Below are positions 1-64,000 of a stretch of 64,000 nucleotides of DNA, piece by piece. Source of the stretch: an uncultured Aequorivita sp. (GTDB taxonomy: Bacteria; Bacteroidota; Bacteroidia; Flavobacteriales; Flavobacteriaceae); the NCBI GenBank assembly GCA_937125455.1, contig CAKZLK010000017.1, positions 124,001 to 188,000 of the forward strand, in the 5' to 3' direction. Both the position numbers and the translations under genes were made by a program. The notes beneath the pieces were generated by a model. The model had not been told where the DNA came from. It saw nothing but the letters and a program-made list of their open reading frames with translations, and did not search any database. Position 1 is the first letter of the stretch. Each line of letters begins with the position of its first letter.

Positions 1-1509
1 CTTCACGACGAAACATTAGAAAAAGGCCAAGGAAAAGAGGCCGCTAGCGGTGCGCTTGCAGTAGACACAGGAGAATTTACAGGAAGATCTCCCAAAGACA
101 GGTTTATTGTTAAAGATGATGTTACGCGTGATAAAGTATGGTGGGGAAATATAAACATTCCATTTCCGCCCAATATGTTCGATGCGCTTTATGACAAAGT
201 AATGGACTATCTTTCTGGGAAGGAAGTTTATGTTCGTGATAGCTATGCCTGTGCTGATGAAAATTACAAACTGAACATTCGTGTAATTACTGAAACACCT
301 TGGTCCAATATGTTTGCCTTCAATATGTTTCTTAGACCTAATGAAGAGGAACTGGCGACATTCGATCCAGAATGGCTTATTGTAAACGCCCCTGGATTTA
401 TTGCAAATCCAGAGATTGATGGAACACGTCAACATAATTTTGCAATCCTCAATTTCACTAAAAAGATTGCTTTAATTGGTGGAACTGGTTACACAGGTGA
501 AATTAAAAAAGGTATTTTTTCTGCATTAAATTTTATCTTACCAGTTTATAAGAACACAATGCCAATGCACTGTTCTGCAAATGTGGGCGATAACGGGGAA
601 ACTGCCATTTTCTTTGGACTTTCGGGAACTGGGAAAACTACACTTTCCGCAGATCCAGCACGTAAATTGATTGGTGATGATGAACATGGATGGACACCTG
701 ACAATACCATCTTCAATTTTGAAGGGGGTTGTTATGCAAAAGTGATAAATCTTACTGAAGAACACGAACCGGACATTTTTAACGCTATAAAACCAGGAGC
801 AATTCTTGAAAATGTAGTGATGGATGAAAACGGAGAAGTAGATTTTGCAGATACTTCCATCACCCAAAACACGCGTGTGAGTTACCCTATTTATCACATA
901 AAAAATATTCAGGTGCCTTCTATTGGCCACAATCCAAAAAATATTTTCTTTTTAACGGCAGATGCTTTTGGTGTTTTGCCTCCTATTTCAAAATTGACTC
1001 CAGGACAGGCTGCTTATCATTTCATTAGTGGCTATACCGCAAAAGTTGCTGGGACTGAAGAAGGCATCAACGAACCAACTCCAAACTTTTCAGCATGTTT
1101 TGGAGCTCCCTTTATGCCACTTCATCCAACAGAATATGCTGAAATGTTAAGCAAGAAAATGAAAGATGCAGGTGTAAATGTTTGGTTGATAAATACTGGC
1201 TGGACTGGCGGTCCTTACGGCGTTGGAAGCCGAATGAAACTGAAATACACCCGAGCAATGATTGCAGCGGCTTTGGAAGGAAAATTAAAAGATGTGGAAT
1301 TTGAAAGGCATCCTATTTTTAATTTGATGATGCCAAAATCCTGCCCAGATGTTCCTAATGAAGTGTTGAATCCAAGAGAAACATGGAAGAATAAAAAGGC
1401 TTATGATATTCAAGCTAATGAACTTTCAAATTCCTTTAAGGAAAACTTTAAAAAGTTTGAAGCTTATGCAAATGATGAAATTCTTTCGGGAGCTCCAGCT
1501 TCAGAATAG
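1..1509 (+). CDS. pckA: Phosphoenolpyruvate carboxykinase (ATP), 5'-truncated by window
   Basis: Catalyses oxaloacetate + ATP to phosphoenolpyruvate + CO2 + ADP, the first step of gluconeogenesis, in the cytosol. The frame is open from base 1, so the true start lies upstream; 502 residues are visible against about 530-540 for the family. Visible motifs are TGRSPKDRF near the N-terminus, the kinase P-loop GLSGTGKTTLS (bases about 625-657), the metal-binding GDDEHGW just after it, and NTGWTGG further on. The C-terminus is complete. It converges on hemD, and a perfect hairpin separates the two. Identification is firm. Confidence 0.97.
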   Translation, partial: LHDETLEKGQGKEAASGALAVDTGEFTGRSPKDRFIVKDDVTRDKVWWGNINIPFPPNMFDALYDKVMDYLSGKEVYVRDSYACADENYKLNIRVITETPWSNMFAFNMFLRPNEEELATFDPEWLIVNAPGFIANPEIDGTRQHNFAILNFTKKIALIGGTGYTGEIKKGIFSALNFILPVYKNTMPMHCSANVGDNGETAIFFGLSGTGKTTLSADPARKLIGDDEHGWTPDNTIFNFEGGCYAKVINLTEEHEPDIFNAIKPGAILENVVMDENGEVDFADTSITQNTRVSYPIYHIKNIQVPSIGHNPKNIFFLTADAFGVLPPISKLTPGQAAYHFISGYTAKVAGTEEGINEPTPNFSACFGAPFMPLHPTEYAEMLSKKMKDAGVNVWLINTGWTGGPYGVGSRMKLKYTRAMIAAALEGKLKDVEFERHPIFNLMMPKSCPDVPNEVLNPRETWKNKKAYDIQANELSNSFKENFKKFEAYANDEILSGAPASE

Positions 1510-1522
1510 TTTCAAAAATATA

Positions 1523-1570
1523 ATTGCACTAAAAAAGGCTTGCCACATGGCAAGCCTTTTTTAGTGCAAT
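1523..1570. terminator. Bidirectional terminator between pckA and hemD
   Basis: A perfect 22-bp stem (1523-1544 with 1549-1570) around the loop ACAT. It has A-rich and T-rich flanks in the stem, so it can terminate in both directions. It lies between two convergent stop codons. Confidence 0.93.
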
Positions 1571-1579
1571 TATTAAAGT

Positions 1580-2329
1580 TTATTTCTTATTGTTTACTTC
1601 TTTTATATATTTCTCCAAAGCCATTGTCATAGAAGGTGTTTCTGGAGTTGGAGCTTGTATATCTACACGTAGGCCTTGTTCTGTTGCAGCCTTTACAGTA
1701 GTGTTACCAAATACAGCTATTCGGGTATCCTTTTGATCGAAATCTGGAAAGTTTTCAAATAAAGACTCAATTCCACTTGGGCTAAAAAACACCAAAATAT
1801 CGTAATAAACATCCCGCAAATCTGAAAGATCGCTGATTACGGTTTTGTAAAAAGTGGCTTCTTTCCAATCTACTTTCAGCTCATTAAGAACAAGTGGCAC
1901 TTCGGGTTTCAATTTATCTGAAGTTGGAAGCAGGAATTTTTCGTTTTTATATTTTTTGATCAATGGGGCCAGTTCTGAAAAAGTTCTTTTACCCACATAA
2001 ATCTTTCTTTTTCTATAAACCACATATTTTTGAAGGTAGTAGGCCACAGCTTCACTCAAACAAAAATATTTCATTGTGTCTGGAACCTTAAAACGAAGTT
2101 CTTCAGCAATTCTGAAATAATGGTCCACAGAGTTTCGGCTGGTAAGAATAATAGCCGTGTATTTTGTAAGATCAACTTTTTGGGAGCGTACATCCTTGCC
2201 TGATACGCCTTCCACGTGAATGAAAGGACGGAAATCAATTTTTACCTTCTGTTTTTCGATTAAATCGAAATAAGGCGAATTTTCAATTTTAGGCTCGGGT
2301 TGGGAAACCAAAATAGTTTTCACTTTCAT
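1580..2329 (-). CDS. hemD: Uroporphyrinogen-III synthase
   Basis: Expected to cyclise hydroxymethylbilane to uroporphyrinogen III in haem and sirohaem synthesis. The 249-aa protein has the family's two-lobed layout: an N-terminal KTILVSQP strand, YTAIILTSRNSVDHYF near residue 60, and in the second lobe YDILVFFSPSGIESLFENF followed by RIAVFGNTTVKAATEQGL. HemD is poorly conserved, but these positions and the length fit. The DUF4271 gene upstream on the same strand is 32 bp away and a usual flavobacterial neighbour, so the two are probably cotranscribed. Confidence 0.88.
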   Translation of the reverse strand: MKVKTILVSQPEPKIENSPYFDLIEKQKVKIDFRPFIHVEGVSGKDVRSQKVDLTKYTAIILTSRNSVDHYFRIAEELRFKVPDTMKYFCLSEAVAYYLQKYVVYRKRKIYVGKRTFSELAPLIKKYKNEKFLLPTSDKLKPEVPLVLNELKVDWKEATFYKTVISDLSDLRDVYYDILVFFSPSGIESLFENFPDFDQKDTRIAVFGNTTVKAATEQGLRVDIQAPTPETPSMTMALEKYIKEVNNKK

Positions 2330-2361
2330 AAATATTTCAATTTTTTTTAAATATTATTCCT

Positions 2362-3021
2362 TCAAACAAAGGTTTTATATAGAATAATATAAGGTGAAAT
2401 TTCAAGTGCGCAAAGATACAAAATAAAATAGAAGAAATTGCTTAATATCAATTTTCCATTTTTCTTATAGCTGTAAAGCAAGGCAATAGCATTCAACGCA
2501 AGAGCGGAACTGCCAAAAAGCAATAATGCAAATGCTGTTGGTGGATATACATAAAGAAAAATGAGGTTGCCCACAAAAAATAGTATACCCAGAAAATTGC
2601 GATAACTCAGTTTTTGATATAAATAATTATTGATAAGTTGATCCATGGAAAAAATATTTGCAACAATCTTTTCCAAAGAAAATTTTATTAGCACGAAGAC
2701 AGTATAAGCGGTGCAAATTTGAAGGAAAAGCCATTCGTTTTTCTGAACCTCCAAAGGGTTTAAAACCTTAAAAAGCAAAAATACAAATATGGAAACACAA
2801 AGTATCTGCACAACAAAAAGCATAATATTGAACGGGTGGTTCAATTCATCATTTTTTCCGTGAACAAAAAAATACTGATTGGTTATGGGGAGCAATGAAA
2901 ATTCGTGGAATCTTTTTGGATAAAAATACTTGGATAGCGCAAAGAGAATGAAACAGGCTGCTAACAAATAAGTAGCCCAATCGGTTGACGCGATAAGTCT
3001 TTCGCTGAAATCCACCTTCAA
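2362..3021 (-). CDS. DUF4271 family membrane protein
   Basis: A 219-aa integral membrane protein with about six hydrophobic segments, for example WATYLLAACFILFALSKYF near the N-terminus, IMLFVVQILCVSIFVFLLF in the middle and FFYFILYLCALEISPYIIL at the end. It matches the DUF4271 family, which is found next to hemD in many Flavobacteriia. Function is unknown; location before hemD on the same strand suggests coexpression. It starts divergently from the glycosyltransferase gene. Confidence 0.8.
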   Translation of the reverse strand: MKVDFSERLIASTDWATYLLAACFILFALSKYFYPKRFHEFSLLPITNQYFFVHGKNDELNHPFNIMLFVVQILCVSIFVFLLFKVLNPLEVQKNEWLFLQICTAYTVFVLIKFSLEKIVANIFSMDQLINNYLYQKLSYRNFLGILFFVGNLIFLYVYPPTAFALLLFGSSALALNAIALLYSYKKNGKLILSNFFYFILYLCALEISPYIILYKTFV

Positions 3022-3106
3022 TTTTTGCGTAAAGGTACAGTAAAATAAATTTCCTTTTTACAGCATCAATTAGAATTTACTTCACATTTATTTATTCAAA
3101 AAAAGG

Positions 3107-3114
3107 TACATTTG
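3107..3114 (+). promoter_or_regulatory. -7 element TACATTTG
   Basis: Matches the Bacteroidota -7 consensus TAnnTTTG, 15 bp before the ATG at 3130. No clear -33 TTTG is seen at the expected distance. Probably drives the glycosyltransferase and dihydroorotase genes. Confidence 0.55.
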
Positions 3115-3129
3115 CGCTAAAATAGCAGT

Positions 3130-3879
3130 ATGTCTAAGGCGGTAGTGGTGGTGCCAACCTATAATGAAATTGAAAACATAGAGCGACTGCTACGTACTAT
3201 TTTTTCATTGCAGCGTGAGTTTCACGTTTTGGTTGTGGATGACAATTCCCCAGATGGTACTGCTCAGGCGGTCGAGGCAAATTTCAATAACTATCCAGAT
3301 AAACTGTTTATGCTGCAACGCGCTGAAAAGACCGGATTAGGCTCGGCATACATCGCAGGTTTTAAATGGGCTTTGGACAAAGGTTACGATTATGTTTTTG
3401 AAATGGATGCTGATTTTTCACACAATCCAAATGATTTGATTCGTTTGTTCAATGCGTGCTATAAAGAAGACAATGATATGGCCATTGGTTCGCGATATGT
3501 GAAAGGTGTAAATGTTGTAAATTGGCCAATGAGCAGGGTTTTACTATCTTGGCTGGCTTCAAAATATGTGCGGTTTGTAATGGGAATGGATATTTATGAC
3601 ACTACGGCCGGATTCATTTGCTATAAAAGAAGTGTACTGCAGAAAATAAACCTGGATAAGATTCGTTTTGTTGGCTACGCTTTTCAGATTGAAATGAAAT
3701 TCAAGGCGCATATCAGTAAATTTAAGATAAAAGAGGTGCCCGTTATTTTTACGGACCGTACAAAAGGAGAATCAAAAATGAGTTCGGGGATTATTTCCGA
3801 AGCTATTTTTGGAGTCATTGCAATGAAACTTAAAAGTGTATTTAACAGAAAAAAATTTAATGAAACATCTTTTCATTAA
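3130..3879 (+). CDS. Polyprenol monophosphomannose synthase (GT2 family)
   Basis: A 249-aa GT-A glycosyltransferase of the dolichol/polyprenol-phosphate mannosyltransferase type, expected to move mannose from GDP-mannose to a polyprenyl phosphate at the cytoplasmic membrane. It begins VVVPTYNEIENIERLL, then VVDDNSPDGT and the metal-binding FEMDADFSHNP near residue 95, with GSRYVKG after it. There is no C-terminal transmembrane domain, as in the soluble bacterial class. Length agrees with the family. The dihydroorotase gene follows on the same strand after 70 bp. Confidence 0.9.
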   Translation: MSKAVVVVPTYNEIENIERLLRTIFSLQREFHVLVVDDNSPDGTAQAVEANFNNYPDKLFMLQRAEKTGLGSAYIAGFKWALDKGYDYVFEMDADFSHNPNDLIRLFNACYKEDNDMAIGSRYVKGVNVVNWPMSRVLLSWLASKYVRFVMGMDIYDTTAGFICYKRSVLQKINLDKIRFVGYAFQIEMKFKAHISKFKIKEVPVIFTDRTKGESKMSSGIISEAIFGVIAMKLKSVFNRKKFNETSFH

Positions 3880-3949
3880 GTTTTAATAGAAAGCAAAATA
3901 TTGAAGGCAGATGTTCCATTTGTCCTTTTAAAAAGAATATAATCGGCAA

Positions 3950-5290
3950 ATGAAAGCAGTTTTAATTAAGAACGCGAATATTGTAAATGAAGGAGTAATC
4001 TTTAAAGGAGATGTTCTTGTTCAGGATGGGCGCATAGCGGAAATTTCTGAAACCATTAGCATGAAATCTGCGGAAACAAAAGTTATCGATGCGGATGGAA
4101 GCTATTTATTGCCCGGAATGATTGATGATCAAGTGCATTTCCGTGAACCAGGTTTAACGCACAAAGCAACGATTGAAACCGAATCAAAAGCTGCTGTTGC
4201 TGGCGGAATTACTTCTTTCATTGAAATGCCTAACACAGTTCCCCAAGCAACTACCATTGAATTATTAGAAGAAAAATTTGATATTGCTTCAAAGACTTCT
4301 TGGGCTAATTACTCATTTATGTTTGGTGGAACTAATGATAATTTGGAAGAAATACTAAAGGTAGACCCAAAAAAAGTGGCAGGTTTGAAACTGTTCTTGG
4401 GATCTTCCACAGGAAATATGTTAGTAGATGACCCTAAAATTTTAGAGGAAATCTTCAGTAAGACCAACCTGCTCATTTCAGCACATTGCGAAGATGAAAA
4501 AACCATAAAAAGGAATCTTGAAAAATATAAAGCCGAATATGGAGAAGATATTCCTATAGAGCTTCATCCAATAATTCGCAGCGAAGAGGCTTGTTATATT
4601 TCTTCCTCAAACGCAATAAAGCTTGCCGAAAAAACGGGTGCACGCCTTCACGTATTTCATCTTTCAACCGAAAAAGAAACGCATCTTTTCAGCAATAAAA
4701 AACCGCTTTCTGAAAAGAAAATTACGGCAGAAGTTTGTATTCATCATTTATGGTTTACCGATCAGGATTACAAAACAAAAGGAACCAAAATAAAATGGAA
4801 CCCAGCCGTAAAAACTGAAAAAGACAGAGATGGCCTACTCAAAGCATTGCTAGACGACCGTATCGACGTGATTGCCACTGACCATGCGCCACATACTCTG
4901 GAAGAAAAAAACAATAAGTATTTAAATGCTCCTTCTGGGGGGCCTTTAGTGCAACACGCTTTGGTTGCACTCTTGGAAATGTATCATAGAGGAAAAATTT
5001 CGTTGGAAAAAATTGTTGAGAAAACCGCGCATAATCCGGCTATCTTGTTTCAAATAAAAGAACGCGGCTATATTAGAAAAGGATACAAAGCAGATTTGGT
5101 GCTAGTTGATATCAACTCACCCTGGACTGTTAAAAAAGAAAATATTTTATACAAATGCGGATGGTCTCCATTTGAAGGAACAATTTTCAAATCGCGTATT
5201 ACCCATACACTCGTAAACGGCGTTGTTGTTTACGAAAACTCAAAATTTCCAAATAAGAGCATCCCAGAAAGACTTACCTTCAATAGATAA
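3950..5290 (+). CDS. pyrC: Dihydroorotase
   Basis: A 446-aa amidohydrolase of the class I dihydroorotase type, which reversibly cyclises carbamoyl-aspartate in pyrimidine synthesis. The N-terminal metal motif reads DDQVHFREPG where classical enzymes have DxHxH, so the first histidine is glutamine. Other ligands are present: the lysine region GLKLFLGSSTGNM, SAHCEDE, HVFHLS, and the catalytic IATDHAPHT near residue 305. The stop codon overlaps the start of the next gene by one base (TAATG), so the two are translationally coupled. The family and overall fold are clear; activity depends on the altered ligand being tolerated. Confidence 0.85.
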   Translation: MKAVLIKNANIVNEGVIFKGDVLVQDGRIAEISETISMKSAETKVIDADGSYLLPGMIDDQVHFREPGLTHKATIETESKAAVAGGITSFIEMPNTVPQATTIELLEEKFDIASKTSWANYSFMFGGTNDNLEEILKVDPKKVAGLKLFLGSSTGNMLVDDPKILEEIFSKTNLLISAHCEDEKTIKRNLEKYKAEYGEDIPIELHPIIRSEEACYISSSNAIKLAEKTGARLHVFHLSTEKETHLFSNKKPLSEKKITAEVCIHHLWFTDQDYKTKGTKIKWNPAVKTEKDRDGLLKALLDDRIDVIATDHAPHTLEEKNNKYLNAPSGGPLVQHALVALLEMYHRGKISLEKIVEKTAHNPAILFQIKERGYIRKGYKADLVLVDINSPWTVKKENILYKCGWSPFEGTIFKSRITHTLVNGVVVYENSKFPNKSIPERLTFNR

Positions 5291-5721
5291 TGAAAAAATC
5301 GATATTTTTTTTGATTTTCGCTTTAAGTTTCTTTGGCTGTCAGGATGTAACCCGACCAGAAAAGCCGGAAAACCTTATTGCCAAAGATAAAATGATCGAT
5401 ATACTTACGGAGACCTATTTGGCCAATGCAGCTCGGAGTGTGGACAACCAATCCATAATCTCTAAAGGTATTAAAATGGACTCCATAATTTATAAAAACT
5501 TTGGAGTTGACAGTTTGCAGTTTGCAAAAAGCAATGCCTTTTATGCCGCTGATGTAAATGAGTATATGGAAATTATGAAAGAGATTGAGACTAGACTAAC
5601 CAATACGCAGAAAAAAATGGACAGTATATGGGAGCAGGAGCAATTGCGAAAAAATAGTATTAGTGAAAAATTAAAGGAAGACAAGGCGAATTCCCAGCCT
5701 GTAAAAGACAGTTTAATTTGA
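5290..5721 (+). CDS. DUF4296 family lipoprotein
   Basis: A 143-aa predicted lipoprotein. The signal sequence MKKSIFFLIFALSFFGC ends in a lipobox at Cys17. The mature part (KMIDILTETYLANAARS, then a charged coiled-coil-like C-terminus with many Glu/Lys) fits DUF4296, a family restricted to Bacteroidota with unknown function. It is coupled to the dihydroorotase stop. Its 3' end overlaps the convergent epimerase gene by 9 bp. Confidence 0.8.
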   Translation: MKKSIFFLIFALSFFGCQDVTRPEKPENLIAKDKMIDILTETYLANAARSVDNQSIISKGIKMDSIIYKNFGVDSLQFAKSNAFYAADVNEYMEIMKEIETRLTNTQKKMDSIWEQEQLRKNSISEKLKEDKANSQPVKDSLI

Positions 5722-6723
5722 TGTGTTTTCGCGCTCTTTAACAATTCTTTCCAGCGTTTCTTTTGTGGGTGTAAATTGAAAATCCAATTCATTCTTTATT
5801 TTGGACGCATTGTATAGGGATGTAGTAAACATAGATCGAACTGTAGCTTTTACAATCCTTCTTTTTGTATTGAAAAGTTTATTTGAAATCCAATCTATTC
5901 CACTCAGAAAAAACATAACATTTTTTGAAAGCTTTTTTGTAGGTGGCTTTTTTCCATACAATATAGCCAGTTTGGACAACAATTCTTTATACGTTAGGTT
6001 TTCCCCAACCAAAATAAATTGTTCGTTTTTTGTTTCAGAATCCATAAGCAAAATCATCGCTTTTACTACATCTTGTACATCAACTATGCCCATTGCCCCT
6101 AAAGGGTAAAATGGAATTCCGCTGGCTCCTAAAGAAATAACAACACTACTTCCTCCACCATCTGGCGAAATGCCCAAAATAACACCGGGATTAACTATTA
6201 CAGCATCCAGTCCTTCCTGTGTGCCACGCCAAACCTCCATTTCTGCACCGTATTTCGTAATGGCGTAAACGCTATTTTTTTCGTCAGGGTTCCAAGGGGT
6301 TTCCTCAGAAATCAATTGATCGTTCAAATTACTTCCTAAAGTTGCCACAGAGCTAACATAGCATAGTTTTTCAACCTGATTTGCAAGACATAGATTTACC
6401 ATATTTGCGGTACCTTCTACATTTACTTTTTTGATTACTTTATATTTTGAAGGATTAAAAGTTATAAATGCTGCGCAATGGTATACTGTAGTGATATTTT
6501 CAAAGGCAACGGTAAGAGCGGGGATGTCAGTAATGTTCGCTTCCATCCATTCAATTCTATCGAAAAAGGAATCTACTTCAGTTGTGTATAGTGCAAAAAC
6601 ATTTTTTACAGACTGTATGTCGCTATTCTTTCTATGAATGGCACGCACCTTCTTGTTTTCTTTTAAAAGAGAATACAAAAGGTGGGAGCCAACCAATCCC
6701 GTACCGCCGGTTAATAAAATCAT
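5713..6723 (-). CDS. NAD(P)-dependent epimerase/dehydratase family protein
   Basis: A 336-aa extended short-chain dehydrogenase. The Rossmann dinucleotide site is at the N-terminus (LLTGGTGLVGSHLL, residues 3-16). The catalytic serine region reads YVSSVATLG and the YxxxK motif reads YAITKYGAE (about residues 153-161). Substrate cannot be read from sequence; the family includes dihydroflavonol-reductase-like and nucleoside-diphosphate-sugar enzymes. It is transcribed divergently from tyrS and overlaps the DUF4296 lipoprotein at its 3' end. Confidence 0.85.
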   Translation of the reverse strand: MILLTGGTGLVGSHLLYSLLKENKKVRAIHRKNSDIQSVKNVFALYTTEVDSFFDRIEWMEANITDIPALTVAFENITTVYHCAAFITFNPSKYKVIKKVNVEGTANMVNLCLANQVEKLCYVSSVATLGSNLNDQLISEETPWNPDEKNSVYAITKYGAEMEVWRGTQEGLDAVIVNPGVILGISPDGGGSSVVISLGASGIPFYPLGAMGIVDVQDVVKAMILLMDSETKNEQFILVGENLTYKELLSKLAILYGKKPPTKKLSKNVMFFLSGIDWISNKLFNTKRRIVKATVRSMFTTSLYNASKIKNELDFQFTPTKETLERIVKERENTSN

Positions 6724-6806
6724 ATTGCGAAAATAGGCTTTTTTGCGGAAGAATTTTTAGCAGACCAGAATCCATCGCTCAATTCTGAATTCTGAACTTA
6801 GAATCC

Positions 6807-6814
6807 TATCTTTG
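6807..6814 (+). promoter_or_regulatory. -7 element TATCTTTG of tyrS
   Basis: Exact match to TAnnTTTG, 17 bp before the tyrS start codon. The -33 position is weak. Confidence 0.6.
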
Positions 6815-6831
6815 CACAAAAATCAATAAAA

Positions 6832-8130
6832 ATGAAACTGAAAAATTTCGTTGAAGAACTACAATGGCGGGGCATGGTGCACGATGTAATGCCTGAAACT
6901 GAAACACACCTAATGGAACGCATGCGTTCTGCCTATGTAGGCTTTGATCCCACTGCAGATTCATTGCACATTGGTAATTTGGTGCCTATAATGCTTTTGT
7001 CATTCTATCAGCGCTGTGGTCACAAACCGGTTGCATTGGTTGGTGGTGCCACAGGAATGATTGGCGATCCATCAGGGAAAAGCGCTGAACGAAATTTGCT
7101 TGATGAGGCAGCTTTGCGTCACAACCAAGAATGTGTAAAGAACCAACTTTCACAATTTTTGGATTTTTCTTCCGGATCGGAAAACCAAGCGGTTATGGTC
7201 AATAATTACGATTGGATGAAGGAGTTTTCCTTTCTGGATTTTATTAGAAACGTGGGCAAGCACATTACGGTGAACTATATGATGGCGAAAGATTCCGTTA
7301 AAACCCGTTTGAGTGGTGAAAGTGCGGATGGACTTTCATTTACGGAATTTACCTATCAATTAATTCAGGGTTACGATTTTCTTCATCTATATAAAAATCT
7401 TGATTGCACCCTCCAAATGGGAGGTAGTGACCAATGGGGAAACATTACGACGGGAACTGAGCTAATCCGAAGGATTGGAGGCGGAAAAGGCTATGCGCTA
7501 ACTTGCCCCTTGATTACAAAAAGCGACGGTAGTAAGTTTGGAAAAAGTGAAGGTGGAAACATTTGGCTTGATGCAGAAAGAACGTCCCCATATAAATTCT
7601 ACCAATATTGGCTGAACACCAGTGATGACGATGCCGAAAAATACATCAAGATTTTCACTTTTCTAGACAAAGAAACGATTGAAAATCTAGTTACTGAACA
7701 CAAAGAAACGCCACACTTGCGTTTACTGCAAAAACGCTTGGCTCAGGAAGTAACCACAACGGTTCATAGTGAGGAAGAATTCAACAAAGCTGTGAAAGCT
7801 TCCGAAATACTGTTTGGCAATTCTACTTCTGAAGACTTAAAAACGCTGGACGAAAAAACGTTCCTAGATGTTTTTGAGGGTGTGCCACAAGCTGAAATTT
7901 CAAAAGAAGAAATAAAAAACGGACTTGACATTATAGGTGCGTTGGCTGAAAAAACAGGATTTTTAAAATCAAACAGCGAAGCACGCCGAGCTTTAAAAGA
8001 AAATTCAATTTCTGTGAACAAAGAAAAAATTACTGAAGATTATACTATCTCGGAAAACAATTTGATTAATGGACAATTCATATTGCTTCAACGCGGAAAG
8101 AAGAATTATTTTATTATCAAGGTAGTTTAG
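6832..8130 (+). CDS. tyrS: Tyrosyl-tRNA synthetase
   Basis: Charges tRNA-Tyr in the cytosol. The 432-aa protein has the class I signature as [16 protein letters not shown] (HIGN at about residues 46-49), the tyrosine-binding region [24 protein letters not shown], and [12 protein letters not shown] as the KMSKS counterpart. The C-terminal S4-like RNA-binding domain runs from about residue 360, with [17 protein letters not shown]. Length is normal and both ends are intact. A hairpin terminator follows. Confidence 0.97.
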
Positions 8131-8154
8131 TTATTGGTAGATCTATTTCTTAAA

Positions 8155-8184
8155 AAATCCCCGGCAAAGCTTGCACGGGGATTT
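8155..8184 (+). terminator. Terminator after tyrS
   Basis: Stem AAATCCCCG/CGGGGATTT (8155-8163 with 8176-8184) followed by a T-containing tail, 25 bp after the tyrS stop. Confidence 0.8.
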
Positions 8185-8298
8185 CTCAATTAACTAACCA
8201 ACCAAATTATGAAAAATCATCACTTTTTCACAATAGTTTCGTCGCAGCTTTATTAAAAAAATTACATTGTATTTCAGTAGTTTGTGTTAAATATTTCC

Positions 8299-9273
8299 CT
8301 ATAAAACCATCAGGTTACAGCCGCGAATGTCGCTGGAGTCAAAACGGCCCAAAACTTCAAAAGTGCCATCTGAAAAGGTTTTCCCTAAGTCTTGGGTTGC
8401 TATGAAGGAGCACGAGAACAGATTTGCTAAATCTATTACATTTATCCCGCCAGTTTTCCCATAGGTGTATGACAATGCATCTTCTGTATCCCGGGTGAGT
8501 ATTTTCATCCATGGAGGACAAGTAAAAATTCCATCACCTTTTGAATAGCCTTGGGAAAGCAATTCGGTCATTCCATATTCGCTATGGATTTTAGCAACAC
8601 CAAAACCTTTTTTTAAAATTTCGTGGAGTTCCTCCTTTATCATTTCCTTTCTGCGGCCTTTCATTCCGCCGGTTTCCATGACTATTGTGTTTTTTAGTTG
8701 GAATTTTCTTTTTTCAATTAGATCGAGAAGCGCATAAGAAACACCTATAAGTATTGATTTTCGTCCATTTTTTTCTAAAAAATCAAGTTTTTCGATAAGA
8801 GCATCCATTTCATATAAATAAAACCCGCTATTTGGATCTTTGCTCTTTTCAATTAAATTTTCGACCATATAAATTAGGGAAGAACCTTCGCGTTCCAAAT
8901 AGGAGGGCAGTAGAGCCAGAAAGGTAAAGTTTGAAGGATTGCCATATTGCATTTCAAATGCGTTCAGAAAACTTTCTTCGTATAATTTCAAATCGGCCAC
9001 GTAATGCTTGCTTGTTATACTACCAGTGGTGCCGCTACTTGTAAAGAGTGCTTCCTCGGGTAAATCTTTAGCAATTACTTTATGGGTTTTGAAAAACTGA
9101 ATTGGAAGAAAAGGGATGTCTTTAGTGTGCTTTACTTCGGAAAGATTTGTGTTCAGAAAATTGCAGAAAGTTTGATATACCGGAACATTTTCATACTGAA
9201 AACGGAATATCTCAAGGGCGATCCGCTCAAAATCCTCGGAAGAATTAATGTTAAAAATGTCCTTTTCAAGCAT
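8299..9273 (-). CDS. LuxE-like acyltransferase/acyl-protein synthetase family
   Basis: A 324-aa protein of the adenylate-forming superfamily, close to the LuxE acyl-protein synthetase domain. Visible motifs are LFTSSGTTGS (about residues 81-90), the P-loop-like adenylation motif, then METGGMKGRRKEM and SEYGMTELLSQGY, a typical adenylation motif. The C-terminal Asp/Arg region (LGRFDSSDIRGCNLMVL) is intact. Flavobacterial members are annotated simply as acyl transferases; the substrate is unknown and there is no lux operon here. Confidence 0.82.
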   Translation of the reverse strand: MLEKDIFNINSSEDFERIALEIFRFQYENVPVYQTFCNFLNTNLSEVKHTKDIPFLPIQFFKTHKVIAKDLPEEALFTSSGTTGSITSKHYVADLKLYEESFLNAFEMQYGNPSNFTFLALLPSYLEREGSSLIYMVENLIEKSKDPNSGFYLYEMDALIEKLDFLEKNGRKSILIGVSYALLDLIEKRKFQLKNTIVMETGGMKGRRKEMIKEELHEILKKGFGVAKIHSEYGMTELLSQGYSKGDGIFTCPPWMKILTRDTEDALSYTYGKTGGINVIDLANLFSCSFIATQDLGKTFSDGTFEVLGRFDSSDIRGCNLMVL

Positions 9274-9340
9274 ATTTTTAAGTAACCTAATTTCAGTTCA
9301 AAAATAGTTAAATAAAAAAGCTCCCACCGAAACAGAAGCT

Positions 9341-10192
9341 TTAAAAATAAATTTTCCGAAATATTATTTTATAACTAATTTTTTTGTGGATGAATTTTTT
9401 TTCTTGTTCAATTTTCACGATGTAAACACCGCTATTTAAATTAGAAATGTCTAATCTATCGCCTGTCAAGGTAGTTTTTAAAACTTGTTCTCCAAGGACA
9501 TTAAAAACGGATATATTTTTCACACCACCAAACTTTGAACTTATTGCTATATAACCATTTGTTGCAGGGTTGGGATATATTTTAAAAGGATCTGATTGAT
9601 TTTCATTCGTATTTAGAACACAAGCATTGGTAGTATTTAAAGTTGGTAAGGCAACACAAAAACTTCCAGCACCATCGCTCTGTATGGACTCGGTATCTTT
9701 ATTGCCGTTAAGATCTTCATCATACTGAATTGTTTCATTCAGTCCTGCCAAAAGCTCAGGGTCGTCGTCATCATTGGTTCCATAAACAATTGCGTCTATT
9801 AGGTTAATACTTGTTACAGGAGTTCCATTCGGAAAATTACTTGCGTCGTCTTGATAAATTGCAATAGCATCGGGACCATTTTGGATAGCATTGCTTGATC
9901 CAATAGCGATGTCAACTCCAGGGGTAGCGTTACTCCCAATGATGAAAAAACCTTCAGAGTCTGTAACATAACCAGTTAAATCTACCGTTTTATAACTTTC
10001 GTCATCAGAGCCGTTGTAAAATACAACAATGTAATCCTCTAATGAATAATTTGGGGAATCGGACAGAATTTCAACAAATTCTGTAACATCGGTGCCTGTT
10101 TGATCTGCATCCAATTCATTTAAGCTTATTTGCGAAAAAGAAATGGTAGTGACCAACACGCATGCAAGAAAAATAATTGTTTTCATAACCAT
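9341..10192 (-). CDS. Secreted protein with lamin-tail-like domain and T9SS type A sorting domain
   Basis: A 283-aa exported protein. The signal peptide MKTIIFLACVLVTTISFSQ starts at Met3 (10186) or Met1. Residues about 20-150 resemble a lamin-tail-like beta domain, for example EFVEILSDSP and DYIVVFYNG. The C-terminus is a type A type IX secretion domain (FKIYPNPATNGYIAIS, ISNLNSGVYIVKI). It ends ISYKIIFRKIYF instead of the usual KKLVIK; one A fewer in the seven-A run at 9379-9385 would restore KKLVIK and a stop at 9364-9366. So either the gene or the read carries a one-base insertion. Confidence 0.85.
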   Translation of the reverse strand: MVMKTIIFLACVLVTTISFSQISLNELDADQTGTDVTEFVEILSDSPNYSLEDYIVVFYNGSDDESYKTVDLTGYVTDSEGFFIIGSNATPGVDIAIGSSNAIQNGPDAIAIYQDDASNFPNGTPVTSINLIDAIVYGTNDDDDPELLAGLNETIQYDEDLNGNKDTESIQSDGAGSFCVALPTLNTTNACVLNTNENQSDPFKIYPNPATNGYIAISSKFGGVKNISVFNVLGEQVLKTTLTGDRLDISNLNSGVYIVKIEQEKKFIHKKISYKIIFRKIYF

Positions 10193-10379
10193 CTGTTTTT
10201 AAGTTATTTACTTAAATTTAAATTATTTTTTTGACCTTTGAAAATTAAATGATGAGAATATTTAAAGTTGTGTTTTACATCTAAAATTGCTGCAATTGGT
10301 CGTGAGTTTAAATATTAATAAACCGTTACCATATCATTAACAATAAGTGTGCTAAACATTTCCTGAAAGTAATTAATAG

Positions 10380-10387
10380 TATCTTTG
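10380..10387 (+). promoter_or_regulatory. -7 element TATCTTTG of the PhoB/PhoR-like operon
   Basis: Exact TAnnTTTG match, 26 bp before the response regulator ATG. Confidence 0.55.
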
Positions 10388-10413
10388 AGCTATAATTAGG
10401 GTTAAAATTTAAT

Positions 10414-11094
10414 ATGAAAAAAAAAGATATTACAATTTTGTTGGTAGATGATGAACCGGATATTCTTGAAATTGTTCGATACAATCTCAATTCGGAAGGA
10501 TATACTGTTGAAACCGCTGAAAATGGTATTGAAGCCATTGCTCAGGCAAAAAAGCTGAAACCACAATTGATCATTATGGACGTAATGATGCCAAAAATGG
10601 ATGGTATTGAAGCTTGTGAAAAAATTAGAAATATTCCTGAACTCGCTGAAACAGTAATTACCTTTTTAACCGCTCGGGGAGAAGATTATTCGCAAATGGC
10701 AGGTTTTGAGGCTGGTGCTGATGATTACATAACAAAACCAATTAAACCAAAAGTTCTTGTTAGTAAAGTAAAAGCATTGTTGCGAAGGTTTAAAGAAGAG
10801 GAAGGTGATGAAAAAATAAAACTCGGAAATTTAACCATCAATCGTGAAGAATACAAAATTCTGCTTGGCAAAGAAGAAATAATACTGCCTCGTAAAGAAT
10901 TTGAACTATTGGCGCTACTTGCTTCAAAACCAGGAAAGGTCTTTAAGCGTGAAGATATTTTAGACAGTATTTGGGGTAACGAAGTGATTGTTGGTGGTCG
11001 TACCATAGACGTGCATATTAGAAAGCTACGTGAAAAAATTGGCGACGAAAAATTTAAAACTGTTAAAGGCGTTGGCTATAAGTTTGTACTTTAG
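10414..11094 (+). CDS. OmpR/PhoB family response regulator
   Basis: A 226-aa two-domain regulator. The receiver domain (residues 1-120) has the acidic pair LLVDDEPD, the phosphoacceptor Asp in LIIMDVMMPKMDG (about residue 54), Thr in FLTARGED and Lys in YITKPIKP. The C-terminal winged helix spans about residues 130-226, with GGRTIDVHIRKLREKIG and VKGVGYKF as recognition and wing. The kinase gene follows after 6 bp. The pair resembles PhoB/PhoR, but the signal cannot be read from sequence. Confidence 0.93.
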   Translation: MKKKDITILLVDDEPDILEIVRYNLNSEGYTVETAENGIEAIAQAKKLKPQLIIMDVMMPKMDGIEACEKIRNIPELAETVITFLTARGEDYSQMAGFEAGADDYITKPIKPKVLVSKVKALLRRFKEEEGDEKIKLGNLTINREEYKILLGKEEIILPRKEFELLALLASKPGKVFKREDILDSIWGNEVIVGGRTIDVHIRKLREKIGDEKFKTVKGVGYKFVL

Positions 11095-11100
11095 CTGTCT

Positions 11101-12138
11101 ATGACATTTTCAAAAAGATATAATTTTGCTGCTTCAACGGCATTGCTAATTGCCTTGTTTTTAACATTGGCAATGGGTCTTTTCCTCTATGGGTTCTTTA
11201 AAATCATTTCTAGTTGGTTGTTGCTTTTTTTCTTTATCTCCTTTCTGCTTTCTTTCCTTATCCTCCAATATCGTGTAGAGAAATTCATCTATTTCAGAAT
11301 AAAAAAAATATATAAGGACGTACGCATTCTAAATGAAAAGGATTTTCCCAAACTATCGGTCACTACAGACATGGAAGTTCTTACCCGTGAAGTAGAACGG
11401 TATGTGAACGATAAAAAACTTGAAATTGAAACCTTAAACGTTCGTGAAAACTACCGAAAAGAATTCATGGGCAATATCTCGCACGAGTTAAAAACCCCAT
11501 TGTTTACGGTTCAAAGCTATATCCTTACACTTTTGGATGGCGCCATGAAGGATAAAAAGGTTCGGAAAGAATACTTGCGGCGTGCAAGTAAGGGAGTGGA
11601 AAGACTCACTACTATAGTCAAGGAACTTGATATGATTGCCAAACTAGAAGTGGGCGGTCTTGTTTTGAACAAAGAAGACTTAAATATAATAGAATTGGTT
11701 CAAAATATTTTTGATTTGCTCGAGATGAAAGCTGCCAAAAAAAATATTTCACTCGTTTTTGATAAGGAATATACTGAGCCTATCATGGTGAACGCAGACC
11801 GGGAACGTATTGAGCAAGTCCTCACCAACCTCGTTGTCAACTCTATAAAATATGGTAAAGAAGACGGTACTACCGAAGTAAGTATTGAAAATATCGTGAA
11901 AAATAAAGTGTTGATTCGCGTTACCGATAACGGGGAAGGAATCGCTAAAGAAAATATGCCTCGTATTTTTGAACGTTTTTATAGAGTCGACAAAAGCGGT
12001 TCCCGAAAGGAAGGCGGTAGTGGATTGGGTCTTTCCATCGTAAAACATATTGTAGAAGCACATAACGAAAAAATATATGTGGAAAGCCAGTTGGGGATCG
12101 GCTCTGAATTTTCATTCACCCTCGAAAAGGGAAAATAA
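11101..12138 (+). CDS. Sensor histidine kinase (PhoR-like)
   Basis: A 345-aa membrane kinase. Two transmembrane helices lie within residues 9-60, with only a very short segment between them, so there is essentially no periplasmic sensor domain. The H-box is FMGNISHELKTPLFT (about residues 122-136), the N-box EQVLTNLVVNSIKYG, then DNGEGIA and GGSGLGLSIVKH. Phosphorylates the regulator directly upstream. Its last 27 bp overlap the convergent glycosyltransferase gene. Confidence 0.93.
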   Translation: MTFSKRYNFAASTALLIALFLTLAMGLFLYGFFKIISSWLLLFFFISFLLSFLILQYRVEKFIYFRIKKIYKDVRILNEKDFPKLSVTTDMEVLTREVERYVNDKKLEIETLNVRENYRKEFMGNISHELKTPLFTVQSYILTLLDGAMKDKKVRKEYLRRASKGVERLTTIVKELDMIAKLEVGGLVLNKEDLNIIELVQNIFDLLEMKAAKKNISLVFDKEYTEPIMVNADRERIEQVLTNLVVNSIKYGKEDGTTEVSIENIVKNKVLIRVTDNGEGIAKENMPRIFERFYRVDKSGSRKEGGSGLGLSIVKHIVEAHNEKIYVESQLGIGSEFSFTLEKGK

Positions 12139-13179
12139 TTCAGTGAAATTTACGGGTTGTTGCGATAAGGTTTTTAGGCCTTTGTAAACGATAGCTTTGT
12201 CAATTTTCTTCAATTTAAATTTTTCCTGTTTGCAGGAAGGAACAACGCCAAGGTCTTTTAAACGCTTAGCCAAATACTCCTGCTCATATTGTCCAGGTGT
12301 AGGAATAAAAAAGGCCTTTTTTTCAAGTACTGTCAAATCCATGATGGTGGTATAGCCAGAGCGAGAAATTACAATTTCACTTTTGTTTAAGGCATCTTCA
12401 AGCTCATCACTTTTCATAAAGTTCACCATTTTCAACTTACTGAAATCCTGCCATTTTTGTTCTTTTTCAACTATTCCACAGATCATTAAGACGTTCTTTT
12501 CGCTGTGTTTAAATGACTCTTTTAGCTTTTCTTCCAGTATGCTGCGCTGTGGTTCTGGCCCAGAAAGTAAAATCAAGATATCTATGGTTTTTGGAACTTC
12601 CTTTTTTTCCATTCGGCTTAAAACCCCAATATATTTTATTGGAAATTGCTCTTGCTTTAAATGACCCAGCTTTCCGCTGAGGTTCATTACCAGATCTTCT
12701 ACATCGGGAACCCAGCAGGCATCAAATTTTTTGATGATTTTTTGGTGCATTTTGCTCGTTATGGCTGTTGTGCTTCCTGTTAAAACATTCAGTTGGTGGG
12801 TTATAAAAACGGAAGGAATCGTTTTGTCCCTAACGCCAAATCTATTGTCGCTAATAATACCTTGAATCTTTCCATCTCTCACAAGTTGCTTTACGATTTT
12901 TTCTTCAGAATCCATCGTCTTCTTGATTTCGGGAAGTTTTAGCAAAATCTTCCACTTAAAATGACTGCCTTTTTTTGGGTATGTAATATTGTATGAAGGA
13001 AGTTCAACGGATTCCAACTCTGGAAATTCTTTTTTAAGAAGTAAAAGAGCTCCGCCATCTGAAGCCAATAAAACATTGAAGTCGTGTTCAAGCAAAGCGC
13101 GAATTATAGGTATGCTTCGTGTAGCGTGGCCTAAACCCCAGTGCAGTGGAGCAACCATTATTGTTTTCTTTTTCAGCAT
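12112..13179 (-). CDS. GT-B glycosyltransferase, MurG/UDP-GlcNAc transferase-like
   Basis: A 355-aa GT-B protein from the ATG at 13179. That start gives MLKKKTIMVAPLHWGLGHA directly before the glycine-rich loop of the first Rossmann domain; an ATG 54 bp further upstream would add an unrelated leader. GLGHATRSIPIIRAL and SDGGALLLLKK fit the N-lobe. SRSGYTTIMDLTVLEKKAFFIPTPGQYEQ fits the nucleotide-sugar site of the C-lobe. Donor and acceptor are unknown. It is divergent from trmB. Confidence 0.82.
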   Translation of the reverse strand: MLKKKTIMVAPLHWGLGHATRSIPIIRALLEHDFNVLLASDGGALLLLKKEFPELESVELPSYNITYPKKGSHFKWKILLKLPEIKKTMDSEEKIVKQLVRDGKIQGIISDNRFGVRDKTIPSVFITHQLNVLTGSTTAITSKMHQKIIKKFDACWVPDVEDLVMNLSGKLGHLKQEQFPIKYIGVLSRMEKKEVPKTIDILILLSGPEPQRSILEEKLKESFKHSEKNVLMICGIVEKEQKWQDFSKLKMVNFMKSDELEDALNKSEIVISRSGYTTIMDLTVLEKKAFFIPTPGQYEQEYLAKRLKDLGVVPSCKQEKFKLKKIDKAIVYKGLKTLSQQPVNFTELFSLFEGE

Positions 13180-13244
13180 AAAAACAAAGGTACCAATAAT
13201 TGCTGTGGCATTATATTTCCTTAATTTTACCAAAAATTAAAATT

Positions 13245-13919
13245 TTGGGTAGCAAAAATAAACTGAAGCGCTTTAAGGAAAATGAAACTTTTTCAAACGT
13301 CGTGCAACCATCACGAGAGGAAGTATTGAGCAATGCCCTGAAAATGAAAGGCAATTGGAGAAAAAATTTCTTTAAAAATAATAACCCTTTGATTTTAGAG
13401 CTAGGCTGTGGAAAAGGCGAATACACTGTCAATCTTGCAAAAGAATACCCAGAAATGAATTTTTTGGGAATAGATATCAAAGGCGCCCGTTTTTGGCTAG
13501 GAGCAAAAATTGCTTTGAAAGAAAATCTAAAAAATGCAGGTTTTTTGCGTACACAGATTGAACTTGTGGACCATATTTTTGATGAAAATGAAGTAGATGA
13601 AATTTGGATAACTTTTCCAGATCCACAAATAAAGTACAAGCGCACCAAGCACCGTTTAACAAATGAGGATTTTCTCCAGAAATATAAAAAAATTCTAAAG
13701 CCTGGTGGGTTTGTAAACCTTAAAACCGATAGCGAATTTATGCATGGATATACCCTTGGCCTACTTCACGGTTTGGGCGAAACGATTGAATATGCACACC
13801 ACGATGTTTACGGAAGCCAAGGTGCGCCAGAAGCCGTAACCAATATTCAAACTTTTTATGAGAGCCAATATCTTGAAAAGGGAAAAAAGATAACCTACAT
13901 TCGGTTTAAATTCCGTTAG
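13245..13919 (+). CDS. trmB: tRNA (guanosine(46)-N7)-methyltransferase
   Basis: Methylates G46 in tRNA variable loops using SAM. I choose the TTG at 13245 because translation then begins with GSKNKLKRFKENETF, the usual flavobacterial N-terminus; the in-frame ATG at 13200 adds 15 atypical residues. The SAM site is LELGCGKGEYTVNLA (about residues 50-64), followed by FLGIDIKGARFW and the TrmB signature EIWITFPDPQIKYKRTKHRL. Length (224 aa) fits. Confidence 0.92.
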   Translation: MGSKNKLKRFKENETFSNVVQPSREEVLSNALKMKGNWRKNFFKNNNPLILELGCGKGEYTVNLAKEYPEMNFLGIDIKGARFWLGAKIALKENLKNAGFLRTQIELVDHIFDENEVDEIWITFPDPQIKYKRTKHRLTNEDFLQKYKKILKPGGFVNLKTDSEFMHGYTLGLLHGLGETIEYAHHDVYGSQGAPEAVTNIQTFYESQYLEKGKKITYIRFKFR

Positions 13920-13956
13920 TTATAAATTCAGTATATTCACAAAAAAACTGGCCTGA

Positions 13957-14583
13957 ATGGCAATACTTTACAATTTACTAATAGGTTTTTTCGGATCATT
14001 TATTGGGGTACTCCCGCCAGGTTTGATAAATATGTATGCCGCCAAAATAAGTATGAAGGAAGGCCGAAAAAGAGCGCTCCTTTTTTCAGTTGGTGTTTGT
14101 ATTACGGTTATGCTTCAAACATACCTTGCGCTACTTTTTGCGCGTTATATTGGAAAACATCCAGAAGTGGTTAACATACTTCAAAAAGTGGCTTTAGGGA
14201 TCTTTATAAGCCTTACCATATACTTTATTTTTATTGCAAAAGATACGCGAAGGGAAATACGCGATCACAGCGAAAATTCAAAAAGAAATCGATTCTTTTT
14301 GGGTATTTTTATTGCAATTCTAAATTTGCTCCCTATTCCTTATTGGATCTATTTGAGCATAACTTTTTCTGCCTTTGGGATGTTTTCTTTTTCCCAACCC
14401 GAACTTTGGAGTACTGTAATTGCATCTGGGCTTGGAACTTTTGCAAGCTTAGCATTGTATGTTCAGTTTTTTAGGCCAAAAGAGCATTCTCGAAAACTTA
14501 GCCTAAATATGAATTATGTAATAGGCATTGTTACCGCTGTTATTTCAGTAATTACTTTTTTTAAAATTTTAAGAGAATTTTAA
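13957..14583 (+). CDS. LysE family translocator
   Basis: A 208-aa inner-membrane protein with about six transmembrane segments, beginning FFGSFIGVLPPGLINMYAAKI, which has the Pro-Gly pair typical of LysE/RhtB exporters. Family members export amino acids or metabolites; the substrate here is unknown. The stop is followed after 1 bp by the alkyltransferase-like gene, so the two form an operon with trmB 37 bp upstream. Confidence 0.82.
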   Translation: MAILYNLLIGFFGSFIGVLPPGLINMYAAKISMKEGRKRALLFSVGVCITVMLQTYLALLFARYIGKHPEVVNILQKVALGIFISLTIYFIFIAKDTRREIRDHSENSKRNRFFLGIFIAILNLLPIPYWIYLSITFSAFGMFSFSQPELWSTVIASGLGTFASLALYVQFFRPKEHSRKLSLNMNYVIGIVTAVISVITFFKILREF

Positions 14584-14584
14584 A

Positions 14585-14908
14585 ATGGCCAACGAAGGTT
14601 TTTTTGAAAAAGTCTATCAAGTTGCAAAAGGTATTCCATATGGAAGAGTTACTTCTTACGGAGCAATTGCAAACTATTTAGGAGCTGCCGGAAGTGCAAG
14701 AATGGTAGGCTGGGCAATGAATGGAGCTGCCAATAAAGACGTACCCGCACATCGAGTGGTTAACCGGAATGGATTACTAACTGGAAAACACCATTTCCAA
14801 GGCTCAAATTTAATGCAGCAGCTTTTGGAAAGTGAAGGAATCGAAGTGGTTGACAATAAAATCCAAAATTTTGAGAAGCATTTTTGGGACCCAATGAAGG
14901 AACTTTAA
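14585..14908 (+). CDS. Alkyltransferase-like protein (MGMT family without active cysteine)
   Basis: A 107-aa single-domain protein of the O6-alkylguanine-DNA alkyltransferase fold. The DNA-binding helix GRVTSYGAIANYLGAAGSARMVGWAM and the arginine finger are present. The active-site motif PCHRV reads PAHRV, so the nucleophilic cysteine is alanine. Alkyltransferase-like proteins of this type bind O6-alkylguanine and recruit nucleotide excision repair rather than reversing the lesion. Placement directly after the LysE gene is tight. Confidence 0.9.
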   Translation: MANEGFFEKVYQVAKGIPYGRVTSYGAIANYLGAAGSARMVGWAMNGAANKDVPAHRVVNRNGLLTGKHHFQGSNLMQQLLESEGIEVVDNKIQNFEKHFWDPMKEL

Positions 14909-15044
14909 TCTATTCCCTGATTTTCAATCCCGAAGCTTTAGGATAAAATATTTGGTGAATCCAAATATCCAATAATCCAAAATTCTAACTATTCAGTCAT
15001 AAATCATTTCAATCTTACGGCTTCGTATTCCGAAGTTTTCAGCT

Positions 15045-15052
15045 TATATTTG
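15045..15052 (+). promoter_or_regulatory. -7 element TATATTTG of the mrp operon
   Basis: Exact TAnnTTTG match, 36 bp before the mrp ATG. The preceding 100 bp contain only short AT-rich repeats. Confidence 0.6.
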
Positions 15053-15088
15053 CACTTTAGAATCAATCTAAATATTAAGTAAAAAATA

Positions 15089-16228
15089 ATGAGTATTTCA
15101 AAGCAAGATATTCTTAAAGTCCTTGAGACTATTACTGTTTCTGGCGAAGGGAAAAATATGGTAGAGAGTGGTGCCGTGCAAAATGTTGTAACTTTTGCCG
15201 ATGAAATTATAGTGGATTTGAAACTTTCCACACCAGCGCTTCACATAAAAAAACGAGCCGAGGCAGATGTGATAAAAACCATACACGAAAAAGTGGATGC
15301 AAACGCTAAAGTTCAAGTAAATATTAAAGTTGAAGCACCTGCTAAACCACAAAACCCAAACCTTATTAAAGGAAAGCCTATTCCTGGAATTCAAAATATA
15401 GTAGCCGTTGCTTCTGGAAAAGGGGGCGTTGGTAAATCCACTGTTACAGCAAATTTGGCAGTTACCCTTTCAAAAATGGGTTTCAAAGTTGGAATTCTGG
15501 ATGCTGATATTTACGGTCCATCAATCCCAATCATGTTTGACGTTGCCATGGAAAAGCCGCTTTCAGTAAACGTTGATGGTAAGAGTAAAATGAAGCCTGT
15601 TGAAAATTATGGAATCAAAATTCTTTCCATCGGATTTTTCACACAGCCAGACCAAGCCGTAATTTGGCGTGGACCAATGGCTGCCAAAGCGTTGAACCAA
15701 CTTATTTTTGACGCAGCTTGGGGTGAATTGGATTTTATGTTGATAGACCTTCCTCCGGGAACGGGAGATATTCATTTGAGCATTATGCAATCCTTGCCAA
15801 TCACAGGAGCCGTTGTGGTTAGTACGCCGCAAAACGTTGCTTTGGCCGATGCTCGTAAAGGAGTGGCAATGTTCCGTCAGGAAAATATAGACGTTCCCGT
15901 TTTGGGAATTATAGAAAATATGGCATATTTTACACCAGCTGAACTTCCAGAAAATAAATACTATATCTTTGGAAAAGAGGGTGCAAAATACTTAGCCGAC
16001 GATTTGAAAGTGCCGTTCTTGGGTGAAGTACCCTTAGTACAGAGTATACGCGAAGCAGGTGATGCGGGAAGACCAGCCGCATTACAAATTGCAACCCAAA
16101 CCGAGGAGGCTTTTGAAACAATTACCCGAAACGTAGTGGAAGAAACCGTGCGAAGAAACGAAAGCCTTCCGCCTACCGAAGCAATAAAAATTACAACAAT
16201 GGCAGGTTGCAGCGCCGTAAAAAAATAA
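15089..16228 (+). CDS. mrp: Mrp/NBP35 family iron-sulfur carrier ATPase (ApbC)
   Basis: A 379-aa protein expected to carry and transfer Fe-S clusters in the cytosol. Residues 1-90 form a MIP18/DUF59 domain (SKQDILKVLETI). The deviant Walker A is VASGKGGVGKSTVTANLAV (about residues 107-125), followed by GILDADIYGPSIPIMF and the Walker B region MLIDLPPGTGD. The NifU-domain gene follows after 1 bp, supporting an Fe-S assembly role. Flavobacterial members typically lack the CxxC near the C-terminus, and none is evident here. Confidence 0.93.
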   Translation: MSISKQDILKVLETITVSGEGKNMVESGAVQNVVTFADEIIVDLKLSTPALHIKKRAEADVIKTIHEKVDANAKVQVNIKVEAPAKPQNPNLIKGKPIPGIQNIVAVASGKGGVGKSTVTANLAVTLSKMGFKVGILDADIYGPSIPIMFDVAMEKPLSVNVDGKSKMKPVENYGIKILSIGFFTQPDQAVIWRGPMAAKALNQLIFDAAWGELDFMLIDLPPGTGDIHLSIMQSLPITGAVVVSTPQNVALADARKGVAMFRQENIDVPVLGIIENMAYFTPAELPENKYYIFGKEGAKYLADDLKVPFLGEVPLVQSIREAGDAGRPAALQIATQTEEAFETITRNVVEETVRRNESLPPTEAIKITTMAGCSAVKK

Positions 16229-16229
16229 T

Positions 16230-16472
16230 ATGACAACGCAGGAACTAACAACAAAAGTAGAGGAAGCATTGGACGAGATCCGTCCATTTTTGCAAGGTGA
16301 TGGCGGTGATATTTCACTCGTTTCCATTGAAGATGGAAAGGTAGTGAACGTTCAGCTTCAAGGTGCTTGTGTAGGATGTTCCGTAAACCAAATGACACTG
16401 AAAAGTGGCGTAGAAATGACCATTAAAAAATACGCCCCCCAAATTGAAAAAGTTGTTAGTGTTTCACAATAA
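16230..16472 (+). CDS. NifU family protein (Fe-S scaffold domain)
   Basis: An 80-aa stand-alone NifU C-terminal domain. The motif GACVGCSVNQMTLKSGVE (about residues 45-62) carries the CxxC that binds a labile Fe-S cluster. RPFLQGDGGDISLVSIEDG at the N-terminus is typical. It lies 1 bp after mrp and shares its operon. Confidence 0.92.
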   Translation: MTTQELTTKVEEALDEIRPFLQGDGGDISLVSIEDGKVVNVQLQGACVGCSVNQMTLKSGVEMTIKKYAPQIEKVVSVSQ

Positions 16473-16539
16473 TGACAATCGTCATTTTTTCTGAATATTT
16501 TAGCAGCTAATTTTGAATAAAATAAAGAGAGCATCTTTC

Positions 16540-17592
16540 ATGATAAAAACAGATATTCTTATAATTGGCGCTGGTCCCACGGGACTTTTTGCCGTTTTTG
16601 AGGCTGGATTACTTAAATTGAAATGTCATTTAATTGACGCACTTCCGCAGGCTGGCGGACAGTGTTCCGAAATTTATCCTAAAAAACCTATCTACGATAT
16701 ACCTGGTTTTCCCGAAGTACTTGCTGGTGATTTGGTGACCAATTTAATGAAGCAGATTGAGCCTTTTCAGCCTGGTTTCACTTTGGGTGAACGCGCAGAT
16801 ACTATTGAAAAATTAGACGATGGATCATTCATTGTTACAACGGAAAAAGGCACAAAACATCACGCTCCAATCGTTGCAATTGCTGGCGGATTGGGCAGTT
16901 TTGAACCACGAAAACCACCCATTACAAATATTTCCGATTTTGAAGATAATGGTGTAGAATACATTATTCGCGATCCGGAATTTTATAGAAATAAAAATGT
17001 AATTATTTCAGGAGGAGGAGATTCTGCTTTAGATTGGAGTATATTCTTAACAGATGTGGCTAAAAGCGTTACGTTGGTTCATAGAAGAAACGAATTTCGC
17101 GGTGCTTTGGACAGTGTTGAAAAAGTACAGGAGCTAAAAAATCTTGGTAAAATTGAATTAATCACTCCGGCCGAAGTTGTCGGTTTAGTTGGAGAAAATA
17201 ATTTGGAAGAAGTAGTTATAAAACAAGGGGCCGAAGTTTTTAACCGTGAGTGTGATCACTTTATTCCTCTGTTCGGATTATCTCCAAAGCTTGGTCCAAT
17301 AGCGGATTGGGGACTTGAAATTGAAAAAAATGCAATCAAAGTTGACAATACTTTAGATTATCAAACCAACATTCCCGGCATCTACGCCATTGGCGATGTA
17401 AATACATATCCCGGAAAATTGAAATTGATACTTTGCGGTTTTCACGAAGCAACTTTAATGTGCCAAAGCGCCTATCAACGTATTTTCCCGGATAAACGTT
17501 ATGTTATGAAATATACAACCGTGGGTGGCGTGGAAGGCTTTGACGGAAGTAAAAAAGAGGCTCCAAAAGCGGTAATTAAATCTATTGATTAA
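16540..17592 (+). CDS. NAD(P)/FAD-dependent oxidoreductase, ferredoxin-NADP reductase type 2
   Basis: A 350-aa thioredoxin-reductase-like flavoprotein. I take the ATG at 16540 because it puts the FAD-binding ILIIGAGPTGLFAVFEAG at residue 5; a TTG 27 bp upstream adds nothing recognisable. The second dinucleotide site reads VIISGGGDSALDWS (about residue 150) for NAD(P)H. GIYAIGDVNTYPGK is the C-terminal FAD motif. No redox CxxC is present, which separates it from thioredoxin reductase. The 2Fe-2S ferredoxin gene 80 bp downstream is its likely partner. Confidence 0.88.
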   Translation: MIKTDILIIGAGPTGLFAVFEAGLLKLKCHLIDALPQAGGQCSEIYPKKPIYDIPGFPEVLAGDLVTNLMKQIEPFQPGFTLGERADTIEKLDDGSFIVTTEKGTKHHAPIVAIAGGLGSFEPRKPPITNISDFEDNGVEYIIRDPEFYRNKNVIISGGGDSALDWSIFLTDVAKSVTLVHRRNEFRGALDSVEKVQELKNLGKIELITPAEVVGLVGENNLEEVVIKQGAEVFNRECDHFIPLFGLSPKLGPIADWGLEIEKNAIKVDNTLDYQTNIPGIYAIGDVNTYPGKLKLILCGFHEATLMCQSAYQRIFPDKRYVMKYTTVGGVEGFDGSKKEAPKAVIKSID

Positions 17593-17602
17593 CAAAGCTA
17601 CA

Positions 17603-17633
17603 GACCTCACAGGTTTTCAAAACCAGTGAGGTC
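17603..17633. repeat. Hairpin repeat GACCTCAC...GTGAGGTC
   Basis: An 8-bp perfect stem extended by GG/CC and TTTT/AAAA after one mismatch, total 31 bp. It lies between the reductase and ferredoxin genes. It resembles a palindromic intergenic repeat common in Flavobacteriaceae genomes and could also attenuate transcription between the two genes. Confidence 0.6.
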
Positions 17634-17671
17634 TTCAAAACTCATAAACTCATCGACTCATCGACTTTTTT

Positions 17672-18001
17672 ATGAAAGATATTAAAATAACAATCACAGA
17701 TCGTCAAGGCGTAAAACACGAAGTTGACGCCCCGACCGATATGAATATGAACCTAATGGAAATAGTTCGTTCCTACGAATTGGCTCCTGAAGGAACCATA
17801 GGTATTTGCGGAGGAATGGCTATGTGTGCTTCTTGCCAATGTTACGTTTTAAGTGATCACCAACTTCCCGAGATGAGTTATGACGAGGATTTGATGCTTT
17901 CCGAAGCCTATAATGTGAAGGAAAACAGCAGGCTTGGCTGCCAGATTTTTATAAAGGAGGAGCTTGACGGTCTGGAAGTTGAGCTAGCTCCTGAAGTTTA
18001 A
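17672..18001 (+). CDS. 2Fe-2S ferredoxin (adrenodoxin type)
   Basis: A 109-aa electron carrier. The cluster ligands read CGGMAMCASC (about residues 47-56) plus a distal Cys in SRLGCQIF (about residue 91), the C-X5-C-X2-C...C pattern. Likely takes electrons from the reductase just upstream and may serve the Mrp/NifU cluster pathway. The last 4 bp overlap the convergent GDSL gene. Confidence 0.92.
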   Translation: MKDIKITITDRQGVKHEVDAPTDMNMNLMEIVRSYELAPEGTIGICGGMAMCASCQCYVLSDHQLPEMSYDEDLMLSEAYNVKENSRLGCQIFIKEELDGLEVELAPEV

Positions 18002-18690
18002 TTTAGTATTTCAGCACCCGTTGTAAATATTTTTTCTACAAATTTTTTATAGGCAACGGCTGAAGGATGCAAACCATCCGAAGCTACCAAGGCTTGATTT
18101 TCTAGGCCTTTTTGAGTGATTGGAGTTATGTTCTCAAAATGCACTCCTTTTTCATTCGCAATCTTTTTCGCAAAAGCGTTGTATTTCATCAGTTCCGAAG
18201 TAATCTTTTCACCCTTCCCAGATTTCTGTCCAAAAGGCGTAAAAGCATAATCTGGTATAGAAAGCACAATCACATTTTTCGTTTTCCCTTTCGCAAAAGC
18301 GATAGCCATATCCAATAATTTCGGAAACTCTTCTTCGTAAAGAGAAAAAGGCTTTCCTTGGTATTGGTTATTAACACCAATCAATAAAGTAACTAGATCA
18401 TAATCTTTTGAAGGGTTTTCAGATGCAATTGCCGAAAGCAAATCTGTAGTGGTCCAACCTGTTTTGGCAATTATTTTCACCGAAGTTTTTTCCTTTAAAA
18501 TATTGTTTAAACTGTCCGCTAATTGCTTCGGATAATTACAGTCGCTGCAAACGCTTTCACCTATGGTATAACTATCGCCGAGAGCTAGATATTTATAAGT
18601 GGTTTTTTCCGAAGAAGAATTCTTTTTTGAAACCCCGCAGGAAAACGATGCTAAAACCATTAGTAATATTGCAATTTTAAAATTCATCAT
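17998..18690 (-). CDS. SGNH/GDSL-family lipoprotein hydrolase
   Basis: A 230-aa esterase-like lipoprotein. A signal sequence ending in a lipobox (ASFSC, Cys18) precedes the block I motif LALGDSYTIGE. Block III is LLIGVNNQYQG and block V is SDGLHPSAVAYKKF with the catalytic Asp and His. Substrate unknown. Met2 (18687) is an equally good start. Overlaps the ferredoxin gene by 4 bp at its 3' end. Confidence 0.88.
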   Translation of the reverse strand: MMNFKIAILLMVLASFSCGVSKKNSSSEKTTYKYLALGDSYTIGESVCSDCNYPKQLADSLNNILKEKTSVKIIAKTGWTTTDLLSAIASENPSKDYDLVTLLIGVNNQYQGKPFSLYEEEFPKLLDMAIAFAKGKTKNVIVLSIPDYAFTPFGQKSGKGEKITSELMKYNAFAKKIANEKGVHFENITPITQKGLENQALVASDGLHPSAVAYKKFVEKIFTTGAEILN

Positions 18691-18728
18691 TTTGTGGAAA
18701 TTGTTTTATAATAATACGATAAAAGCGG

Positions 18729-19625
18729 CTATTCAGTTTTATAATCAATCAGTTTTTGAGGTCCTTCAAGTAATACCCGTTGCACTTTTAAAGTACCATC
18801 CTCTGTAGTGGAAATCTGCCATTTTATAAGGGAAATCTCACCGTTTTCTATTTCCAATCCGGTAATACTCCGCGGATGTACACAACTACCATCATTAAAA
18901 AACGCAATGTCACCAGGCTCTGGAAATCTTGGTCTGTGGGTATGCCCAATAATTGTAAAGAGGTTTTTATTTTCTACAATCCAACTTTTGGTGCGCCTTT
19001 CAACTTTAATGAGTTCTTTGTAATTTTTTGCGGGACTTGTTGGGTCACCAATGCCAAAAATCTGTAATTGCCGCCATAATGCACGAACCATAAACCTGTT
19101 GAATTTCCAGCCTACATAGTTCATCCAGTCTGCTTGGTGGCCATGCATCATAAAGACTTCTTGTCCTGTTTTTTCGTGTTCCAAAATAAGTCCCTCTGTA
19201 AACTCAATTCCAGGAAATAGTGGTGCATCTTCCCCTGTTATTTTATCAAAATAGGTAAAGAGTGTTTTTTCTACAAATTTATGGTTCATATAGACCATAT
19301 CGTGGTTTCCTACCAATCTGTACAATCTATTTTCAGCATAAAAAAGCTTCATCAATTCATAAACATTTTGATGGGCTTCAAAAATATCTTTAAAAAAAAG
19401 ATTCTCCCATAGCTCGTCACCATCACCTATCTCACAATATGTAAAACCTCTTTTGTAGTAATCTTGCAATGCGTGAAAGTAAATATTCCGATTGTTCGCA
19501 AAATCGTCTGCAAAACTGTTGTCGCCACGATGACAGTCGCTAAAAATTATAAATTTTGAATCGTCATTAAAAGCAATTCTTCGGGCGCTTTTATATGCGC
19601 GGGACATTCGTGTTCGAGAGGACAT
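18729..19625 (-). CDS. Calcineurin-like metallophosphoesterase
   Basis: A 298-aa phosphoesterase. Metal motifs appear in order: FIIFSDCHRGD, EIGDGDELWEN (in place of GDxxD), LVGNHDMVYM, MHGHQADW and IGHTHRPRFP. The order and the GDGDELWEN variant recall the UDP-2,3-diacylglucosamine hydrolase (LpxH-like) branch, but the substrate is uncertain. No signal peptide is apparent, so it is probably cytoplasmic. Confidence 0.85.
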   Translation of the reverse strand: MSSRTRMSRAYKSARRIAFNDDSKFIIFSDCHRGDNSFADDFANNRNIYFHALQDYYKRGFTYCEIGDGDELWENLFFKDIFEAHQNVYELMKLFYAENRLYRLVGNHDMVYMNHKFVEKTLFTYFDKITGEDAPLFPGIEFTEGLILEHEKTGQEVFMMHGHQADWMNYVGWKFNRFMVRALWRQLQIFGIGDPTSPAKNYKELIKVERRTKSWIVENKNLFTIIGHTHRPRFPEPGDIAFFNDGSCVHPRSITGLEIENGEISLIKWQISTTEDGTLKVQRVLLEGPQKLIDYKTE

Positions 19626-19667
19626 ACTTCCAGTTTCTTTTTTTAAAGATACAATATGAAGTTGTTT

Positions 19668-20444
19668 TTAGGTATGCGAAGTTTCTAAAATTTCATTGAG
19701 TATTCCGTCCCAAAGTTGTTCCCTAGCCTGTAAGGAAGAAACAATTGTCTTTTCTGCTTCACGCCATTTTTTTCTATTGTTATCGCATAAAGTTGAAACC
19801 ATTTGTAGGGCCATAGGCCCGTGTTCATCTCCGTCTAATTCAATATGCCTGTCAAAATAATATTTGAAATCGGCTAAATCTTCTTTTGGAAAATTTTCCT
19901 GTATTCTTTCTATAATTGCCGAAAACATTTCGGGAATCAAGTCTTCTCTTCCAAAAGTAAAAGAGGTGGCTATTTTATGAAATTTCCCTTCCTTAATAGT
20001 TTTAAAGGTATACGTAAGGAATTTTCTCACTGCCTCTGGAATGTCAGCATTATCTATTACTTTGAAAATATTTGGCTCCGTTTCACAAGCTTTAATAAAG
20101 GCGCAAATTTTTGAAGTATCTGCGTTTGCTTTTTCCATAGCGTCCAAATACATTTCAAAATGGCTTTGCCTTTTTCCATAACGGTTGATGTCTGTTTCTT
20201 CAGCCAAAACAATTTCATTTATCAAATAACCCAATTCGGGATTGCCTTTAGGTTTCCATGGTAATGTTGTACAGGTCAATCCGCTTTGAAGTGATTTCAA
20301 TAATGACATAAAGTCCCAAACGGCAAAAACGTGATATTCCATAAATACCCGAAGTTGTTTCGGCGTTTTTATTTCACTGTAAAGAGGATGGTTTAATAGG
20401 GTAGTACGGTAGGGAAGAATTCGTTTATTGATTTCGGAAATCAT
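19668..20444 (-). CDS. DUF3050 family protein (haem-oxygenase-like fold)
   Basis: A 258-aa soluble protein. LYSEIKTPKQLRVFMEYHVFAVWDFMSLLKSLQ and EIVLAEETDINRYG match DUF3050, an all-helical family resembling haem-oxygenase-like diiron proteins; the His and Glu residues in these helices (EYHVFAVWDF, LAEETD, DRHIELDGDEHG) are candidate metal ligands. Function is not established. It stands alone between the phosphoesterase and a terminator. Confidence 0.78.
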   Translation of the reverse strand: MISEINKRILPYRTTLLNHPLYSEIKTPKQLRVFMEYHVFAVWDFMSLLKSLQSGLTCTTLPWKPKGNPELGYLINEIVLAEETDINRYGKRQSHFEMYLDAMEKANADTSKICAFIKACETEPNIFKVIDNADIPEAVRKFLTYTFKTIKEGKFHKIATSFTFGREDLIPEMFSAIIERIQENFPKEDLADFKYYFDRHIELDGDEHGPMALQMVSTLCDNNRKKWREAEKTIVSSLQAREQLWDGILNEILETSHT

Positions 20445-20468
20445 GATTTATTTTTCTTCCAAAAGTAA

Positions 20469-20496
20469 AAAGGCTTTACCGTACGGTAAAGCCTTT
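20469..20496 (-). terminator. Terminator after the acyl-CoA dehydrogenase gene
   Basis: A perfect 14-bp inverted repeat (20469-20482 with 20483-20496) with A/T flanks, immediately downstream of the minus-strand stop at 20517. Confidence 0.85.
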
Positions 20497-20516
20497 AAGA
20501 TAAGTTTATATTTCTA

Positions 20517-21695
20517 CTATTGAAAAGCGTTCAGGCCTGTAATATCAAGGCCTGTAATCAATAAATGTATATCGTGAGTTCCTTCGTAAGTAATAACACT
20601 TTCAAGGTTCATCGAGTGGCGCATAATACTGTATTCGCCAGTAATACCCATTCCACCCAGCATTTGTCTTGCTTCGCGAGCAATATTGATTGCCATCTCC
20701 ACATTGTTGCGTTTTGCCATGGAAATTTGCGCGCTGGTAGCAGTTCCTGCATTTCGCATCACACCTAATTTCCAAGCCAATAACTGAGCTTTGGTGATTT
20801 CGGTAATCATTTCTGCCAATTTTTTCTGCTGAAGTTGGAATTGTCCAATCGGTTTTCCAAACTGCATTCGTTCTTTTGAATAGCGAAGTGCTGTGTCATA
20901 ACAATCCATAGCAGCACCAATTGCACCCCAGGCGATTCCAAAACGCGCGGAATCCAAACAACCAAGTGGCGCACCTAAACCAGATTTGTTTGGAAGTAAA
21001 TTTTCCTTTGGAACTTTTACGTTGTCAAATATAAGTTCGCCCGTTGCCGAAGCACGAAGCGACCATTTGTTATGTGTTTCTGGAGTTGAAAAACCTTCCA
21101 TTCCGCGTTCCACAATCAATCCGTGGATTCTTCCTTCTTCGTTTTTTGCCCAAACTACTGCAACTTGCGCAAAAGGAGCATTGCTTATCCACATTTTGGC
21201 ACCGTTTAGAAGATAGTGATCGCCTTTGTCTTTAAAATTGGTGGTCATTCCGCCAGGATTACTTCCGTGGTCAGGCTCGGTCAACCCGAAACAGCCCATC
21301 CATTCACCCGAGGCAAGTTTTGGTAAGTATTTTTTGCGTTGCTCCTCTGTTCCGTATTTCCAGATAGGATACATTACCAATGAAGATTGAACGGATGCAG
21401 TACTGCGAACGCCGCTATCGCCGCGCTCAATTTCCTGCATAATCAATCCGTAGGATATTTGGTCAAGCCCAGCTCCGCCGTATTCCTCAGGAATATAGGG
21501 TCCAAAAGCACCAATTTCAGCAAGGCCTTTAATGATTTGGCTTGGAAATTCCGCCTTTTGGGCGTATTCTTCTATAATGGGAGATACGTCGCGCTTCACC
21601 CAATCACGGGCAGCTTGTCGCACCAATTTGTGTTCATCGGAAAGTAATTCGTCAAGATTATAGTAATCGGGAGCTTCAAATAAATCTGGTTTCAT
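20517..21695 (-). CDS. gcdH: Acyl-CoA dehydrogenase, glutaryl-CoA dehydrogenase-like
   Basis: A 392-aa flavoprotein expected to oxidise and decarboxylate glutaryl-CoA to crotonyl-CoA in lysine/tryptophan breakdown. FGLTEPDHGSNPGGM is the FAD/substrate motif, RMQFGKPIGQFQLQQKKLAEM is the family signature, and TYEGTHDIHLLITGLDITG holds the catalytic Glu. The arginine in LDSARFGIAW corresponds to the glutarate-binding position. The C-terminal YEGTHDIH plus TGLNAF favours GcdH over other acyl-CoA dehydrogenases. It is monocistronic. Confidence 0.85.
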   Translation of the reverse strand: MKPDLFEAPDYYNLDELLSDEHKLVRQAARDWVKRDVSPIIEEYAQKAEFPSQIIKGLAEIGAFGPYIPEEYGGAGLDQISYGLIMQEIERGDSGVRSTASVQSSLVMYPIWKYGTEEQRKKYLPKLASGEWMGCFGLTEPDHGSNPGGMTTNFKDKGDHYLLNGAKMWISNAPFAQVAVVWAKNEEGRIHGLIVERGMEGFSTPETHNKWSLRASATGELIFDNVKVPKENLLPNKSGLGAPLGCLDSARFGIAWGAIGAAMDCYDTALRYSKERMQFGKPIGQFQLQQKKLAEMITEITKAQLLAWKLGVMRNAGTATSAQISMAKRNNVEMAINIAREARQMLGGMGITGEYSIMRHSMNLESVITYEGTHDIHLLITGLDITGLNAFQ

Positions 21696-21745
21696 CTATA
21701 AGTAATTTAAAGGAATACAAATGTAGAAATCACAAGCTTAAAGAC

Positions 21746-22456
21746 CTACATTTTCAAGTAAAAATCCTGAACCAGTTTTTTATAGTCTGCGGTATAATTA
21801 TGTCGGGAAATTTCAATAGTAAGATTTTCAATTCTAGCAGAAATCTTTTTAAAGGAAAATTCAAGCATACTTCTTTTTTCGTCTGAATTTTCATTACCTC
21901 GGACTCTACAAATTCGGCTCGGAAAAAGGTTCTCCTCAGAAGCCATTTTGATAAAATTTTCTTCTTCTTTTCGGGGAATGATAACGGCAAAAATTCCTTC
22001 GTCGGAAAGTAAATGGGAAACACTTTCAATTAATTCGTCAAAGGGAAGTGCATCATTAAAACGTGCAATATCCCGAGATTCATTTGTAGTTTTATAATCT
22101 TCGGAATAAAATGGCGGATTGGAAATAATAAGGTCGTATTTATCTTCAAATTCTTCTACAAATTCTTCCAAAGAAGCGTGGTAGCAAAACAATCTGTCGC
22201 CCCAAGGAGAGTTTTCGAAATTATCCACACACTGTTCATAGGCGTTTTCATCAATTTCAATGGCATCTACCATTTCGGCATTACTTCTTTGGGCCAATTG
22301 CAGTGCAATAATGCCAGTTCCCGCACCAATATCCAGAATTGAAAATGGGTTTTTATTTACAGAAACCCAAGCGCCGAGCAAAACACCATCAGTGCCAATT
22401 TTCATTGCGCAGCGGTCTTGAGCAACGGTAAATTGTTTGAATTTAAAAGGCTTCAA
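21746..22456 (-). CDS. trmN6: tRNA1(Val) (adenine(37)-N6)-methyltransferase
   Basis: A 236-aa SAM-dependent methyltransferase of the YfiC type. Motif I is LDIGAGTGIIALQLAQR (about residues 42-58) and the catalytic N6-adenine motif is DLIISNPPFYSED. The N-terminus FKFKQFTVAQDRCAMKIGTDGVLLGAW is characteristic of the family. It lies 62 bp downstream of rimM on the same strand; that gap holds a short tandem GATTGCT-type repeat. Confidence 0.88.
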   Translation of the reverse strand: MKPFKFKQFTVAQDRCAMKIGTDGVLLGAWVSVNKNPFSILDIGAGTGIIALQLAQRSNAEMVDAIEIDENAYEQCVDNFENSPWGDRLFCYHASLEEFVEEFEDKYDLIISNPPFYSEDYKTTNESRDIARFNDALPFDELIESVSHLLSDEGIFAVIIPRKEEENFIKMASEENLFPSRICRVRGNENSDEKRSMLEFSFKKISARIENLTIEISRHNYTADYKKLVQDFYLKM

Positions 22457-22518
22457 GGGGTTTTAGATTAATGATTAACGATTGCTGATTGCTGATTGAA
22501 GATTTTGAAATTTTATTT

Positions 22519-23043
22519 TCAAAGGTACATTTCAATCAACCCGGCAGGAACATCCAAAAGAATAGATTTGTTTTCCCGATCCACTTTTTTTATGAAATGG
22601 TCGATCATTGGGATCAAAATTTCTTTGCCGTCACGATCAATTTCAAACAAAGCTTGTGAAGTAGTATCGTTAACTCCGGTAATTTCACCAATTTTTCCAA
22701 AAGATTCATCTTCGGCGGTAAAACCAATAATTTCGTGATAGTAGAATTTATTGCCAGTGAGTTTTGGAAGAAATTCCAAAGGCAGATAAAGATGTGCGCC
22801 AATTAAAGCATTTGCATCCTCTTCGTTTTTTACATCTTCAAAACGCACGCGTAGTAGTTCGCTTTTGTGAAGGGAGCTTTCTTCAATAAAAAATGGAATC
22901 AGGTTTTTGCGTTGTTCCACAAAAACCGATTCCATTTCAGTAAAAAGTTCGGGTTCGTCTGTGTCTAATTTTATTAGAAGTTCCCCCTTAAAGCTATATT
23001 TCTTAACGATTTTGCCTAAGTAGAAGCAGTTCTCCTTTTGCAT
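22519..23043 (-). CDS. rimM: Ribosome maturation factor RimM
   Basis: A 174-aa 16S rRNA processing factor. FYLGKIVKKYSFKGELLIKLDTDEP starts the N-terminal RimM domain, and FYYHEIIGFTAEDESFGKIGEI starts the PRC-barrel. IPMIDHFIKKVDRENKSILLDVPAGLIEM is the usual end. It begins 11 bp after the rpsP stop, the conserved rpsP-rimM order. Confidence 0.95.
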   Translation of the reverse strand: MQKENCFYLGKIVKKYSFKGELLIKLDTDEPELFTEMESVFVEQRKNLIPFFIEESSLHKSELLRVRFEDVKNEEDANALIGAHLYLPLEFLPKLTGNKFYYHEIIGFTAEDESFGKIGEITGVNDTTSQALFEIDRDGKEILIPMIDHFIKKVDRENKSILLDVPAGLIEMYL

Positions 23044-23054
23044 CGTTTTGAAAT

Positions 23055-23633
23055 TTATGCTTCTTTTTCGTCTTCATTAACTTCTTCAGCAGGAGTTTCG
23101 GTAGCTTGAGCTTCAGCAGCAGGAGTTTCCTCTGTTGCAGTTGCTTCAACTTCTTCAGTAGCTTCTTCTTCTGCAGGAGCGGCTGCAGCAGCGGCTTCAG
23201 CAGCACGTTTGTCGCTTACAGCTTTTTCAGCAGCAAGTGCTTCTGCTTTTGCTTTTTGTTGTGCTTCAGAAAGTGTTGCTTTTTTGTGATCAATAGTACC
23301 TTTTTTAGATTCTAACCACTCGTTGAATTTTGCTTCAGCTTGTTCTTCTGTCAAAGCGCCTTTACGAACACCACCAGCAAGGTGATTTTTCATTAAAGCT
23401 CCTTTGTAAGAAAGAATAGCGCGGGCAGTATCTGTTGGTTGAGCTCCATTTTGAAGCCATTTTACAGCGCTGTCCACATTTAGATCAATCTGTGCAGGGT
23501 TGGTTGTTGGATTGTAAAATCCTAATTTTTCAAGAAATTTACCATCTCTTTTGCTACGGCTATCCGCAGCGATAATCCAGAAATAAGGCTTACCTTTCTT
23601 CCCGTGTCTTTGTAGTCTGATTTTTACAGGCAT
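23055..23633 (-). CDS. rpsP: 30S ribosomal protein S16 with acidic C-terminal extension
   Basis: Residues 1-80 are standard S16 (PVKIRLQRHGKKGKPYFWII, GFYNPTTNPAQI). The remaining ~110 residues are a low-complexity Lys then Ala/Glu/Thr-rich tail, so the protein is 192 aa against about 80-90 in most bacteria. Such tails are seen in other Bacteroidota S16 proteins. It is followed by rimM. Confidence 0.95.
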   Translation of the reverse strand: MPVKIRLQRHGKKGKPYFWIIAADSRSKRDGKFLEKLGFYNPTTNPAQIDLNVDSAVKWLQNGAQPTDTARAILSYKGALMKNHLAGGVRKGALTEEQAEAKFNEWLESKKGTIDHKKATLSEAQQKAKAEALAAEKAVSDKRAAEAAAAAAPAEEEATEEVEATATEETPAAEAQATETPAEEVNEDEKEA

Positions 23634-23648
23634 ATTAAATTAATTTTT

Positions 23649-23689
23649 GGGGTTCCCGACCCCGGTTATAATTAAGGACGGCAAAGATA
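23649..23689 (-). promoter_or_regulatory. rpsP leader hairpin and promoter
   Basis: On the minus strand a -7 element TATCTTTG (23682-23689) lies about 50 bp before the start codon, with GTTG 21 bp upstream of it. Between them and the gene is a GGGGT/ACCCC hairpin (23649-23663). The hairpin could be a ribosomal-protein leader, but this is inference from position alone. Confidence 0.45.
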
Positions 23690-23732
23690 GTATATTTTCT
23701 TTTTGAAATTCAACCAATTAAAGTTTTTATTT

Positions 23733-23740
23733 TACATTTG
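23733..23740 (+). promoter_or_regulatory. -7 element TACATTTG
   Basis: Matches TAnnTTTG, 28 bp before the lipoprotein start at 23768; divergent from the rpsP promoter. Confidence 0.5.
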
Positions 23741-23767
23741 TGAAAACCCCTAAATAAACCTTAACCG

Positions 23768-24562
23768 ATGAAAAAATTTGTATTTGTTCTTTTGGCTACT
23801 TTATTGCTTATCTCCTGCGAAGATGTGCAAACCTATGATGTGGCTTTACAAGCAAAAGTAGATAATAGACTGTACACTTCTACCGATGCCCGAGCCGCAC
23901 TGAATGACGATGGTACGGTTACCATTCAGGGTTTTAATGACGAAGAGTCCTTAACAATAAACCTTTCTCGATTGGCCCAGGGTAACTTTGCTATTCAAGA
24001 GGGACTTTCTAACTATGCCGTTTTTGAGGATATGGGCGGAAATATATATACCACAAGACCTAGTGGGGAAGGTGTGGTAACTATTTCAGAACTAAACGAA
24101 AACAATAAGACTATTTCCGGATCTTTTAATTTCAATGCCTTTCTTCCAGGCATCGATACTATTTATGTTTCCAAAGGAACACTTTACAATGTTCCTTACT
24201 CTGGGGGTGATATTACAGACCCTAGCAACGCTGGAACTTTTAGCGCCAGTGTTGATGGCAACCAATTTATTCCAATAACTGTAACTTCCCGCAATACAGG
24301 GAATACAATAATTACTTCTGGCAGCAATGCAAATGCAACAATCTTGATTTCTGTTACTGCGGGAGTGGAGCCAGGTGAATACACCTTGCCAAGAGGTGGT
24401 TTTAGCGCAAAATATCAAGGTGTCAACGGCCCTGAAACTACTTCAAGTGGATTGATAAAAATCATAGAGCACGACCTTACTGCTAAAACCATAAAAGGAA
24501 CCTTCTATTTTTATACAAATTTATCTGAGGTTACCGAAGGTCAATTTAATGTTGCTTATTAA
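23768..24562 (+). CDS. Hypothetical lipoprotein (DUF6252-like)
   Basis: A 264-aa predicted lipoprotein: MKKFVFVLLATLLLISC ends in a lipobox at Cys17. The rest is beta-rich, with two similar halves: residues about 30-135 (VDNRLYTSTDARA through TISGSFNF) and 155-264 (VDGNQFIPIT through TIKGTFYFYTN). Each half ends with a T(I/K)xGxF(N/Y)F motif, suggesting an internal duplication. DUF6252 membership is tentative. Function unknown. Confidence 0.72.
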   Translation: MKKFVFVLLATLLLISCEDVQTYDVALQAKVDNRLYTSTDARAALNDDGTVTIQGFNDEESLTINLSRLAQGNFAIQEGLSNYAVFEDMGGNIYTTRPSGEGVVTISELNENNKTISGSFNFNAFLPGIDTIYVSKGTLYNVPYSGGDITDPSNAGTFSASVDGNQFIPITVTSRNTGNTIITSGSNANATILISVTAGVEPGEYTLPRGGFSAKYQGVNGPETTSSGLIKIIEHDLTAKTIKGTFYFYTNLSEVTEGQFNVAY

Positions 24563-24746
24563 GGCCGCACAAACCATTTTCAAAGGTTAAACCTTGTTAA
24601 ATTCAATTAAGCTTAAGTTAATAATTCGTTGAAACTCTTTATTCATGGTATATTAATATATATCCGAATGAAGTTAAACAGTTGTCTTCAAAGGTAGAAA
24701 TGATTATGATGAAGAAAAACAGCTGTATAATTTAAAACGAACGAAT

Positions 24747-25196
24747 ATGAAGTTTACTGAAAAAATGACAAACAAATTAAACGAACTATTAGAGAAAAAT
24801 TATGACGCTGAAAAGGGTTATAAAAAAGCTGCAGAAAAAGTGGATAACACAAAACTGAAGCAATTCTTTAATGAACAAGCTATAAAAAGAAATGGTTTTG
24901 GTCACGAAATAAAAACGGAGATCAAAAACTACGGCGAAAGTCCTGACAAAGGTGGAAGCACCACAGGAGCAATGCACCGAACCTGGATGGATATTGAAAC
25001 GGCCTTTTCTTCCAATAATGAAGAAACCATTTTAGAAGAAGTTCAAAAAGGTGAAAAAGCTGCCGTGGAAGAGTACAATGAAGTAATTAAAGATACAACA
25101 TTGCCGCCTACCACACAGAAAATTTTGACAAGTCACCGCGACACGATTCAAAACGCATTGCAAAGTGCCAAAAACTTTGAAGCTGTAGTTTCATAG
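24747..25196 (+). CDS. PA2169/DUF2383 family four-helix-bundle protein
   Basis: A 149-aa soluble helical protein. KLNELLEKNYDAEKGYKKAAEKV and GSTTGAMHRTWMDIETAF match the DUF2383/PA2169 family, whose helices resemble ferritin-like bundles. Often stress-associated in the family; role here unknown. It stands alone, with a long AT-rich leader (24563-24746) in which I see no firm promoter. Confidence 0.82.
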   Translation: MKFTEKMTNKLNELLEKNYDAEKGYKKAAEKVDNTKLKQFFNEQAIKRNGFGHEIKTEIKNYGESPDKGGSTTGAMHRTWMDIETAFSSNNEETILEEVQKGEKAAVEEYNEVIKDTTLPPTTQKILTSHRDTIQNALQSAKNFEAVVS

Positions 25197-25364
25197 AAAT
25201 TATAATTGAAAAAGAAGAATTAAACCGTTTTCGGAATTTCCCGGAAACGGTTTTTTATTGTGAACAACTACTCATAATTTTACTTCCCAAAGGCGGTCTG
25301 TTTTTCTATTTTTACTTCCTTAGTTCAGAAACCTAAAATCCGCAATCAAAAAATCGTTAATCCT

Positions 25365-28300
25365 ATGTATTTAATCTTCGATACAGAAACAACAGGTCTG
25401 CCCAAACGCTTTAACGCTCCTGTTAGCGATAGCGATAACTGGCCGCGCTGTATCCAGATTGCTTGGCAGTTGCACGACGCCATGGGGAATTTGATCGAGC
25501 ACCAGGATTATTTGGTGAAGCCAGAAGGTTTCAATATTCCTTTTGATGCCGAAAAAATTCACGGAATTTCCACAGAGTTGGCAACAGCCGAAGGAATTTC
25601 TTTGGAAGAAGTGGCGAAAAAATTTCAACAGGCACTTTCAAAAACAAAATTTATCGTCGGCCAAAATGTGGGGTTTGATGTAAATATTATGGGCGCGGAA
25701 TTTTTCCGATTGGGAATTGAAAATCCATTGCCCAAATTTCCTGTTTTGGATACCTGTACCGAAACCACAGCCCAACTCTGCCAAATTCCCGGCGGTCGTG
25801 GCGGAAAGTTTAAATTACCGACCTTAACTGAACTTCACGAGTTTCTTTTTAGTGAGCCTTTTGCTGAAGCGCATAATGCCACTGCAGATGTTGAGGCAAC
25901 CACCCGTTGCTTTTTGGAATTGGTGCGCCGTCAGATTTTTACAAAGGAAGAACTTGATGTTCAGCCAGATTATTTCGAGAATTTTTCAGAAGAAAACCCA
26001 AAAACCATTGAGTTACTAGGGCTGAAGCATATCAACCTAAAAAAGGCTTCGGAAAGAATCCGAAAGCTAATGCAAGCCGCTTCGGAAACCGAAGAAATTT
26101 CTTCCGAAGAAATAAAAGAAAATATCGCCACACTGGAAGATGCGTCTTTTGTTCACCTTCACAATCATTCGCAGTTTTCAATCCTACAATCCACATCCAG
26201 CACTATAGATTTGGTAAACGCTGCTGTTGAAAATAATATGCCCGCCGTAGCAATAACCGATTCTGGTAATATGATGGGTGCGTTCCATTTTGTGCAGGCT
26301 GTTAGCAACTACAATAAGTCGCTCGCAGATTTACCTAAAAATGAAGAAGAAGAAAACCCTGCTAAACCGATAAAGGCAATTGTGGGTTGTGAATTTTTTG
26401 TCTGTGAAGACCATTTGAATAAAACGCATAAAGATAATGGCTATCAAATAGTCATGCTCGCCAAAAATAAAAATGGCTACCACAATTTGGCTAAAATGGC
26501 TTCCATTGCTTACACCGAAGGGTTTTATTACGTGCCGCGGATTGATAAAAATATTGTAGAAAAATACAAAGAAGACATCATTGTTTTAACGGGAAGTCTT
26601 TACGGGGAAGTACCCGGAAAGATTTTGAATATAGGAGAAAACCAAGCCGAGGAGGCGTTGCTTTGGTGGAAACAAATGTTTGGGGATGACCTATACGTGG
26701 AAGTTATGCGCCACAACCAGGAAGATGAAAAACGCGTAAACGATGTTTTGATCGAGATGGCAAGGCGAAACAACTTGAAAATAGTAGCCTGTAATAATAC
26801 CTACTACATAAAGAAAGAAGACGCCAACGCCCACGATATTTTACTTTGCGTAAAAGATGGTGAAAAACAGGCAACACCCATTGGTCGTGGTCGAGGTTAT
26901 CGGTATGGTTTGCCGAACCAAGAATATTATTTTAAGGGACCGGAGGAGATGAAGGCACTGTTCAAAGACCTTCCTGAAGCGATTTTGAATATTGAAGAAG
27001 TGGTTGCAAAAATAGAGCCTTACAGTTTGCATCGCGATGTATTGCTTCCCAACTTTGGTATTCCGAAAGAGTTTTTGAAACCTGAAGACATAGATGGCGG
27101 TAAGCGTGGTGAAAATGCCTATTTACGATATTTAACTTACGAAGGAGCAAAAAGGCGTTATCCAGAATTGATAGAAGTTTCCTACGAAGCGCTGACAGAT
27201 TCTGAAATTCCCGAAGGCGCTTCCGAAAGAGTAAAAGAAATAAAGCAACGTTTAGATTTTGAACTGGATGTTATCGCCAATACGGGTTATCCCGGTTACT
27301 TTTTGATTGTTCAGGATTTCATCGCCGAAGCTCGAAAAATGGACGTTTCTGTGGGTCCGGGCCGAGGTTCAGCGGCAGGAAGTGCTGTGGCGTATTGCTT
27401 GGGAATTACAAATATCTGCCCTATTAAGTACGATTTGCTTTTTGAGCGTTTCCTAAATCCAGATCGTGTGAGTATGCCCGATATCGATATCGATTTTGAT
27501 GATGAAGGTCGAAGCAGGGTTATGGATTACGTAATCAATAAATACGGAAGCAATCAAGTAGCACAGATTATTACCTACGGAACCATGGCTGCCAAGTCCT
27601 CCATTCGCGATACAGCGCGGGTTTTGGATTTACCATTGAATGAAGCGGATAGAATTTCGAAGCTTATTCCGAATATGACCAAACTGAATAAAATTTTCGG
27701 TTTGAACCCTGCGGAATTGCGAAGCCGTTTCCGAAGCGATGAGCTTCCAAAAGTGCAGGAACTTTTAAATCTTTCCGAAGGAAGTGATCTTGAGGCACAA
27801 ACCATAAACCAAGCAAAAATCCTTGAAGGATCCGTTCGAAATACTGGAATTCACGCCTGTGGAGTAATCATCACGCCCAGTGATATTACCGATTTTGTTC
27901 CTGTTGCCACTGCGAAGGATTCCGATTTATACGTTACACAGTTCGATAACTCAGTGGTTGAAAGTGCCGGACTTTTAAAGATGGACTTTTTGGGATTGAA
28001 AACGTTGACACTTATCAAAGACACCGTAAAACTCGTAAAGCACAAACACAATGTAGATCTCGATCCAGATGAATTTCCGCTCGATGATGAAAAAACATAC
28101 GAGCTTTTCCAAAGAGGAGATACAGTTGGTATTTTTCAGTATGAATCTGCCGGAATGCAGAAGTATATGAAGGAACTGAAGCCTACGGTCTTTGCAGATT
28201 TAATTGCGATGAATGCACTCTATCGCCCAGGCCCGATGGAATACATTCCTAGTTTCGTAAAAAGAAAACACGGCGAGGAAGAAATTGAATATGACCTTCC

Positions 28301-29795
28301 GGCAATGGAAGAATACCTGAAAGAAACCTACGGAATTACAGTCTATCAGGAGCAGGTGATGTTGCTGTCGCAGAAATTGGCTGGTTTTACAAAAGGTGAA
28401 GCCGACGTTTTGCGAAAAGCAATGGGTAAAAAACAAAAGTCCGTACTCGATAAAATGAAGCCCCAGTTTGTTGCCCAAGCGGCTGAACGCGGCCACGATG
28501 CCGAAAAATTAGAAAAAATCTGGAAGGATTGGGAAGCTTTTGCGAGTTATGCGTTTAATAAATCCCACTCTACCTGTTACGCTTGGATTGCATATCAAAC
28601 AGCCTATTTAAAAGCGCACTATCCAGCTGAATATATGGCTGCGGTGCTTTCAAACAATATGAGCGACATAAAACAGGTCACCTTTTTTATGGACGAATGT
28701 AAACGGATGGGGCTCACTGTTTTGGGCCCAGACGTAAACGAGTCTTTTCATAAATTTACCGTAAACGACCAAGGCGCTATCCGTTTTGGAATGGGTGCTG
28801 TAAAAGGTGTGGGTAGCAGTGCCGTGGCAACCATTGTTGAACATAGAAAAGATGGAAAATACAAGTCAGTTTTTGATCTGGCGAAACGAATAGACCTGCG
28901 CTCAGCAAATAAAAAGGCATTTGAGAACTTGGCCTTGGCGGGTGGTTTTGATAGCTTTGATACCCACCGAGCCCAATATCTGCACGATGATGGCGATGGG
29001 GTAATGTTTATTGAAAAAGTGCTTCGCTATGCCGCAAAATATCAGGAAACGCAGAATTCTTCACAAGTAAGCCTTTTTGGCGATGCAAGTGAAGTTCAAA
29101 TTCCCGAGCCCGAAGTTCCCCCTTGTGAAGAATGGGGTACAATGAAAAAACTGAAGCAGGAACGCGAGGTAGTGGGAGTATATATTTCGGGTCATCCGCT
29201 GGACGATTTCAAAATCGAAATGAAAAGTTTTACCAATTGCAAGGTTTCTGATTTTAACCGTTTGGAAGATTTTCTCAATAAGGAAATGTGTTTTGGAGGA
29301 GTTGTTAGTGATGTGCAGCACCGGGAATCAAAAGCCGGAAAAGGTTGGGCTATTTTCACCGTTGAGGATTATGAAGACAGTTACGATTTCAAAATCTTTG
29401 GAGAAGAATACTTAAAATGGCGTCATTTCTTGGTTCCGAATAGCTTCATTTACGGACGTGTTTTTGTGAAGGAAGGTTGGACGAACCGCGAGACAGGAAA
29501 AAAAGGAGATCCAAGGCTTCAGTATAACAGCATCCAATTGCTTCACGATGTGATGGAAAACTACGGAAAAAAATTGACCATTACCATGCCTTTAAATGAT
29601 TTAAAAGAAGGAAAAATTGATTCGCTTAAAAATTTGGTAAAAACCCACAAAGGTGAAAAGCAATTGTTTTTTGTAGTGTATGAAAACGATGAAAAAATTC
29701 ATTTAACCATGCCCAGCAGAAAGCATAAAATCAATATTTCTAAGGAATTGCTCGATGAACTGGAACGAGAGCAGTTGAGTTATAAGCTAAATTGA
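25365..29795 (+). CDS. dnaE: DNA polymerase III alpha subunit with N-terminal DnaQ-like exonuclease
   Basis: A 1476-aa replicative polymerase. Residues 1-190 form a DEDDh exonuclease domain (IFDTETTGLP for ExoI, HNATADVEATTRC for ExoIII), fused to a standard DnaE. The PHP domain begins FVHLHNHSQFSILQ (about residue 262). The palm carries GPGRGSAAGS and PDIDIDFDDEGR, and the finger and tau-binding regions follow. FGGVVSDVQHRESKAGKGWA starts the C-terminal OB domain. The exonuclease fusion is typical of Bacteroidota and supplies proofreading in cis. Full length, no frameshift. Confidence 0.97.
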   Translation: MYLIFDTETTGLPKRFNAPVSDSDNWPRCIQIAWQLHDAMGNLIEHQDYLVKPEGFNIPFDAEKIHGISTELATAEGISLEEVAKKFQQALSKTKFIVGQNVGFDVNIMGAEFFRLGIENPLPKFPVLDTCTETTAQLCQIPGGRGGKFKLPTLTELHEFLFSEPFAEAHNATADVEATTRCFLELVRRQIFTKEELDVQPDYFENFSEENPKTIELLGLKHINLKKASERIRKLMQAASETEEISSEEIKENIATLEDASFVHLHNHSQFSILQSTSSTIDLVNAAVENNMPAVAITDSGNMMGAFHFVQAVSNYNKSLADLPKNEEEENPAKPIKAIVGCEFFVCEDHLNKTHKDNGYQIVMLAKNKNGYHNLAKMASIAYTEGFYYVPRIDKNIVEKYKEDIIVLTGSLYGEVPGKILNIGENQAEEALLWWKQMFGDDLYVEVMRHNQEDEKRVNDVLIEMARRNNLKIVACNNTYYIKKEDANAHDILLCVKDGEKQATPIGRGRGYRYGLPNQEYYFKGPEEMKALFKDLPEAILNIEEVVAKIEPYSLHRDVLLPNFGIPKEFLKPEDIDGGKRGENAYLRYLTYEGAKRRYPELIEVSYEALTDSEIPEGASERVKEIKQRLDFELDVIANTGYPGYFLIVQDFIAEARKMDVSVGPGRGSAAGSAVAYCLGITNICPIKYDLLFERFLNPDRVSMPDIDIDFDDEGRSRVMDYVINKYGSNQVAQIITYGTMAAKSSIRDTARVLDLPLNEADRISKLIPNMTKLNKIFGLNPAELRSRFRSDELPKVQELLNLSEGSDLEAQTINQAKILEGSVRNTGIHACGVIITPSDITDFVPVATAKDSDLYVTQFDNSVVESAGLLKMDFLGLKTLTLIKDTVKLVKHKHNVDLDPDEFPLDDEKTYELFQRGDTVGIFQYESAGMQKYMKELKPTVFADLIAMNALYRPGPMEYIPSFVKRKHGEEEIEYDLPAMEEYLKETYGITVYQEQVMLLSQKLAGFTKGEADVLRKAMGKKQKSVLDKMKPQFVAQAAERGHDAEKLEKIWKDWEAFASYAFNKSHSTCYAWIAYQTAYLKAHYPAEYMAAVLSNNMSDIKQVTFFMDECKRMGLTVLGPDVNESFHKFTVNDQGAIRFGMGAVKGVGSSAVATIVEHRKDGKYKSVFDLAKRIDLRSANKKAFENLALAGGFDSFDTHRAQYLHDDGDGVMFIEKVLRYAAKYQETQNSSQVSLFGDASEVQIPEPEVPPCEEWGTMKKLKQEREVVGVYISGHPLDDFKIEMKSFTNCKVSDFNRLEDFLNKEMCFGGVVSDVQHRESKAGKGWAIFTVEDYEDSYDFKIFGEEYLKWRHFLVPNSFIYGRVFVKEGWTNRETGKKGDPRLQYNSIQLLHDVMENYGKKLTITMPLNDLKEGKIDSLKNLVKTHKGEKQLFFVVYENDEKIHLTMPSRKHKINISKELLDELEREQLSYKLN

Positions 29796-29798
29796 TCT

Positions 29799-29935
29799 AT
29801 CCATTAGAACCTACAACCAGAAACCATAGCCAGGAACCAAGAACTAAGAGACAAGAGCCAAGAACTAAGAACCCAGAATCTATAACCCACAACAGACAAC
29901 CGACAACAGACAACCGATTATAGAAATAAACAATA
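29799..29935. repeat. Low-complexity tract of degenerate CCAAGAAC/ACCGACAAC units
   Basis: Between dnaE and trxA the plus strand runs through related short words (AACCAAGAACTAAGA, AGAGCCAAGAACTAAGA, ACAGACAACCGACAACAGA). It is a degenerate tandem array with no coding potential. Similar tracts occur at 52500-52670 and 56224-56490. Confidence 0.6.
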
Positions 29936-29988
29936 CATTCATATCCTAAACATATATTAACCCCGTAAGTTTTCGCAAAAAAAAGGAC

Positions 29989-29996
29989 TACTTTTG
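29989..29996 (+). promoter_or_regulatory. -7 element TACTTTTG of trxA
   Basis: Matches TAnnTTTG, 24 bp before the trxA start codon. Confidence 0.55.
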
Positions 29997-30019
29997 TGTA
30001 TTAATTAAAAACAAATATT

Positions 30020-30337
30020 ATGGCATTAGAAATAACAGACGCAACATTCGAAGAAACGGTTTTAAAAAGTGACAAGCCCGTATTGGTTGACTTTTGGGCA
30101 GCCTGGTGCGGACCTTGCAGAATGGTAGGGCCGATCATTGAAGAAATAGGAAAAGAATACGATGGCAGAGCCGTGGTAGGAAAAGTAGATGTAGATGCAA
30201 ACCAAGAGTTTGCCGCAAAATATGGAGTACGTAACATTCCAACCGTTTTGGTTTTTCAAAATGGCGAAGTAGTAGGCCGACAAGTAGGTGTTGCTCCTAA
30301 AAATGTTTACGCGGAAGCAATTGATTCGCTTTTGTAA
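30020..30337 (+). CDS. trxA: Thioredoxin
   Basis: A 105-aa cytosolic disulfide reductase. The active site is FWAAWCGPCRMVGPI (Cys33/Cys36 region) and the cis-proline loop is GVRNIPTVLVFQNGE. Length and fold order are standard. A terminator follows. Confidence 0.97.
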   Translation: MALEITDATFEETVLKSDKPVLVDFWAAWCGPCRMVGPIIEEIGKEYDGRAVVGKVDVDANQEFAAKYGVRNIPTVLVFQNGEVVGRQVGVAPKNVYAEAIDSLL

Positions 30338-30365
30338 AATTATAGAAAAAGAAAAATTAAAAACA

Positions 30366-30394
30366 AAAAGGCTTGGCGTATTGCTAGGCCTTTT
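30366..30394 (+). terminator. Terminator after trxA
   Basis: Stem AAAAGGCTTGGC (30366-30377) with GCTAGGCCTTTT (30383-30394), two G-U pairs, ending in the T run. Confidence 0.78.
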
Positions 30395-30440
30395 GTTATT
30401 TTAGTGAAATAGTAAATCGCAGATTTACGTTATTGAAATA

Positions 30441-30460
30441 ACCCCGCTGTATCGCGGGGT
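30441..30460. repeat. ACCCCGC/GCGGGGT hairpin
   Basis: A 7-bp GC-rich stem around TGTATC, 80 bp before clpP. GC-rich palindromes of this kind are scattered through flavobacterial intergenic DNA; it could equally be a leader structure of clpP. Confidence 0.45.
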
Positions 30461-30541
30461 CTCTTTAAACAAACTTAGAACTTGAATTAAAAAAATACCC
30501 GCGAAGTTTATATTGAGCGGAGACGAAATACAGTCATAATT

Positions 30542-31087
30542 ATGGAAAAAACGAATAAAATACAAGATAGAATAGATGGTAAATTATTAGAGGAACGCAA
30601 AGTTTTTCTCTGGGGAATGGTAGACGACAAAAGTGCGCGCCACGTTGTAGATAGATTGATGTATCTAGATGCCCTAAGCCACGACGAAATTAAATTATAC
30701 ATTAATAGTCCTGGAGGCTATGTAACCTCAGGGTTTTCAATCTATGATACAATCAAGGAAATAAAAAGTCCTGTTTCTACCATTTGTACCGGATTGGCAG
30801 CTTCCATGGGAAGTATCTTGCTTTCTGTAGGCGAAAAGGGAAAACGTTTTATACAACCCCATGCACGTGTAATGATCCACCAACCCAGTGGTGGAACTCG
30901 CGGAGTTGCCAGCGATATAGAAATCACTGCACAGGAAATTTTGAAAACAAAGGAAATCAGCGCTAGAATTCTTGCCGATAATTGTGGCCAAAAGTTTGAA
31001 AAAGTGATGAAAGACTTTAACCGCGACCATTGGATGAGCGCTGAGGAATCTGTGGAATACGGCATTGTAGATAAAATTTTGAAATAG
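30542..31087 (+). CDS. clpP: ClpP-family serine protease subunit (paralogue)
   Basis: A 181-aa ATP-dependent protease subunit. The catalytic triad is visible: Ser in GLAASMGSILL (about residue 87), His in VMIHQPSGG and Asp in the C-terminal third. LYINSPGGYVTSGFSIYDTI is the family signature. It is slightly shorter than canonical ClpP, lacks a normal N-terminal axial loop region, and is not next to tig or clpX, so it is probably a second ClpP. The NlpE-like gene follows after 5 bp. Confidence 0.85.
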   Translation: MEKTNKIQDRIDGKLLEERKVFLWGMVDDKSARHVVDRLMYLDALSHDEIKLYINSPGGYVTSGFSIYDTIKEIKSPVSTICTGLAASMGSILLSVGEKGKRFIQPHARVMIHQPSGGTRGVASDIEITAQEILKTKEISARILADNCGQKFEKVMKDFNRDHWMSAEESVEYGIVDKILK

Positions 31088-31092
31088 AAATT

Positions 31093-31554
31093 ATGAGAAA
31101 GACGTTAGTGCTGCTTGCAATTACAACAACCCTATTTGTAGGCTGCAAGAATGGTGAAAAGAAAGAAACTTCTTCGGAAGAGACTATGAAGACCGAAGGT
31201 GCTAACCTAGTAGATTCTCATAACTCTGAAACTTCATTGGATTGGGCTGGTATATACGAAGGCACAATACCCTGTGCAGACTGCGAAGGCATTAAGACTG
31301 TTTTGAAACTTGAAGATGACAAAACCTATACCCTTGTTCAAACCTATTTGGGAAAGCTGGAAGGTGAAAATGAATTCACAAAAACAGGAAGTTTTGTGTG
31401 GGATGAAACTGGTTCAAAAGTTCTTTTGACAGCTGAAGGTCAAACCCTTCAGTATAAAGTAGGCGAAAACCAATTGTGGATGCTTGATAAATCTGGGAAC
31501 GTAATTGAAGGAGGCATGGCCAATTTATATATACTTAAAAAAACAGTTGAGTAA
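31093..31554 (+). CDS. NlpE-like lipoprotein (copper resistance protein NlpE N-terminal domain)
   Basis: A 153-aa lipoprotein. TLFVGC gives the lipobox (Cys17). The mature domain YEGTIPCADCEGIKTVLKL carries the CxxC of the NlpE N-terminal beta-barrel, and YTLVQTYLGK and GSFVWDETGSKVLL continue it. In other bacteria NlpE senses envelope stress. The C-terminal OB domain of E. coli NlpE is absent. Coexpressed with clpP. Confidence 0.87.
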   Translation: MRKTLVLLAITTTLFVGCKNGEKKETSSEETMKTEGANLVDSHNSETSLDWAGIYEGTIPCADCEGIKTVLKLEDDKTYTLVQTYLGKLEGENEFTKTGSFVWDETGSKVLLTAEGQTLQYKVGENQLWMLDKSGNVIEGGMANLYILKKTVE

Positions 31555-31569
31555 TTAAAATATCCCAGT

Positions 31570-31670
31570 TTGAATATAGAAAAAGAGATAAACTACCTTT
31601 CGTCAAAGCCTGTGCTGAGCGAAGTCGAAGTACTCAGGATGACATAATGAATATAGAAAAAGAAATAAAT
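31570..31670. repeat. Palindromic-type repeat inserted at the DUF58 start with a duplicated start region
   Basis: A 22-bp stretch at 31570-31591 is repeated at 31647-31668 with the DUF58 start codon (21 of 22 bases after the first base). Between them lies an about 55-bp unit containing GCTGAGCGAAGTCGAAGTAC, a repeat word found also near 55766 and 57249. The arrangement looks like an insertion that duplicated its target. Confidence 0.6.
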
Positions 31671-32576
31671 GAAATTACAGGCTTTAAAAACCTGGAACTG
31701 CTTGCAAAACAAGTGGTGGAAGGCTTTATTTCTGGGCTTCATAAAAGTCCCTTTCATGGATTTTCTGCAGAATTTGCGGAGCATAAAACCTACAACAATG
31801 GCGAAAGTACCAAACACATAGATTGGAAGCTTTTTGCCAAAACGGATAAACTCTACACCAAACGCTACGAAGAAGAAACAAACCTGCGCTGCCATTTGAT
31901 TGTGGATAACAGCAGTTCGATGCATTATCCAAAGCTGAAGCAGTTCAATATAAATTCTTTGAACAAAATGGGTTTCGCCGTATTGGCCTCGGCAGCAATC
32001 ATGAATTTGATGAAGCGCCAGCGCGACGCTGTTGGATTGAGCATTTATAGTGACGCATATGAATTTTATGCTTCGGAAAAAGGCAGTGAGCGCCACCACC
32101 AAATGCTCCTTCAAAAATTGAATGAAGCCTTGCTTTCTTCAAAAGAGAAAACCGAAACCAAAACCTACGAACACCTACATTTAATTGCCGAAAAATTGAA
32201 ACGCCGCTCCCTGGTTTTCCTTTTTACAGATATGTTCCAAAGCGATGCCGAAGCAGAAAAACTTTTTGAAGCACTTCAACATTTAAAATACAATAAGCAC
32301 GAGGTTATTCTTTTTCATACCTTCGATAAAAAGCGAGAGGTAGATTTCGATTTCAGCAACCGCCCCAAGCGCTTTGTGGACGTTGAAACTGGCGAATTTG
32401 TAAACCTTTATGCCGATAATATAAAGGAACAGTATGAAAAGGCAGTGCAGGATTATTTTGTGGAATTGCAATTGCGCTGCGCACAATACAGGATAAAGTA
32501 CGTGATCACTGACATTAACGAAAGTTTCAACAAGATTTTGACAACCTATTTAGTGGAACGTCAGAAGTTTGGATAA
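31647..32576 (+). CDS. DUF58 domain-containing protein
   Basis: A 309-aa protein of the DUF58/vWA-like family that usually accompanies MoxR AAA ATPases. The family motif appears near residues 45-70 (AEHKTYNNGESTKHIDWKLF) and RYEEETNLRCHLIVDNSSSM gives a vWA-like MIDAS DxSxS. No moxR or batA neighbour is seen. The start codon follows the repeat noted above; the earlier copy of the start runs into a stop after 25 codons. Confidence 0.85.
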   Translation: MNIEKEINEITGFKNLELLAKQVVEGFISGLHKSPFHGFSAEFAEHKTYNNGESTKHIDWKLFAKTDKLYTKRYEEETNLRCHLIVDNSSSMHYPKLKQFNINSLNKMGFAVLASAAIMNLMKRQRDAVGLSIYSDAYEFYASEKGSERHHQMLLQKLNEALLSSKEKTETKTYEHLHLIAEKLKRRSLVFLFTDMFQSDAEAEKLFEALQHLKYNKHEVILFHTFDKKREVDFDFSNRPKRFVDVETGEFVNLYADNIKEQYEKAVQDYFVELQLRCAQYRIKYVITDINESFNKILTTYLVERQKFG

Positions 32577-32601
32577 AATATTTTATTTTTTAAAAAAAAT
32601 G

Positions 32602-32632
32602 TTTGCCAAAATGAAATGGAGTGGTATATTTG
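32602..32632 (+). promoter_or_regulatory. Promoter of tRNA-Asp
   Basis: Full Bacteroidota promoter: TTTG at 32602-32605, 19-bp spacer, TATATTTG at 32625-32632. The expected start is near 32639, about 97 nt before the tRNA, leaving a leader with two hairpins (CCCAACTGTTGTTGGGG and CGCCTCAGGCG). Confidence 0.8.
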
Positions 32633-32735
32633 CCACCGCTTAATACGGCAAGGGAGCAATCTCAAAATGTATGGTAACAAATTTTCACTTTGCCCAACTG
32701 TTGTTGGGGTTCGCCTCAGGCGGATTGAAAACTTT

Positions 32736-32809
32736 GGTCTGGTAGTTCAGTTGGTTAGAATACCTGCCTGTCACGCAGGGGGTCGCGAGTTCGAGTCTCG
32801 TCCAGACCG
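32736..32809 (+). tRNA. tRNA-Asp (anticodon GTC)
   Basis: A 74-nt tRNA. The acceptor stem is GGTCTGG paired with CCAGACC, discriminator G. The anticodon arm is CCTGCCTGTCACGCAGG with GTC, and the T-loop is GTTCGAGTC. No CCA is encoded. Its last 14 bases form the left part of the 18-bp integration repeat, and integration leaves the tRNA intact. Confidence 0.97.
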
Positions 32810-32813
32810 CAAC
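32796..32813 (+). other. attL core (18-bp direct repeat)
   Basis: TCTCGTCCAGACCGCAAC covers the 3' end of tRNA-Asp and four bases beyond. The same 18 bases recur at 52359-52376 without the rest of the tRNA. An integrase gene begins 236 bp downstream. Confidence 0.9.
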
Positions 32814-32858
32814 AAATTCCCACGGAGGTGGGAATCTCTTTCAAAAAGAGAATTAATG

Positions 32859-32945
32859 ATGTTGTGTTGTTCTCCGCCAGAGGCGGAGGATGTGGTTTAG
32901 AAATAGACCGATGAGAAGCTTTTCCTAATGGAAGGGCTTTTTTTG
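32859..32945 (+). ncRNA. Structured repeat, copy A (post-tRNA hairpins and terminator)
   Basis: ATGTTGTGTTG (32859-32869), a hairpin CTCCGCC/GGCGGAG, the 31-bp sequence shared with copies B and C (32891-32921), and a terminator hairpin with the loop region CCTAATGG followed by seven Ts. It probably ends the tRNA-Asp transcript. It is inside the element, next to attL. Whether it acts as an RNA beyond termination is unknown. Confidence 0.5.
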
Positions 32946-33048
32946 TTTTTGGGTGTTGCCACTCCTTTTTTATTAAATTCTTATCATAAAAAGGAGTCTT
33001 TTTAGGAGTCTTTTTTTCACAAGGTGTTCCATTTTAAATTTAATTAAA

Positions 33049-34257
33049 ATGAAACCAAAAGTTCTATTTCTACTGTTTAAGTCAAAACCAAATAGTAAGG
33101 GAGAATGTTCAATTAAATGTAGAATTACTTATCAAAAAATTAGAAAAGAGTTTTCTACAGGAATTTTAATAATCCCAGATATTTGGCAAAGCAAAAATCA
33201 GAAAGTCTCTGATGGTAATATCAACAGTGAATTTATTAATACCCAATTAGATATTATAAAGCAAGAGATTAATCAAGCTTATCTTTTCCTTCAAGTAAAT
33301 AGCGAGAGTTTTACAGTTATAGATATAATCAATAAATTCAAGGGTGATACTATTTCCAATGAAGTGGGTGTGGTTGAAAACCATAGGCAGTTCTGTGACT
33401 ATTTGAAAAAACTTATTGGAAAGGAATTAAATAAAGATACTTATGACAAATATGTAGTTTATGGTAAACATCTAGAAGATTTTATAAGATGGAAATTTAA
33501 ATCATCGGATATTCAATTAAACGACATTAAAAGCAGCTTTCTAGACCAATATGAATATTACCTCAAAACTGAAAAAAACTTTCAACAGAGTACCTTAAAT
33601 AAGGTCATTCAGAGATTTAGGAGGTCTCTTAAATATGCTATTTCAGAAAATCATTTGGATAGAGACCCATTTATGATGTACAAAGCAAAAAGGGTTAAAA
33701 AAGAGGTTCTGTACCTTTCTCAACAACAACTTCAAGACTTGGAAAATAAGGATTTTGGAATTGAGAGAATAAATTTTATTAGAGATTTATTTGTGTTTTG
33801 TTGCTACACAGGATTAGCGTTTAAGGAAATGGATAACCTTAAAAAGAGACATATTGTGAATGAATTTGATGGAGAGCTTTGGTTGATAATTAAGAGGGCA
33901 AAGACCTCCAGAACTTATAAAGTACCATTGTTATCAAAAGCTAAGGAAATTATTAAAAAATATGACAATGAAGCTTCTGAGTACCTATTTAAGCGAATAT
34001 CAAATGCAAGGTTTAATGGCTATTTAAAAGAGATTGCGGATATAATAGGCATTGAATTTAACTTGACTCATCATATTGCGAGAAAAACATTTGCAACCAC
34101 AGTTTTGTTATATAATGATGTGCCTATGGAGGTTGTATCTAAACTATTAGGACATAGCAAGATGCAAACAACCCAAGAGCATTATGGAGATATTGTTCAA
34201 CAAAAGATTAGTGAACAAATGTTTAATCTTGGTAAGAAATTGGATAAAAAGGGGTAA
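33049..34257 (+). CDS. int: Tyrosine recombinase / site-specific integrase of the element
   Basis: A 402-aa integrase of the Bacteroidota Arm-DNA-binding type. Residues 1-95 are the arm-binding domain (LFLLFKSKPNSKGECSIKC), residues 110-200 a SAM-like core-binding domain. The catalytic domain has CCYTGLAFKEMDNL, the conserved lysine in the SRTYKVPL strand, HIARKTFATT (HxxR) and LLGHSKMQTTQEHYGDI (His and Tyr). The first catalytic arginine is not obvious, as in other TGLAY-type members. Position beside attL fits its role in tRNA-Asp integration. Confidence 0.93.
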   Translation: MKPKVLFLLFKSKPNSKGECSIKCRITYQKIRKEFSTGILIIPDIWQSKNQKVSDGNINSEFINTQLDIIKQEINQAYLFLQVNSESFTVIDIINKFKGDTISNEVGVVENHRQFCDYLKKLIGKELNKDTYDKYVVYGKHLEDFIRWKFKSSDIQLNDIKSSFLDQYEYYLKTEKNFQQSTLNKVIQRFRRSLKYAISENHLDRDPFMMYKAKRVKKEVLYLSQQQLQDLENKDFGIERINFIRDLFVFCCYTGLAFKEMDNLKKRHIVNEFDGELWLIIKRAKTSRTYKVPLLSKAKEIIKKYDNEASEYLFKRISNARFNGYLKEIADIIGIEFNLTHHIARKTFATTVLLYNDVPMEVVSKLLGHSKMQTTQEHYGDIVQQKISEQMFNLGKKLDKKG

Positions 34258-34262
34258 CTAAT

Positions 34263-34293
34263 AACTGTGTTATAATACTTTTATAGCACAGTT
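34263..34293. terminator. Inverted repeat between integrase and helicase
   Basis: AACTGTG (34263-34269) and CACAGTT (34287-34293), 7-bp stem with further partial pairing. Could terminate int or regulate the helicase gene, whose ATG follows 12 bp later. Confidence 0.5.
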
Positions 34294-34304
34294 AAACTTT
34301 ACAT

Positions 34305-36731
34305 ATGAACTTTGATAATTCCCTTTTTGATAATACCCCAATAGAGTTTAAAGAGATTAATCCTGAAGACTTTGATAGTAAACTCTATAATGTTGTTGAA
34401 CCCAAAGAAATTATAAAGCCAGATGATGATGGGTTTATAAGTGATGATTTGCTTCCAATATTGGTAGGAGACCTTGACAACAAGAATACTACTGTTATTA
34501 ATGCAGGTGTAGGACAAGGGAAAACAAGAGCTATTATACAAGTACTTACTAAATATGTTAGTAATCCAGATTACATCATCATAATAGCAGTGCCTTATAA
34601 AAGTTTGGTAGAACAATATGTAAAAGAGTGTTCTGAACATATTTCAACGGAGAAAATTTTCAATTTAATTAGTTATGAGGAAAGCTTAAGGGAAAACTCT
34701 AAAAGTAAAAAATGGGGTTATGTGGATGATGAATTGATGGTGCCAATATCTTTAAAGTTAAAGAATTACAAAGTAAACGTGATGACTATTAATGCTTTAA
34801 TAGGTAACCCAGGAGATGACAATGTTTTTACATCTAAAATTAGAGGAAAGTACTTTAAGGAGCTAAAGTCATACTGTGAAAGCAGCAATAAAAAGGTGAT
34901 TTGGTTAATGGATGAGATACATGATAGCATTCATAATTTTAAAGAACAGTTTATTTTCAATCTTTGGAATTTTCAGGATTTAGTACATAAAGCATACATA
35001 ATTAGTGCTACATTTAATGAAGCCTCAAAAGAAGTTATAAAGTATGTATCTGAATTTACAGATAAAAACATATTTATTATTGAATCTAAAAGAACACCAA
35101 AACCTTTAAAACAAAGTAGCTTATATCTTAATTTTTATATAAACCAACAGCTTGATAAAGACGCTAATTTAGTTAGTCTTGTTTCAAGATTGGTAAAGAG
35201 CAGGAAGCCTTTTGATATTTTAGTTTACTCAAAGACTTTAACTGAAAAGCTTATTAATCCTAACAAAACATCACCTTCAAAAGTCAAGAAAGTTAGTGAT
35301 GTTCTTAAGAATCAATCTGATAAAATAAATAGATGTTACTCAGATGCCTTTAATCGTAAAGCCAATAGAAGGTATAATGAGCACAAAATCAATATTGGAA
35401 CAAATTTTAGTACTGGGATAAATATTGAGAAATTAAATCATACCTTAATAATAGTATTTCCTAAAGATTTGTCTGTAGACTATGTAAACAATAAAGGTGT
35501 TTTTACAAATGGCTCTAATGTCATTATACAAGCTTTAGCAAGACAAAGAAAAAAAGGTGATATATATGTGTTTCTACCCAATCCTGATGGTATGGATTTA
35601 AAGTCACTACCTTATACAGAAATTCAAAATAAGGAGATGTACAAGTCTTTTGAGACTTACAAGAGAGCAAGGGATAAATATATTAATTATACCTCAATTA
35701 ATAGTCAAGATGAGCTCTTGGAGAATGCCTATAAGAAGCTAGTTTATGATACAAAAGAAGCAAGTGAAATACTGAAAAAAGTTAACAGAACTGGTCTTAA
35801 TAGATTGATGTACCCTACTAAAGAAATTTTTATATTAAATCAAGGAGAAAGGTACATAACTAAAGAATTCTATGGAGGGGACTTATCTGCCTACATACTT
35901 TGGGCAAGTATTAGTAACCAGTTTTTAAACTGTAAATTGAAATCTATAATAGCAACATCTAAGCTTAATTTTGATAGAGATAATTTGTTTTTTCAAGTGA
36001 ATAATTTCGTAAAAGACTATGCAGAAATAGATTTTTTAAACAGTCTCTTTGTTGAGTTTAACCTTTTTGATAGTTTTTCAGGATATGAAAAAACTAAAAT
36101 TGTTGAAAAAATATTGTCTTCATACATCATATATATAGATAATAAAAAAGCATCTGTAACCGACAAGAACAAAGTAGTATTAATGATGTTAAGCTCCGTG
36201 TTTAATCACTCTGAAAACTTTGAAGTAAAACTTTATAAGAAAGATTTTTTTGAGCTCTATTTAAAGTCAGGTCTTTTTCATAGTCAAAACCTCCAAAAAA
36301 TTAATGATAGTCTTGACACAAGAGATTTAATAACTATCCGAATTTTTAAAAAATGGTATGAGCTTATAGATTTTATTGATAGGTCTAAACAAGAAAAGAA
36401 AGGCGTTTATAGATTGCCAGTGAACCCTAACAGTGACTTTGAAATAGAGTTTAATAGACTTAATTTCAGGGACGACTTAAACTATCTTATTAATAATGAG
36501 TTTCTGCTTAGCACTGATGTTTTTCAGTTTAAGAACACAGTAAATACGGCTATAAAGAATAATACTTTGATTGACTCATTCTACAAAACGTGCATTAAAA
36601 TTTATTATAGTACTAAAACAAGGCAATCATCAAAAGGAGGAAAGAAAGTTTCCTATTATGAAGTTACCTCAATTGATTTTAAAAATATTCCTAATCTAAT
36701 CTACAAACCTCTACCAGAAGTTACTTTGTAA
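34305..36731 (+). CDS. DEAD/DEAH-like helicase of the element (replication-module type)
   Basis: An 808-aa SF2-type ATPase. The Walker A reads NAGVGQGKTRAI (about residues 66-77), motif Ia VPYKSL, Walker B MDEIHDSI (about 203-210) and motif III ISATFNE. A later motif GTNFSTGINIEKLN and QALARQRKKGD resemble motifs V-VI. The C-terminal 350 residues show no recognisable domain. Origin-opening or primase-helicase function is inferred from its place after the integrase and before the RecA-like gene. It is AT-rich with many AGA/ATA codons. Confidence 0.72.
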   Translation: MNFDNSLFDNTPIEFKEINPEDFDSKLYNVVEPKEIIKPDDDGFISDDLLPILVGDLDNKNTTVINAGVGQGKTRAIIQVLTKYVSNPDYIIIIAVPYKSLVEQYVKECSEHISTEKIFNLISYEESLRENSKSKKWGYVDDELMVPISLKLKNYKVNVMTINALIGNPGDDNVFTSKIRGKYFKELKSYCESSNKKVIWLMDEIHDSIHNFKEQFIFNLWNFQDLVHKAYIISATFNEASKEVIKYVSEFTDKNIFIIESKRTPKPLKQSSLYLNFYINQQLDKDANLVSLVSRLVKSRKPFDILVYSKTLTEKLINPNKTSPSKVKKVSDVLKNQSDKINRCYSDAFNRKANRRYNEHKINIGTNFSTGINIEKLNHTLIIVFPKDLSVDYVNNKGVFTNGSNVIIQALARQRKKGDIYVFLPNPDGMDLKSLPYTEIQNKEMYKSFETYKRARDKYINYTSINSQDELLENAYKKLVYDTKEASEILKKVNRTGLNRLMYPTKEIFILNQGERYITKEFYGGDLSAYILWASISNQFLNCKLKSIIATSKLNFDRDNLFFQVNNFVKDYAEIDFLNSLFVEFNLFDSFSGYEKTKIVEKILSSYIIYIDNKKASVTDKNKVVLMMLSSVFNHSENFEVKLYKKDFFELYLKSGLFHSQNLQKINDSLDTRDLITIRIFKKWYELIDFIDRSKQEKKGVYRLPVNPNSDFEIEFNRLNFRDDLNYLINNEFLLSTDVFQFKNTVNTAIKNNTLIDSFYKTCIKIYYSTKTRQSSKGGKKVSYYEVTSIDFKNIPNLIYKPLPEVTL

Positions 36732-36785
36732 AAGTCCCTATTTTTCCCAAATACTATATATATAAAAGGAAAAACAAGGACTTTT
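36730..36785. repeat. 18-bp imperfect inverted repeat with AT-rich centre
   Basis: 36730-36747 pairs with 36768-36785 at 16 of 18 positions around a 20-bp centre that contains TATATATATA. It lies directly after the helicase gene (overlapping its stop). It could be a replication-origin or mobilisation structure, or a terminator. Confidence 0.5.
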
Positions 36786-36798
36786 CTAACCCATACTA

Positions 36799-36828
36799 AA
36801 AAGGCTCTCATCTATATGAGGGTCTTTT
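36799..36828 (+). terminator. Terminator after the helicase gene
   Basis: AAAAGGCTCTCAT (36799-36811) with ATGAGGGTCTTTT (36816-36828), two G-U pairs, ending in Ts. A second small hairpin, TGAATCT/AGATTCA, lies at 36840-36857 before the next gene. Confidence 0.75.
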
Positions 36829-36904
36829 TCATTATACACTGAATCTATTCAGATTCAACTTAAGAATAATTCAAATTAATATTAACCTTCAAAAACTTAA
36901 GAAT

Positions 36905-37771
36905 ATGCAATTAAGACAATCAGAAAGAAAACAAGCCAAGATTAAAATGGCTTTACAAGGAAGTAGTGGCTGTGGAAAGAGTCTAAGCTCCCTTCTTCTT
37001 GCTAAAGGACTAACTAATGACAATCTAGCCAAAGTTGCTGTAATTGATACAGAAAATGGCTCAGCTGACCTTTATGCCCATTTAGGCAATTACAATGTAT
37101 TACAACTTCAACCACCTTTCACACCAGAAAAATATATTGAGGCTATTGAGGTGTGTGAAAAGGCGGGAATGGAAGTAATAATTTTAGATTCCATCTCCCA
37201 AGTATGGGATGAGCTTTTGGATTTCCATTCAAAGTTACCTGGAAATTCATTTGCTAATTGGAACAAGGTAACCCCTAGGCAAAAAGCATTTATCAATAAG
37301 ATTCTACAGGCTGATGCTCACATTATAGCTACAATGAGAACAAAGCAGGATTATGTACTGCAACAAAAGGATGGAAAATTTGTACCTGAAAAAGTAGGAC
37401 TTAAAGCAGTGCAAAGGGATGACGTTTCCTATGAATTTACCATAGTTTTTGATTTGGACATCAAACATTTTGCCACAGCAAGCAAGGACAGAACCAATCT
37501 ATTTTCTGGCAGACCAGAATTCCTGATAAGTACGCCTACAGGGAAGCGGATTTTGGAATGGTGCACATCACCTATAAAAGAGCAGGATATAAAACAGAGA
37601 ATAGAAGAATGTTTGTCTGTAGGTCAGTTGATGGAACTATATAAAGAGCATCCAAGTTTTCAGTTGCCATTAAAGACTGAATTCTTGGCAAAAAAGGAAC
37701 AATTAGAAAAATTAATTAACCCTAAAAACTTTTCACAAAATGGAAATCACACCAGTAGCACAGCTCAATAG
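36905..37771 (+). CDS. RecA-like AAA ATPase (phage Sak4-type)
   Basis: A 288-aa ATPase. Walker A is LQGSSGCGKSLSSLLLA (about residues 18-34), VAVIDTENGSADLYAH follows, and Walker B is EVIILDSISQVWDE. GTTP-like contacts at ATMRTKQDYVL fit Sak4-type recombination ATPases of phages and islands, which load or act with annealing proteins. The C-terminus overlaps the DUF3871 gene by 32 bp, implying coupled translation. Confidence 0.8.
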   Translation: MQLRQSERKQAKIKMALQGSSGCGKSLSSLLLAKGLTNDNLAKVAVIDTENGSADLYAHLGNYNVLQLQPPFTPEKYIEAIEVCEKAGMEVIILDSISQVWDELLDFHSKLPGNSFANWNKVTPRQKAFINKILQADAHIIATMRTKQDYVLQQKDGKFVPEKVGLKAVQRDDVSYEFTIVFDLDIKHFATASKDRTNLFSGRPEFLISTPTGKRILEWCTSPIKEQDIKQRIEECLSVGQLMELYKEHPSFQLPLKTEFLAKKEQLEKLINPKNFSQNGNHTSSTAQ

Positions 37772-38771
37772 GCAGAACAATGGAGATATTTATTTTAATG
37801 AAGGTCAGCAACAAACTGCACCAGGTTTAGAATTACCTTCAGAAAATAAAGGATATAAAAAGAACCCTTTTATAGAGGCTAATACGAAAAGTGTTAGCCT
37901 CACTCATTTAAAGGAAGATTGTGTAATACCTGTATTCAGCAAGGACAATGAAATCACTATTAGCCACAGTCAATTCATTGAAACTGTTATGGCCAGTGTT
38001 GCAAAAGTTTTGGGAACAAACCTCAGCAAACCCGAAATTAGAATTAGCCATCAAATTAAGGGAAGGACACCAGATGCACTCCAATTGCCAATTTCTGAAT
38101 TGCAAGACCATCAAAAGACCACCTATTATGAAAGAATGGCTTGGATTGCCAGAGTGCCATCCATAACTTCCAAAATTGACGGAAATGATTTGGAATTAAC
38201 CATTGGTGGAGTAAGAGCATACAATCAAGAAAATCTGTATAGTAAGAAAAGTCCTGAAAAGTTCAAGTTCTTTATTGGTTTTCAAAATATGGTATGCTGT
38301 AACCTTTGTATTTCTACAGATGGTTTTAGCAGTGAAATGAAAGCAGATAATGTTGAGGTTTTGAACAACAGTATTATTGAATTAGTTGAAGGTTATAACA
38401 TTGACAAGCAATTGACATATATGACAAAATTTGAGAAGCAGAGAATGTCTGAAAGTCAATTTGCAAAGTTGATAGGAAGAGCCAAGCTATTTCAATATTT
38501 GCCAAAGGCTGAAAGAGCAAAACTGCCAGAGCTATTGCTTACAGATAGCCATTTCAATACAATAGCAAAGGACTTTTATGAAGATGAAAGTTTTTGCAGA
38601 AATAAAGATGGAGATATTTCTATGTGGAATGTCTTTAATCTTTTCACAGGAGCCAATAAGAGCTCCTACATTGACACATTCCTAGAAAGGAATGAGAATG
38701 CCTTCACATTTGCTGAAGGTCTCTCAAAGGCAATTGAGGGTGATAGTAATTACTCTTGGTTTTTGAGTTGA
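37740..38771 (+). CDS. DUF3871 family protein
   Basis: A 343-aa protein matching DUF3871, a family found on mobile elements of Bacteroidota. IKGRTPDALQLPISELQDHQKTTYYERMAWIARVP is the most recognisable block. It carries several cysteines in MVCCNLCIS. The function is unproven; pairing with the Sak4-like ATPase suggests a recombination or replication role, perhaps an annealing protein. A terminator follows. Confidence 0.78.
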   Translation: MEITPVAQLNRQNNGDIYFNEGQQQTAPGLELPSENKGYKKNPFIEANTKSVSLTHLKEDCVIPVFSKDNEITISHSQFIETVMASVAKVLGTNLSKPEIRISHQIKGRTPDALQLPISELQDHQKTTYYERMAWIARVPSITSKIDGNDLELTIGGVRAYNQENLYSKKSPEKFKFFIGFQNMVCCNLCISTDGFSSEMKADNVEVLNNSIIELVEGYNIDKQLTYMTKFEKQRMSESQFAKLIGRAKLFQYLPKAERAKLPELLLTDSHFNTIAKDFYEDESFCRNKDGDISMWNVFNLFTGANKSSYIDTFLERNENAFTFAEGLSKAIEGDSNYSWFLS

Positions 38772-38775
38772 GAAG

Positions 38776-38807
38776 ATGCCCAACTGAAAGGTTGGGTATT
38801 TTTTTTT
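38776..38807. terminator. Terminator between DUF3871 and SIR2 genes
   Basis: ATGCCCAAC/GTTGGGTAT (38776-38784 with 38791-38799) then a run of nine Ts; lies between convergent genes. Confidence 0.88.
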
Positions 38808-38822
38808 ACATTTCCAAAGTTT

Positions 38823-41800
38823 CTAAATAAAATATTTTGAAAAAATGTGTGATAATTTATCGCTATAATTTTTTTTGAGTTCTTGAGAGATAATTTTCTT
38901 AAGCTCTTTAATTTTAGAGATTTCTTTATAAACAATTTCTCTTTTAATTAGAAATAACCATTCTATTTTAAATTTTGATAAATCAGATTTTTCCCTAAAA
39001 ATGAAAAACTTCATTGAGTTTGATAAATTGGTAAATAAGTTTAATCGTGAGTCATTGCTATCTACACCCATATTATAAATAAATAAGATTGCATTATGAA
39101 ATACAAAGCTGTTATAAATAGGTTTGTTATTTCTTAATTCGTAAATTTCTGCATCTTCCTTAAGACTTATATAATCGGTATTAATTAATGAAATATATTT
39201 ATCGAAAAATAAATTATAACTTATCATATTATCAAAACTGGCTTTAACGTAGAGATTTTCGTCAAAATTGTTTTCTAATTTTTTAATAAGGATATTAGCT
39301 AATTCTTTTTTAATTTCTTTATTAGATAATTTCCACAAGGAAACAATAATACTTTTTCTAGGATCAAAATAATCATAGTCTGAAAGTATTTTTAGAATAT
39401 AGTCTCTTTCATCACAAAGTTCATATTTATTTTGGTCTATTATATATGCTACTGAGTCTATTGTATTGTAGCGTTCATATTTATTTATTTTATCATGAGA
39501 TAGTTTTAATAGCTTTAAGCAATCTTCTCTTGAAAATAATTTATAGTTTTTTCTAATAAACCAATTTAAATATTTTACACCCTCATAAATGAAATTTTCA
39601 TACTCTAAAAACAATAATAGTTTTTGAATAAAATTCACTTGTTTTTTCTGCGGAATATCAACTGAATACATTAAAAGCATCATATTACTAAAGATAGAGC
39701 GCATTTTGGATTGAAATGATTCCTTTCCTAGATGATTAAAAAAATCTTTATTTTTAGAATTAGTTACAAATAATTTGGATGTGGTATATAATGATTTAAA
39801 GAAGTTTTCACAATATTTTAAAATCTCATCAATTTCTTCGTTATTAAATTTTAATTCTTCAATCTCATGTTTATCCAAAAAATCTATTAATGTTTTTGGG
39901 TCACAATACTCTAATGTTAAATAGAAGAAATCACTCGAAAGTTTTTCAAGCTTACCTTCATATATGTCAGATGTAATATGGGCAAGAATTAATGCCTCTA
40001 TTCCTTTCTGAATTGTCTTTTTGAAGTGAGAGAATACATCAATAATAATATAATTATCAGTAAAAAATCCCAAAATTTTATATAGTTCAATATATATAAG
40101 TTGGGGGTAATATGGCCCGACAGAATTAAAATATTCATTTTTATAACCTAAATAAACCTCCTCAATATTTTTATATAAATTTTCAATTTCTTCTTTTGCA
40201 TTAGAAAGAACAGATTCATCTCTTATGATTTTTAATAATTCATATTCTTCATTACTCTTGTATGGAATTTGAAAAATTAATTTATCAGCATCAATATCTT
40301 CAATTTTATTTACCACATTCTTTTTTTCTTCATCTTCAATATTCTCTTCATTAAACCTAATCAATCCCTTTAGAGATTTCATATTGTTTTTGGCGATATA
40401 GTAGGTTGTATATTTTCCCATTTGCCAAGCTTTTGAAGCTATTTCTTCAAACATATTGAATGCTTGCAAATAATTACCATATTTATAATTCAAATAAGCA
40501 AGTTGGGCATCTTTTTTAATATCAGAGATTTCATTAATTGAGTAACTATTTAAGTCTTTTAAAACACCGTCAAATTCATATCGTTTAAATTTACATCTAG
40601 AACACTGACATTCTTTCTCACTTTTAAAATGAATATCTTTAAAATTCGGAGAAAATCCTTTAAAACCTACAGAATCAGCTCTTTTTCTCTCTTCTGCTAC
40701 ATATAATATTAAACTATTATTTAGTTTTTTTATAACCTCCGCAAGTTTCTTTTCTTTTTCTTCAATTTCTTTATCTGATAAATTTTGTTCACTTACATAT
40801 GTTAATGTATTTCCCTCAATTTTAATATTATTAAAAAATACATCTTTGACAATTTTATTTCTTAATAAGAGGGTAGTTTTTTCAACTAGATATTCATTTT
40901 CTAGTATTGTTTTGAAGGGATAAAGTTTACTTATAAAATCTTGGGGCAATGACTTTAATTCTGAAAATCTTAATATGGATTTATGTAGTTGATTAACTAC
41001 ATTCTCATTGGTTATTTTTATTTTCAATTCATCATAATGACGAATGAATTTGATAAGATTTAGCAATAATTGTCCTTTCTCGCTTAAATTATCATAACCC
41101 TTGTAGTAGGATTCATTGTAAATATTATTACCTTTTAAAAAATCCTCTATGTAGTTAATTTTTTTGCTAGGTTCATCTTCAATTTCTGCATCAAAATAAT
41201 CTATTATATTAATTCCTTTATTCTTTAAATATTGCTTGTGTGATAAATGAATACTCTTGTCAACAGATAGTAAATATGCATTCTGAAAATTGTTTCCCAA
41301 AATATTTCTAACATTTTGCACAATTTGTTTAAGATTGTAATCACTAAAACTATAACCAATAAATAAAACTACTTTTGAGGCAAAGACAGAATTAATAAAA
41401 GCTTCGATTAGTGGATGATTCTTATTATAATTTAAATAATCATCTTCCTTTAGTACAAAATCAGTATTATCTAAATCACCGTGTATTTTTACTAAAAGCT
41501 TTGTATTATTGGAATATGGTAAATCCACATCTTGTTTTACAACTGAGAATGGCAGGGATTTCTTATTAACTACTTGCTCAAGTAAATCCTCAAAATTTGT
41601 GGTTAAAATATGTTCAGGATTTAATTCAAAAAGTTCTTCATGTATTTCATTATACTTCAATTTTCTATGAACTAGAATACTTCTAATTTTCTCAATATAT
41701 TCTTTCTCCTGTCTTTCATTATAATAAATCTGAGGAATTTTTAGATAATCATTTTCAGTATCAGGCAAATCAAGTTCATTCTTAATTTCATCAATAAGTT

Positions 41801-41918
41801 TTCCCCAACTTGGAACTCCTGAATCAACAGATATTCCTGAACCAGCAAAGACCACAAGTTTTTTTGTGTTAATCGCATTCTTTATAATTTTAATATCGGT
41901 TAAAAATCTATTTATCAT
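38823..41918 (-). CDS. Large SIR2-domain protein, probable antiphage NADase
   Basis: A 1031-aa protein. Residues 1-260 form a SIR2 domain: VVFAGSGISVDSGVPSW (NAD loop, 22-38), TTN at 106-108, catalytic-position His146 in KIHGDLD, and LFIGYSFSDYN. SIR2 domains in defence proteins hydrolyse NAD. The remaining 770 residues are helical and repeat-rich like the C-terminal sensors of DSR-type proteins, though no named repeat is certain. Residues 437-442 read CQCSRC, a possible zinc or redox cluster. It is a single gene with no cognate partner, next to the restriction locus. NADase and abortive-infection function are inferred. Confidence 0.8.
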   Translation of the reverse strand: MINRFLTDIKIIKNAINTKKLVVFAGSGISVDSGVPSWGKLIDEIKNELDLPDTENDYLKIPQIYYNERQEKEYIEKIRSILVHRKLKYNEIHEELFELNPEHILTTNFEDLLEQVVNKKSLPFSVVKQDVDLPYSNNTKLLVKIHGDLDNTDFVLKEDDYLNYNKNHPLIEAFINSVFASKVVLFIGYSFSDYNLKQIVQNVRNILGNNFQNAYLLSVDKSIHLSHKQYLKNKGINIIDYFDAEIEDEPSKKINYIEDFLKGNNIYNESYYKGYDNLSEKGQLLLNLIKFIRHYDELKIKITNENVVNQLHKSILRFSELKSLPQDFISKLYPFKTILENEYLVEKTTLLLRNKIVKDVFFNNIKIEGNTLTYVSEQNLSDKEIEEKEKKLAEVIKKLNNSLILYVAEERKRADSVGFKGFSPNFKDIHFKSEKECQCSRCKFKRYEFDGVLKDLNSYSINEISDIKKDAQLAYLNYKYGNYLQAFNMFEEIASKAWQMGKYTTYYIAKNNMKSLKGLIRFNEENIEDEEKKNVVNKIEDIDADKLIFQIPYKSNEEYELLKIIRDESVLSNAKEEIENLYKNIEEVYLGYKNEYFNSVGPYYPQLIYIELYKILGFFTDNYIIIDVFSHFKKTIQKGIEALILAHITSDIYEGKLEKLSSDFFYLTLEYCDPKTLIDFLDKHEIEELKFNNEEIDEILKYCENFFKSLYTTSKLFVTNSKNKDFFNHLGKESFQSKMRSIFSNMMLLMYSVDIPQKKQVNFIQKLLLFLEYENFIYEGVKYLNWFIRKNYKLFSREDCLKLLKLSHDKINKYERYNTIDSVAYIIDQNKYELCDERDYILKILSDYDYFDPRKSIIVSLWKLSNKEIKKELANILIKKLENNFDENLYVKASFDNMISYNLFFDKYISLINTDYISLKEDAEIYELRNNKPIYNSFVFHNAILFIYNMGVDSNDSRLNLFTNLSNSMKFFIFREKSDLSKFKIEWLFLIKREIVYKEISKIKELKKIISQELKKNYSDKLSHIFSKYFI

Positions 41919-41990
41919 CAGAAGTTTATTTTAGACATCCCTAGTTTTATTTATTAATTATTTCTTTTCAATCCATTAAAAAATTTAGGG

Positions 41991-42116
41991 TCATTTGTTT
42001 GCAAGTAAAGCTTTAATTCTTCTGTTATGGGGTGGCACTAATAGATTGAACTGTTGCTGTAATCTCTTTTTATGGGGAAGTAAGGCAATCATTTCATTAA
42101 TGCTACTTCTAACCCT
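41991..42116 (-). pseudogene. Short open stretch, possible frameshifted remnant
   Basis: A 41-codon open stretch in a different frame from the 46-aa gene, beginning within its 3' part, with an ATG that would give 33 aa ending KALLANK. Together with the 46-aa gene it may be one broken gene. I do not recognise it. Confidence 0.25.
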
Positions 42117-42229
42117 TTAATTTCAGAGTAGTGTTTTTCTATATGGGGAATTGCAATTTTATAACTATATGCACTTCCTCTTTTTTTGTCCTTTTCTATT
42201 AACCATTTTTCATATATATCCAAATTCAT
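42089..42229 (-). CDS. 46-aa gene directly after res (unknown)
   Basis: Starts 5 bp after the res stop codon on the same strand and encodes 46 aa beginning MNLDIYEKWLIEKDKKRG. The N-terminus recalls the short helical leader domain seen at the front of some restriction endonucleases and HNH proteins, so it is either a small accessory protein of the restriction locus or the remaining 5' part of a longer gene. Its spacing argues for cotranscription. Confidence 0.45.
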   Translation of the reverse strand: MNLDIYEKWLIEKDKKRGSAYSYKIAIPHIEKHYSEIKGLEVALMK

Positions 42230-42234
42230 TATTT

Positions 42235-44913
42235 CTATAATTTTTTTATAACATCAATTATCCCCTTTGCCGTGAAACATCCTTCAACGTTTTTTGTCTG
42301 AAAAACCATAAAATAACTATAATTAGTTCCAGCTTCTTTATCCCAAGCTTTTCCTAATTTTAGTTTATCACGACTATCATCATTATCTCTATCATCTCCC
42401 TTCGTCTCCAATAGGATAATATGATTGCTTTTAGTGCAAATAATAAAGTCTGGATAGTGATTACTGCTAAAACCATTTAAGAAGAACCCCTTGCCTCTAT
42501 CAAGATTTCTGTGCCAAAAAAGAATATTGGGGAGTGCTTGAATATCAGTAATCACATCCCTTTCAAAATTATTCATATATCCCTCTATTTCATATAGTGA
42601 TTTTGCAATTGGAGTACTCGGTCTTATAGGGGTAATGGTGTCAGGTAGTACAAATCTGTTGTCTACAAAAATTTGCTTTGAGGCTAGCCCATTTTTAAAC
42701 TCAGTTTTTGTGTGTTCATCTGTGAGTTTTTTAATTTTCTCTTTTATTTTTTGAGAGTATACAAAATCATTGTTTATTACCTCCCTAATTTGTTCTTTAT
42801 TCTCAAGATTTTCAAAAATTCGAGATACATATTTATAAAGGTCTTTCTCCGTGATAGGATACATATTCCCTAATCTTGATACTACTATGTTTGTGACATC
42901 TTTTATCTGTGAAGCTTTTGGTTTTGCTAAAATATTATCCAATAAAATCTCTTTAGCTCTGCCACTTATTTTATCTACAACAGCAGTGCGAGATTGTACA
43001 CTATAATCCACAGTTATAACTTCTGCTGAAAGTTCCTCGAACTTAATTCCTGAATCTTTTGAAGTCAAATTAAAATCTGTTAACAATTCTTCTTTTTGAA
43101 GCAAAATATCATAAGACGCTGCTTCTTCAAATAAAATATTCTCTGGATTGGTCTTGTGGTCTTGCTTTATAAAAAATTGAGGTAATTTTAAGCTTTTATG
43201 GACTTGCCTATATTCTTCCACCACCTTATAAGTCTTTGGTTTTTTACCCATAACTTGTGTAATTAGAGTACTATTTTCATCTACTATTGTTTTACTTACT
43301 TGTTCTTCAAAAGCATTTCCTACTGTAGTAGCTTTTTCGGTAATATGATTTACTATATTCGGTTGATATACTTCAATAGATTCTAACGATACTTCTTCAG
43401 TAGGGTCAAAATCTATAGCTTCTACATCAAAATCATCATCACTAGGTATTTTGTCCTCCTCCTGTTGAGAGAATAACTCTTCTTGTAGAATTTCATTATT
43501 AGACTTTTCTTCTTCCGGAGCTTCCTCAGCATAATAGTCATCTCGAGAAAATCCTGACTCTTGTAGACCTTCAACAATACTATCTAATGTTTCATTAAAT
43601 TTAGAGGATGCTGTTAATACAAATGAAAGGTTCAATAACTGATTTTGATGTTTTGTAACATAAGGTTGCCTCAATACCCTTCCTAAAATTTGTTCAACTT
43701 CAACAGGGCTATTTTTATCGGCCAAGGATGCCAAAATATAAGCAAAAGGACAATCCCATCCTTCTCTTAAAGCATTTACCGTAATAATATATCTTACTGG
43801 ACAGCTTCTTGACATCAAGTCCACATCTTTAAGCTCATCAATCCCACTTACCTTAATTTTAATTTGTTCCTCTGGAATTTTAAGTTTTACGAGCTTTTCT
43901 TTGATATTTTGAAAAGTAATATTGTTCTTTCCTTTTATATTACTTTGTGCTTGAAAAAGGATAATAGGTCTTATGTATTTTCCCGTGGTTTTTTCTTCCA
44001 CAACAGCGTGTAATTCTAGTTGTCTTTGAAGATGAAGGGCACTGTTAATTACTTCCTCTTTTTTATTGTGGTTATAGACCACTACAGGAAGCTTTACCAT
44101 ATGCTCTTTTTTGAGCTCAATGGCATTTACAAAACTAATAATATTACTATTGCTCTTAGGTGTGGCTGTTAAATCCAAAACTAAAGATGGGTTTAAATTG
44201 TTAAGCATTTCAACACTTAAATCACTTTCAGCATTATGACTTTCATCTACAATAACAATAGGATTTAAACTGCGTATCACATTAATCAAAGCAGTATCAT
44301 CTGTATCTGGCAAAACCAAGTTTTTATCAATAACGCTATCTCTAAAACTTTCAAGAGCACCATTTTCTTGGAATACTTTTCTATCTTCTTTTTTTCTACT
44401 ATTTATTCGTAAACTACTAAAGTTAAAGACAAAAATATTTAGCTGTTCACTTACAGAAGAAGGATTAAAATTCTCTCCTTTTAACAAACTTTCTTTATCA
44501 TAAACCTCAACACGACCATTGAATAAGGAATTCAGTTTTTCCCTATATGGGTGGCTAGGGTTAGAGAGATTGTTATAAGTCTGTTGCAATAGATTTGACC
44601 AAGGTACTAGCCAAACAACAGCTTTAGAATTTCCATTAATCGAAAATTTATTAATACTATGGAGCACATTGCAAGCTATAAAAGTTTTGCCCCCAGCTGT
44701 TGGTACTTTAATAGCAATATGAGTGGCTCCAGGTATATTATCCCTATAAGGTTTCATCCCGCTAAAAGAACCATCTATCTGTGGGCTATATGGCCCTATT
44801 TTGTCTTCCCAATATTTATTGAAAGCAATACTAGCCTTTTCTTGTTCTTGAAGGTATGTAAGAAAATTTTCAAAGTCTTTTATTACTTTGCTTTGGTAAG
44901 GTTTTAGCTCCAT
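42235..44913 (-). CDS. res: Type III restriction endonuclease subunit (Res)
   Basis: An 892-aa SF2 helicase-nuclease. I use the ATG at 44913 because MELKPYQSKVIKDFENFL is the usual Res start; an upstream in-frame ATG adds 12 residues. Walker A is VPTAGGKTFIACNVL (70-84), Walker B VIVDESHNAESD, motif III DLTATPKS, motif VI QILGRVLRQPY. The C-terminal nuclease reads YPDFIICTKSNHIILLETKGD (PD-ExK). It cleaves unmethylated DNA with Mod and ATP. Unusually it is not directly after mod: two genes and a terminator lie between. Confidence 0.92.
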   Translation of the reverse strand: MELKPYQSKVIKDFENFLTYLQEQEKASIAFNKYWEDKIGPYSPQIDGSFSGMKPYRDNIPGATHIAIKVPTAGGKTFIACNVLHSINKFSINGNSKAVVWLVPWSNLLQQTYNNLSNPSHPYREKLNSLFNGRVEVYDKESLLKGENFNPSSVSEQLNIFVFNFSSLRINSRKKEDRKVFQENGALESFRDSVIDKNLVLPDTDDTALINVIRSLNPIVIVDESHNAESDLSVEMLNNLNPSLVLDLTATPKSNSNIISFVNAIELKKEHMVKLPVVVYNHNKKEEVINSALHLQRQLELHAVVEEKTTGKYIRPIILFQAQSNIKGKNNITFQNIKEKLVKLKIPEEQIKIKVSGIDELKDVDLMSRSCPVRYIITVNALREGWDCPFAYILASLADKNSPVEVEQILGRVLRQPYVTKHQNQLLNLSFVLTASSKFNETLDSIVEGLQESGFSRDDYYAEEAPEEEKSNNEILQEELFSQQEEDKIPSDDDFDVEAIDFDPTEEVSLESIEVYQPNIVNHITEKATTVGNAFEEQVSKTIVDENSTLITQVMGKKPKTYKVVEEYRQVHKSLKLPQFFIKQDHKTNPENILFEEAASYDILLQKEELLTDFNLTSKDSGIKFEELSAEVITVDYSVQSRTAVVDKISGRAKEILLDNILAKPKASQIKDVTNIVVSRLGNMYPITEKDLYKYVSRIFENLENKEQIREVINNDFVYSQKIKEKIKKLTDEHTKTEFKNGLASKQIFVDNRFVLPDTITPIRPSTPIAKSLYEIEGYMNNFERDVITDIQALPNILFWHRNLDRGKGFFLNGFSSNHYPDFIICTKSNHIILLETKGDDRDNDDSRDKLKLGKAWDKEAGTNYSYFMVFQTKNVEGCFTAKGIIDVIKKL

Positions 44914-44946
44914 CTTTAGTGTTGTAAAAAGCAACCATTTGAATAA

Positions 44947-44964
44947 CAAATTGTTAATAATTTG
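44947..44964. repeat. Inverted repeat CAAATT-N6-AATTTG upstream of res
   Basis: A perfect 6-bp inverted repeat that overlaps the -33 TTTG of the plus-strand promoter and lies about 35-50 bp before the res start. It could be an operator for both. Confidence 0.4.
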
Positions 44965-44993
44965 TTTATAACCAAAATTTACTAGTATATTTG
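44961..44993 (+). promoter_or_regulatory. Plus-strand promoter opposing the res operon
   Basis: TTTG at 44961-44964, 21-bp spacer, TATATTTG at 44986-44993: a full Bacteroidota promoter. It points away from res and toward the 3' end of the mod operon, and no plus-strand gene lies downstream. Confidence 0.65.
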
Positions 44994-44999
44994 CACCAG

Positions 45000-45062
45000 T
45001 TCATCCTACCACTTGGAGGAAGGAAATCGAAAAACGCAAGTCTTGATACTATGCGTTTTTTG
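45000..45062 (+). ncRNA. Possible small RNA between res and the RNase-like gene
   Basis: A transcript from the promoter at 44961-44993 would start near 45000 and stop at the hairpin at 45030-45061, giving roughly 60 nt with a purine-rich GGAGGAAGGAAATCG middle. It has no open frame of note. The existence of the RNA is inferred from promoter and terminator only. Confidence 0.35.
45030..45060. terminator. Bidirectional terminator between the RNase-like gene and res
   Basis: AAAAACGCA-AGT (45030-45041) with ACT-A-TGCGTTTTT (45048-45060), one bulge, T-tracts on both strands. It lies 5 bp after the minus-strand stop at 45066, so it should end the mod-DUF3800-RNase transcript before res. Confidence 0.82.
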
Positions 45063-45065
45063 CAT

Positions 45066-45566
45066 TTAATACACCTTATTTAGTCTTCGTTTATACTTGC
45101 TCTTAATTTTATTTTTGTTCTTTCCAGTTAAATGATATGCTGTAAGCAAATAATAATCTGCTGTGTTTCTGAATGGCTCAAGGATAATAACATATTTCTC
45201 ATTTGAATCATAAATATATGTTCTAATAGCAGTCTTATCCTTCACACTAAAAATAAACAATCCATTAGGCTGTTTACTACTAATATGATGTTTTATCCAA
45301 TGTAATCTTTCAGAACGGAATCTATCATAATCTCTCTTTCTTGTTTTTTCATCTACAATGGTTGTAGTTAAATGATGAAGCAAAATCTCCATTGCGTCCA
45401 TTCCATCTTTTACTATTGGTCTTATAGTTTTAGAATTAAAAACAAAATTTGGATTATTCCTAATATCCCTATCAAAAATGCCTTGGAGTGATGCTTTTCT
45501 TTGATTTTCATTTAAACCATTAATGTCTAATAGGCCGCTGTATTTTTTTAAAAGATTTAATGGCAT
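45066..45566 (-). CDS. Small protein resembling BECR-fold phage-type RNases
   Basis: A 166-aa protein. The C-terminal half reads RLHWIKHHI, TAIRTYIYDSNEKYVIILEPF and DYYLLTAYHLTGKNKNKIKSKYKRR, which is the pattern of the phage/PBECR RNase group (Barnase-EndoU-ColicinE5/D-RelE fold). The histidines and the TAY block are the likely catalytic core. The N-terminal half is unassigned. The start is 2 bp after the DUF3800 stop, so the two are cotranslated with mod. RNase activity is inference. Confidence 0.5.
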   Translation of the reverse strand: MPLNLLKKYSGLLDINGLNENQRKASLQGIFDRDIRNNPNFVFNSKTIRPIVKDGMDAMEILLHHLTTTIVDEKTRKRDYDRFRSERLHWIKHHISSKQPNGLFIFSVKDKTAIRTYIYDSNEKYVIILEPFRNTADYYLLTAYHLTGKNKNKIKSKYKRRLNKVY

Positions 45567-45568
45567 AC

Positions 45569-46240
45569 TTATCTCAATTCAATAAAAAACATATTAAAAT
45601 CTTTGTCATACGAAGTACCTTCAAGACTTTGTTTTGTAAGGTGCTTAATTCTCTCAATTAATTTCATCTTGGCAACTACTTTTTTATCTTCATTATTAAG
45701 ATTATAAGAAAGAGCTCCCATAAGCACATCAGTAAGCTGTAATAATACACTTTCGTGAGACCTTATGTTTTGAATATTTCTAAATACTCCAAACTTAGTA
45801 TTCAATATCTCTTTTAATTTGTTGACTTTATAAGCACTCAAATCATCTTTTATATCTATGTAAACATTATAAGCAAAATTACTTTTCTTGTCGTGATTGA
45901 GTAAATGGTAATACATTTTGTAATAAAAAGTATCAAAATCTTGGTCGAAATTACCATTGTTTACTTTTGTTTTGTCAACCACAATAGCTCTAAAGCGTAA
46001 ATCTGTAGCAAAAAAATATTCAATAAGTTCCTTGTAAAATTTGTATTGTGAAGATGAAACATTGGACCACTTTATTTCTGCATAAAAATTATGTTTTTTC
46101 TTTAAATCATTTATAAAGTTGGTATGCATCTTAACTTGATGATAAGCACAACTCACATAACTTAAAAGCATTTTTGGTTTGTGGTCATTCTCTAGATGAC
46201 AACTTTCATCACAATAAAGATTAAATGTTTTTCCTGCCAT
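45569..46240 (-). CDS. DUF3800 family protein
   Basis: A 223-aa protein matching DUF3800, an RNase H-like family common on mobile elements. The N-terminal acidic motif is FNLYCDESCHLEND (Asp11, Glu12); KWSNVS, NVYIDIKDDLSAYK and LLQLTDVLMGALSYN supply the other conserved acidic positions. It starts 1 bp after the mod stop. DUF3800 proteins are often next to defence genes but have no settled function. The usual DESG is DESC here. Confidence 0.8.
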   Translation of the reverse strand: MAGKTFNLYCDESCHLENDHKPKMLLSYVSCAYHQVKMHTNFINDLKKKHNFYAEIKWSNVSSSQYKFYKELIEYFFATDLRFRAIVVDKTKVNNGNFDQDFDTFYYKMYYHLLNHDKKSNFAYNVYIDIKDDLSAYKVNKLKEILNTKFGVFRNIQNIRSHESVLLQLTDVLMGALSYNLNNEDKKVVAKMKLIERIKHLTKQSLEGTSYDKDFNMFFIELR

Positions 46241-46241
46241 A

Positions 46242-47996
46242 TTAAAATCTTGAAATGTCCCTTGGGATTTTTTTAAAAATAATATTGTATTTATCCATAA
46301 TGCCTTTGTCTAGTAAACAATTGTCTGCATAAATGATGTACTGATTAGCTTTGGTCTTTATTTCTCTTAAAAATGAAATATCAAGTGTTGTTACATAGTC
46401 TTTGGTATAATAAAAATAATATGCTGTGTCCTCATTTTGTCCCAAAAGGTAAGGTTCTTTATTTTTAATATAAGGACTTTTAGTTTCCGAATACCACACA
46501 TATTCCAAAATCTTATCTACAGAAACTTCTTCATTGAGCATTTGGTTTTCGGTAAATAGGGATTTGCCTAATTCATAATATGAAAAATCTCCACCAGTGC
46601 CTATTACTTTATCATTCTGATATTCATAGCCATTAATAACTCTTTTCACTCTCTCTGCGGTAAGTTCATTTGCATATTTTTCCATTTCAATTATAATAAA
46701 TTTTCTATTTCCTTTATCAGCTTTGTTTAATTCTAATACTGCCTGTGCAGTTGTGCCTGAACCAGCAAAAGAATCCAAAATAATTGAATTTGAATTTGAA
46801 ATAGAACGTAAACAATCCAGTATTAATGAAAGTGACTTAGGATAATCAAACTTCTTACCTTCAAAAATTTCACTAAGCAGTGAAGTTCCATTCACAGTAT
46901 AAAAGGATTTCTCAATCCAAATAGTAGGAATTTGGTTGCCTTCAGTAGTGTTTTCTCCAAATAAAAGAGTAGGAGATTTATCCTCGGTTCCAATTACAGG
47001 AAGAGTATCATTTTGAATTTTTGCAATTACACCACTTGGAAGATATTGCACACTAAACTTATTTTGAATTTTGGCTGAACGATTAGGGCTTATCTTTATA
47101 TATCCCTTCTCCCAGTCAGATTTAAGCCTAGAAGAAATTAATCTCCAAACACATTTTTTCCCTTTACTAGTAATAGGCCATACCGCGTATGTTCCATTAG
47201 GTGTATCTTCAAAATCAAAATTAAAGTCCTCTAAAGCACCTGAATAAGTACCTTCATCAATTCTTTCTTGTAATGACTTACCTACTGAATGAAGATTGCC
47301 ATCTTCAATATTGACATATATAGGATAAGTCTGATTAGGTCTTTGCTTTTGGTTGAAAGTGGCTAAAGTTAGACCCTCAAATGGAGTTCTGGATTTTCCC
47401 CCAGTATGCAGTAGTTTATTCGGAGTAAAATTTTTAGGAACTATAAAAACCAAATACTCGTGTTGAAAATTAAACCCTCTTGATGGCTTACCTCCAGATG
47501 TTTGTACAGTAACAGGTATTAATTGCTTTGTAGCAAAAATTTCATTACAAACTAATAATAGATTGGCAATTTCGTGATGACCTATACTAATTATTATTGA
47601 ACCATTATTTGATAATAGCTTGTTTAGCAACTTTAATCTTGGATACATCATACACAGCCATTTATCGTGTCTGCTTAAATCCTCCCCATCCTTTCCAACG
47701 ATTTCTCCAAGCCATTTCTTAAATCGTGGATGACTTAAATTATCGTTATATTTCCATTCTTCATTTCCCGTGTTATAAGGCGGGTCTATATATATACAGT
47801 CAATTTTCCCTTCATACTCTGGTAACAAACTTTTTAAAGCTTCAAGATTATCACCGTGTATTATTTTGTTCTCACTAATAGTGCCTGAAAGTTCTTTACC
47901 GTTTTTAAAGGTGTATTGATGTTCCAAAATCTTATATGGAACTTCTTGGTGATGGTTAATCACTTTATCTTTTCCTATCCAGTTTAATGTTGGCAT
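46242..47996 (-). CDS. mod: Type III DNA methyltransferase (Mod)
   Basis: A 584-aa beta-class N6-adenine methyltransferase. Motif IV DPPYNTG is at 71-77 and motif I FAGSGTT at 410-416, the order of type III Mod. The start MPTLNWIGKDKVINHHQEVPY is characteristic. The region between (about 150-400) holds the target-recognition domain that sets specificity and cannot be predicted. It modifies the site and also supplies specificity to Res. First gene of the minus-strand unit mod-DUF3800-RNase-like. Confidence 0.94.
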   Translation of the reverse strand: MPTLNWIGKDKVINHHQEVPYKILEHQYTFKNGKELSGTISENKIIHGDNLEALKSLLPEYEGKIDCIYIDPPYNTGNEEWKYNDNLSHPRFKKWLGEIVGKDGEDLSRHDKWLCMMYPRLKLLNKLLSNNGSIIISIGHHEIANLLLVCNEIFATKQLIPVTVQTSGGKPSRGFNFQHEYLVFIVPKNFTPNKLLHTGGKSRTPFEGLTLATFNQKQRPNQTYPIYVNIEDGNLHSVGKSLQERIDEGTYSGALEDFNFDFEDTPNGTYAVWPITSKGKKCVWRLISSRLKSDWEKGYIKISPNRSAKIQNKFSVQYLPSGVIAKIQNDTLPVIGTEDKSPTLLFGENTTEGNQIPTIWIEKSFYTVNGTSLLSEIFEGKKFDYPKSLSLILDCLRSISNSNSIILDSFAGSGTTAQAVLELNKADKGNRKFIIIEMEKYANELTAERVKRVINGYEYQNDKVIGTGGDFSYYELGKSLFTENQMLNEEVSVDKILEYVWYSETKSPYIKNKEPYLLGQNEDTAYYFYYTKDYVTTLDISFLREIKTKANQYIIYADNCLLDKGIMDKYNIIFKKIPRDISRF

Positions 47997-48300
47997 ATTG
48001 TTTATTTCAGGCTTTTTTTTTAGAAAAAATTTTAAACTTTAAAAATACCATTATTTAAGTGTAGGAATCAATTATCCAAAAAAATTTTGGAAAATAAAAT
48101 TTTTGGTCTTTTCTGTGAATGTTGAGTACCCTGCTCAAAACCCCCACTCAGTTTTGGGGATAACGACTCCCCCACCACTTTATATAGAAAAAGTAAATTT
48201 TCTGGCAGGATAAATAATTTCAAGGTGATAGTTGAGGTTTATTTTCTGAAGGTATTTTATTTTCTGTGTGGTTTTATTTCAACTCAAAAATTTAAAAACA
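47997..48300. other. Divergent regulatory region between mod and the 126-aa gene
   Basis: About 300 bp with no gene. It holds a 7-bp inverted repeat TCCAAAA/TTTTGGA (48075-48091) and two C/G-rich runs near 48140-48175 (CCCCCACTC and CTCCCCCACC). It should contain the mod promoter and the plus-strand promoter of the gene at 48301; I could not assign either with confidence. Confidence 0.45.
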
Positions 48301-48681
48301 ATGGTAAGAATTATTAATTACAAAGAAAGACAGAAAGAGGATGGAACATCATTCTTTGTTCTGGAACTGCAAGGTGGCATTGAAATGGTATTAAGCAATG
48401 TTACTGGCAATTTCTATGCAACCGCAAAGAGAGCCTTTATCCCTTCAACATTTGATGAGATGACCTGTAATGGACTTATTGGTACTGAAATGCCAGGAAG
48501 CATCATTAAAGAAGATTGTGAGCCATTTGAATATGTTGTCAAGGAAACTGGAGAAGAAATTACTATGTCTCACAGATGGGTTTATACCACAGGTAATGCT
48601 GTTAAGCCAAAGCAAGAGCACAATGTAATAGCAAACTCTGATGTATTTTCCAAAAATGGAATCTTAGAGCCAGCAATGTAA
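48301..48681 (+). CDS. Hypothetical element protein (126 aa)
   Basis: I take the ATG at 48301 (MVRIINYKERQKEDG) rather than one 33 bp upstream. The 126-aa protein is beta-rich (FFVLELQGGIEMVLS, ATAKRAFIPSTFDE, GTEMPGSIIKEDCEPFEYVV) and resembles small proteins often seen on Bacteroidota mobile elements. No function is known. Followed by a strong terminator. Confidence 0.7.
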   Translation: MVRIINYKERQKEDGTSFFVLELQGGIEMVLSNVTGNFYATAKRAFIPSTFDEMTCNGLIGTEMPGSIIKEDCEPFEYVVKETGEEITMSHRWVYTTGNAVKPKQEHNVIANSDVFSKNGILEPAM

Positions 48682-48687
48682 AGAACA

Positions 48688-48720
48688 ACAGCCTAGTCTA
48701 TTTTAGATAGATTAGGCTGT
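48688..48720 (+). terminator. Terminator after the 126-aa gene
   Basis: ACAGCCTAGTCTAT paired with ATAGATTAGGCTGT, one G-U pair, followed by CTTTT. Confidence 0.85.
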
Positions 48721-48792
48721 CTTTTAAATATTATAAAGACCCTAACTTTATTATTCTTGTTTATTCTGACCTTCAAGAATTTAAATAGTCCC

Positions 48793-48835
48793 ATTATGCC
48801 TTACTAAAAAGTATTTAATACTAATTAGGCATAAT
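48793..48835. repeat. Nested inverted repeat
   Basis: ATTATGCCT (48793-48801) with AGGCATAAT (48827-48835); inside it GTATT-T-AATAC (48811-48821). A cruciform-like site in a 380-bp gap with no firm gene; possible operator, origin or mobilisation site. Confidence 0.45.
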
Positions 48836-48887
48836 AGAATATATTATTCAGTTTGAAGGTAAGAGTAAATCTAAGTGTAAAGAGGTT

Positions 48888-49103
48888 TTGAAAAGCCTAA
48901 AGAAAGAAAAAGTACCAAAAAGAAAGAAACTTCATAGCTCTTTCCCTACTCCATATGTAAATAAATTTGAGAAGAATTTCGCTGAAGTGTTTCAGAAAGA
49001 AACTTCTTTTTCAAAGGTATATGAAAAAAATGAGAATGTCAATGATTTTAAAAGAAAATATTATGAAAATATCAGAGATAAGTGTTTCATATTCAACAGG
49101 TAA
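48888..49103 (+). CDS. Small basic ORF before the JAB gene (uncertain)
   Basis: A 71-aa Lys-rich open frame with only a TTG start; the frame is open back to 48825 and includes IIQFEGKSKSKCKEVLKSL. It overlaps the start of the JAB gene by 41 bp in another frame. It may be a remnant of a longer gene: the 13-bp word at its upstream end recurs at 52250-52262. Confidence 0.3.
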   Translation: MKSLKKEKVPKRKKLHSSFPTPYVNKFEKNFAEVFQKETSFSKVYEKNENVNDFKRKYYENIRDKCFIFNR

Positions 49104-49500
49104 ACATAAGAAACTAAAAGTAAACAACAGTAAAGATTCTGCTGATATTTTATTGAGTTCTTGGTCTAAGAATACGCTAGAATTGCAAGAAGAATTTAAA
49201 ATTCTATTATTAAATCGTTCAAATGCTGTGCTAGGAATCTATTCTATGTCTAAAGGTGGTGTTTCGGGAACTATTGTGGATGCAAAATTGATTTTTGCAG
49301 TTGCTCTAAAATGTAATGCTAGCAGTATAATATTAGCTCATAATCATCCAAGTGGAAATTTAAACCCAAGTGAAGCAGATAAAAATATTACTCAGAAATT
49401 AACAAAAGCTAGTAAATATCTTGATATTGAACTTCTGGACCATATCATTCTAACCAAAGATGATTTTTATAGCTTCTCAGATAATGGATTGATAAAATAG
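49063..49500 (+). CDS. JAB domain-containing protein (RadC-like)
   Basis: A 145-aa protein from the ATG at 49063 (MKISEISVSYSTGKHKKL). The zinc metalloprotease-like JAB motif is complete: EFKILLLNRSNAVLGIYSMSKGG, IILAHNHPSGNLNPSEAD (HxH...D) and LLDHIILTKDDFYSFSDNG. RadC-type JAB proteins are common on mobile elements of Bacteroidota; a role against host defence or in recombination has been suggested but not proven. Confidence 0.88.
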   Translation: MKISEISVSYSTGKHKKLKVNNSKDSADILLSSWSKNTLELQEEFKILLLNRSNAVLGIYSMSKGGVSGTIVDAKLIFAVALKCNASSIILAHNHPSGNLNPSEADKNITQKLTKASKYLDIELLDHIILTKDDFYSFSDNGLIK

Positions 49501-49505
49501 TCCTG

Positions 49506-49541
49506 TTTTTTCCATTTCTATATTTAGTGAATTGGAAAAAA
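49506..49541. terminator. Terminator after the JAB gene
   Basis: TTTTTTCCA (49506-49514) with TGGAAAAAA (49533-49541), 6 bp after the stop. The A-run side faces the plus-strand exit, so it may terminate the opposite strand better. Confidence 0.5.
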
Positions 49542-49647
49542 GGGGACTTTTTGTCTTTGATTTATTTGTGACAGAGAGAGTGTGAAGCCTTTTTAGTGGA
49601 AATATGTACTCCTATATACCTTCCAGATTAGTATAAATAGCGAAATT

Positions 49648-49875
49648 TTAAATTTTTTCAAGGTTTACTAAATCACAAAGACTGACCCCAAGATTATCAG
49701 CAATTCTTTTTAAGGTATATAAAGTTGGGTTAGTTCCCCCAGCTTCTAAACGACTTAAATTAGATTTTTCAACATTACATTTAGCAGCAAGGTCTTGTTG
49801 AGGAATATTTCTTTCTTCCCTTAATAATTTAACGCGCTTACCAATTGCTAGCTGAAGTTTCTCTTTATCATCCAT
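49648..49875 (-). CDS. XRE-family HTH regulator
   Basis: A 75-aa helix-turn-helix protein from the ATG at 49875. RVKLLREERNIPQQDLAAKCNVEKSNLSRLEAGGTNPTLYTLKRIADNLGVSL is a full Cro/CI-type HTH, shown here in words as helices 1-5. No other domain. It is divergent from the four-gene operon and flanks a region with repeated ATGATAA half sites, so it probably controls its own and the operon's transcription. Confidence 0.88.
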   Translation of the reverse strand: MDDKEKLQLAIGKRVKLLREERNIPQQDLAAKCNVEKSNLSRLEAGGTNPTLYTLKRIADNLGVSLCDLVNLEKI

Positions 49876-49904
49876 TTTAAAATACACATTTCTAGTTACC
49901 AAAT

Positions 49905-49945
49905 ATGATAATTAGGTGTGCTGAATTGGTTATCATAAATGATAA
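49905..49945. promoter_or_regulatory. Operator: three ATGATAA half sites
   Basis: ATGATAA at 49905-49911, its inverse TTATCAT at 49930-49936, and ATGATAA again at 49939-49945. They lie between the divergent XRE gene and the four-gene operon, overlapping the operon's promoter region. Confidence 0.62.
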
Positions 49946-49951
49946 AATAAG

Positions 49952-49959
49952 TATGTTTG
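49952..49959 (+). promoter_or_regulatory. -7 element TATGTTTG of the four-gene operon
   Basis: Exact TAnnTTTG match, 25 bp before the ATG at 49984 and 6 bp after the last operator half site, so repressor binding would block it. Confidence 0.6.
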
Positions 49960-49983
49960 TTTAACAATAATACCCTTTAAATT

Positions 49984-50664
49984 ATGGATTCAAATCAAGG
50001 TGAGCCTTTGAAAGCACTAACAGAACAGATTAAGAGAAAAGTCTCTATTATGGAAATTAGAGATGGTAAGAAACCAACTTTTGAAACTTATATATATGAA
50101 ATGATGGAGGAAGGAATTATTTCAATGGATAATCTCGAAATGGAAATCAGGGCTATTGCATTAGGTTGGAGTGGAGCTAGATTAGGAACGACTAATTGGA
50201 AGGCTTTGTATAATCAAATAAATGAAGAATTTGTAACAATTAATAATGTAATCTCTATGAAACCATCTTACAAAGAGGAAATTGCAGAAGAAAATTCATC
50301 AGAAGTAAATAACGTTTCTAAAAGAAAGCAAAATAAAGTATTTGAATTTATTGTAGAACTGTTTAGAGAAATAGACAAAGAAATAATAGGACTTTTCAAA
50401 AATTTTGGAATACTTGGTATTACTGTTTTTGTTTTACTTGTAATTTTTATCTGGTACTTAGCCACAGTCTTTGATAAGGAGAGTTATTTTATTTTAGCAG
50501 TTATACTTGGATTAGGTCTGTATGTAATCCAATTAGGGAAGGATAGTAAACTAGGAAAAGTAATTTCTTTTATAGGAATTTTGGGTGTTTTCATCGTAGG
50601 TATTATTATGATATATGTTATAGGCGAAGGAATTTTCGATTTTTTAAAGGACCTGTTTAATTGA
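49984..50664 (+). CDS. Hypothetical membrane protein of the XRE-controlled operon
   Basis: A 226-aa protein. Residues 1-120 are soluble and charged (EQIKRKVSIMEIRDG, EMEIRAIALGWSGARLGTTNWKALYNQ). Three hydrophobic helices follow at about 140-162 (FGILGITVFVLLVIFIWYLA), 166-182 and 193-216 (VISFIGILGVFIVGIIMIYV). Not recognised. First gene of the operon; the next start is 30 bp on. Confidence 0.65.
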   Translation: MDSNQGEPLKALTEQIKRKVSIMEIRDGKKPTFETYIYEMMEEGIISMDNLEMEIRAIALGWSGARLGTTNWKALYNQINEEFVTINNVISMKPSYKEEIAEENSSEVNNVSKRKQNKVFEFIVELFREIDKEIIGLFKNFGILGITVFVLLVIFIWYLATVFDKESYFILAVILGLGLYVIQLGKDSKLGKVISFIGILGVFIVGIIMIYVIGEGIFDFLKDLFN

Positions 50665-50694
50665 ATATAGAAAAATTAGGTTAACCTTAATATT

Positions 50695-51501
50695 ATGTCT
50701 AAACCATTTGAAGAATTAGAAAATTTGTCAGATAGCGGTATCTATAAAAAAGATAAAATTGAATGGTGGCTACTTAAGTATGAAGAAGAATATAACTACT
50801 TGTTTAATGTTTTAGAGGCTGAGAAGGTAAATTTTACTCATCCACGAAACCTAAGTAAATATAAAGAGGAAGCTCAATTTTTAGACACCTATGAAGTGCT
50901 ACTTAAGGTTTCAAAATTCTATAGAAATGAAGCCTTTTTTAAAGGGCAAGTTGAGTTATATAATTCCATAAGAGATAGTGAAGCACAACTAAGTTCTTGG
51001 TTAGAAACAAGTAAATTAGTTGAAGGTGAGAGATATAAAGAGTTTATTTCTTTGTTTCAGAATACTGCAAAACTATCTGGTTATGAGTTTGTAATTCGCT
51101 ACCCATTTTCTTTACCTGTCAGCATCAAGTTAGATGAAACAGATTTTAAAGAAACGCTTCACTTTCTAGAAATATTAGAAATGTCAGAAAAGATACAAGT
51201 TATTGGAACCATTTGTTTGATTAATGACTTGGAGGTTTTTGAAAAAAAGATTACAAAAACTGATGAAGGAGAAAGTTATAGAAGAGCCTTTACAAGACGT
51301 AATCTAATAATTTATACAGATGATGCTTATGGAAGTGAACTACTGATAAAGTTTATGGATGAAAAAACTCATCTTTTAAAAAACCTTAAAATAGGTCAGA
51401 GTGTAAAAGTATATGTTGACTTAACAGGAGGAAAAAATGAATCTGATAAATTGGGATATTCTTTAAGCCTTTTAGGTTGGAATATCGAAATTTTAAAATA
51501 A
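50695..51501 (+). CDS. Hypothetical protein with C-terminal DUF3127-like OB fold
   Basis: A 268-aa protein. Residues 1-160 are helical and not recognised. Residues about 170-268 (IQVIGTICLIND, YRRAFTRRNLIIYTDD, SELLIKFMDEKTHLLKNLKIGQSVKVYVDLTGG, YSLSLLGWNIEILK) follow the same strand pattern as the DUF3127 protein encoded next. This suggests duplication of an OB-fold domain. The next gene starts 7 bp after the stop. Confidence 0.62.
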   Translation: MSKPFEELENLSDSGIYKKDKIEWWLLKYEEEYNYLFNVLEAEKVNFTHPRNLSKYKEEAQFLDTYEVLLKVSKFYRNEAFFKGQVELYNSIRDSEAQLSSWLETSKLVEGERYKEFISLFQNTAKLSGYEFVIRYPFSLPVSIKLDETDFKETLHFLEILEMSEKIQVIGTICLINDLEVFEKKITKTDEGESYRRAFTRRNLIIYTDDAYGSELLIKFMDEKTHLLKNLKIGQSVKVYVDLTGGKNESDKLGYSLSLLGWNIEILK

Positions 51502-51508
51502 TCTAACA

Positions 51509-51868
51509 ATGGAAATAACAGGAAAAATAAAAGTGTTGAATGACACTGAGAATATAGGTGATAAAGGCTTTAGAAAACGTGAAGTTGTTGTTACTACAGA
51601 AGAACAATTTCCTCAGCATATCTTAATAGAATTCACTCAAGACAAGTGTGATTTACTAAATAGGTATGCTGTAGGTCAGGATGTGAAGATTAGTGTCAAT
51701 TTTAGGGGTAGGGAATGGATAAACCCTGAAGGTGTAGCAAAATACTTTAATTCCATTCAAGGCTGGAGAATAGAGCTATTAAATGGTCAAGAGGCAATAG
51801 TAGATATTCCTACAGAAATCGAACCAGTAAGTTTTTTGGATGAACCAGATAATGACTTACCATTTTAA
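51509..51868 (+). CDS. DUF3127 family protein (SSB-like OB fold)
   Basis: A 119-aa protein matching DUF3127. EITGKIKVLNDTENIGDKGFRKREVVVTTE, HILIEFTQDKCDLLNRYAVGQDVKISVNFRGREW and YFNSIQGWRIELL form the OB fold. The C-terminus ends EPDNDLPF, an acidic tail with terminal Phe, like the tail of bacterial single-stranded DNA-binding proteins that recruits repair factors. Single-stranded DNA binding is therefore likely but inferred. Confidence 0.8.
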   Translation: MEITGKIKVLNDTENIGDKGFRKREVVVTTEEQFPQHILIEFTQDKCDLLNRYAVGQDVKISVNFRGREWINPEGVAKYFNSIQGWRIELLNGQEAIVDIPTEIEPVSFLDEPDNDLPF

Positions 51869-51875
51869 TTGAGGT

Positions 51876-52223
51876 ATGTGTAAATCCTTATTAAAAGAAT
51901 TACGCTTTGAAATTGGAGAGCAATATGAGGTAAATGAATTCAATTTAAAAAGTATAGAATCAACTTTTAGTAATGGTTTAGAATATGATAACTATGAGTA
52001 TATAAAAGATGATTTTAAAGCTTTCTGTGGATTAGAATTTTCAAATAATATTATTCTACAATATAATGGAGATATACTCTACAGCGTAATTTATGAGTTT
52101 GAGATAATTCATTATAAAGAACTATCTTTAATAATCTCTAAAAAATTCAATGAAGATATATTTATAGAGGTATTAAAGAAGGATGACAACTATTGTCAAA
52201 TGATTGTAAAGAGTAATAAGTAA
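51876..52223 (+). CDS. Hypothetical small protein, last gene of the operon
   Basis: A 115-aa acidic protein (CKSLLKELRFEIGEQYEVNEFNLKSIESTF, KDDFKAFCGLEFSNNIILQYNGDILYSVIYEFEI). Not recognised. It starts 7 bp after the DUF3127 stop, so it is part of the operon. No membrane segment. Confidence 0.55.
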   Translation: MCKSLLKELRFEIGEQYEVNEFNLKSIESTFSNGLEYDNYEYIKDDFKAFCGLEFSNNIILQYNGDILYSVIYEFEIIHYKELSLIISKKFNEDIFIEVLKKDDNYCQMIVKSNK

Positions 52224-52358
52224 GCACCTCAATTAATAGCTTAAAAAGCTTGAAGGTAAGAGCTAAATTTTATCTAAAAGGAAGCTTTTAAGGAGGTGTA
52301 AAAATATAAGTCTAACAGGAATGCCTGTAGAATATAAGGTTTAATAAAGAATAAGATT
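52224..52358. other. Right end of the element, no gene
   Basis: Contains imperfect inverted repeats (CTTAAAAAGCTT with AAGCTTTTAAG; ACCTC with GAGGT) and one copy of TTGAAGGTAAGAG. Possible arm-type integrase binding sites before attR. Confidence 0.4.
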
Positions 52359-52376
52359 TCTCGTCCAGACCGCAAC
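52359..52376 (+). other. attR core (18-bp direct repeat)
   Basis: Identical to 32796-32813. It is not part of an intact tRNA: upstream bases do not form the tRNA body. Confidence 0.9.
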
Positions 52377-52380
52377 TAAA

Positions 52381-52460
52381 ATGTTGTGTTGAGTCACATA
52401 AAGTGGCTTGTGGTTTAGAAATAGACCGATGAGAAGCTTATCCATATGGATGGGCTTTTT
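52381..52460 (+). ncRNA. Structured repeat, copy B
   Basis: ATGTTGTGTTG (52381-52391), a hairpin AGTCAC/GTGGCT, the shared 31-bp sequence (52409-52439) and a terminator whose arms are AGCTTATCC and GGATGGGCT. This is the likely original terminator of tRNA-Asp on the chromosome. The stem sequences differ from copy A while pairing is kept. Confidence 0.5.
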
Positions 52461-52479
52461 TTGTTTTACACAAGATTGA

Positions 52480-52670
52480 TTTGGTCTATCCTCCTAAATA
52501 AAAACCCACAACTCACAAACGAAACCGATAACCCACGTCTCCCGTCTAACGCCTCACAACCCTGCAATTTCACGATTACACAATTAAACAATTACACATT
52601 TAAACAATTCCTATCTCAAAACTGATAACCCACAACCCACAACCGAGAACTGACAACCGACTTCCTCTTC
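52480..52670. repeat. Low-complexity tract (ACCCACAAC / CACGTCTCCCGTCT-type words)
   Basis: Degenerate C/A-rich words without stable coding frame, similar in style to 29799-29935 and 56224-56490. A minus-strand frame through it is not credible as a gene. Confidence 0.55.
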
Positions 52671-52847
52671 ATCGAGAAAAACATTTTTAACAATGCAGTG
52701 TTTTATATATTTAATATATTTGATGCTCTCCCCTTTTAAATTTTCCACAATGCGGAATCCCGTAATGGGATGCTTTTTTATTGTTTTATATTTGAAAAAT
52801 AGCAAACAACTAAAATCATTTTTATTTGTGAATTATAAAAATTCAGG

Positions 52848-52994
52848 ATGGGCGGTGCAAAACAACAAATAGAAGGTGATCATAGTGGTTTTTATTCAGG
52901 AAAAAATTTAAATATTTGTAGAAGTCATTTTCGAGATAATGAAATTACTTATATGGATATGGAAATAGCTATATTGTCTTATTATTTAAAGTGA
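52848..52994 (+). CDS. Small ORF, 48 aa (uncertain)
   Basis: ATG at 52848, 48 codons ending 7 bp before the FG-GAP gene: MGGAKQQIEGDHSGFYSGKN then two short helices. No family recognised; could be a leader peptide or a chance frame. Confidence 0.3.
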   Translation: MGGAKQQIEGDHSGFYSGKNLNICRSHFRDNEITYMDMEIAILSYYLK

Positions 52995-53001
52995 AACACC
53001 T

Positions 53002-55461
53002 ATGTTCAAATTATTTACTTCTTTTCTTTTCCTCTTAATAAGTTTTTCAACAGTATCCCAAACCAGCTTTGAGGAGCAAATAATTATGGATGATAGTTAT
53101 GTGCTTAGCTTCTACGAACCATTTTTTGGTGATATTGATAACGATGGCGATTTGGATATGATGGCAGCAGGAAGTCGTAGTGTAGCCTGGTTTGAAAATT
53201 TGGACGGGCAGGGCACCTTCAGCTCAAGAAATTCCATCGCCACTTACGGTTTTACCCATTACGTTGTGTCACGCTCTTTGGCAGATCTAGATGGTGATGG
53301 CGATCTGGATGCTTTGGTAGCCGTAGATTGGCCGGAGCGCATTTATATGTTCGAAAATTTGGACGGAAACGGAACCTTCGGTCCCGAAAGAATTGTTGCA
53401 GCTTTCACTGGCCCTATTTATGTGGCTGATATGGATGGCGATTCCGATTTGGATATTTTGGTCCACTCCTCACAGCGCAACAACCAAGTGTCGTGGTTAA
53501 AAAATCTTGACGGCTTGGGGCATTTTGGCAGTGAAACCATTATTTCTTCGGAAGTATATGGCCCCAAAGGGTTAATAAGCGTTGACCTTGACGGCGATAA
53601 TGATAATGATGTGCTTGTGGCTTCCTACAATTTTGATAAAATAATATGGTTTAAAAACCTAGATGGTAATGGAAATTTTGGAAATGAAATAATTATAAGC
53701 AACCTGGAAAATGATCCAACTTCAGTTTTTCCGACAGATATGGATTCCGACGGCGATTTGGATATATTAGTATCAAGTTCTTCCGGGTGGGGCAGAATAG
53801 CTTGGTATGAAAATATGGATGGGCAGGGTACTTTTGGACCATTACATGAGGTTGAAAGTGATCTGGACGACCCGGCAACCCTCTATGCCGCCGATATAGA
53901 TAATGATGGCGATAACGATATATTGGCTTCCGCCTCGCATATGGGAGATGATTTTATTTCATATTATGAGAATATAAATGGACAAGGAAGTTTCGGTCCC
54001 TCACATCTTATATCCAATGACATCGCTGAGCCTTCCTACTTAAAAACGGCCGATATTGATAATGATGGCAAATTGGATGTTACCTCCAGTTCCTCTGGCG
54101 ATGGCAAAATGGCCTGGTACAAAAATATTAACGGTCAGGCTTTTGGGCAACAACAGTTTATAAGTGAAGATGTTGAGGGCGCGAAAAATGTATTTACAGC
54201 TGATTTGGATGGCGATGGCGATATGGATTTGTTGGCTGCTTCGGAAAGCTTTAATGGCCAGCCAGGCAATAGTAAAATTTCTTGGTTTGAAAATATTGAT
54301 GGCAGAGGTAGACTGTCACGCCAAAAAATAATTGGCTATCTAAGGGATGCACTGTTGGTAAGGGCAACTGATGTTGACGGCGATGGCGATATGGATGTTT
54401 TAGGAGCATCTTTTTCATCTTCAGAAAGTGGTATCGTAATTTATAAAAATACAGATGGCCTTGGCAATTTTGTGGAATCTTTAAATTTGACAAATGGACT
54501 AAATCAAATGACATCTATAGAAACAGCAGATTTTGATGGCGATGATGATATGGATATTTTATATACCTCTTGGAATGGTATTGGCTGGATTGAAAATATG
54601 GATGGACAGGGTAACTATCAAGATTTTCATGAACTAACACCCGGTGGCGGCTTTCATTCCATTGCCTGTACCGATGATTTGGATGGCGATGGCGATATGG
54701 ATATTATAACCCATAATGATGAAGTAATTTGGTTCGAAAATCTGGGCGGCGGAAACTTTGCGCCTGCCGTATTAATCATAGATGTGGCCCATAGTAGCTA
54801 CATGCAGGATATTAAAATAGCAGACATGGACATGGATGGCGACAAGGATGTGGTGGTCAATACTACCAGCTCAGATGAATATATTATCTGGGTTGAGAAT
54901 CTGGATGGCAATGGAAATTTTGGCAACCCTACCATAATTTTAACGAATGAGTCAACTCCTAATCGTATAACTGTAGGCGATTTTGATAATGACAATGACA
55001 TGGACGTTGCCTTTACATCCGTGTTTCACGACGAGATAGGCTGGCTCGAAAATTTGGATGGGAATGGAAATTTTGGCCCCATAAACATACTATCAGATGA
55101 AATCCTTGAACCAATTTCCATAATTTCTACGGATTTGGATACCGATGGTGATTTGGATATTTTGGGAGTTTCGGACATGGTCAGCACTATAGTTTGGTAT
55201 AAAAATTCCCTGATTTTATCCTTATACGAAAACAATACTCTTAATTTCAAGGTTTATCCAAATCCGACTAATGGGGTGTTAAATATTCAATTGGAAACAA
55301 AAATCAAAATAGCTAGGATTTATAACAGCTTAGGGCAAGAAGTACTATCGAAATCAGATGCAGATAAAATTGATATTTCCACCTTGGAAACGGGAATTTA
55401 TTACCTAAAAGTTATTGATATTTATGATAAGGAAGGAACTTCCCAAATAATTAAAAATTAA
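53002..55461 (+). CDS. Secreted FG-GAP/VCBS-repeat protein with T9SS sorting domain
   Basis: An 819-aa exported protein. A signal peptide ends near residue 20 (FSTVSQ). Residues about 30-735 contain about fourteen FG-GAP-like repeats of 45-60 aa, each with a DxDGDGDxD or DIDNDGD-type calcium-loop motif and a repeated WFENLDGxGxFG, giving a beta-propeller. Residues about 750-819 form a type A type IX sorting domain (VYPNPTNGVLNIQLE, SLGQEVLSK, ISTLETGIYYLKV). Likely a surface binding or adhesion protein; ligand unknown. Confidence 0.88.
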   Translation: MFKLFTSFLFLLISFSTVSQTSFEEQIIMDDSYVLSFYEPFFGDIDNDGDLDMMAAGSRSVAWFENLDGQGTFSSRNSIATYGFTHYVVSRSLADLDGDGDLDALVAVDWPERIYMFENLDGNGTFGPERIVAAFTGPIYVADMDGDSDLDILVHSSQRNNQVSWLKNLDGLGHFGSETIISSEVYGPKGLISVDLDGDNDNDVLVASYNFDKIIWFKNLDGNGNFGNEIIISNLENDPTSVFPTDMDSDGDLDILVSSSSGWGRIAWYENMDGQGTFGPLHEVESDLDDPATLYAADIDNDGDNDILASASHMGDDFISYYENINGQGSFGPSHLISNDIAEPSYLKTADIDNDGKLDVTSSSSGDGKMAWYKNINGQAFGQQQFISEDVEGAKNVFTADLDGDGDMDLLAASESFNGQPGNSKISWFENIDGRGRLSRQKIIGYLRDALLVRATDVDGDGDMDVLGASFSSSESGIVIYKNTDGLGNFVESLNLTNGLNQMTSIETADFDGDDDMDILYTSWNGIGWIENMDGQGNYQDFHELTPGGGFHSIACTDDLDGDGDMDIITHNDEVIWFENLGGGNFAPAVLIIDVAHSSYMQDIKIADMDMDGDKDVVVNTTSSDEYIIWVENLDGNGNFGNPTIILTNESTPNRITVGDFDNDNDMDVAFTSVFHDEIGWLENLDGNGNFGPINILSDEILEPISIISTDLDTDGDLDILGVSDMVSTIVWYKNSLILSLYENNTLNFKVYPNPTNGVLNIQLETKIKIARIYNSLGQEVLSKSDADKIDISTLETGIYYLKVIDIYDKEGTSQIIKN

Positions 55462-55787
55462 AAAAAATCTTATTTTTTCGGCGATTATATCATTTTTGAT
55501 GTGAAGTTTTTTATTTGGGTTTCCACCCCAAATTAAAGGGAACAAAGCTTTGAGGTTCTTTTCTACAAGAATAGCGAAGACAAAGCCCTGATATCCATTA
55601 GCGAAGCTACGCAGGGTTTGGCGAGTGGTTTTAAGACTTAGCTGAAAAATTCCGATGGAAAAGAGTCCTTTTCTTTGATTCTTTTCTTTTGGACAAGCAA
55701 AAGAAAAGAACATACTAAAAACAAGAAGCTTTTTCGTGATCTATATTTTATTGTTTCAGCGTGCCCTTAGCGGAGCCGAAGTGGATG
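55462..55787. repeat. Intergenic repeat region
   Basis: Contains CAAAGCCCTGATATCCATTA and CTTTTCTTTGATTCTTTTCT-type stretches seen widely between flavobacterial genes, the repeat word GCGGAGCCGAAGTGG near 55772 and a purine-rich AAGCAAAAGAAAAGAAC stretch. No gene is credible; minus-strand frames here are translations of the repeats. Confidence 0.5.
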
Positions 55788-56211
55788 GGCTTTTTTTGTT
55801 TTTAATAGCCCCTATAGCAACTAAACCCCAAAAATATACCCCCACCTTTTTAAATGTAATTCAATCTCTTTTCAAGATTTTTCTGTAATCTGCTGGTTTA
55901 TTATTAACTTGGATACCTCTTAAAATTAAATAACAATTATGTCTGATCTTGAAATTTCAAAAACAATAGAACTAAAACATATTACCGCGATCGCACAAAA
56001 GCTTGGCCTGGATGCGGACGAAATTGAAATGTATGGGAAGTATAAAGCTAAACTCCCCCTTGCTAAAATTGATCTTAAAAAAGCGGCAGCGAGCAATCTA
56101 ATCTTGGTCACTGCTATCTCCCCAACCCCAGCTGGGGAAGGAAAAACTACCATGTCTATCGGACTTTCCGAAGGATTGAATCAATTGGGTAAGCAAACAG
56201 TGGTAGCCCTT
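55788..56211 (+). repeat. Truncated duplicate of the fhs 5' region (copy 1)
   Basis: Matches 61624-62045 with scattered differences over promoter, leader and the first about 88 codons of fhs. Similarity ends abruptly at 56211. The two copies are direct repeats 5.8 kb apart that flank the two-component cluster. Confidence 0.9.
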
Positions 56212-56223
56212 TTCACCTCTTAA
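55939..56223 (+). pseudogene. fhs 5' fragment
   Basis: The first 89 residues are nearly those of Fhs (residue differences at about seven positions, e.g. S7A, K25D). After TVVA the frame runs LFTS and stops, within the P-loop domain (GEGKTTMSIGL kept). It cannot be functional formate-tetrahydrofolate ligase. Confidence 0.9.
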
Positions 56224-56490
56224 ATTCCACGTCTTACGTCTTATATCCCACGTCTCACGTCTCACATCTCACAATTAAACAAATTCCAAATTCCAAATCC
56301 CAAATTCAATAAACAATTCCCCAAATTCATAAAACCCACATCTTTTTGTCCTTTTTGTCCTTTTTGTCCTTTCCGACCTTTCCGTCCTTTTCTCCTTCAC
56401 ACTTCACCCTTCACAATTAAACAAATCCCAAATTCCAAATCCCAAATCCCAAATCCCGAACTCACATATTCACCATTTACCCTAGGTTCA
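56224..56490. repeat. Low-complexity tract with three TTTTTGTCC units
   Basis: Words such as CACGTCTCACGTCTCACA, CCAAATCCCAAATCCC and TTTTTGTCC repeated three times in tandem. No coding content. From 56491 to 56752 the sequence is AT-rich with a short array of AAGCCTAG/TAAGCCTAG words (56500-56535) and no gene. Confidence 0.6.
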
Positions 56491-56752
56491 CCCGTATTAA
56501 AGCCTAGGCAAAGCCTAGTATAAGCCTAGTGTAAGCCATAGATAGGTCCAAAATAATCCATCTACTCAAAAAGGAATGCCTACATCAATCTAATTTGCAA
56601 GTCGAAGTAAGCTAAAAAAGAATGGACAGTAAAATACTATTTTTCTAATTACCCAATCAAACAATTCAACACTTAAATAATTCAATACCCTAAACTCAAA
56701 ACTGCACTTCTTTATATTATATCATTTTTTACAACTTAATAACGCTAAATGA

Positions 56753-57148
56753 AAGTTTGGTAAGGAAAAGGCTAATGCACACATAAATTATGACTTGGTA
56801 CTTGCCTTATATAATCTATTGAAACGGGAGTGGTATTTCCTCTTTGAGATTCGGCGGAAACATCGTTATGAGGACCACCATCACGTAAACCGTGTGCTTG
56901 CAAGTACCATAGATCGTGTGCAAGATGAAATACTGGAGCCATTAAATCCTAAGCTTGAATGGGTGGATCTTTTGTTGGGGAGAATGGATGAATACCTAAT
57001 ATCAAAACTTATTACAAGCTGGCGGGAAAATGTCTGGGAGAGTACCCAACAGTTGCTTAAAATAGAAAAACCTGAAGATCGGGAGGTGTTTAGTCTCCAA
57101 CTTGAAAATGCAGTGTTAAAGCGCTCTGATACCATTTGCATGTTCTAA
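56753..57148 (+). pseudogene. DUF5995 family remnant (5'-truncated)
   Basis: The open stretch AHINYDLVLALYNLL, HHVNRVLASTIDRVQDE, LLLGRMDEYLISKL and WRENVWESTQ has the spacing of the C-terminal half of DUF5995 proteins. There is a stop just before it (56750) and no proper start, so the N-terminal half is missing. The likely residual frame could start at TTG 56795 (117 aa). Confidence 0.6.
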
Positions 57149-57391
57149 ATAAACGCTCTGCATAAAAGCAGATTATTTTGAAATTAATAACGTTTTCATT
57201 TTCTAATAATAGAAAACAGATATAAAAGAAGCTTTTCCTAAAGCCCGCACTGGGCGGAGTCGAAGTGAATGCGCTCCTTAAAATTAACACTCATTTTTTT
57301 TGGTGTAGTTACCTTTGCCTCCATCATTTCAGGATTTATATTGAATGAAATTAAATAGCCAATAGCACAGCCGTACCATATTTTATGAATT
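57149..57391. other. Gap before the two-component cluster
   Basis: AT-rich, with one copy of the repeat word GGGCGGAGTCGAAGTGAATG at about 57249. No gene seen; the regulator promoter begins just after. Confidence 0.4.
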
Positions 57392-57447
57392 TTAAGCCAA
57401 TCTTAAGAAAAACCAAATCTCAACTTAATTAAAAATTGTAACTTTTG
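57392..57447 (+). promoter_or_regulatory. Response-regulator box 1 and promoter
   Basis: TTAAG at 57392-57396 and 57403-57407 (11-bp period), then a -7-like TAACTTTTG at 57439-57447, 4 bp before the regulator ATG. The distance from box to -7 is 32 bp. Suggests autoregulation. Confidence 0.72.
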
Positions 57448-57451
57448 TACC

Positions 57452-58120
57452 ATGAGAATTTTAATTGTAGAAGATGAACCCGGTATATATAATTTCCTAA
57501 AACAAGGCTTAGAGGAGGAATCTTATGCTGTAGATATTGCCGAGGAAGGGAAGAAAGGCCTTCATTTAGCCCTTTCTGGGGATTATGATTTGTTGCTGCT
57601 TGATTGGATGGTGCCCGGTATGAGCGGGATTGAAATATGTCGTCAATTTAGAAAGGAATTTAAAGATACACCTGTCATTTTTTTAACCGCCAAGGACACT
57701 GTTGATGAAACCATCTTCGGGCTTCAAGCCGGCGCTAACGATTATATAAAGAAGCCTTTTCATTTTGAAGAACTTTTAGAGCGAATTAAGGTGCAACTGC
57801 GCCCTAAATCTGGGGAACATTCTATTTTTAAACTTGGAAATATCACACTTAACACCACAACGCATCAAGTGCTTAAAGCTGAAGAAGTAATCAGTCTAAC
57901 ACAAAAAGAATTTGCACTTCTGGAATACCTTATGCGCAACAAAGGTATAGTCTGCCGAAGGTCCCGTATCATTGAAAGTGTCTGGGATATTCACTTTGAA
58001 TACAACACTGGGGTTATTGACGTATATATTAATGCCCTTCGTAAAAAATTAAAACTAGGGGAAGATGAAAACTATATTCAAACCGTTCGTGGAGTTGGCT
58101 ATGTAGCAAAAGAAATATGA
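57452..58120 (+). CDS. OmpR-family response regulator (heavy-metal/CusR-like)
   Basis: A 222-aa regulator. Receiver domain: acidic pair LIVEDEPG, phosphoacceptor in LLLLDWMVPGMSG (about residue 51), FLTAKDT, YIKKPFHF. Winged helix about 130-222 with EYNTGVIDVYINALRKKL and TVRGVGYV. It overlaps the kinase start by 4 bp (ATGA). Probably binds the four TTAAG-N6-TTAAG boxes in this cluster. Confidence 0.93.
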   Translation: MRILIVEDEPGIYNFLKQGLEEESYAVDIAEEGKKGLHLALSGDYDLLLLDWMVPGMSGIEICRQFRKEFKDTPVIFLTAKDTVDETIFGLQAGANDYIKKPFHFEELLERIKVQLRPKSGEHSIFKLGNITLNTTTHQVLKAEEVISLTQKEFALLEYLMRNKGIVCRRSRIIESVWDIHFEYNTGVIDVYINALRKKLKLGEDENYIQTVRGVGYVAKEI

Positions 58121-59490
58121 ACTTAAGTTTTCAAAATAGAATTGCATTACATTATATGATAGCCACTGCCGTGATTATGGCCGTGGCTTTTACAACTGTT
58201 TATTTTGTAGTGCAGGAAACAGTTTTTCAAAATCTGGATAACGACCTATCTTTCGAAGCTGAGAAGCATACGGGCGAAATTAAAATCGTAGGAGATAAGA
58301 TTAAAATAAAAAATAAAAAGGGGTGGGAACAAAGAGAACATCGGGAAGTTCAAGTAAACCCTGTCTTTATTCAAATACTGAATAAAGACGGCGAATTTAT
58401 CGACAAATCGCCTAACCTTAAAAATGATGTCCTCATCTTTAATGCACAACAAAACTACGGGGGGCATTTTAACGCAAAATTGAATGGAAAAGCTATCAGG
58501 CAAGTACAAGTACCTATCGAGGATAATGGCAAGATCAGAGGTTTTATACTTGCGGCAATGTCATTGGAATCATCTAAGATGGTTCTACTCAACCTGCGGA
58601 ATGTTTTGGTTTTTTCTTATTTATTTCTATTGGTGGGATTGTATTTCATCTCAAGATACTTGGCGGGACGCGGCATCATTCCAGTAAAAGTTATAACCGA
58701 AACCACAAAGCGGATTACACAGAATAATTTGAATGAAAGGGTGGTTTTGCCACAAAACAAAGACGAACTCTATGAATTGTCAGCGGGTATCAATCAATTA
58801 TTACAGCGTATTGAAAATACCCTAGAGCGCGAACGGCAATTTACCTCAGATGCTTCCCATGAACTGCGCACCCCTTTATCAACCTTAAAAGGCACGCTCG
58901 AGGTATTGATTCGAAAACCAAGAGAACAGGCGGAATATGAAGAGAAAATCAAATTCAGTCTTACGGAAATAGACCGAATAACTGACACCTTGGAACAACT
59001 ATTGCTCCTAGCGAGGTTAGATACCACCGCAAAAACAGTTGACCAATCCTTAGTTCCCTTACCCACTGTAATAGACGAAATTCTTTCAAGACATAAAAAA
59101 CGTATATCAGAAAAAAACCTTGTAATAGATTTTAATAAGGGTGCTGCTCTAGTGAGTGTTGTGCCAAAGTATTATTCCAACTTGATATTAGACAATATTA
59201 TCGGCAATGCCATAAAATATTCCAAGGACAATAAGACGGTGCACATTACAATTACTAAAACCGATTCTAAAATTGTTTGCAAGATTCAGGATGAAGGAAT
59301 AGGCATCAAAAAAGAGGATTTGAACAACTTGTTCAACCACTTTTTCAGGTCGGATGCCCTAAATCATAAAAACATTTCAGGAAACGGTTTGGGGCTTTCC
59401 ATAGCCAAAAAGGCTGCCGATGCCATACATGCCGAAATTCTCATAGAAAGTGAATTTGGTGCAGGAACCACTTTCACGATTGAATTTTAA
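58117..59490 (+). CDS. Sensor histidine kinase
   Basis: A 457-aa kinase of the CusS-like type. Transmembrane helix 1 is at about residues 10-32 (YMIATAVIMAVAFTTVYFVV) and helix 2 at about 160-180 (VLVFSYLFLLVGLYFIS), with a periplasmic domain of about 125 aa between them. HAMP follows. The H-box is DASHELRTPLSTLKG (about 245-260), N-box LILDNIIGNAIKYS, G-boxes DEGIGIK and GNGLGLSIAKK. The signal is unknown; the regulated genes suggest envelope redox or metal stress. Confidence 0.92.
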   Translation: MNLSFQNRIALHYMIATAVIMAVAFTTVYFVVQETVFQNLDNDLSFEAEKHTGEIKIVGDKIKIKNKKGWEQREHREVQVNPVFIQILNKDGEFIDKSPNLKNDVLIFNAQQNYGGHFNAKLNGKAIRQVQVPIEDNGKIRGFILAAMSLESSKMVLLNLRNVLVFSYLFLLVGLYFISRYLAGRGIIPVKVITETTKRITQNNLNERVVLPQNKDELYELSAGINQLLQRIENTLERERQFTSDASHELRTPLSTLKGTLEVLIRKPREQAEYEEKIKFSLTEIDRITDTLEQLLLLARLDTTAKTVDQSLVPLPTVIDEILSRHKKRISEKNLVIDFNKGAALVSVVPKYYSNLILDNIIGNAIKYSKDNKTVHITITKTDSKIVCKIQDEGIGIKKEDLNNLFNHFFRSDALNHKNISGNGLGLSIAKKAADAIHAEILIESEFGAGTTFTIEF

Positions 59491-59542
59491 GCGAATCTTA
59501 AGAATTCCTTTAGTCCAGCCTTAGTTTGCGCTGCTACATTTG
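59487..59542 (+). promoter_or_regulatory. Response-regulator box 2 and promoter
   Basis: TTAAG at 59487-59491 and 59498-59502 overlap the kinase stop codon. -7 TACATTTG at 59535-59542, 33 bp after the box, 25 bp before the ATG at 59568. Confidence 0.72.
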
Positions 59543-59567
59543 GTGTGTAATTCAAAAACACATAAAG

Positions 59568-60035
59568 ATGTTAACAGCACCACACATTCACGCAATGGTT
59601 ATCCACTTTCCGATAGCCTTAATCTTTGTTGGTTTTCTCTCAGAGATCATAGGGCTTATCAGTAAAAAGACATTTTTCAAGCATGCCGCATTCTATCTCT
59701 TACTTCTAGGCGCCCTAGGCGCTATAGTAGCTTACGTGAGCGGAAGTTATGCAGGAAGTGGGATGACGGATGGCATACTACAAGAACCCATGGAACTTCA
59801 CGAAGAAGCTGCCGTTATAACACTTTGGCTTGCTATTATTACTGCATTATTTCGTGTGGTAATATACTACTTCAAATATGAAAGAACATGGGCTAAATGG
59901 GTTGGCATTTTTCTATTTGCTGCTTTAGTAGGTTCGGTTGCCAGAACAGGTTATTTAGGCGGGCAATTGGTTTTTCAACATGGAGCAGGTATTGAATTAA
60001 CGCTGCCAGATTTTGGAGGTCAATCCACCGAATAA
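59568..60035 (+). CDS. DUF2231 family membrane protein
   Basis: A 155-aa membrane protein from the ATG at 59568, MLTAPHIHAMVIHFPIALI; an earlier ATG 42 bp upstream falls too close to the -7 element to be used. Four hydrophobic helices, with the family's His-rich first helix (HIHAMVIHFP). DUF2231 proteins are predicted membrane proteins, sometimes haem-linked; function not settled. It has a paralogue at 61043. Confidence 0.8.
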   Translation: MLTAPHIHAMVIHFPIALIFVGFLSEIIGLISKKTFFKHAAFYLLLLGALGAIVAYVSGSYAGSGMTDGILQEPMELHEEAAVITLWLAIITALFRVVIYYFKYERTWAKWVGIFLFAALVGSVARTGYLGGQLVFQHGAGIELTLPDFGGQSTE

Positions 60036-60044
60036 CATCAATTT

Positions 60045-60101
60045 TTAATCAATTCTTAAGAAACAATAAAGAAAACCCACAACTAGGTGGACATACATTT
60101 A
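60045..60101 (+). promoter_or_regulatory. Response-regulator box 3 and promoter
   Basis: TTAAT at 60045-60049 and TTAAG at 60056-60060, 11-bp period, then TACATTTA at 60094-60101 (34 bp after). One base from consensus in each element. Confidence 0.65.
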
Positions 60102-60134
60102 CGCAATAATTAATATAATTTAAAAAAAAATAAA

Positions 60135-60839
60135 ATGAAAAAATCAGTAGTAGTATTAGCACTTGGAATTGTATTCTCAAGTATGCTTTTTCAATCTTGT
60201 AAAGACAATGTTGATAAAATTGAAGTGAAATCATCTGAAGAAATAGGGCAAGAGGTCATGGGCGATACAACGGAAAATAAAGACCCTCAAAAAGCAACTA
60301 TTCAGAACATGAAGGATGCGTTTAAGGGTGAAACTACCGCACATGCTAAGTATGCTGCGTATAGTAAAAAAGCAGTGGAAGAAGGCTATCCTGAAATTGC
60401 GATGCTTTTTAAAGCAGCATCTGAAGCAGAATTGATACACGCCAATAATCATAAGGTTGTGTTGGATAGAATGGGTGAAAAAACCCCAGACGTTACACCA
60501 GAATTCACTGTAAATTCAACCAAAGAAAACTTAAAAGATGCCATTGAAGGCGAGAGTTATGAGTTTAATACCATGTACCCTAATTTTATTAAGGACGCCC
60601 ATGCTGCAGGAAATTATATGGCACAAATAAGTTTGACATATGCCTATAAGGTGGAGCAAAAACATAGAGATTTCTATATAAATGCCTTAAAAGCTTTGGA
60701 AGATGGAAATGTAAAATCATTGCCTTCGCAGTATTACCTATGCCCCACTTGTGGAAATACATACGCCACAACTGCTCCAGCAAGATGTGAAATATCAATG
60801 ACAGATTCCAAATTATTTATAAAAATAGACTCACTATAG
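60135..60839 (+). CDS. Rubrerythrin-family lipoprotein
   Basis: A 234-aa lipoprotein: lipobox LFQSC (Cys22). Residues about 55-195 form a ferritin-like diiron domain with the Glu/His pattern (GETTAHAKYAAYSK, EAELIHANNHK, EGESYEFNTMYP, KVEQKHRDFY). The C-terminus is rubredoxin-like, CPTCGNTYATTAPARC, but the final cysteine expected in this domain is serine (CEIS), so only three cysteines are visible. Rubrerythrins reduce peroxides; export to the envelope as a lipoprotein is unusual. It is probably part of the peroxide or metal-stress response. Confidence 0.85.
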   Translation: MKKSVVVLALGIVFSSMLFQSCKDNVDKIEVKSSEEIGQEVMGDTTENKDPQKATIQNMKDAFKGETTAHAKYAAYSKKAVEEGYPEIAMLFKAASEAELIHANNHKVVLDRMGEKTPDVTPEFTVNSTKENLKDAIEGESYEFNTMYPNFIKDAHAAGNYMAQISLTYAYKVEQKHRDFYINALKALEDGNVKSLPSQYYLCPTCGNTYATTAPARCEISMTDSKLFIKIDSL

Positions 60840-60875
60840 TTTAAAATTTTGTTTTTATAGTGTTGATTGGTTGGC

Positions 60876-60904
60876 AAGGCCCCGGACGATGTTTGGGGCT
60901 TTTG
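60876..60904 (+). terminator. Terminator after the rubrerythrin gene
   Basis: AAGGCCCC and GGGGCTTTT arms (about 60876-60904) with a short mismatch, followed by Ts. Confidence 0.68.
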
Positions 60905-60933
60905 TTATTTGTAGCTTTTCCAAAATACTATTC

Positions 60934-60989
60934 TTAAGCCAATTTTAAGAAACCGTTTAGAAGGCTCTTAGATAGGCCATATACTTTTG
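60934..60989 (+). promoter_or_regulatory. Response-regulator box 4 and promoter
   Basis: TTAAG at 60934-60938 and 60945-60949, then TACTTTTG at 60982-60989, 33 bp after the box. The word TTAAGCC-AAT-YTTAAG is shared with box 1. Confidence 0.75.
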
Positions 60990-61042
60990 AGGTATTACAA
61001 TTCAATGCAGGGGCAAAATTTAATAATCTAAATATAAAAATC

Positions 61043-61534
61043 ATGAACGACGCGCATTTTCATTTAGTAGTAACCCATCTTCCCATTGTGGGAGTATTGA
61101 TTGGGTTTTTGGTCCTCCTCACAGGCTATTTCACAAAAAGCTCCCAAGTAAAGACAACGGCATTGGGTATTTTCATCTTTAGTGCCCTAGCGGCTATTGT
61201 TGCTTTTTTTACAGGGGAAGGAGCAGAGGAAATCGTAGAGAATCTACCGGGAGTAAGTGAAACCCTTATCCATGCACACGAAGAACAAGCAGAAATATTT
61301 TATACAATGATGTTGATCCTGGGTGGTCTTTCCCTAGTGACCATGATTATTCACTACAAAAAATACGCTTTCGCTAAATACGGCTTTATTGTGGTGGTGG
61401 TGCTGTCTATAAGCAGTATTGTTATGTCCAAATTTGTGGGTACAAGTGGAGGTGAAATTGTTCATGCTGAAATTAGAAGCGATGCCAATAATTTAATTCA
61501 AATGGATTCCCATACTAACGATGATGACGATTAA
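61043..61534 (+). CDS. DUF2231 family membrane protein (second copy)
   Basis: A 163-aa paralogue of the gene at 59568: HFHLVVTHLPIVGVLIGFL and ALAAIVAFFTGEGAEEIVE lie at matching positions, then an aspartate-rich tail. Four hydrophobic helices. Also preceded by a TTAAG box, so both copies are in one regulon. Function unknown. Confidence 0.78.
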   Translation: MNDAHFHLVVTHLPIVGVLIGFLVLLTGYFTKSSQVKTTALGIFIFSALAAIVAFFTGEGAEEIVENLPGVSETLIHAHEEQAEIFYTMMLILGGLSLVTMIIHYKKYAFAKYGFIVVVVLSISSIVMSKFVGTSGGEIVHAEIRSDANNLIQMDSHTNDDDD

Positions 61535-61578
61535 AAGCGTTACAGGCTCGTGTCCCCACCCCGTCAATAAATGTGGCT

Positions 61579-61629
61579 TGTGGTTTAGAAATAGACCGAT
61601 GAGAAGCTTTTCCTAAATGGAGAGGCTTT
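61579..61629 (+). ncRNA. Structured repeat, copy C (terminator)
   Basis: Carries the 31-bp sequence shared with copies A and B (61579-61609) and a terminator with arms around TTTCC-TAAAT-GGAGAGG. It lies 45 bp after the DUF2231 stop and just before the fhs duplicate region. No tRNA 3' end precedes it. Confidence 0.5.
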
Positions 61630-62045
61630 TTTTGTTTTTAATAGCCTCTATAACAACTAAAATCTAAAAACATACCCCGCCTTTTTAAATGTAATTCAAT
61701 CTCTTTTCAAGATTTTTCTGTAATCTGCTGGTTTATTATTAACTTGGATACCTCTTAAAATCAAAAACAACTATGTCCGATCTTGAAATTGCAAAAAAAA
61801 TAGAACTAAAACACATTACCACTATCGCTCAAAAACTTGGCCTGAAGGCAGACGATATTGAAATGTATGGGAAGTATAAAGCCAAACTTCCCCTTGCTAA
61901 AATTGATTTAAAAAAAGCGGCAGCGAGCAATCTAATCTTGGTCACGGCTATTTCTCCAACCCCAGCTGGGGAAGGAAAAACTACCATGTCTATCGGACTT
62001 TCCGAAGGACTGAATCAACTGGGAAAGAAAACAGTGGTTGTGCTT
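61624..62045 (+). repeat. fhs 5' region, copy 2 (intact gene)
   Basis: Partner of 55788-56211. This copy continues into full-length fhs. Flanking duplication suggests that the 5.8-kb cluster between them was added or rearranged here. Confidence 0.9.
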
Positions 62046-63440
62046 AGGGAGCCCTCACTTGGGCCCGTTTTTGGAATTAAAGGCGGAGCGACAGGAGGTG
62101 GCTATTCGCAGGTATTGCCTATGGAAGATATTAACCTGCATTTCACAGGTGATTTCTCCGCAATTGAAAAGGCACACAATTTGCTTTCCGCCGTAATAGA
62201 TAATAATATTCAAAGTAGAACCAATTCCCTTGGCATCGATGCCCGAACGGTAACGTGGAAAAGGGTGATGGATATGAACGATCGCTCCCTGCGCAACATT
62301 GTTATTGGGCTTGGAGGAACTACTTCGGGAGTGCCTAGAGAGACAGGTTTCGATATCACCGCCGCATCAGAGATTATGGCCATTTTGTGCTTGGCAAACG
62401 ACATGGAAGACTTGAAAAAGCGCATGGGTGCTATCTTTATAGGCTATACTATGGATCGTAAACCAGTGTATGCGCGTGAGTTAAAAGTGGAAGGCGCTAT
62501 GGCGGCACTACTCAAGGATGCAATCAAACCGAATTTGGTACAGACCATAGAAGGTAACCCTGCTATTATTCACGGCGGACCCTTTGCGAACATCGCACAG
62601 GGAACTAATTCTGTGATTGCAACCCGAATGGGAATGACTTTAGGCGATTACACCGTTACCGAAGCTGGTTTTGGAGCCGATTTGGGTGCCGAAAAATTTC
62701 TAGATATAAAATGCCAAAGCGCGGGCCTTTCTCCAAAAGCAGTTGTGATTACTACTACTATTAGAGCGCTTAAATATCACGGAGGCGCCGATTTAAAATC
62801 GTTAACCGAACCCAATGTGGATGCCTTGCTAAAAGGAATCCCCAATCTTGAAAAGCACTTGGAGAATGTGCGTCAATTCAATATCATCCCTATTATTGCC
62901 ATCAATAGGTTTGTGACTGATAGCGATGAGGAGATTGCCGCTATTGAAGCGTTCGCAAAAAAGAATAATGTTCGAGTAGCCCTAGCTGAAGTTTGGGAGA
63001 AAGGTGGAAAAGGAGCACTGGATTTAGCCAGGCAGGTTGTTGAGGTTGTAGGATCAGGAGAATCCAACTTTAAACCCCTTTATAGCTGGGATATGGATAT
63101 GACTTCAAAAATAGAAACCATAGCCACTAAAATATACGGAGCTAAGAGTGTTGATTATAGTGCAGTAGCACGCAAAAACCTTAGGACAATAACAGCTTTA
63201 GGACTAGATCATTTGCCCGTTTGTATTGCAAAAACCCAAAAATCACTGTCAGACGATCCAACGCTAATAGGCCGTCCAAGAGACTTCACCATTACCATTC
63301 GTGAGATTGAAATCGCTGCGGGAGCGGGCTTTGTAGTGCCAATTACAGGCGATATGATGCGTATGCCTGGTCTTCCTGCACATCCTGCTTCAGAAAATAT
63401 TAATATCGATAATGAAGGAAATATTACGGGGCTGTTTTAA
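61773..63440 (+). CDS. fhs: Formate-tetrahydrofolate ligase
   Basis: A 555-aa enzyme: formate + THF + ATP to 10-formyl-THF. The P-loop is TPAGEGKTTMSIGLSEGL (about residues 64-81), FGIKGGATGGGYSQVLPMEDINLHFTGDFSAI is the active-site loop, and VMDMNDRSLRNIVIGLGG and ITGDMMRMPGLPAHPAS are the family signatures. Length and ends are normal. The promoter and 5' part are duplicated upstream as a fragment. fdhD follows 102 bp downstream; both relate to formate metabolism. Confidence 0.97.
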   Translation: MSDLEIAKKIELKHITTIAQKLGLKADDIEMYGKYKAKLPLAKIDLKKAAASNLILVTAISPTPAGEGKTTMSIGLSEGLNQLGKKTVVVLREPSLGPVFGIKGGATGGGYSQVLPMEDINLHFTGDFSAIEKAHNLLSAVIDNNIQSRTNSLGIDARTVTWKRVMDMNDRSLRNIVIGLGGTTSGVPRETGFDITAASEIMAILCLANDMEDLKKRMGAIFIGYTMDRKPVYARELKVEGAMAALLKDAIKPNLVQTIEGNPAIIHGGPFANIAQGTNSVIATRMGMTLGDYTVTEAGFGADLGAEKFLDIKCQSAGLSPKAVVITTTIRALKYHGGADLKSLTEPNVDALLKGIPNLEKHLENVRQFNIIPIIAINRFVTDSDEEIAAIEAFAKKNNVRVALAEVWEKGGKGALDLARQVVEVVGSGESNFKPLYSWDMDMTSKIETIATKIYGAKSVDYSAVARKNLRTITALGLDHLPVCIAKTQKSLSDDPTLIGRPRDFTITIREIEIAAGAGFVVPITGDMMRMPGLPAHPASENINIDNEGNITGLF

Positions 63441-63541
63441 GTTGAGACTGAGTAAACCCATTCTTCCATCCGTATTTTAACACTGGCATCCGTTATTTTC
63501 CTTTAAATTTGGGTAACGCATCCTTTTATGTAAAAAATATC

Positions 63542-64000
63542 ATGGCAACCAGGAAATATGAAGGCAGTAAATTTGAAATGGAAGTTTCACAAAAAATTGT
63601 GGATTGGCTAACCGTTGAAGAAGCGCTTCAGATAGATATTAATGATATTCCTTTCACCGTTTCCATGAGAACACCCGGCGAAGATGAAAATCTGGTTCGT
63701 GGCTTATTGCATTCTGAAGGAATCATAAACGATGTGAATTTTATTCCCGATATTGTTCTGAAAAAAGAGAATGACGAAGGGGTGGTAACCATTGTTAATG
63801 TTACTATTCCAAAGGATAAATTAGGAGATGGCTATTCCAATAGTCGCAGCCTTTTATCGGTCTCATCTTGCGGAATCTGCGGGAAAACAGAGTTGGGAGA
63901 TCTCGCATTTGCTGGAAGCCCTATAGATGACTCCCAAAAGATTGATTTGGAGTTAATCCACCAGCTATTTGAAAAAATGAACACCTTTCAGTCAGACTTT
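63542..64000 (+). CDS. fdhD: Formate dehydrogenase accessory sulfurtransferase FdhD, 3'-truncated by window
   Basis: Open from the ATG at 63542 to the window end (153 codons, no stop), beginning MATRKYEGSKFEME. FdhD moves sulfur from IscS to the molybdopterin guanine dinucleotide cofactor before its insertion into formate dehydrogenase. Visible signatures are FTVSMRTPGEDENLVRGLLHSEG and the catalytic cysteines in LSVSSCGICGKTE. The remaining about 40% of the gene lies beyond the window. Confidence 0.93.
   Translation, partial: MATRKYEGSKFEMEVSQKIVDWLTVEEALQIDINDIPFTVSMRTPGEDENLVRGLLHSEGIINDVNFIPDIVLKKENDEGVVTIVNVTIPKDKLGDGYSNSRSLLSVSSCGICGKTELGDLAFAGSPIDDSQKIDLELIHQLFEKMNTFQSDF

Follow-up and report, generated by a model that had tools for sequence, protein, structure and literature searches.

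Genes of the island

The island described here, part of a 64,000-nucleotide window (the whole stretch of DNA that was analysed) from an uncultured Aequorivita sp., is made up of an OmpR-type two-component system together with DUF2231, rubrerythrin-like and DUF2231-like genes (Table 1). The response regulator has the Pfam domains Response_reg (PF00072, 105.9 bits against a cut-off of 30.2) and Trans_reg_C (PF00486, 90.7 bits against 26.2), a receiver plus a C-terminal winged helix. Its best listed NCBIfam model is TIGR01387, for heavy-metal regulators (224.4 bits, under the cut-off of 279.2), and that of the kinase is the CusS-type model TIGR01386 (209.9 bits, under 292.55); the PmrA model NF007928 gives the regulator 162.6 bits, under its cut-off of 330. 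The kinase residues listed in Table 1 lie in the sensor domain. The kinase model has a mean pLDDT of 84, with values of about 70–83 across much of the sensor part, and in a structure comparison its resemblance to CusS (5ku5) is weak (rank 12, E 0.012, TMt 0.52), WalK, sporulation kinase D and PhoQ being matched alongside; CusS does not stand out for the sensor domain. The DUF2231 membrane protein has conserved histidines, and the N-terminus of the rubrerythrin-like protein resembles, as judged by eye, a lipoprotein signal. A plasmid search gave one record, from Hymenobacter, at 69% identity.

Table 1. Genes and promoter/operator regions of the island, in window coordinates
Feature	Position	Strand	Details
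Promoter/operator 1 (regulator gene)	57392..57447	+	Box TTAAGCCAATCTTAAG; half-sites TTAAG, TTAAG, CAAAT (weak), TTAAT at +0/11/22/33; AACTTTTG at 57440
OmpR/PhoB-type response regulator, 222 aa	57452..58120	+	Asp51, counted in translation
Sensor histidine kinase, 457 aa	58117..59490	+	His51, Glu74, His75 invariant in an alignment of 50 sequences
Promoter/operator 2 (DUF2231 gene a)	59487..59542	+	Box TTAAGCGAATCTTAAG; half-sites TTAAG, TTAAG, TTTAG, CTTAG; TACATTTG at 59535
DUF2231 membrane protein a, 155 aa	59568..60035	+	Pfam
Promoter/operator 3 (rubrerythrin-like gene)	60045..60101	+	Box TTAATCAATTCTTAAG; half-sites TTAAT, TTAAG, TAAAG, CACAA; TACATTTA at 60094
Rubrerythrin-like protein, 234 aa	60135..60839	+	Pfam Rubrerythrin
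Promoter/operator 4 (DUF2231-like gene b)	60934..60989	+	Box TTAAGCCAATTTTAAG; half-sites TTAAG, TTAAG, TTTAG, CTTAG; TACTTTTG at 60982
DUF2231-like membrane protein b, 163 aa	61043..61534	+	DUF2231 25.7 bits, cut-off 26.4

A sequence-only reading of this DNA had placed four TTAAG-N6-TTAAG boxes, each 32–34 bp ahead of a -7 element, before the regulator, both DUF2231 genes and the rubrerythrin-like gene. The boxes are where it put them, three of them exact and the one at 60045 with one mismatch, and Pfam agrees with the genes, the second DUF2231 match falling just under the cut-off. The spacing is indeed fixed, the gap from box end to -7 element being 32, 32, 33 and 32 bp at promoters 1 to 4, and the range thus narrows to 32–33 bp; three of the -7 coordinates stand, and the element given as beginning at 57439 actually begins at 57440. 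The -7-like elements of promoters 1 and 3 each have one mismatch to TAnnTTTG.

Anatomy of the operator

Two half-sites do not describe the operator fully. The direct 11-bp repeat of that description stands, and the best promoters hold four half-sites: in relatives the gap contains half-sites 3 and 4 in the same 11-bp register (0, 11, 22, 33), followed by TAnnTTTG at +48, and this rules out the pair as a complete account. The consensus half-site is YTTAAG/YTTTAG, in up to four direct copies with an 11-bp period, the last ending 10 bp before the TAnnTTTG-type -7. Half-site 3 matches in at least four of its five bases in 42 of 49 distinct pump promoters and 32 of 46 distinct regulator promoters, and half-site 4 in 45 of 49 and 30 of 46, against medians at other offsets of 1 and 3. 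All five bases are matched in regulator promoters in 5/46 (half-site 3) and 4/46 (half-site 4). TTTG stands at +52/53 in 54 of the 67 boxes before pumps; of the 74 before regulator genes, 56 have it there and 63 have it at +51 to +53. Within the window, two promoters keep all four half-sites, and those of the regulator and rubrerythrin-like genes are weaker downstream. Promoter 3, which lacks half-site 4, is the weakest; in promoter 1 half-site 3 is poorly matched and the -7 imperfect, and since the regulator ATG lies 4 nt past the TTTG of this promoter, the regulator mRNA is predicted to be leaderless. Promoter 2 overlaps the kinase stop codon.

The sequence CTTAAG is its own reverse complement, and many of the 59 minus-strand matches are sites of the plus strand in reverse. 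The two further half-sites, 3 and 4 (TTTAG, YTTAG), are non-palindromic and point in one direction, which favours a direct array over an inverted repeat; four such half-sites would fit two tandem head-to-tail dimers. Half-site 3 spans about -38 to -34, consistent with its taking the place of a -33 element. The -33 motif is described as weak in Flavobacterium johnsoniae promoters generally (PMC6847099), so its absence from the island promoters says little.

Would a regulator bound to such an array activate or repress? A repressor, perhaps acting unphosphorylated, would use the boxes to exclude polymerase, and the array does extend over the -33 region and into the spacer, with the regulator's own promoter among the targets, as in negative autoregulation. 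Yet half-site 4 leaves the -7 element free, and, on an argument from geometry alone, a fixed spacing to TTTG is demanded by polymerase contact and not by repression. We regard repression as unlikely, and activation as the better account of the array.

The bare core alone proves nothing, since it is rarer than in controls: the genome from which the window comes has 18 exact cores against 45 for the reversed control, and the window has 132 cores with up to two mismatches against a shuffle mean of 171. These counts are what could be said for the boxes having arisen by chance or reflecting no more than the AT richness of promoter DNA. The whole arrangement, unlike the core, is rare. An exact box with TAnnTTTG 32–33 bp downstream occurs twice in the 3.73 Mb of this genome, both times in the island; the reversed control occurs nowhere in it and once in the 120 genomes searched. 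In the best 80 of 245 regulator loci there are 194 plus-strand exact N6 pairs, with five for the reversed pattern, five for N7, one for N8 and none for N5. A matrix built from 105 promoters of relatives, the Aequorivita loci (L007–L010) being excluded, ranks the four sites first in the window (53.7, 51.8, 48.3 and 26.9; runner-up 4.9), and the maxima in three resampled windows are 5.6, 2.8 and 4.3. For the first two half-sites this ranking is partly circular, because the training contexts were picked for the exact core. Scoring half-sites 3 and 4 plus the -7 alone, over 63,960 plus-strand positions, places promoters 1 to 4 at ranks 3, 2, 20 and 1 with the pooled matrix, 96, 2, 109 and 1 with a pump-only matrix, and 1, 32, 390 and 146 with a regulator-only matrix. 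Four phased half-sites with a -7 are kept in tens of loci, and a chance origin, contradicted by these comparative data on the full array, is rejected as extremely improbable.

Three of the 18 exact cores lie in the window. Nine of the other 15 were fetched, together with one inexact site, and none of these ten has an exact TAnnTTTG at +48. The best-scoring, L152 (14.0), has TCCTTTTG at +48 with one mismatch, but past the start codon of its reading frame.

Association with the regulator

Among 120 genomes of the family, the box plus -7 is found in five of the six with the regulator and in none of the 114 without (Fisher p 3e-8), regulator absence here depending on the candidates scored (up to 24 per genome; up to 7 in the phylum sample). 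All six places of the pattern in the family genomes lie 1.4–2.8 kb from the regulator gene. Of the best 80 of 245 regulator loci, 66 have the box 59–61 nt upstream of the start of the regulator gene, a count that keeps one box per locus; two others, entered at -160 and -240 (L021, L025), also have a box at -60. Seven of the 80 lack a box, two of these ending at a contig edge. The array thus stands beside the regulator gene in relatives too, and is very probably the regulator's own switch.

At the level of the phylum the association is less tight than within the family. In a sample of 395 genomes, which are not independent and of which many come from one family (f18), so that a p value from them is only indicative, 126 have a match to the regulator, and 100 of these lack the exact pattern; the pattern occurs in 32 genomes, six of them without a regulator match, and only 13 of its 36 places are no more than 5 kb from such a match. 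The 23 remaining places are a reason to suppose that another cellular regulator binds the boxes and that the island regulator is a mere neighbour, and TTAAG-type half-sites are also used by PmrA, of the OmpR family (PMC3973317). The 0/114 count argues against this, as do the genome's own alternatives. Trans_reg_C has four matches in this genome: L157 and L158, other OmpR-type regulators, have no exact box in the 400 nt upstream, and the matrix gives no positive score in L157, L158 or L159; L163 starts at a contig end, its upstream region falling outside the comparison. We judge the involvement of another regulator very improbable. The claim that the boxes define a small regulon of the local regulator is accordingly upheld in part, by its co-occurrence with the pattern, by the box before its gene in relatives and by the finding of no comparable site elsewhere in the examined part of the genome.

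Targets, related systems and probable mechanism

Besides the regulator, the commonest target in relatives is a CusA/CzcA efflux pump (TIGR00914). Downstream genes were assigned by script, which took the longest reading frame whose ATG lay no more than 300 nt away, and regular expressions supplied the names, for 193 of the 194 boxes on the plus strand (the other was left out, being too close to a contig end); ten had no gene, 26 fell under 'other', including a few pumps, and some pumps with two boxes upstream were counted twice. Given this placement before pumps, the system probably senses a metal, or a redox stress linked to metal, in the periplasm. It is from relatives that the connection with metal is drawn, because the operator is absent from all five pump loci fetched from the island's own genome (three over the TIGR00914 cut-off); the island itself has no pump gene.

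Two kinds of known system bear comparison. The PmrA/BasR box of enterobacteria (PmrAB) shares direct CTTAAG-type half-sites with an 11-bp period; PmrA is described as a head-to-tail binder of direct repeats with the operator CTTAAG-N5-XTTAAT, a form that the island core, YTTAAG-N5-CTTAAG, matches (PMC3973317). This is a resemblance of operators, not membership: PmrA has two half-sites and the island operator up to four, the island has a Bacteroidota -7 element and metal/redox target genes, and its regulator scores only about half the PmrA cut-off. The heavy-metal systems (CusR, CopR, CzcR and AgrR, with CusS-type kinases) supply the best NCBIfam models and, in relatives, the operator precedes CusA/CzcA pumps; yet the island proteins fall below the curated cut-offs, and a pump of the kind that such systems control is absent from the island. 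AgrR, thought to be a positively autoregulated type II activator, has at some sites an extra in-phase direct half-site, but AgrR (6-4-6), CopR and PcoR are described as binders of inverted repeats, in contrast to the direct-repeat array of the island (PMC7380067). The 11-bp repeats of PMC10197871 are located inside tolC and are unrelated. No description of the island operator was recognised among the papers listed. The tandem pho boxes of PhoB are 11-bp direct repeats at which two or more dimers sometimes stand in tandem, with some 10 bp between the final half-site and the -10 element; PhoB differs in half-site and regulon. The promoter of Bacteroidota, with its -7 element TAnnTTTG, is unusual, and the action of activators at it has, to our knowledge, been little described.

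We consider it highly likely, as a joint reading, that the boxes serve the island regulator as its operator, through which it activates its own, the DUF2231 and the rubrerythrin-like genes under a metal or redox signal; the array is very probably how this regulator controls a small set of metal- or redox-stress genes. On this reading the response regulator would act on the arrays at all four promoters, its phosphorylated form most likely binding as two head-to-tail dimers, and the downstream dimer, around -38 to -23, would recruit RNA polymerase carrying the housekeeping sigma factor of Bacteroidota. Activation of its own gene, through a probably leaderless mRNA, would give positive feedback, and both DUF2231 genes would be switched on with it, as would the rubrerythrin-like gene. 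More tentatively, and with rather less than even confidence, a fixed four-half-site operator may replace the -33 element, with two dimers contacting a divergent sigma factor, a regulator mRNA whose first transcribed base is the start codon, and DUF2231 as a core partner in the pathway, the last because the order operator-DUF2231-regulator-kinase recurs in distant relatives.

The island offers a defined operator of fixed geometry, with natural stronger and weaker versions within 4 kb, and a signature usable for finding regulon members in other genomes. Genes for DUF2231, rubrerythrin-like, thioredoxin-like and VIT1 proteins share this kind of promoter with metal-efflux pumps, and a relative of the heavy-metal regulators stands beside a PmrA-type direct-repeat operator.

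A probable four-half-site operator

The sequence-only reading had described four TTAAG-N6-TTAAG boxes in the island; three are exact and the third along has a single mismatch. Downstream of them lie the genes of an OmpR-type regulator and its kinase, of a DUF2231 protein, of a rubrerythrin-like protein and of another, DUF2231-like protein. The fixed spacing also stands, with a measured gap to the -7-like elements (TAnnTTTG) of 32-33 bp rather than 32-34 bp. Two half-sites do not make up the full operator, however: the array reaches four, at offsets 0, 11, 22 and 33 from the box start, and the operator is thus larger than the box first described.

Features of the island and the surrounding window
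Feature	Position	Strand	Detail
Operator 1 (regulator)	57392	+	TTAAG, TTAAG, CAAAT, TTAAT
Operator 2 (DUF2231 a)	59487	+	all four half-sites kept
Operator 3 (rubrerythrin-like)	60045	+	TTAAT, TTAAG, TAAAG, CACAA
Operator 4 (DUF2231-like b)	60934	+	all four half-sites kept
Operator 2 overlap	59487-59490		kinase gene stop codon and last base of last sense codon
Predicted leaderless start, regulator	57440-57454		
Segment similar to A. antarctica	57379-61543		92% identity over 4169 bp
Duplicated ligase gene 5' end and upstream DNA	55776-56204 and 61612-62038		429 bp, 91% identical
DUF5995 protein, C-terminal part	56795-57148		immediately upstream of island
Large secreted-looking protein	53002-55461		many Asp-rich VCBS/FG-GAP-like repeats, C-terminal sorting-like tail (by eye)
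Second OmpR-type regulator (L157)	10873-11085		

Of 245 loci with a relative of the regulator the best 80 were used, and these show the same anatomy. For promoters upstream of CusA/CzcA pumps, alignment on the box yields the majority sequence TtTTAAGC.AATCTTAAGAAA...TTtAGaaa..ccTTAGat..c.....TAcaTTTg. Scored against YTWAG with at least four of five bases matching, +22 is filled in 42/49 and +33 in 45/49 distinct pump promoters, and in 32/46 and 30/46 distinct regulator promoters, the median fill at other offsets being 1 and 3, respectively. When all five bases must match, the pump promoters keep 22/49 and 36/49 and the regulator promoters only 5/46 and 4/46; the downstream half-sites of the latter read closer to YTAAT and TTAA. 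The start of TTTG is at +52 or +53 for 54/67 boxes before pumps and 56/74 before the regulator. Many of the loci have a box at the place matching operator 2 and its overlap with the kinase end (8036).

Chance and co-occurrence with the regulator

The bare core is no more frequent than chance, whereas the whole arrangement is. The 3.73-Mb own genome holds 18 exact cores against 45 sites for the reversed pattern, and near-matches are fewer in the window than in its shuffles. Among the 80 loci, 66 carry a box of no more than one mismatch 59-61 nt upstream of the regulator start, and seven carry one 101-308 nt upstream (with another at -60 in L021 and L025); the 400 nt upstream showed none in the remaining seven, two of which are cut by a contig end. 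Plus-strand pairs number 194 for exact N6, 5 reversed, 5 for N7, 1 for N8 and 0 for N5; the minus-strand figures are 59, 6, 4, 1 and 3. A matrix trained on 105 distinct promoters, with the Aequorivita loci L007-L010 left out, places the four sites at the top of the window (53.7, 51.8, 48.3 and 26.9; next best 4.9), and maxima in three resampled windows do not exceed 5.6. The training promoters were picked for an exact core, so scoring only what lies downstream of it tests the sites more fairly; with this part alone in the pooled matrix the four sites rank 3, 2, 20 and 1 of 63,960 positions, ranks being lower for site classes outside a matrix's own training class.

In the family sample of 120 genomes (regulator call E<=1e-60, up to 24 candidates scored per genome), the regulator occurs in 6 and the pattern TTAAGN4TYTTAAGN(32-33)TANNTTTG in 5; the pattern is present in 5/6 regulator-bearing genomes and 0/114 others (Fisher 3e-8), and the regulator gene is 1.4-2.8 kb away from each of the six places. 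One of the 120 genomes has the reversed pattern. For the phylum sample of 395 genomes (up to seven candidates each, N32-34), at a threshold that admits relatives down to ~45% identity, 126 have a regulator match and 32 the pattern; 26 have both, 6 the pattern only and 100 the match only (p 2.7e-9, the genomes not being independent), and the reversed pattern is found in two (G181, G447). Of the 36 places with the pattern, only 13 have a match within 5 kb. Many of the more distant ones belong to family f18, where arrays precede thioredoxin-like genes in four loci (L135, L136, L137, L142). Across the f18 loci considered (L135-L143, L097, L099, L108, L110, L133) the arrays are of the same kind, with TAAAG as half-site 4, and near the f18 regulators a small membrane protein gene replaces DUF2231.

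Five of the six genomes with the pattern and no regulator match come from family f2. At L127-L129, also in genomes without a match, three-half-site TTAAG arrays are followed by TAnnTTTG; these are perhaps sites of another regulator. By eye, the downstream gene is ExbB/TolQ-like at L127 and short-chain dehydrogenase-like at L126. At L124 (G203) and L125 (G405) the pattern lies 3.1-3.2 kb from a ~60%-identity match, with a third TTAAG in register.

Target genes and setting of the island

The own genome has four Trans_reg_C matches, of which the island one carries the box. The exact box is absent from the 400 nt upstream at L157 and L158, and these and L159 give no positive matrix score. The proposed genome scan for further boxes covered nine of the 15 other exact cores and one inexact site: an exact TAnnTTTG at +48 is missing from all ten, and the top matrix score is 14.0. 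As far as examined, the operator thus appears to be confined to the four island promoters. The score of 14.0 belongs to L152 (box at 553, minus strand, G000:C17:236133), where the core is exact and TATATTTG follows just 23 bp after the start of the box, ahead of an ORF spanning 371 codons or more; this is perhaps a short two-half-site version. Five CusA/CzcA-type loci taken from the own genome (L160-L164; three over the cut-off, L163 beginning at a contig end) give no positive score.

Script assignment of 193 plus-strand boxes in relatives places 74 upstream of the regulator, 67 of a pump, 11 of DUF2231 a, 2 of DUF2231 b, 3 of a rubrerythrin-like gene and 26 of others, with no gene for 10. All three pumps tested exceed the CusA/CzcA cut-off. 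By Pfam, eight chosen downstream genes comprise two of Thioredoxin_7, one for a pump with a fused outer-membrane efflux protein and one each of VIT1, HD, Rieske, MIP and Haem_bd. The order operator, DUF2231, regulator, kinase is seen in three distant relatives (L101, L105, L145); L104 has the same three genes, and the sole box found is behind the kinase. His6, His8, His13 and His78 are common to both window DUF2231 proteins and 16 relatives.

In a scan of genome contigs, Aequorivita antarctica carries the nearest relative of the regulator, 99% identical. The DNA match to this species covers 57379-61543; within the 6 kb compared, the flanks have none except for one 90-bp piece. The island sits between a partial duplicate and an intact copy of the formate-tetrahydrofolate ligase gene, the left copy being shortened to 94 codons, and looks as if it entered at this gene. 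The DUF5995 fragment is probably a remnant.

Promoter geometry and the likely signal

The PmrA box, CTTAAG-N5-XTTAAT in an excerpt of PMC3973317, has the same half-site and period, but by score the island regulator is not PmrA. Heavy-metal regulators (TIGR01387) score best, yet under the cut-off. Passages of PMC7380067 report that AgrR, CopR and PcoR bind inverted repeats, some AgrR operators having an additional in-phase direct half-site. A copper-gene paper on Bizionia argentinensis treats CusR-like regulators, and a word search of its main text gave no hit for the box, DUF2231 or rubrerythrin (PMC11213822, in part).

Flavobacterial -7 elements span -12 to -5 (sections of PMC6847099 and PMC9723704), so that by arithmetic the first half-site would fall at -60 to -56, the third at -38 to -34 and the fourth at -27 to -23. 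For an OmpR-family regulator this geometry suggests activation, in which head-to-tail dimers would act beside the polymerase. Since the -33 motif is described as weak in F. johnsoniae promoters anyway (PMC6847099, in part), sequence cannot show the replacement of a -33 element that had been proposed. The gap from TTTG to the regulator ATG is exactly 4 nt in 62/78 loci and 3 nt in 2/78, a nearby TTTG not being found in 14/78. The fixed TTTG-N4-ATG spacing predicts a transcription start at the A of ATG, so that the regulator mRNA should be leaderless, as a minority of flavobacterial mRNAs are; in F. psychrophilum the share is 5.5% (an excerpt of PMC9723704).

Kinase residues His51, Glu74 and His75 are invariant among 50 aligned sequences and 100% conserved, after rounding, among 79. 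A fair model of residues 1-240 (pTM 0.61; mean pLDDT 84, with ~70-83 across much of the sensor region) finds structure matches in WalK, sporulation kinase D, CusS (rank 12) and PhoQ, which pick out no single ligand. The pump motif DFGxxxDGAxxxVE is that of divalent-metal exporters. Because the operator precedes pumps in relatives, the signal is likely to be a metal.
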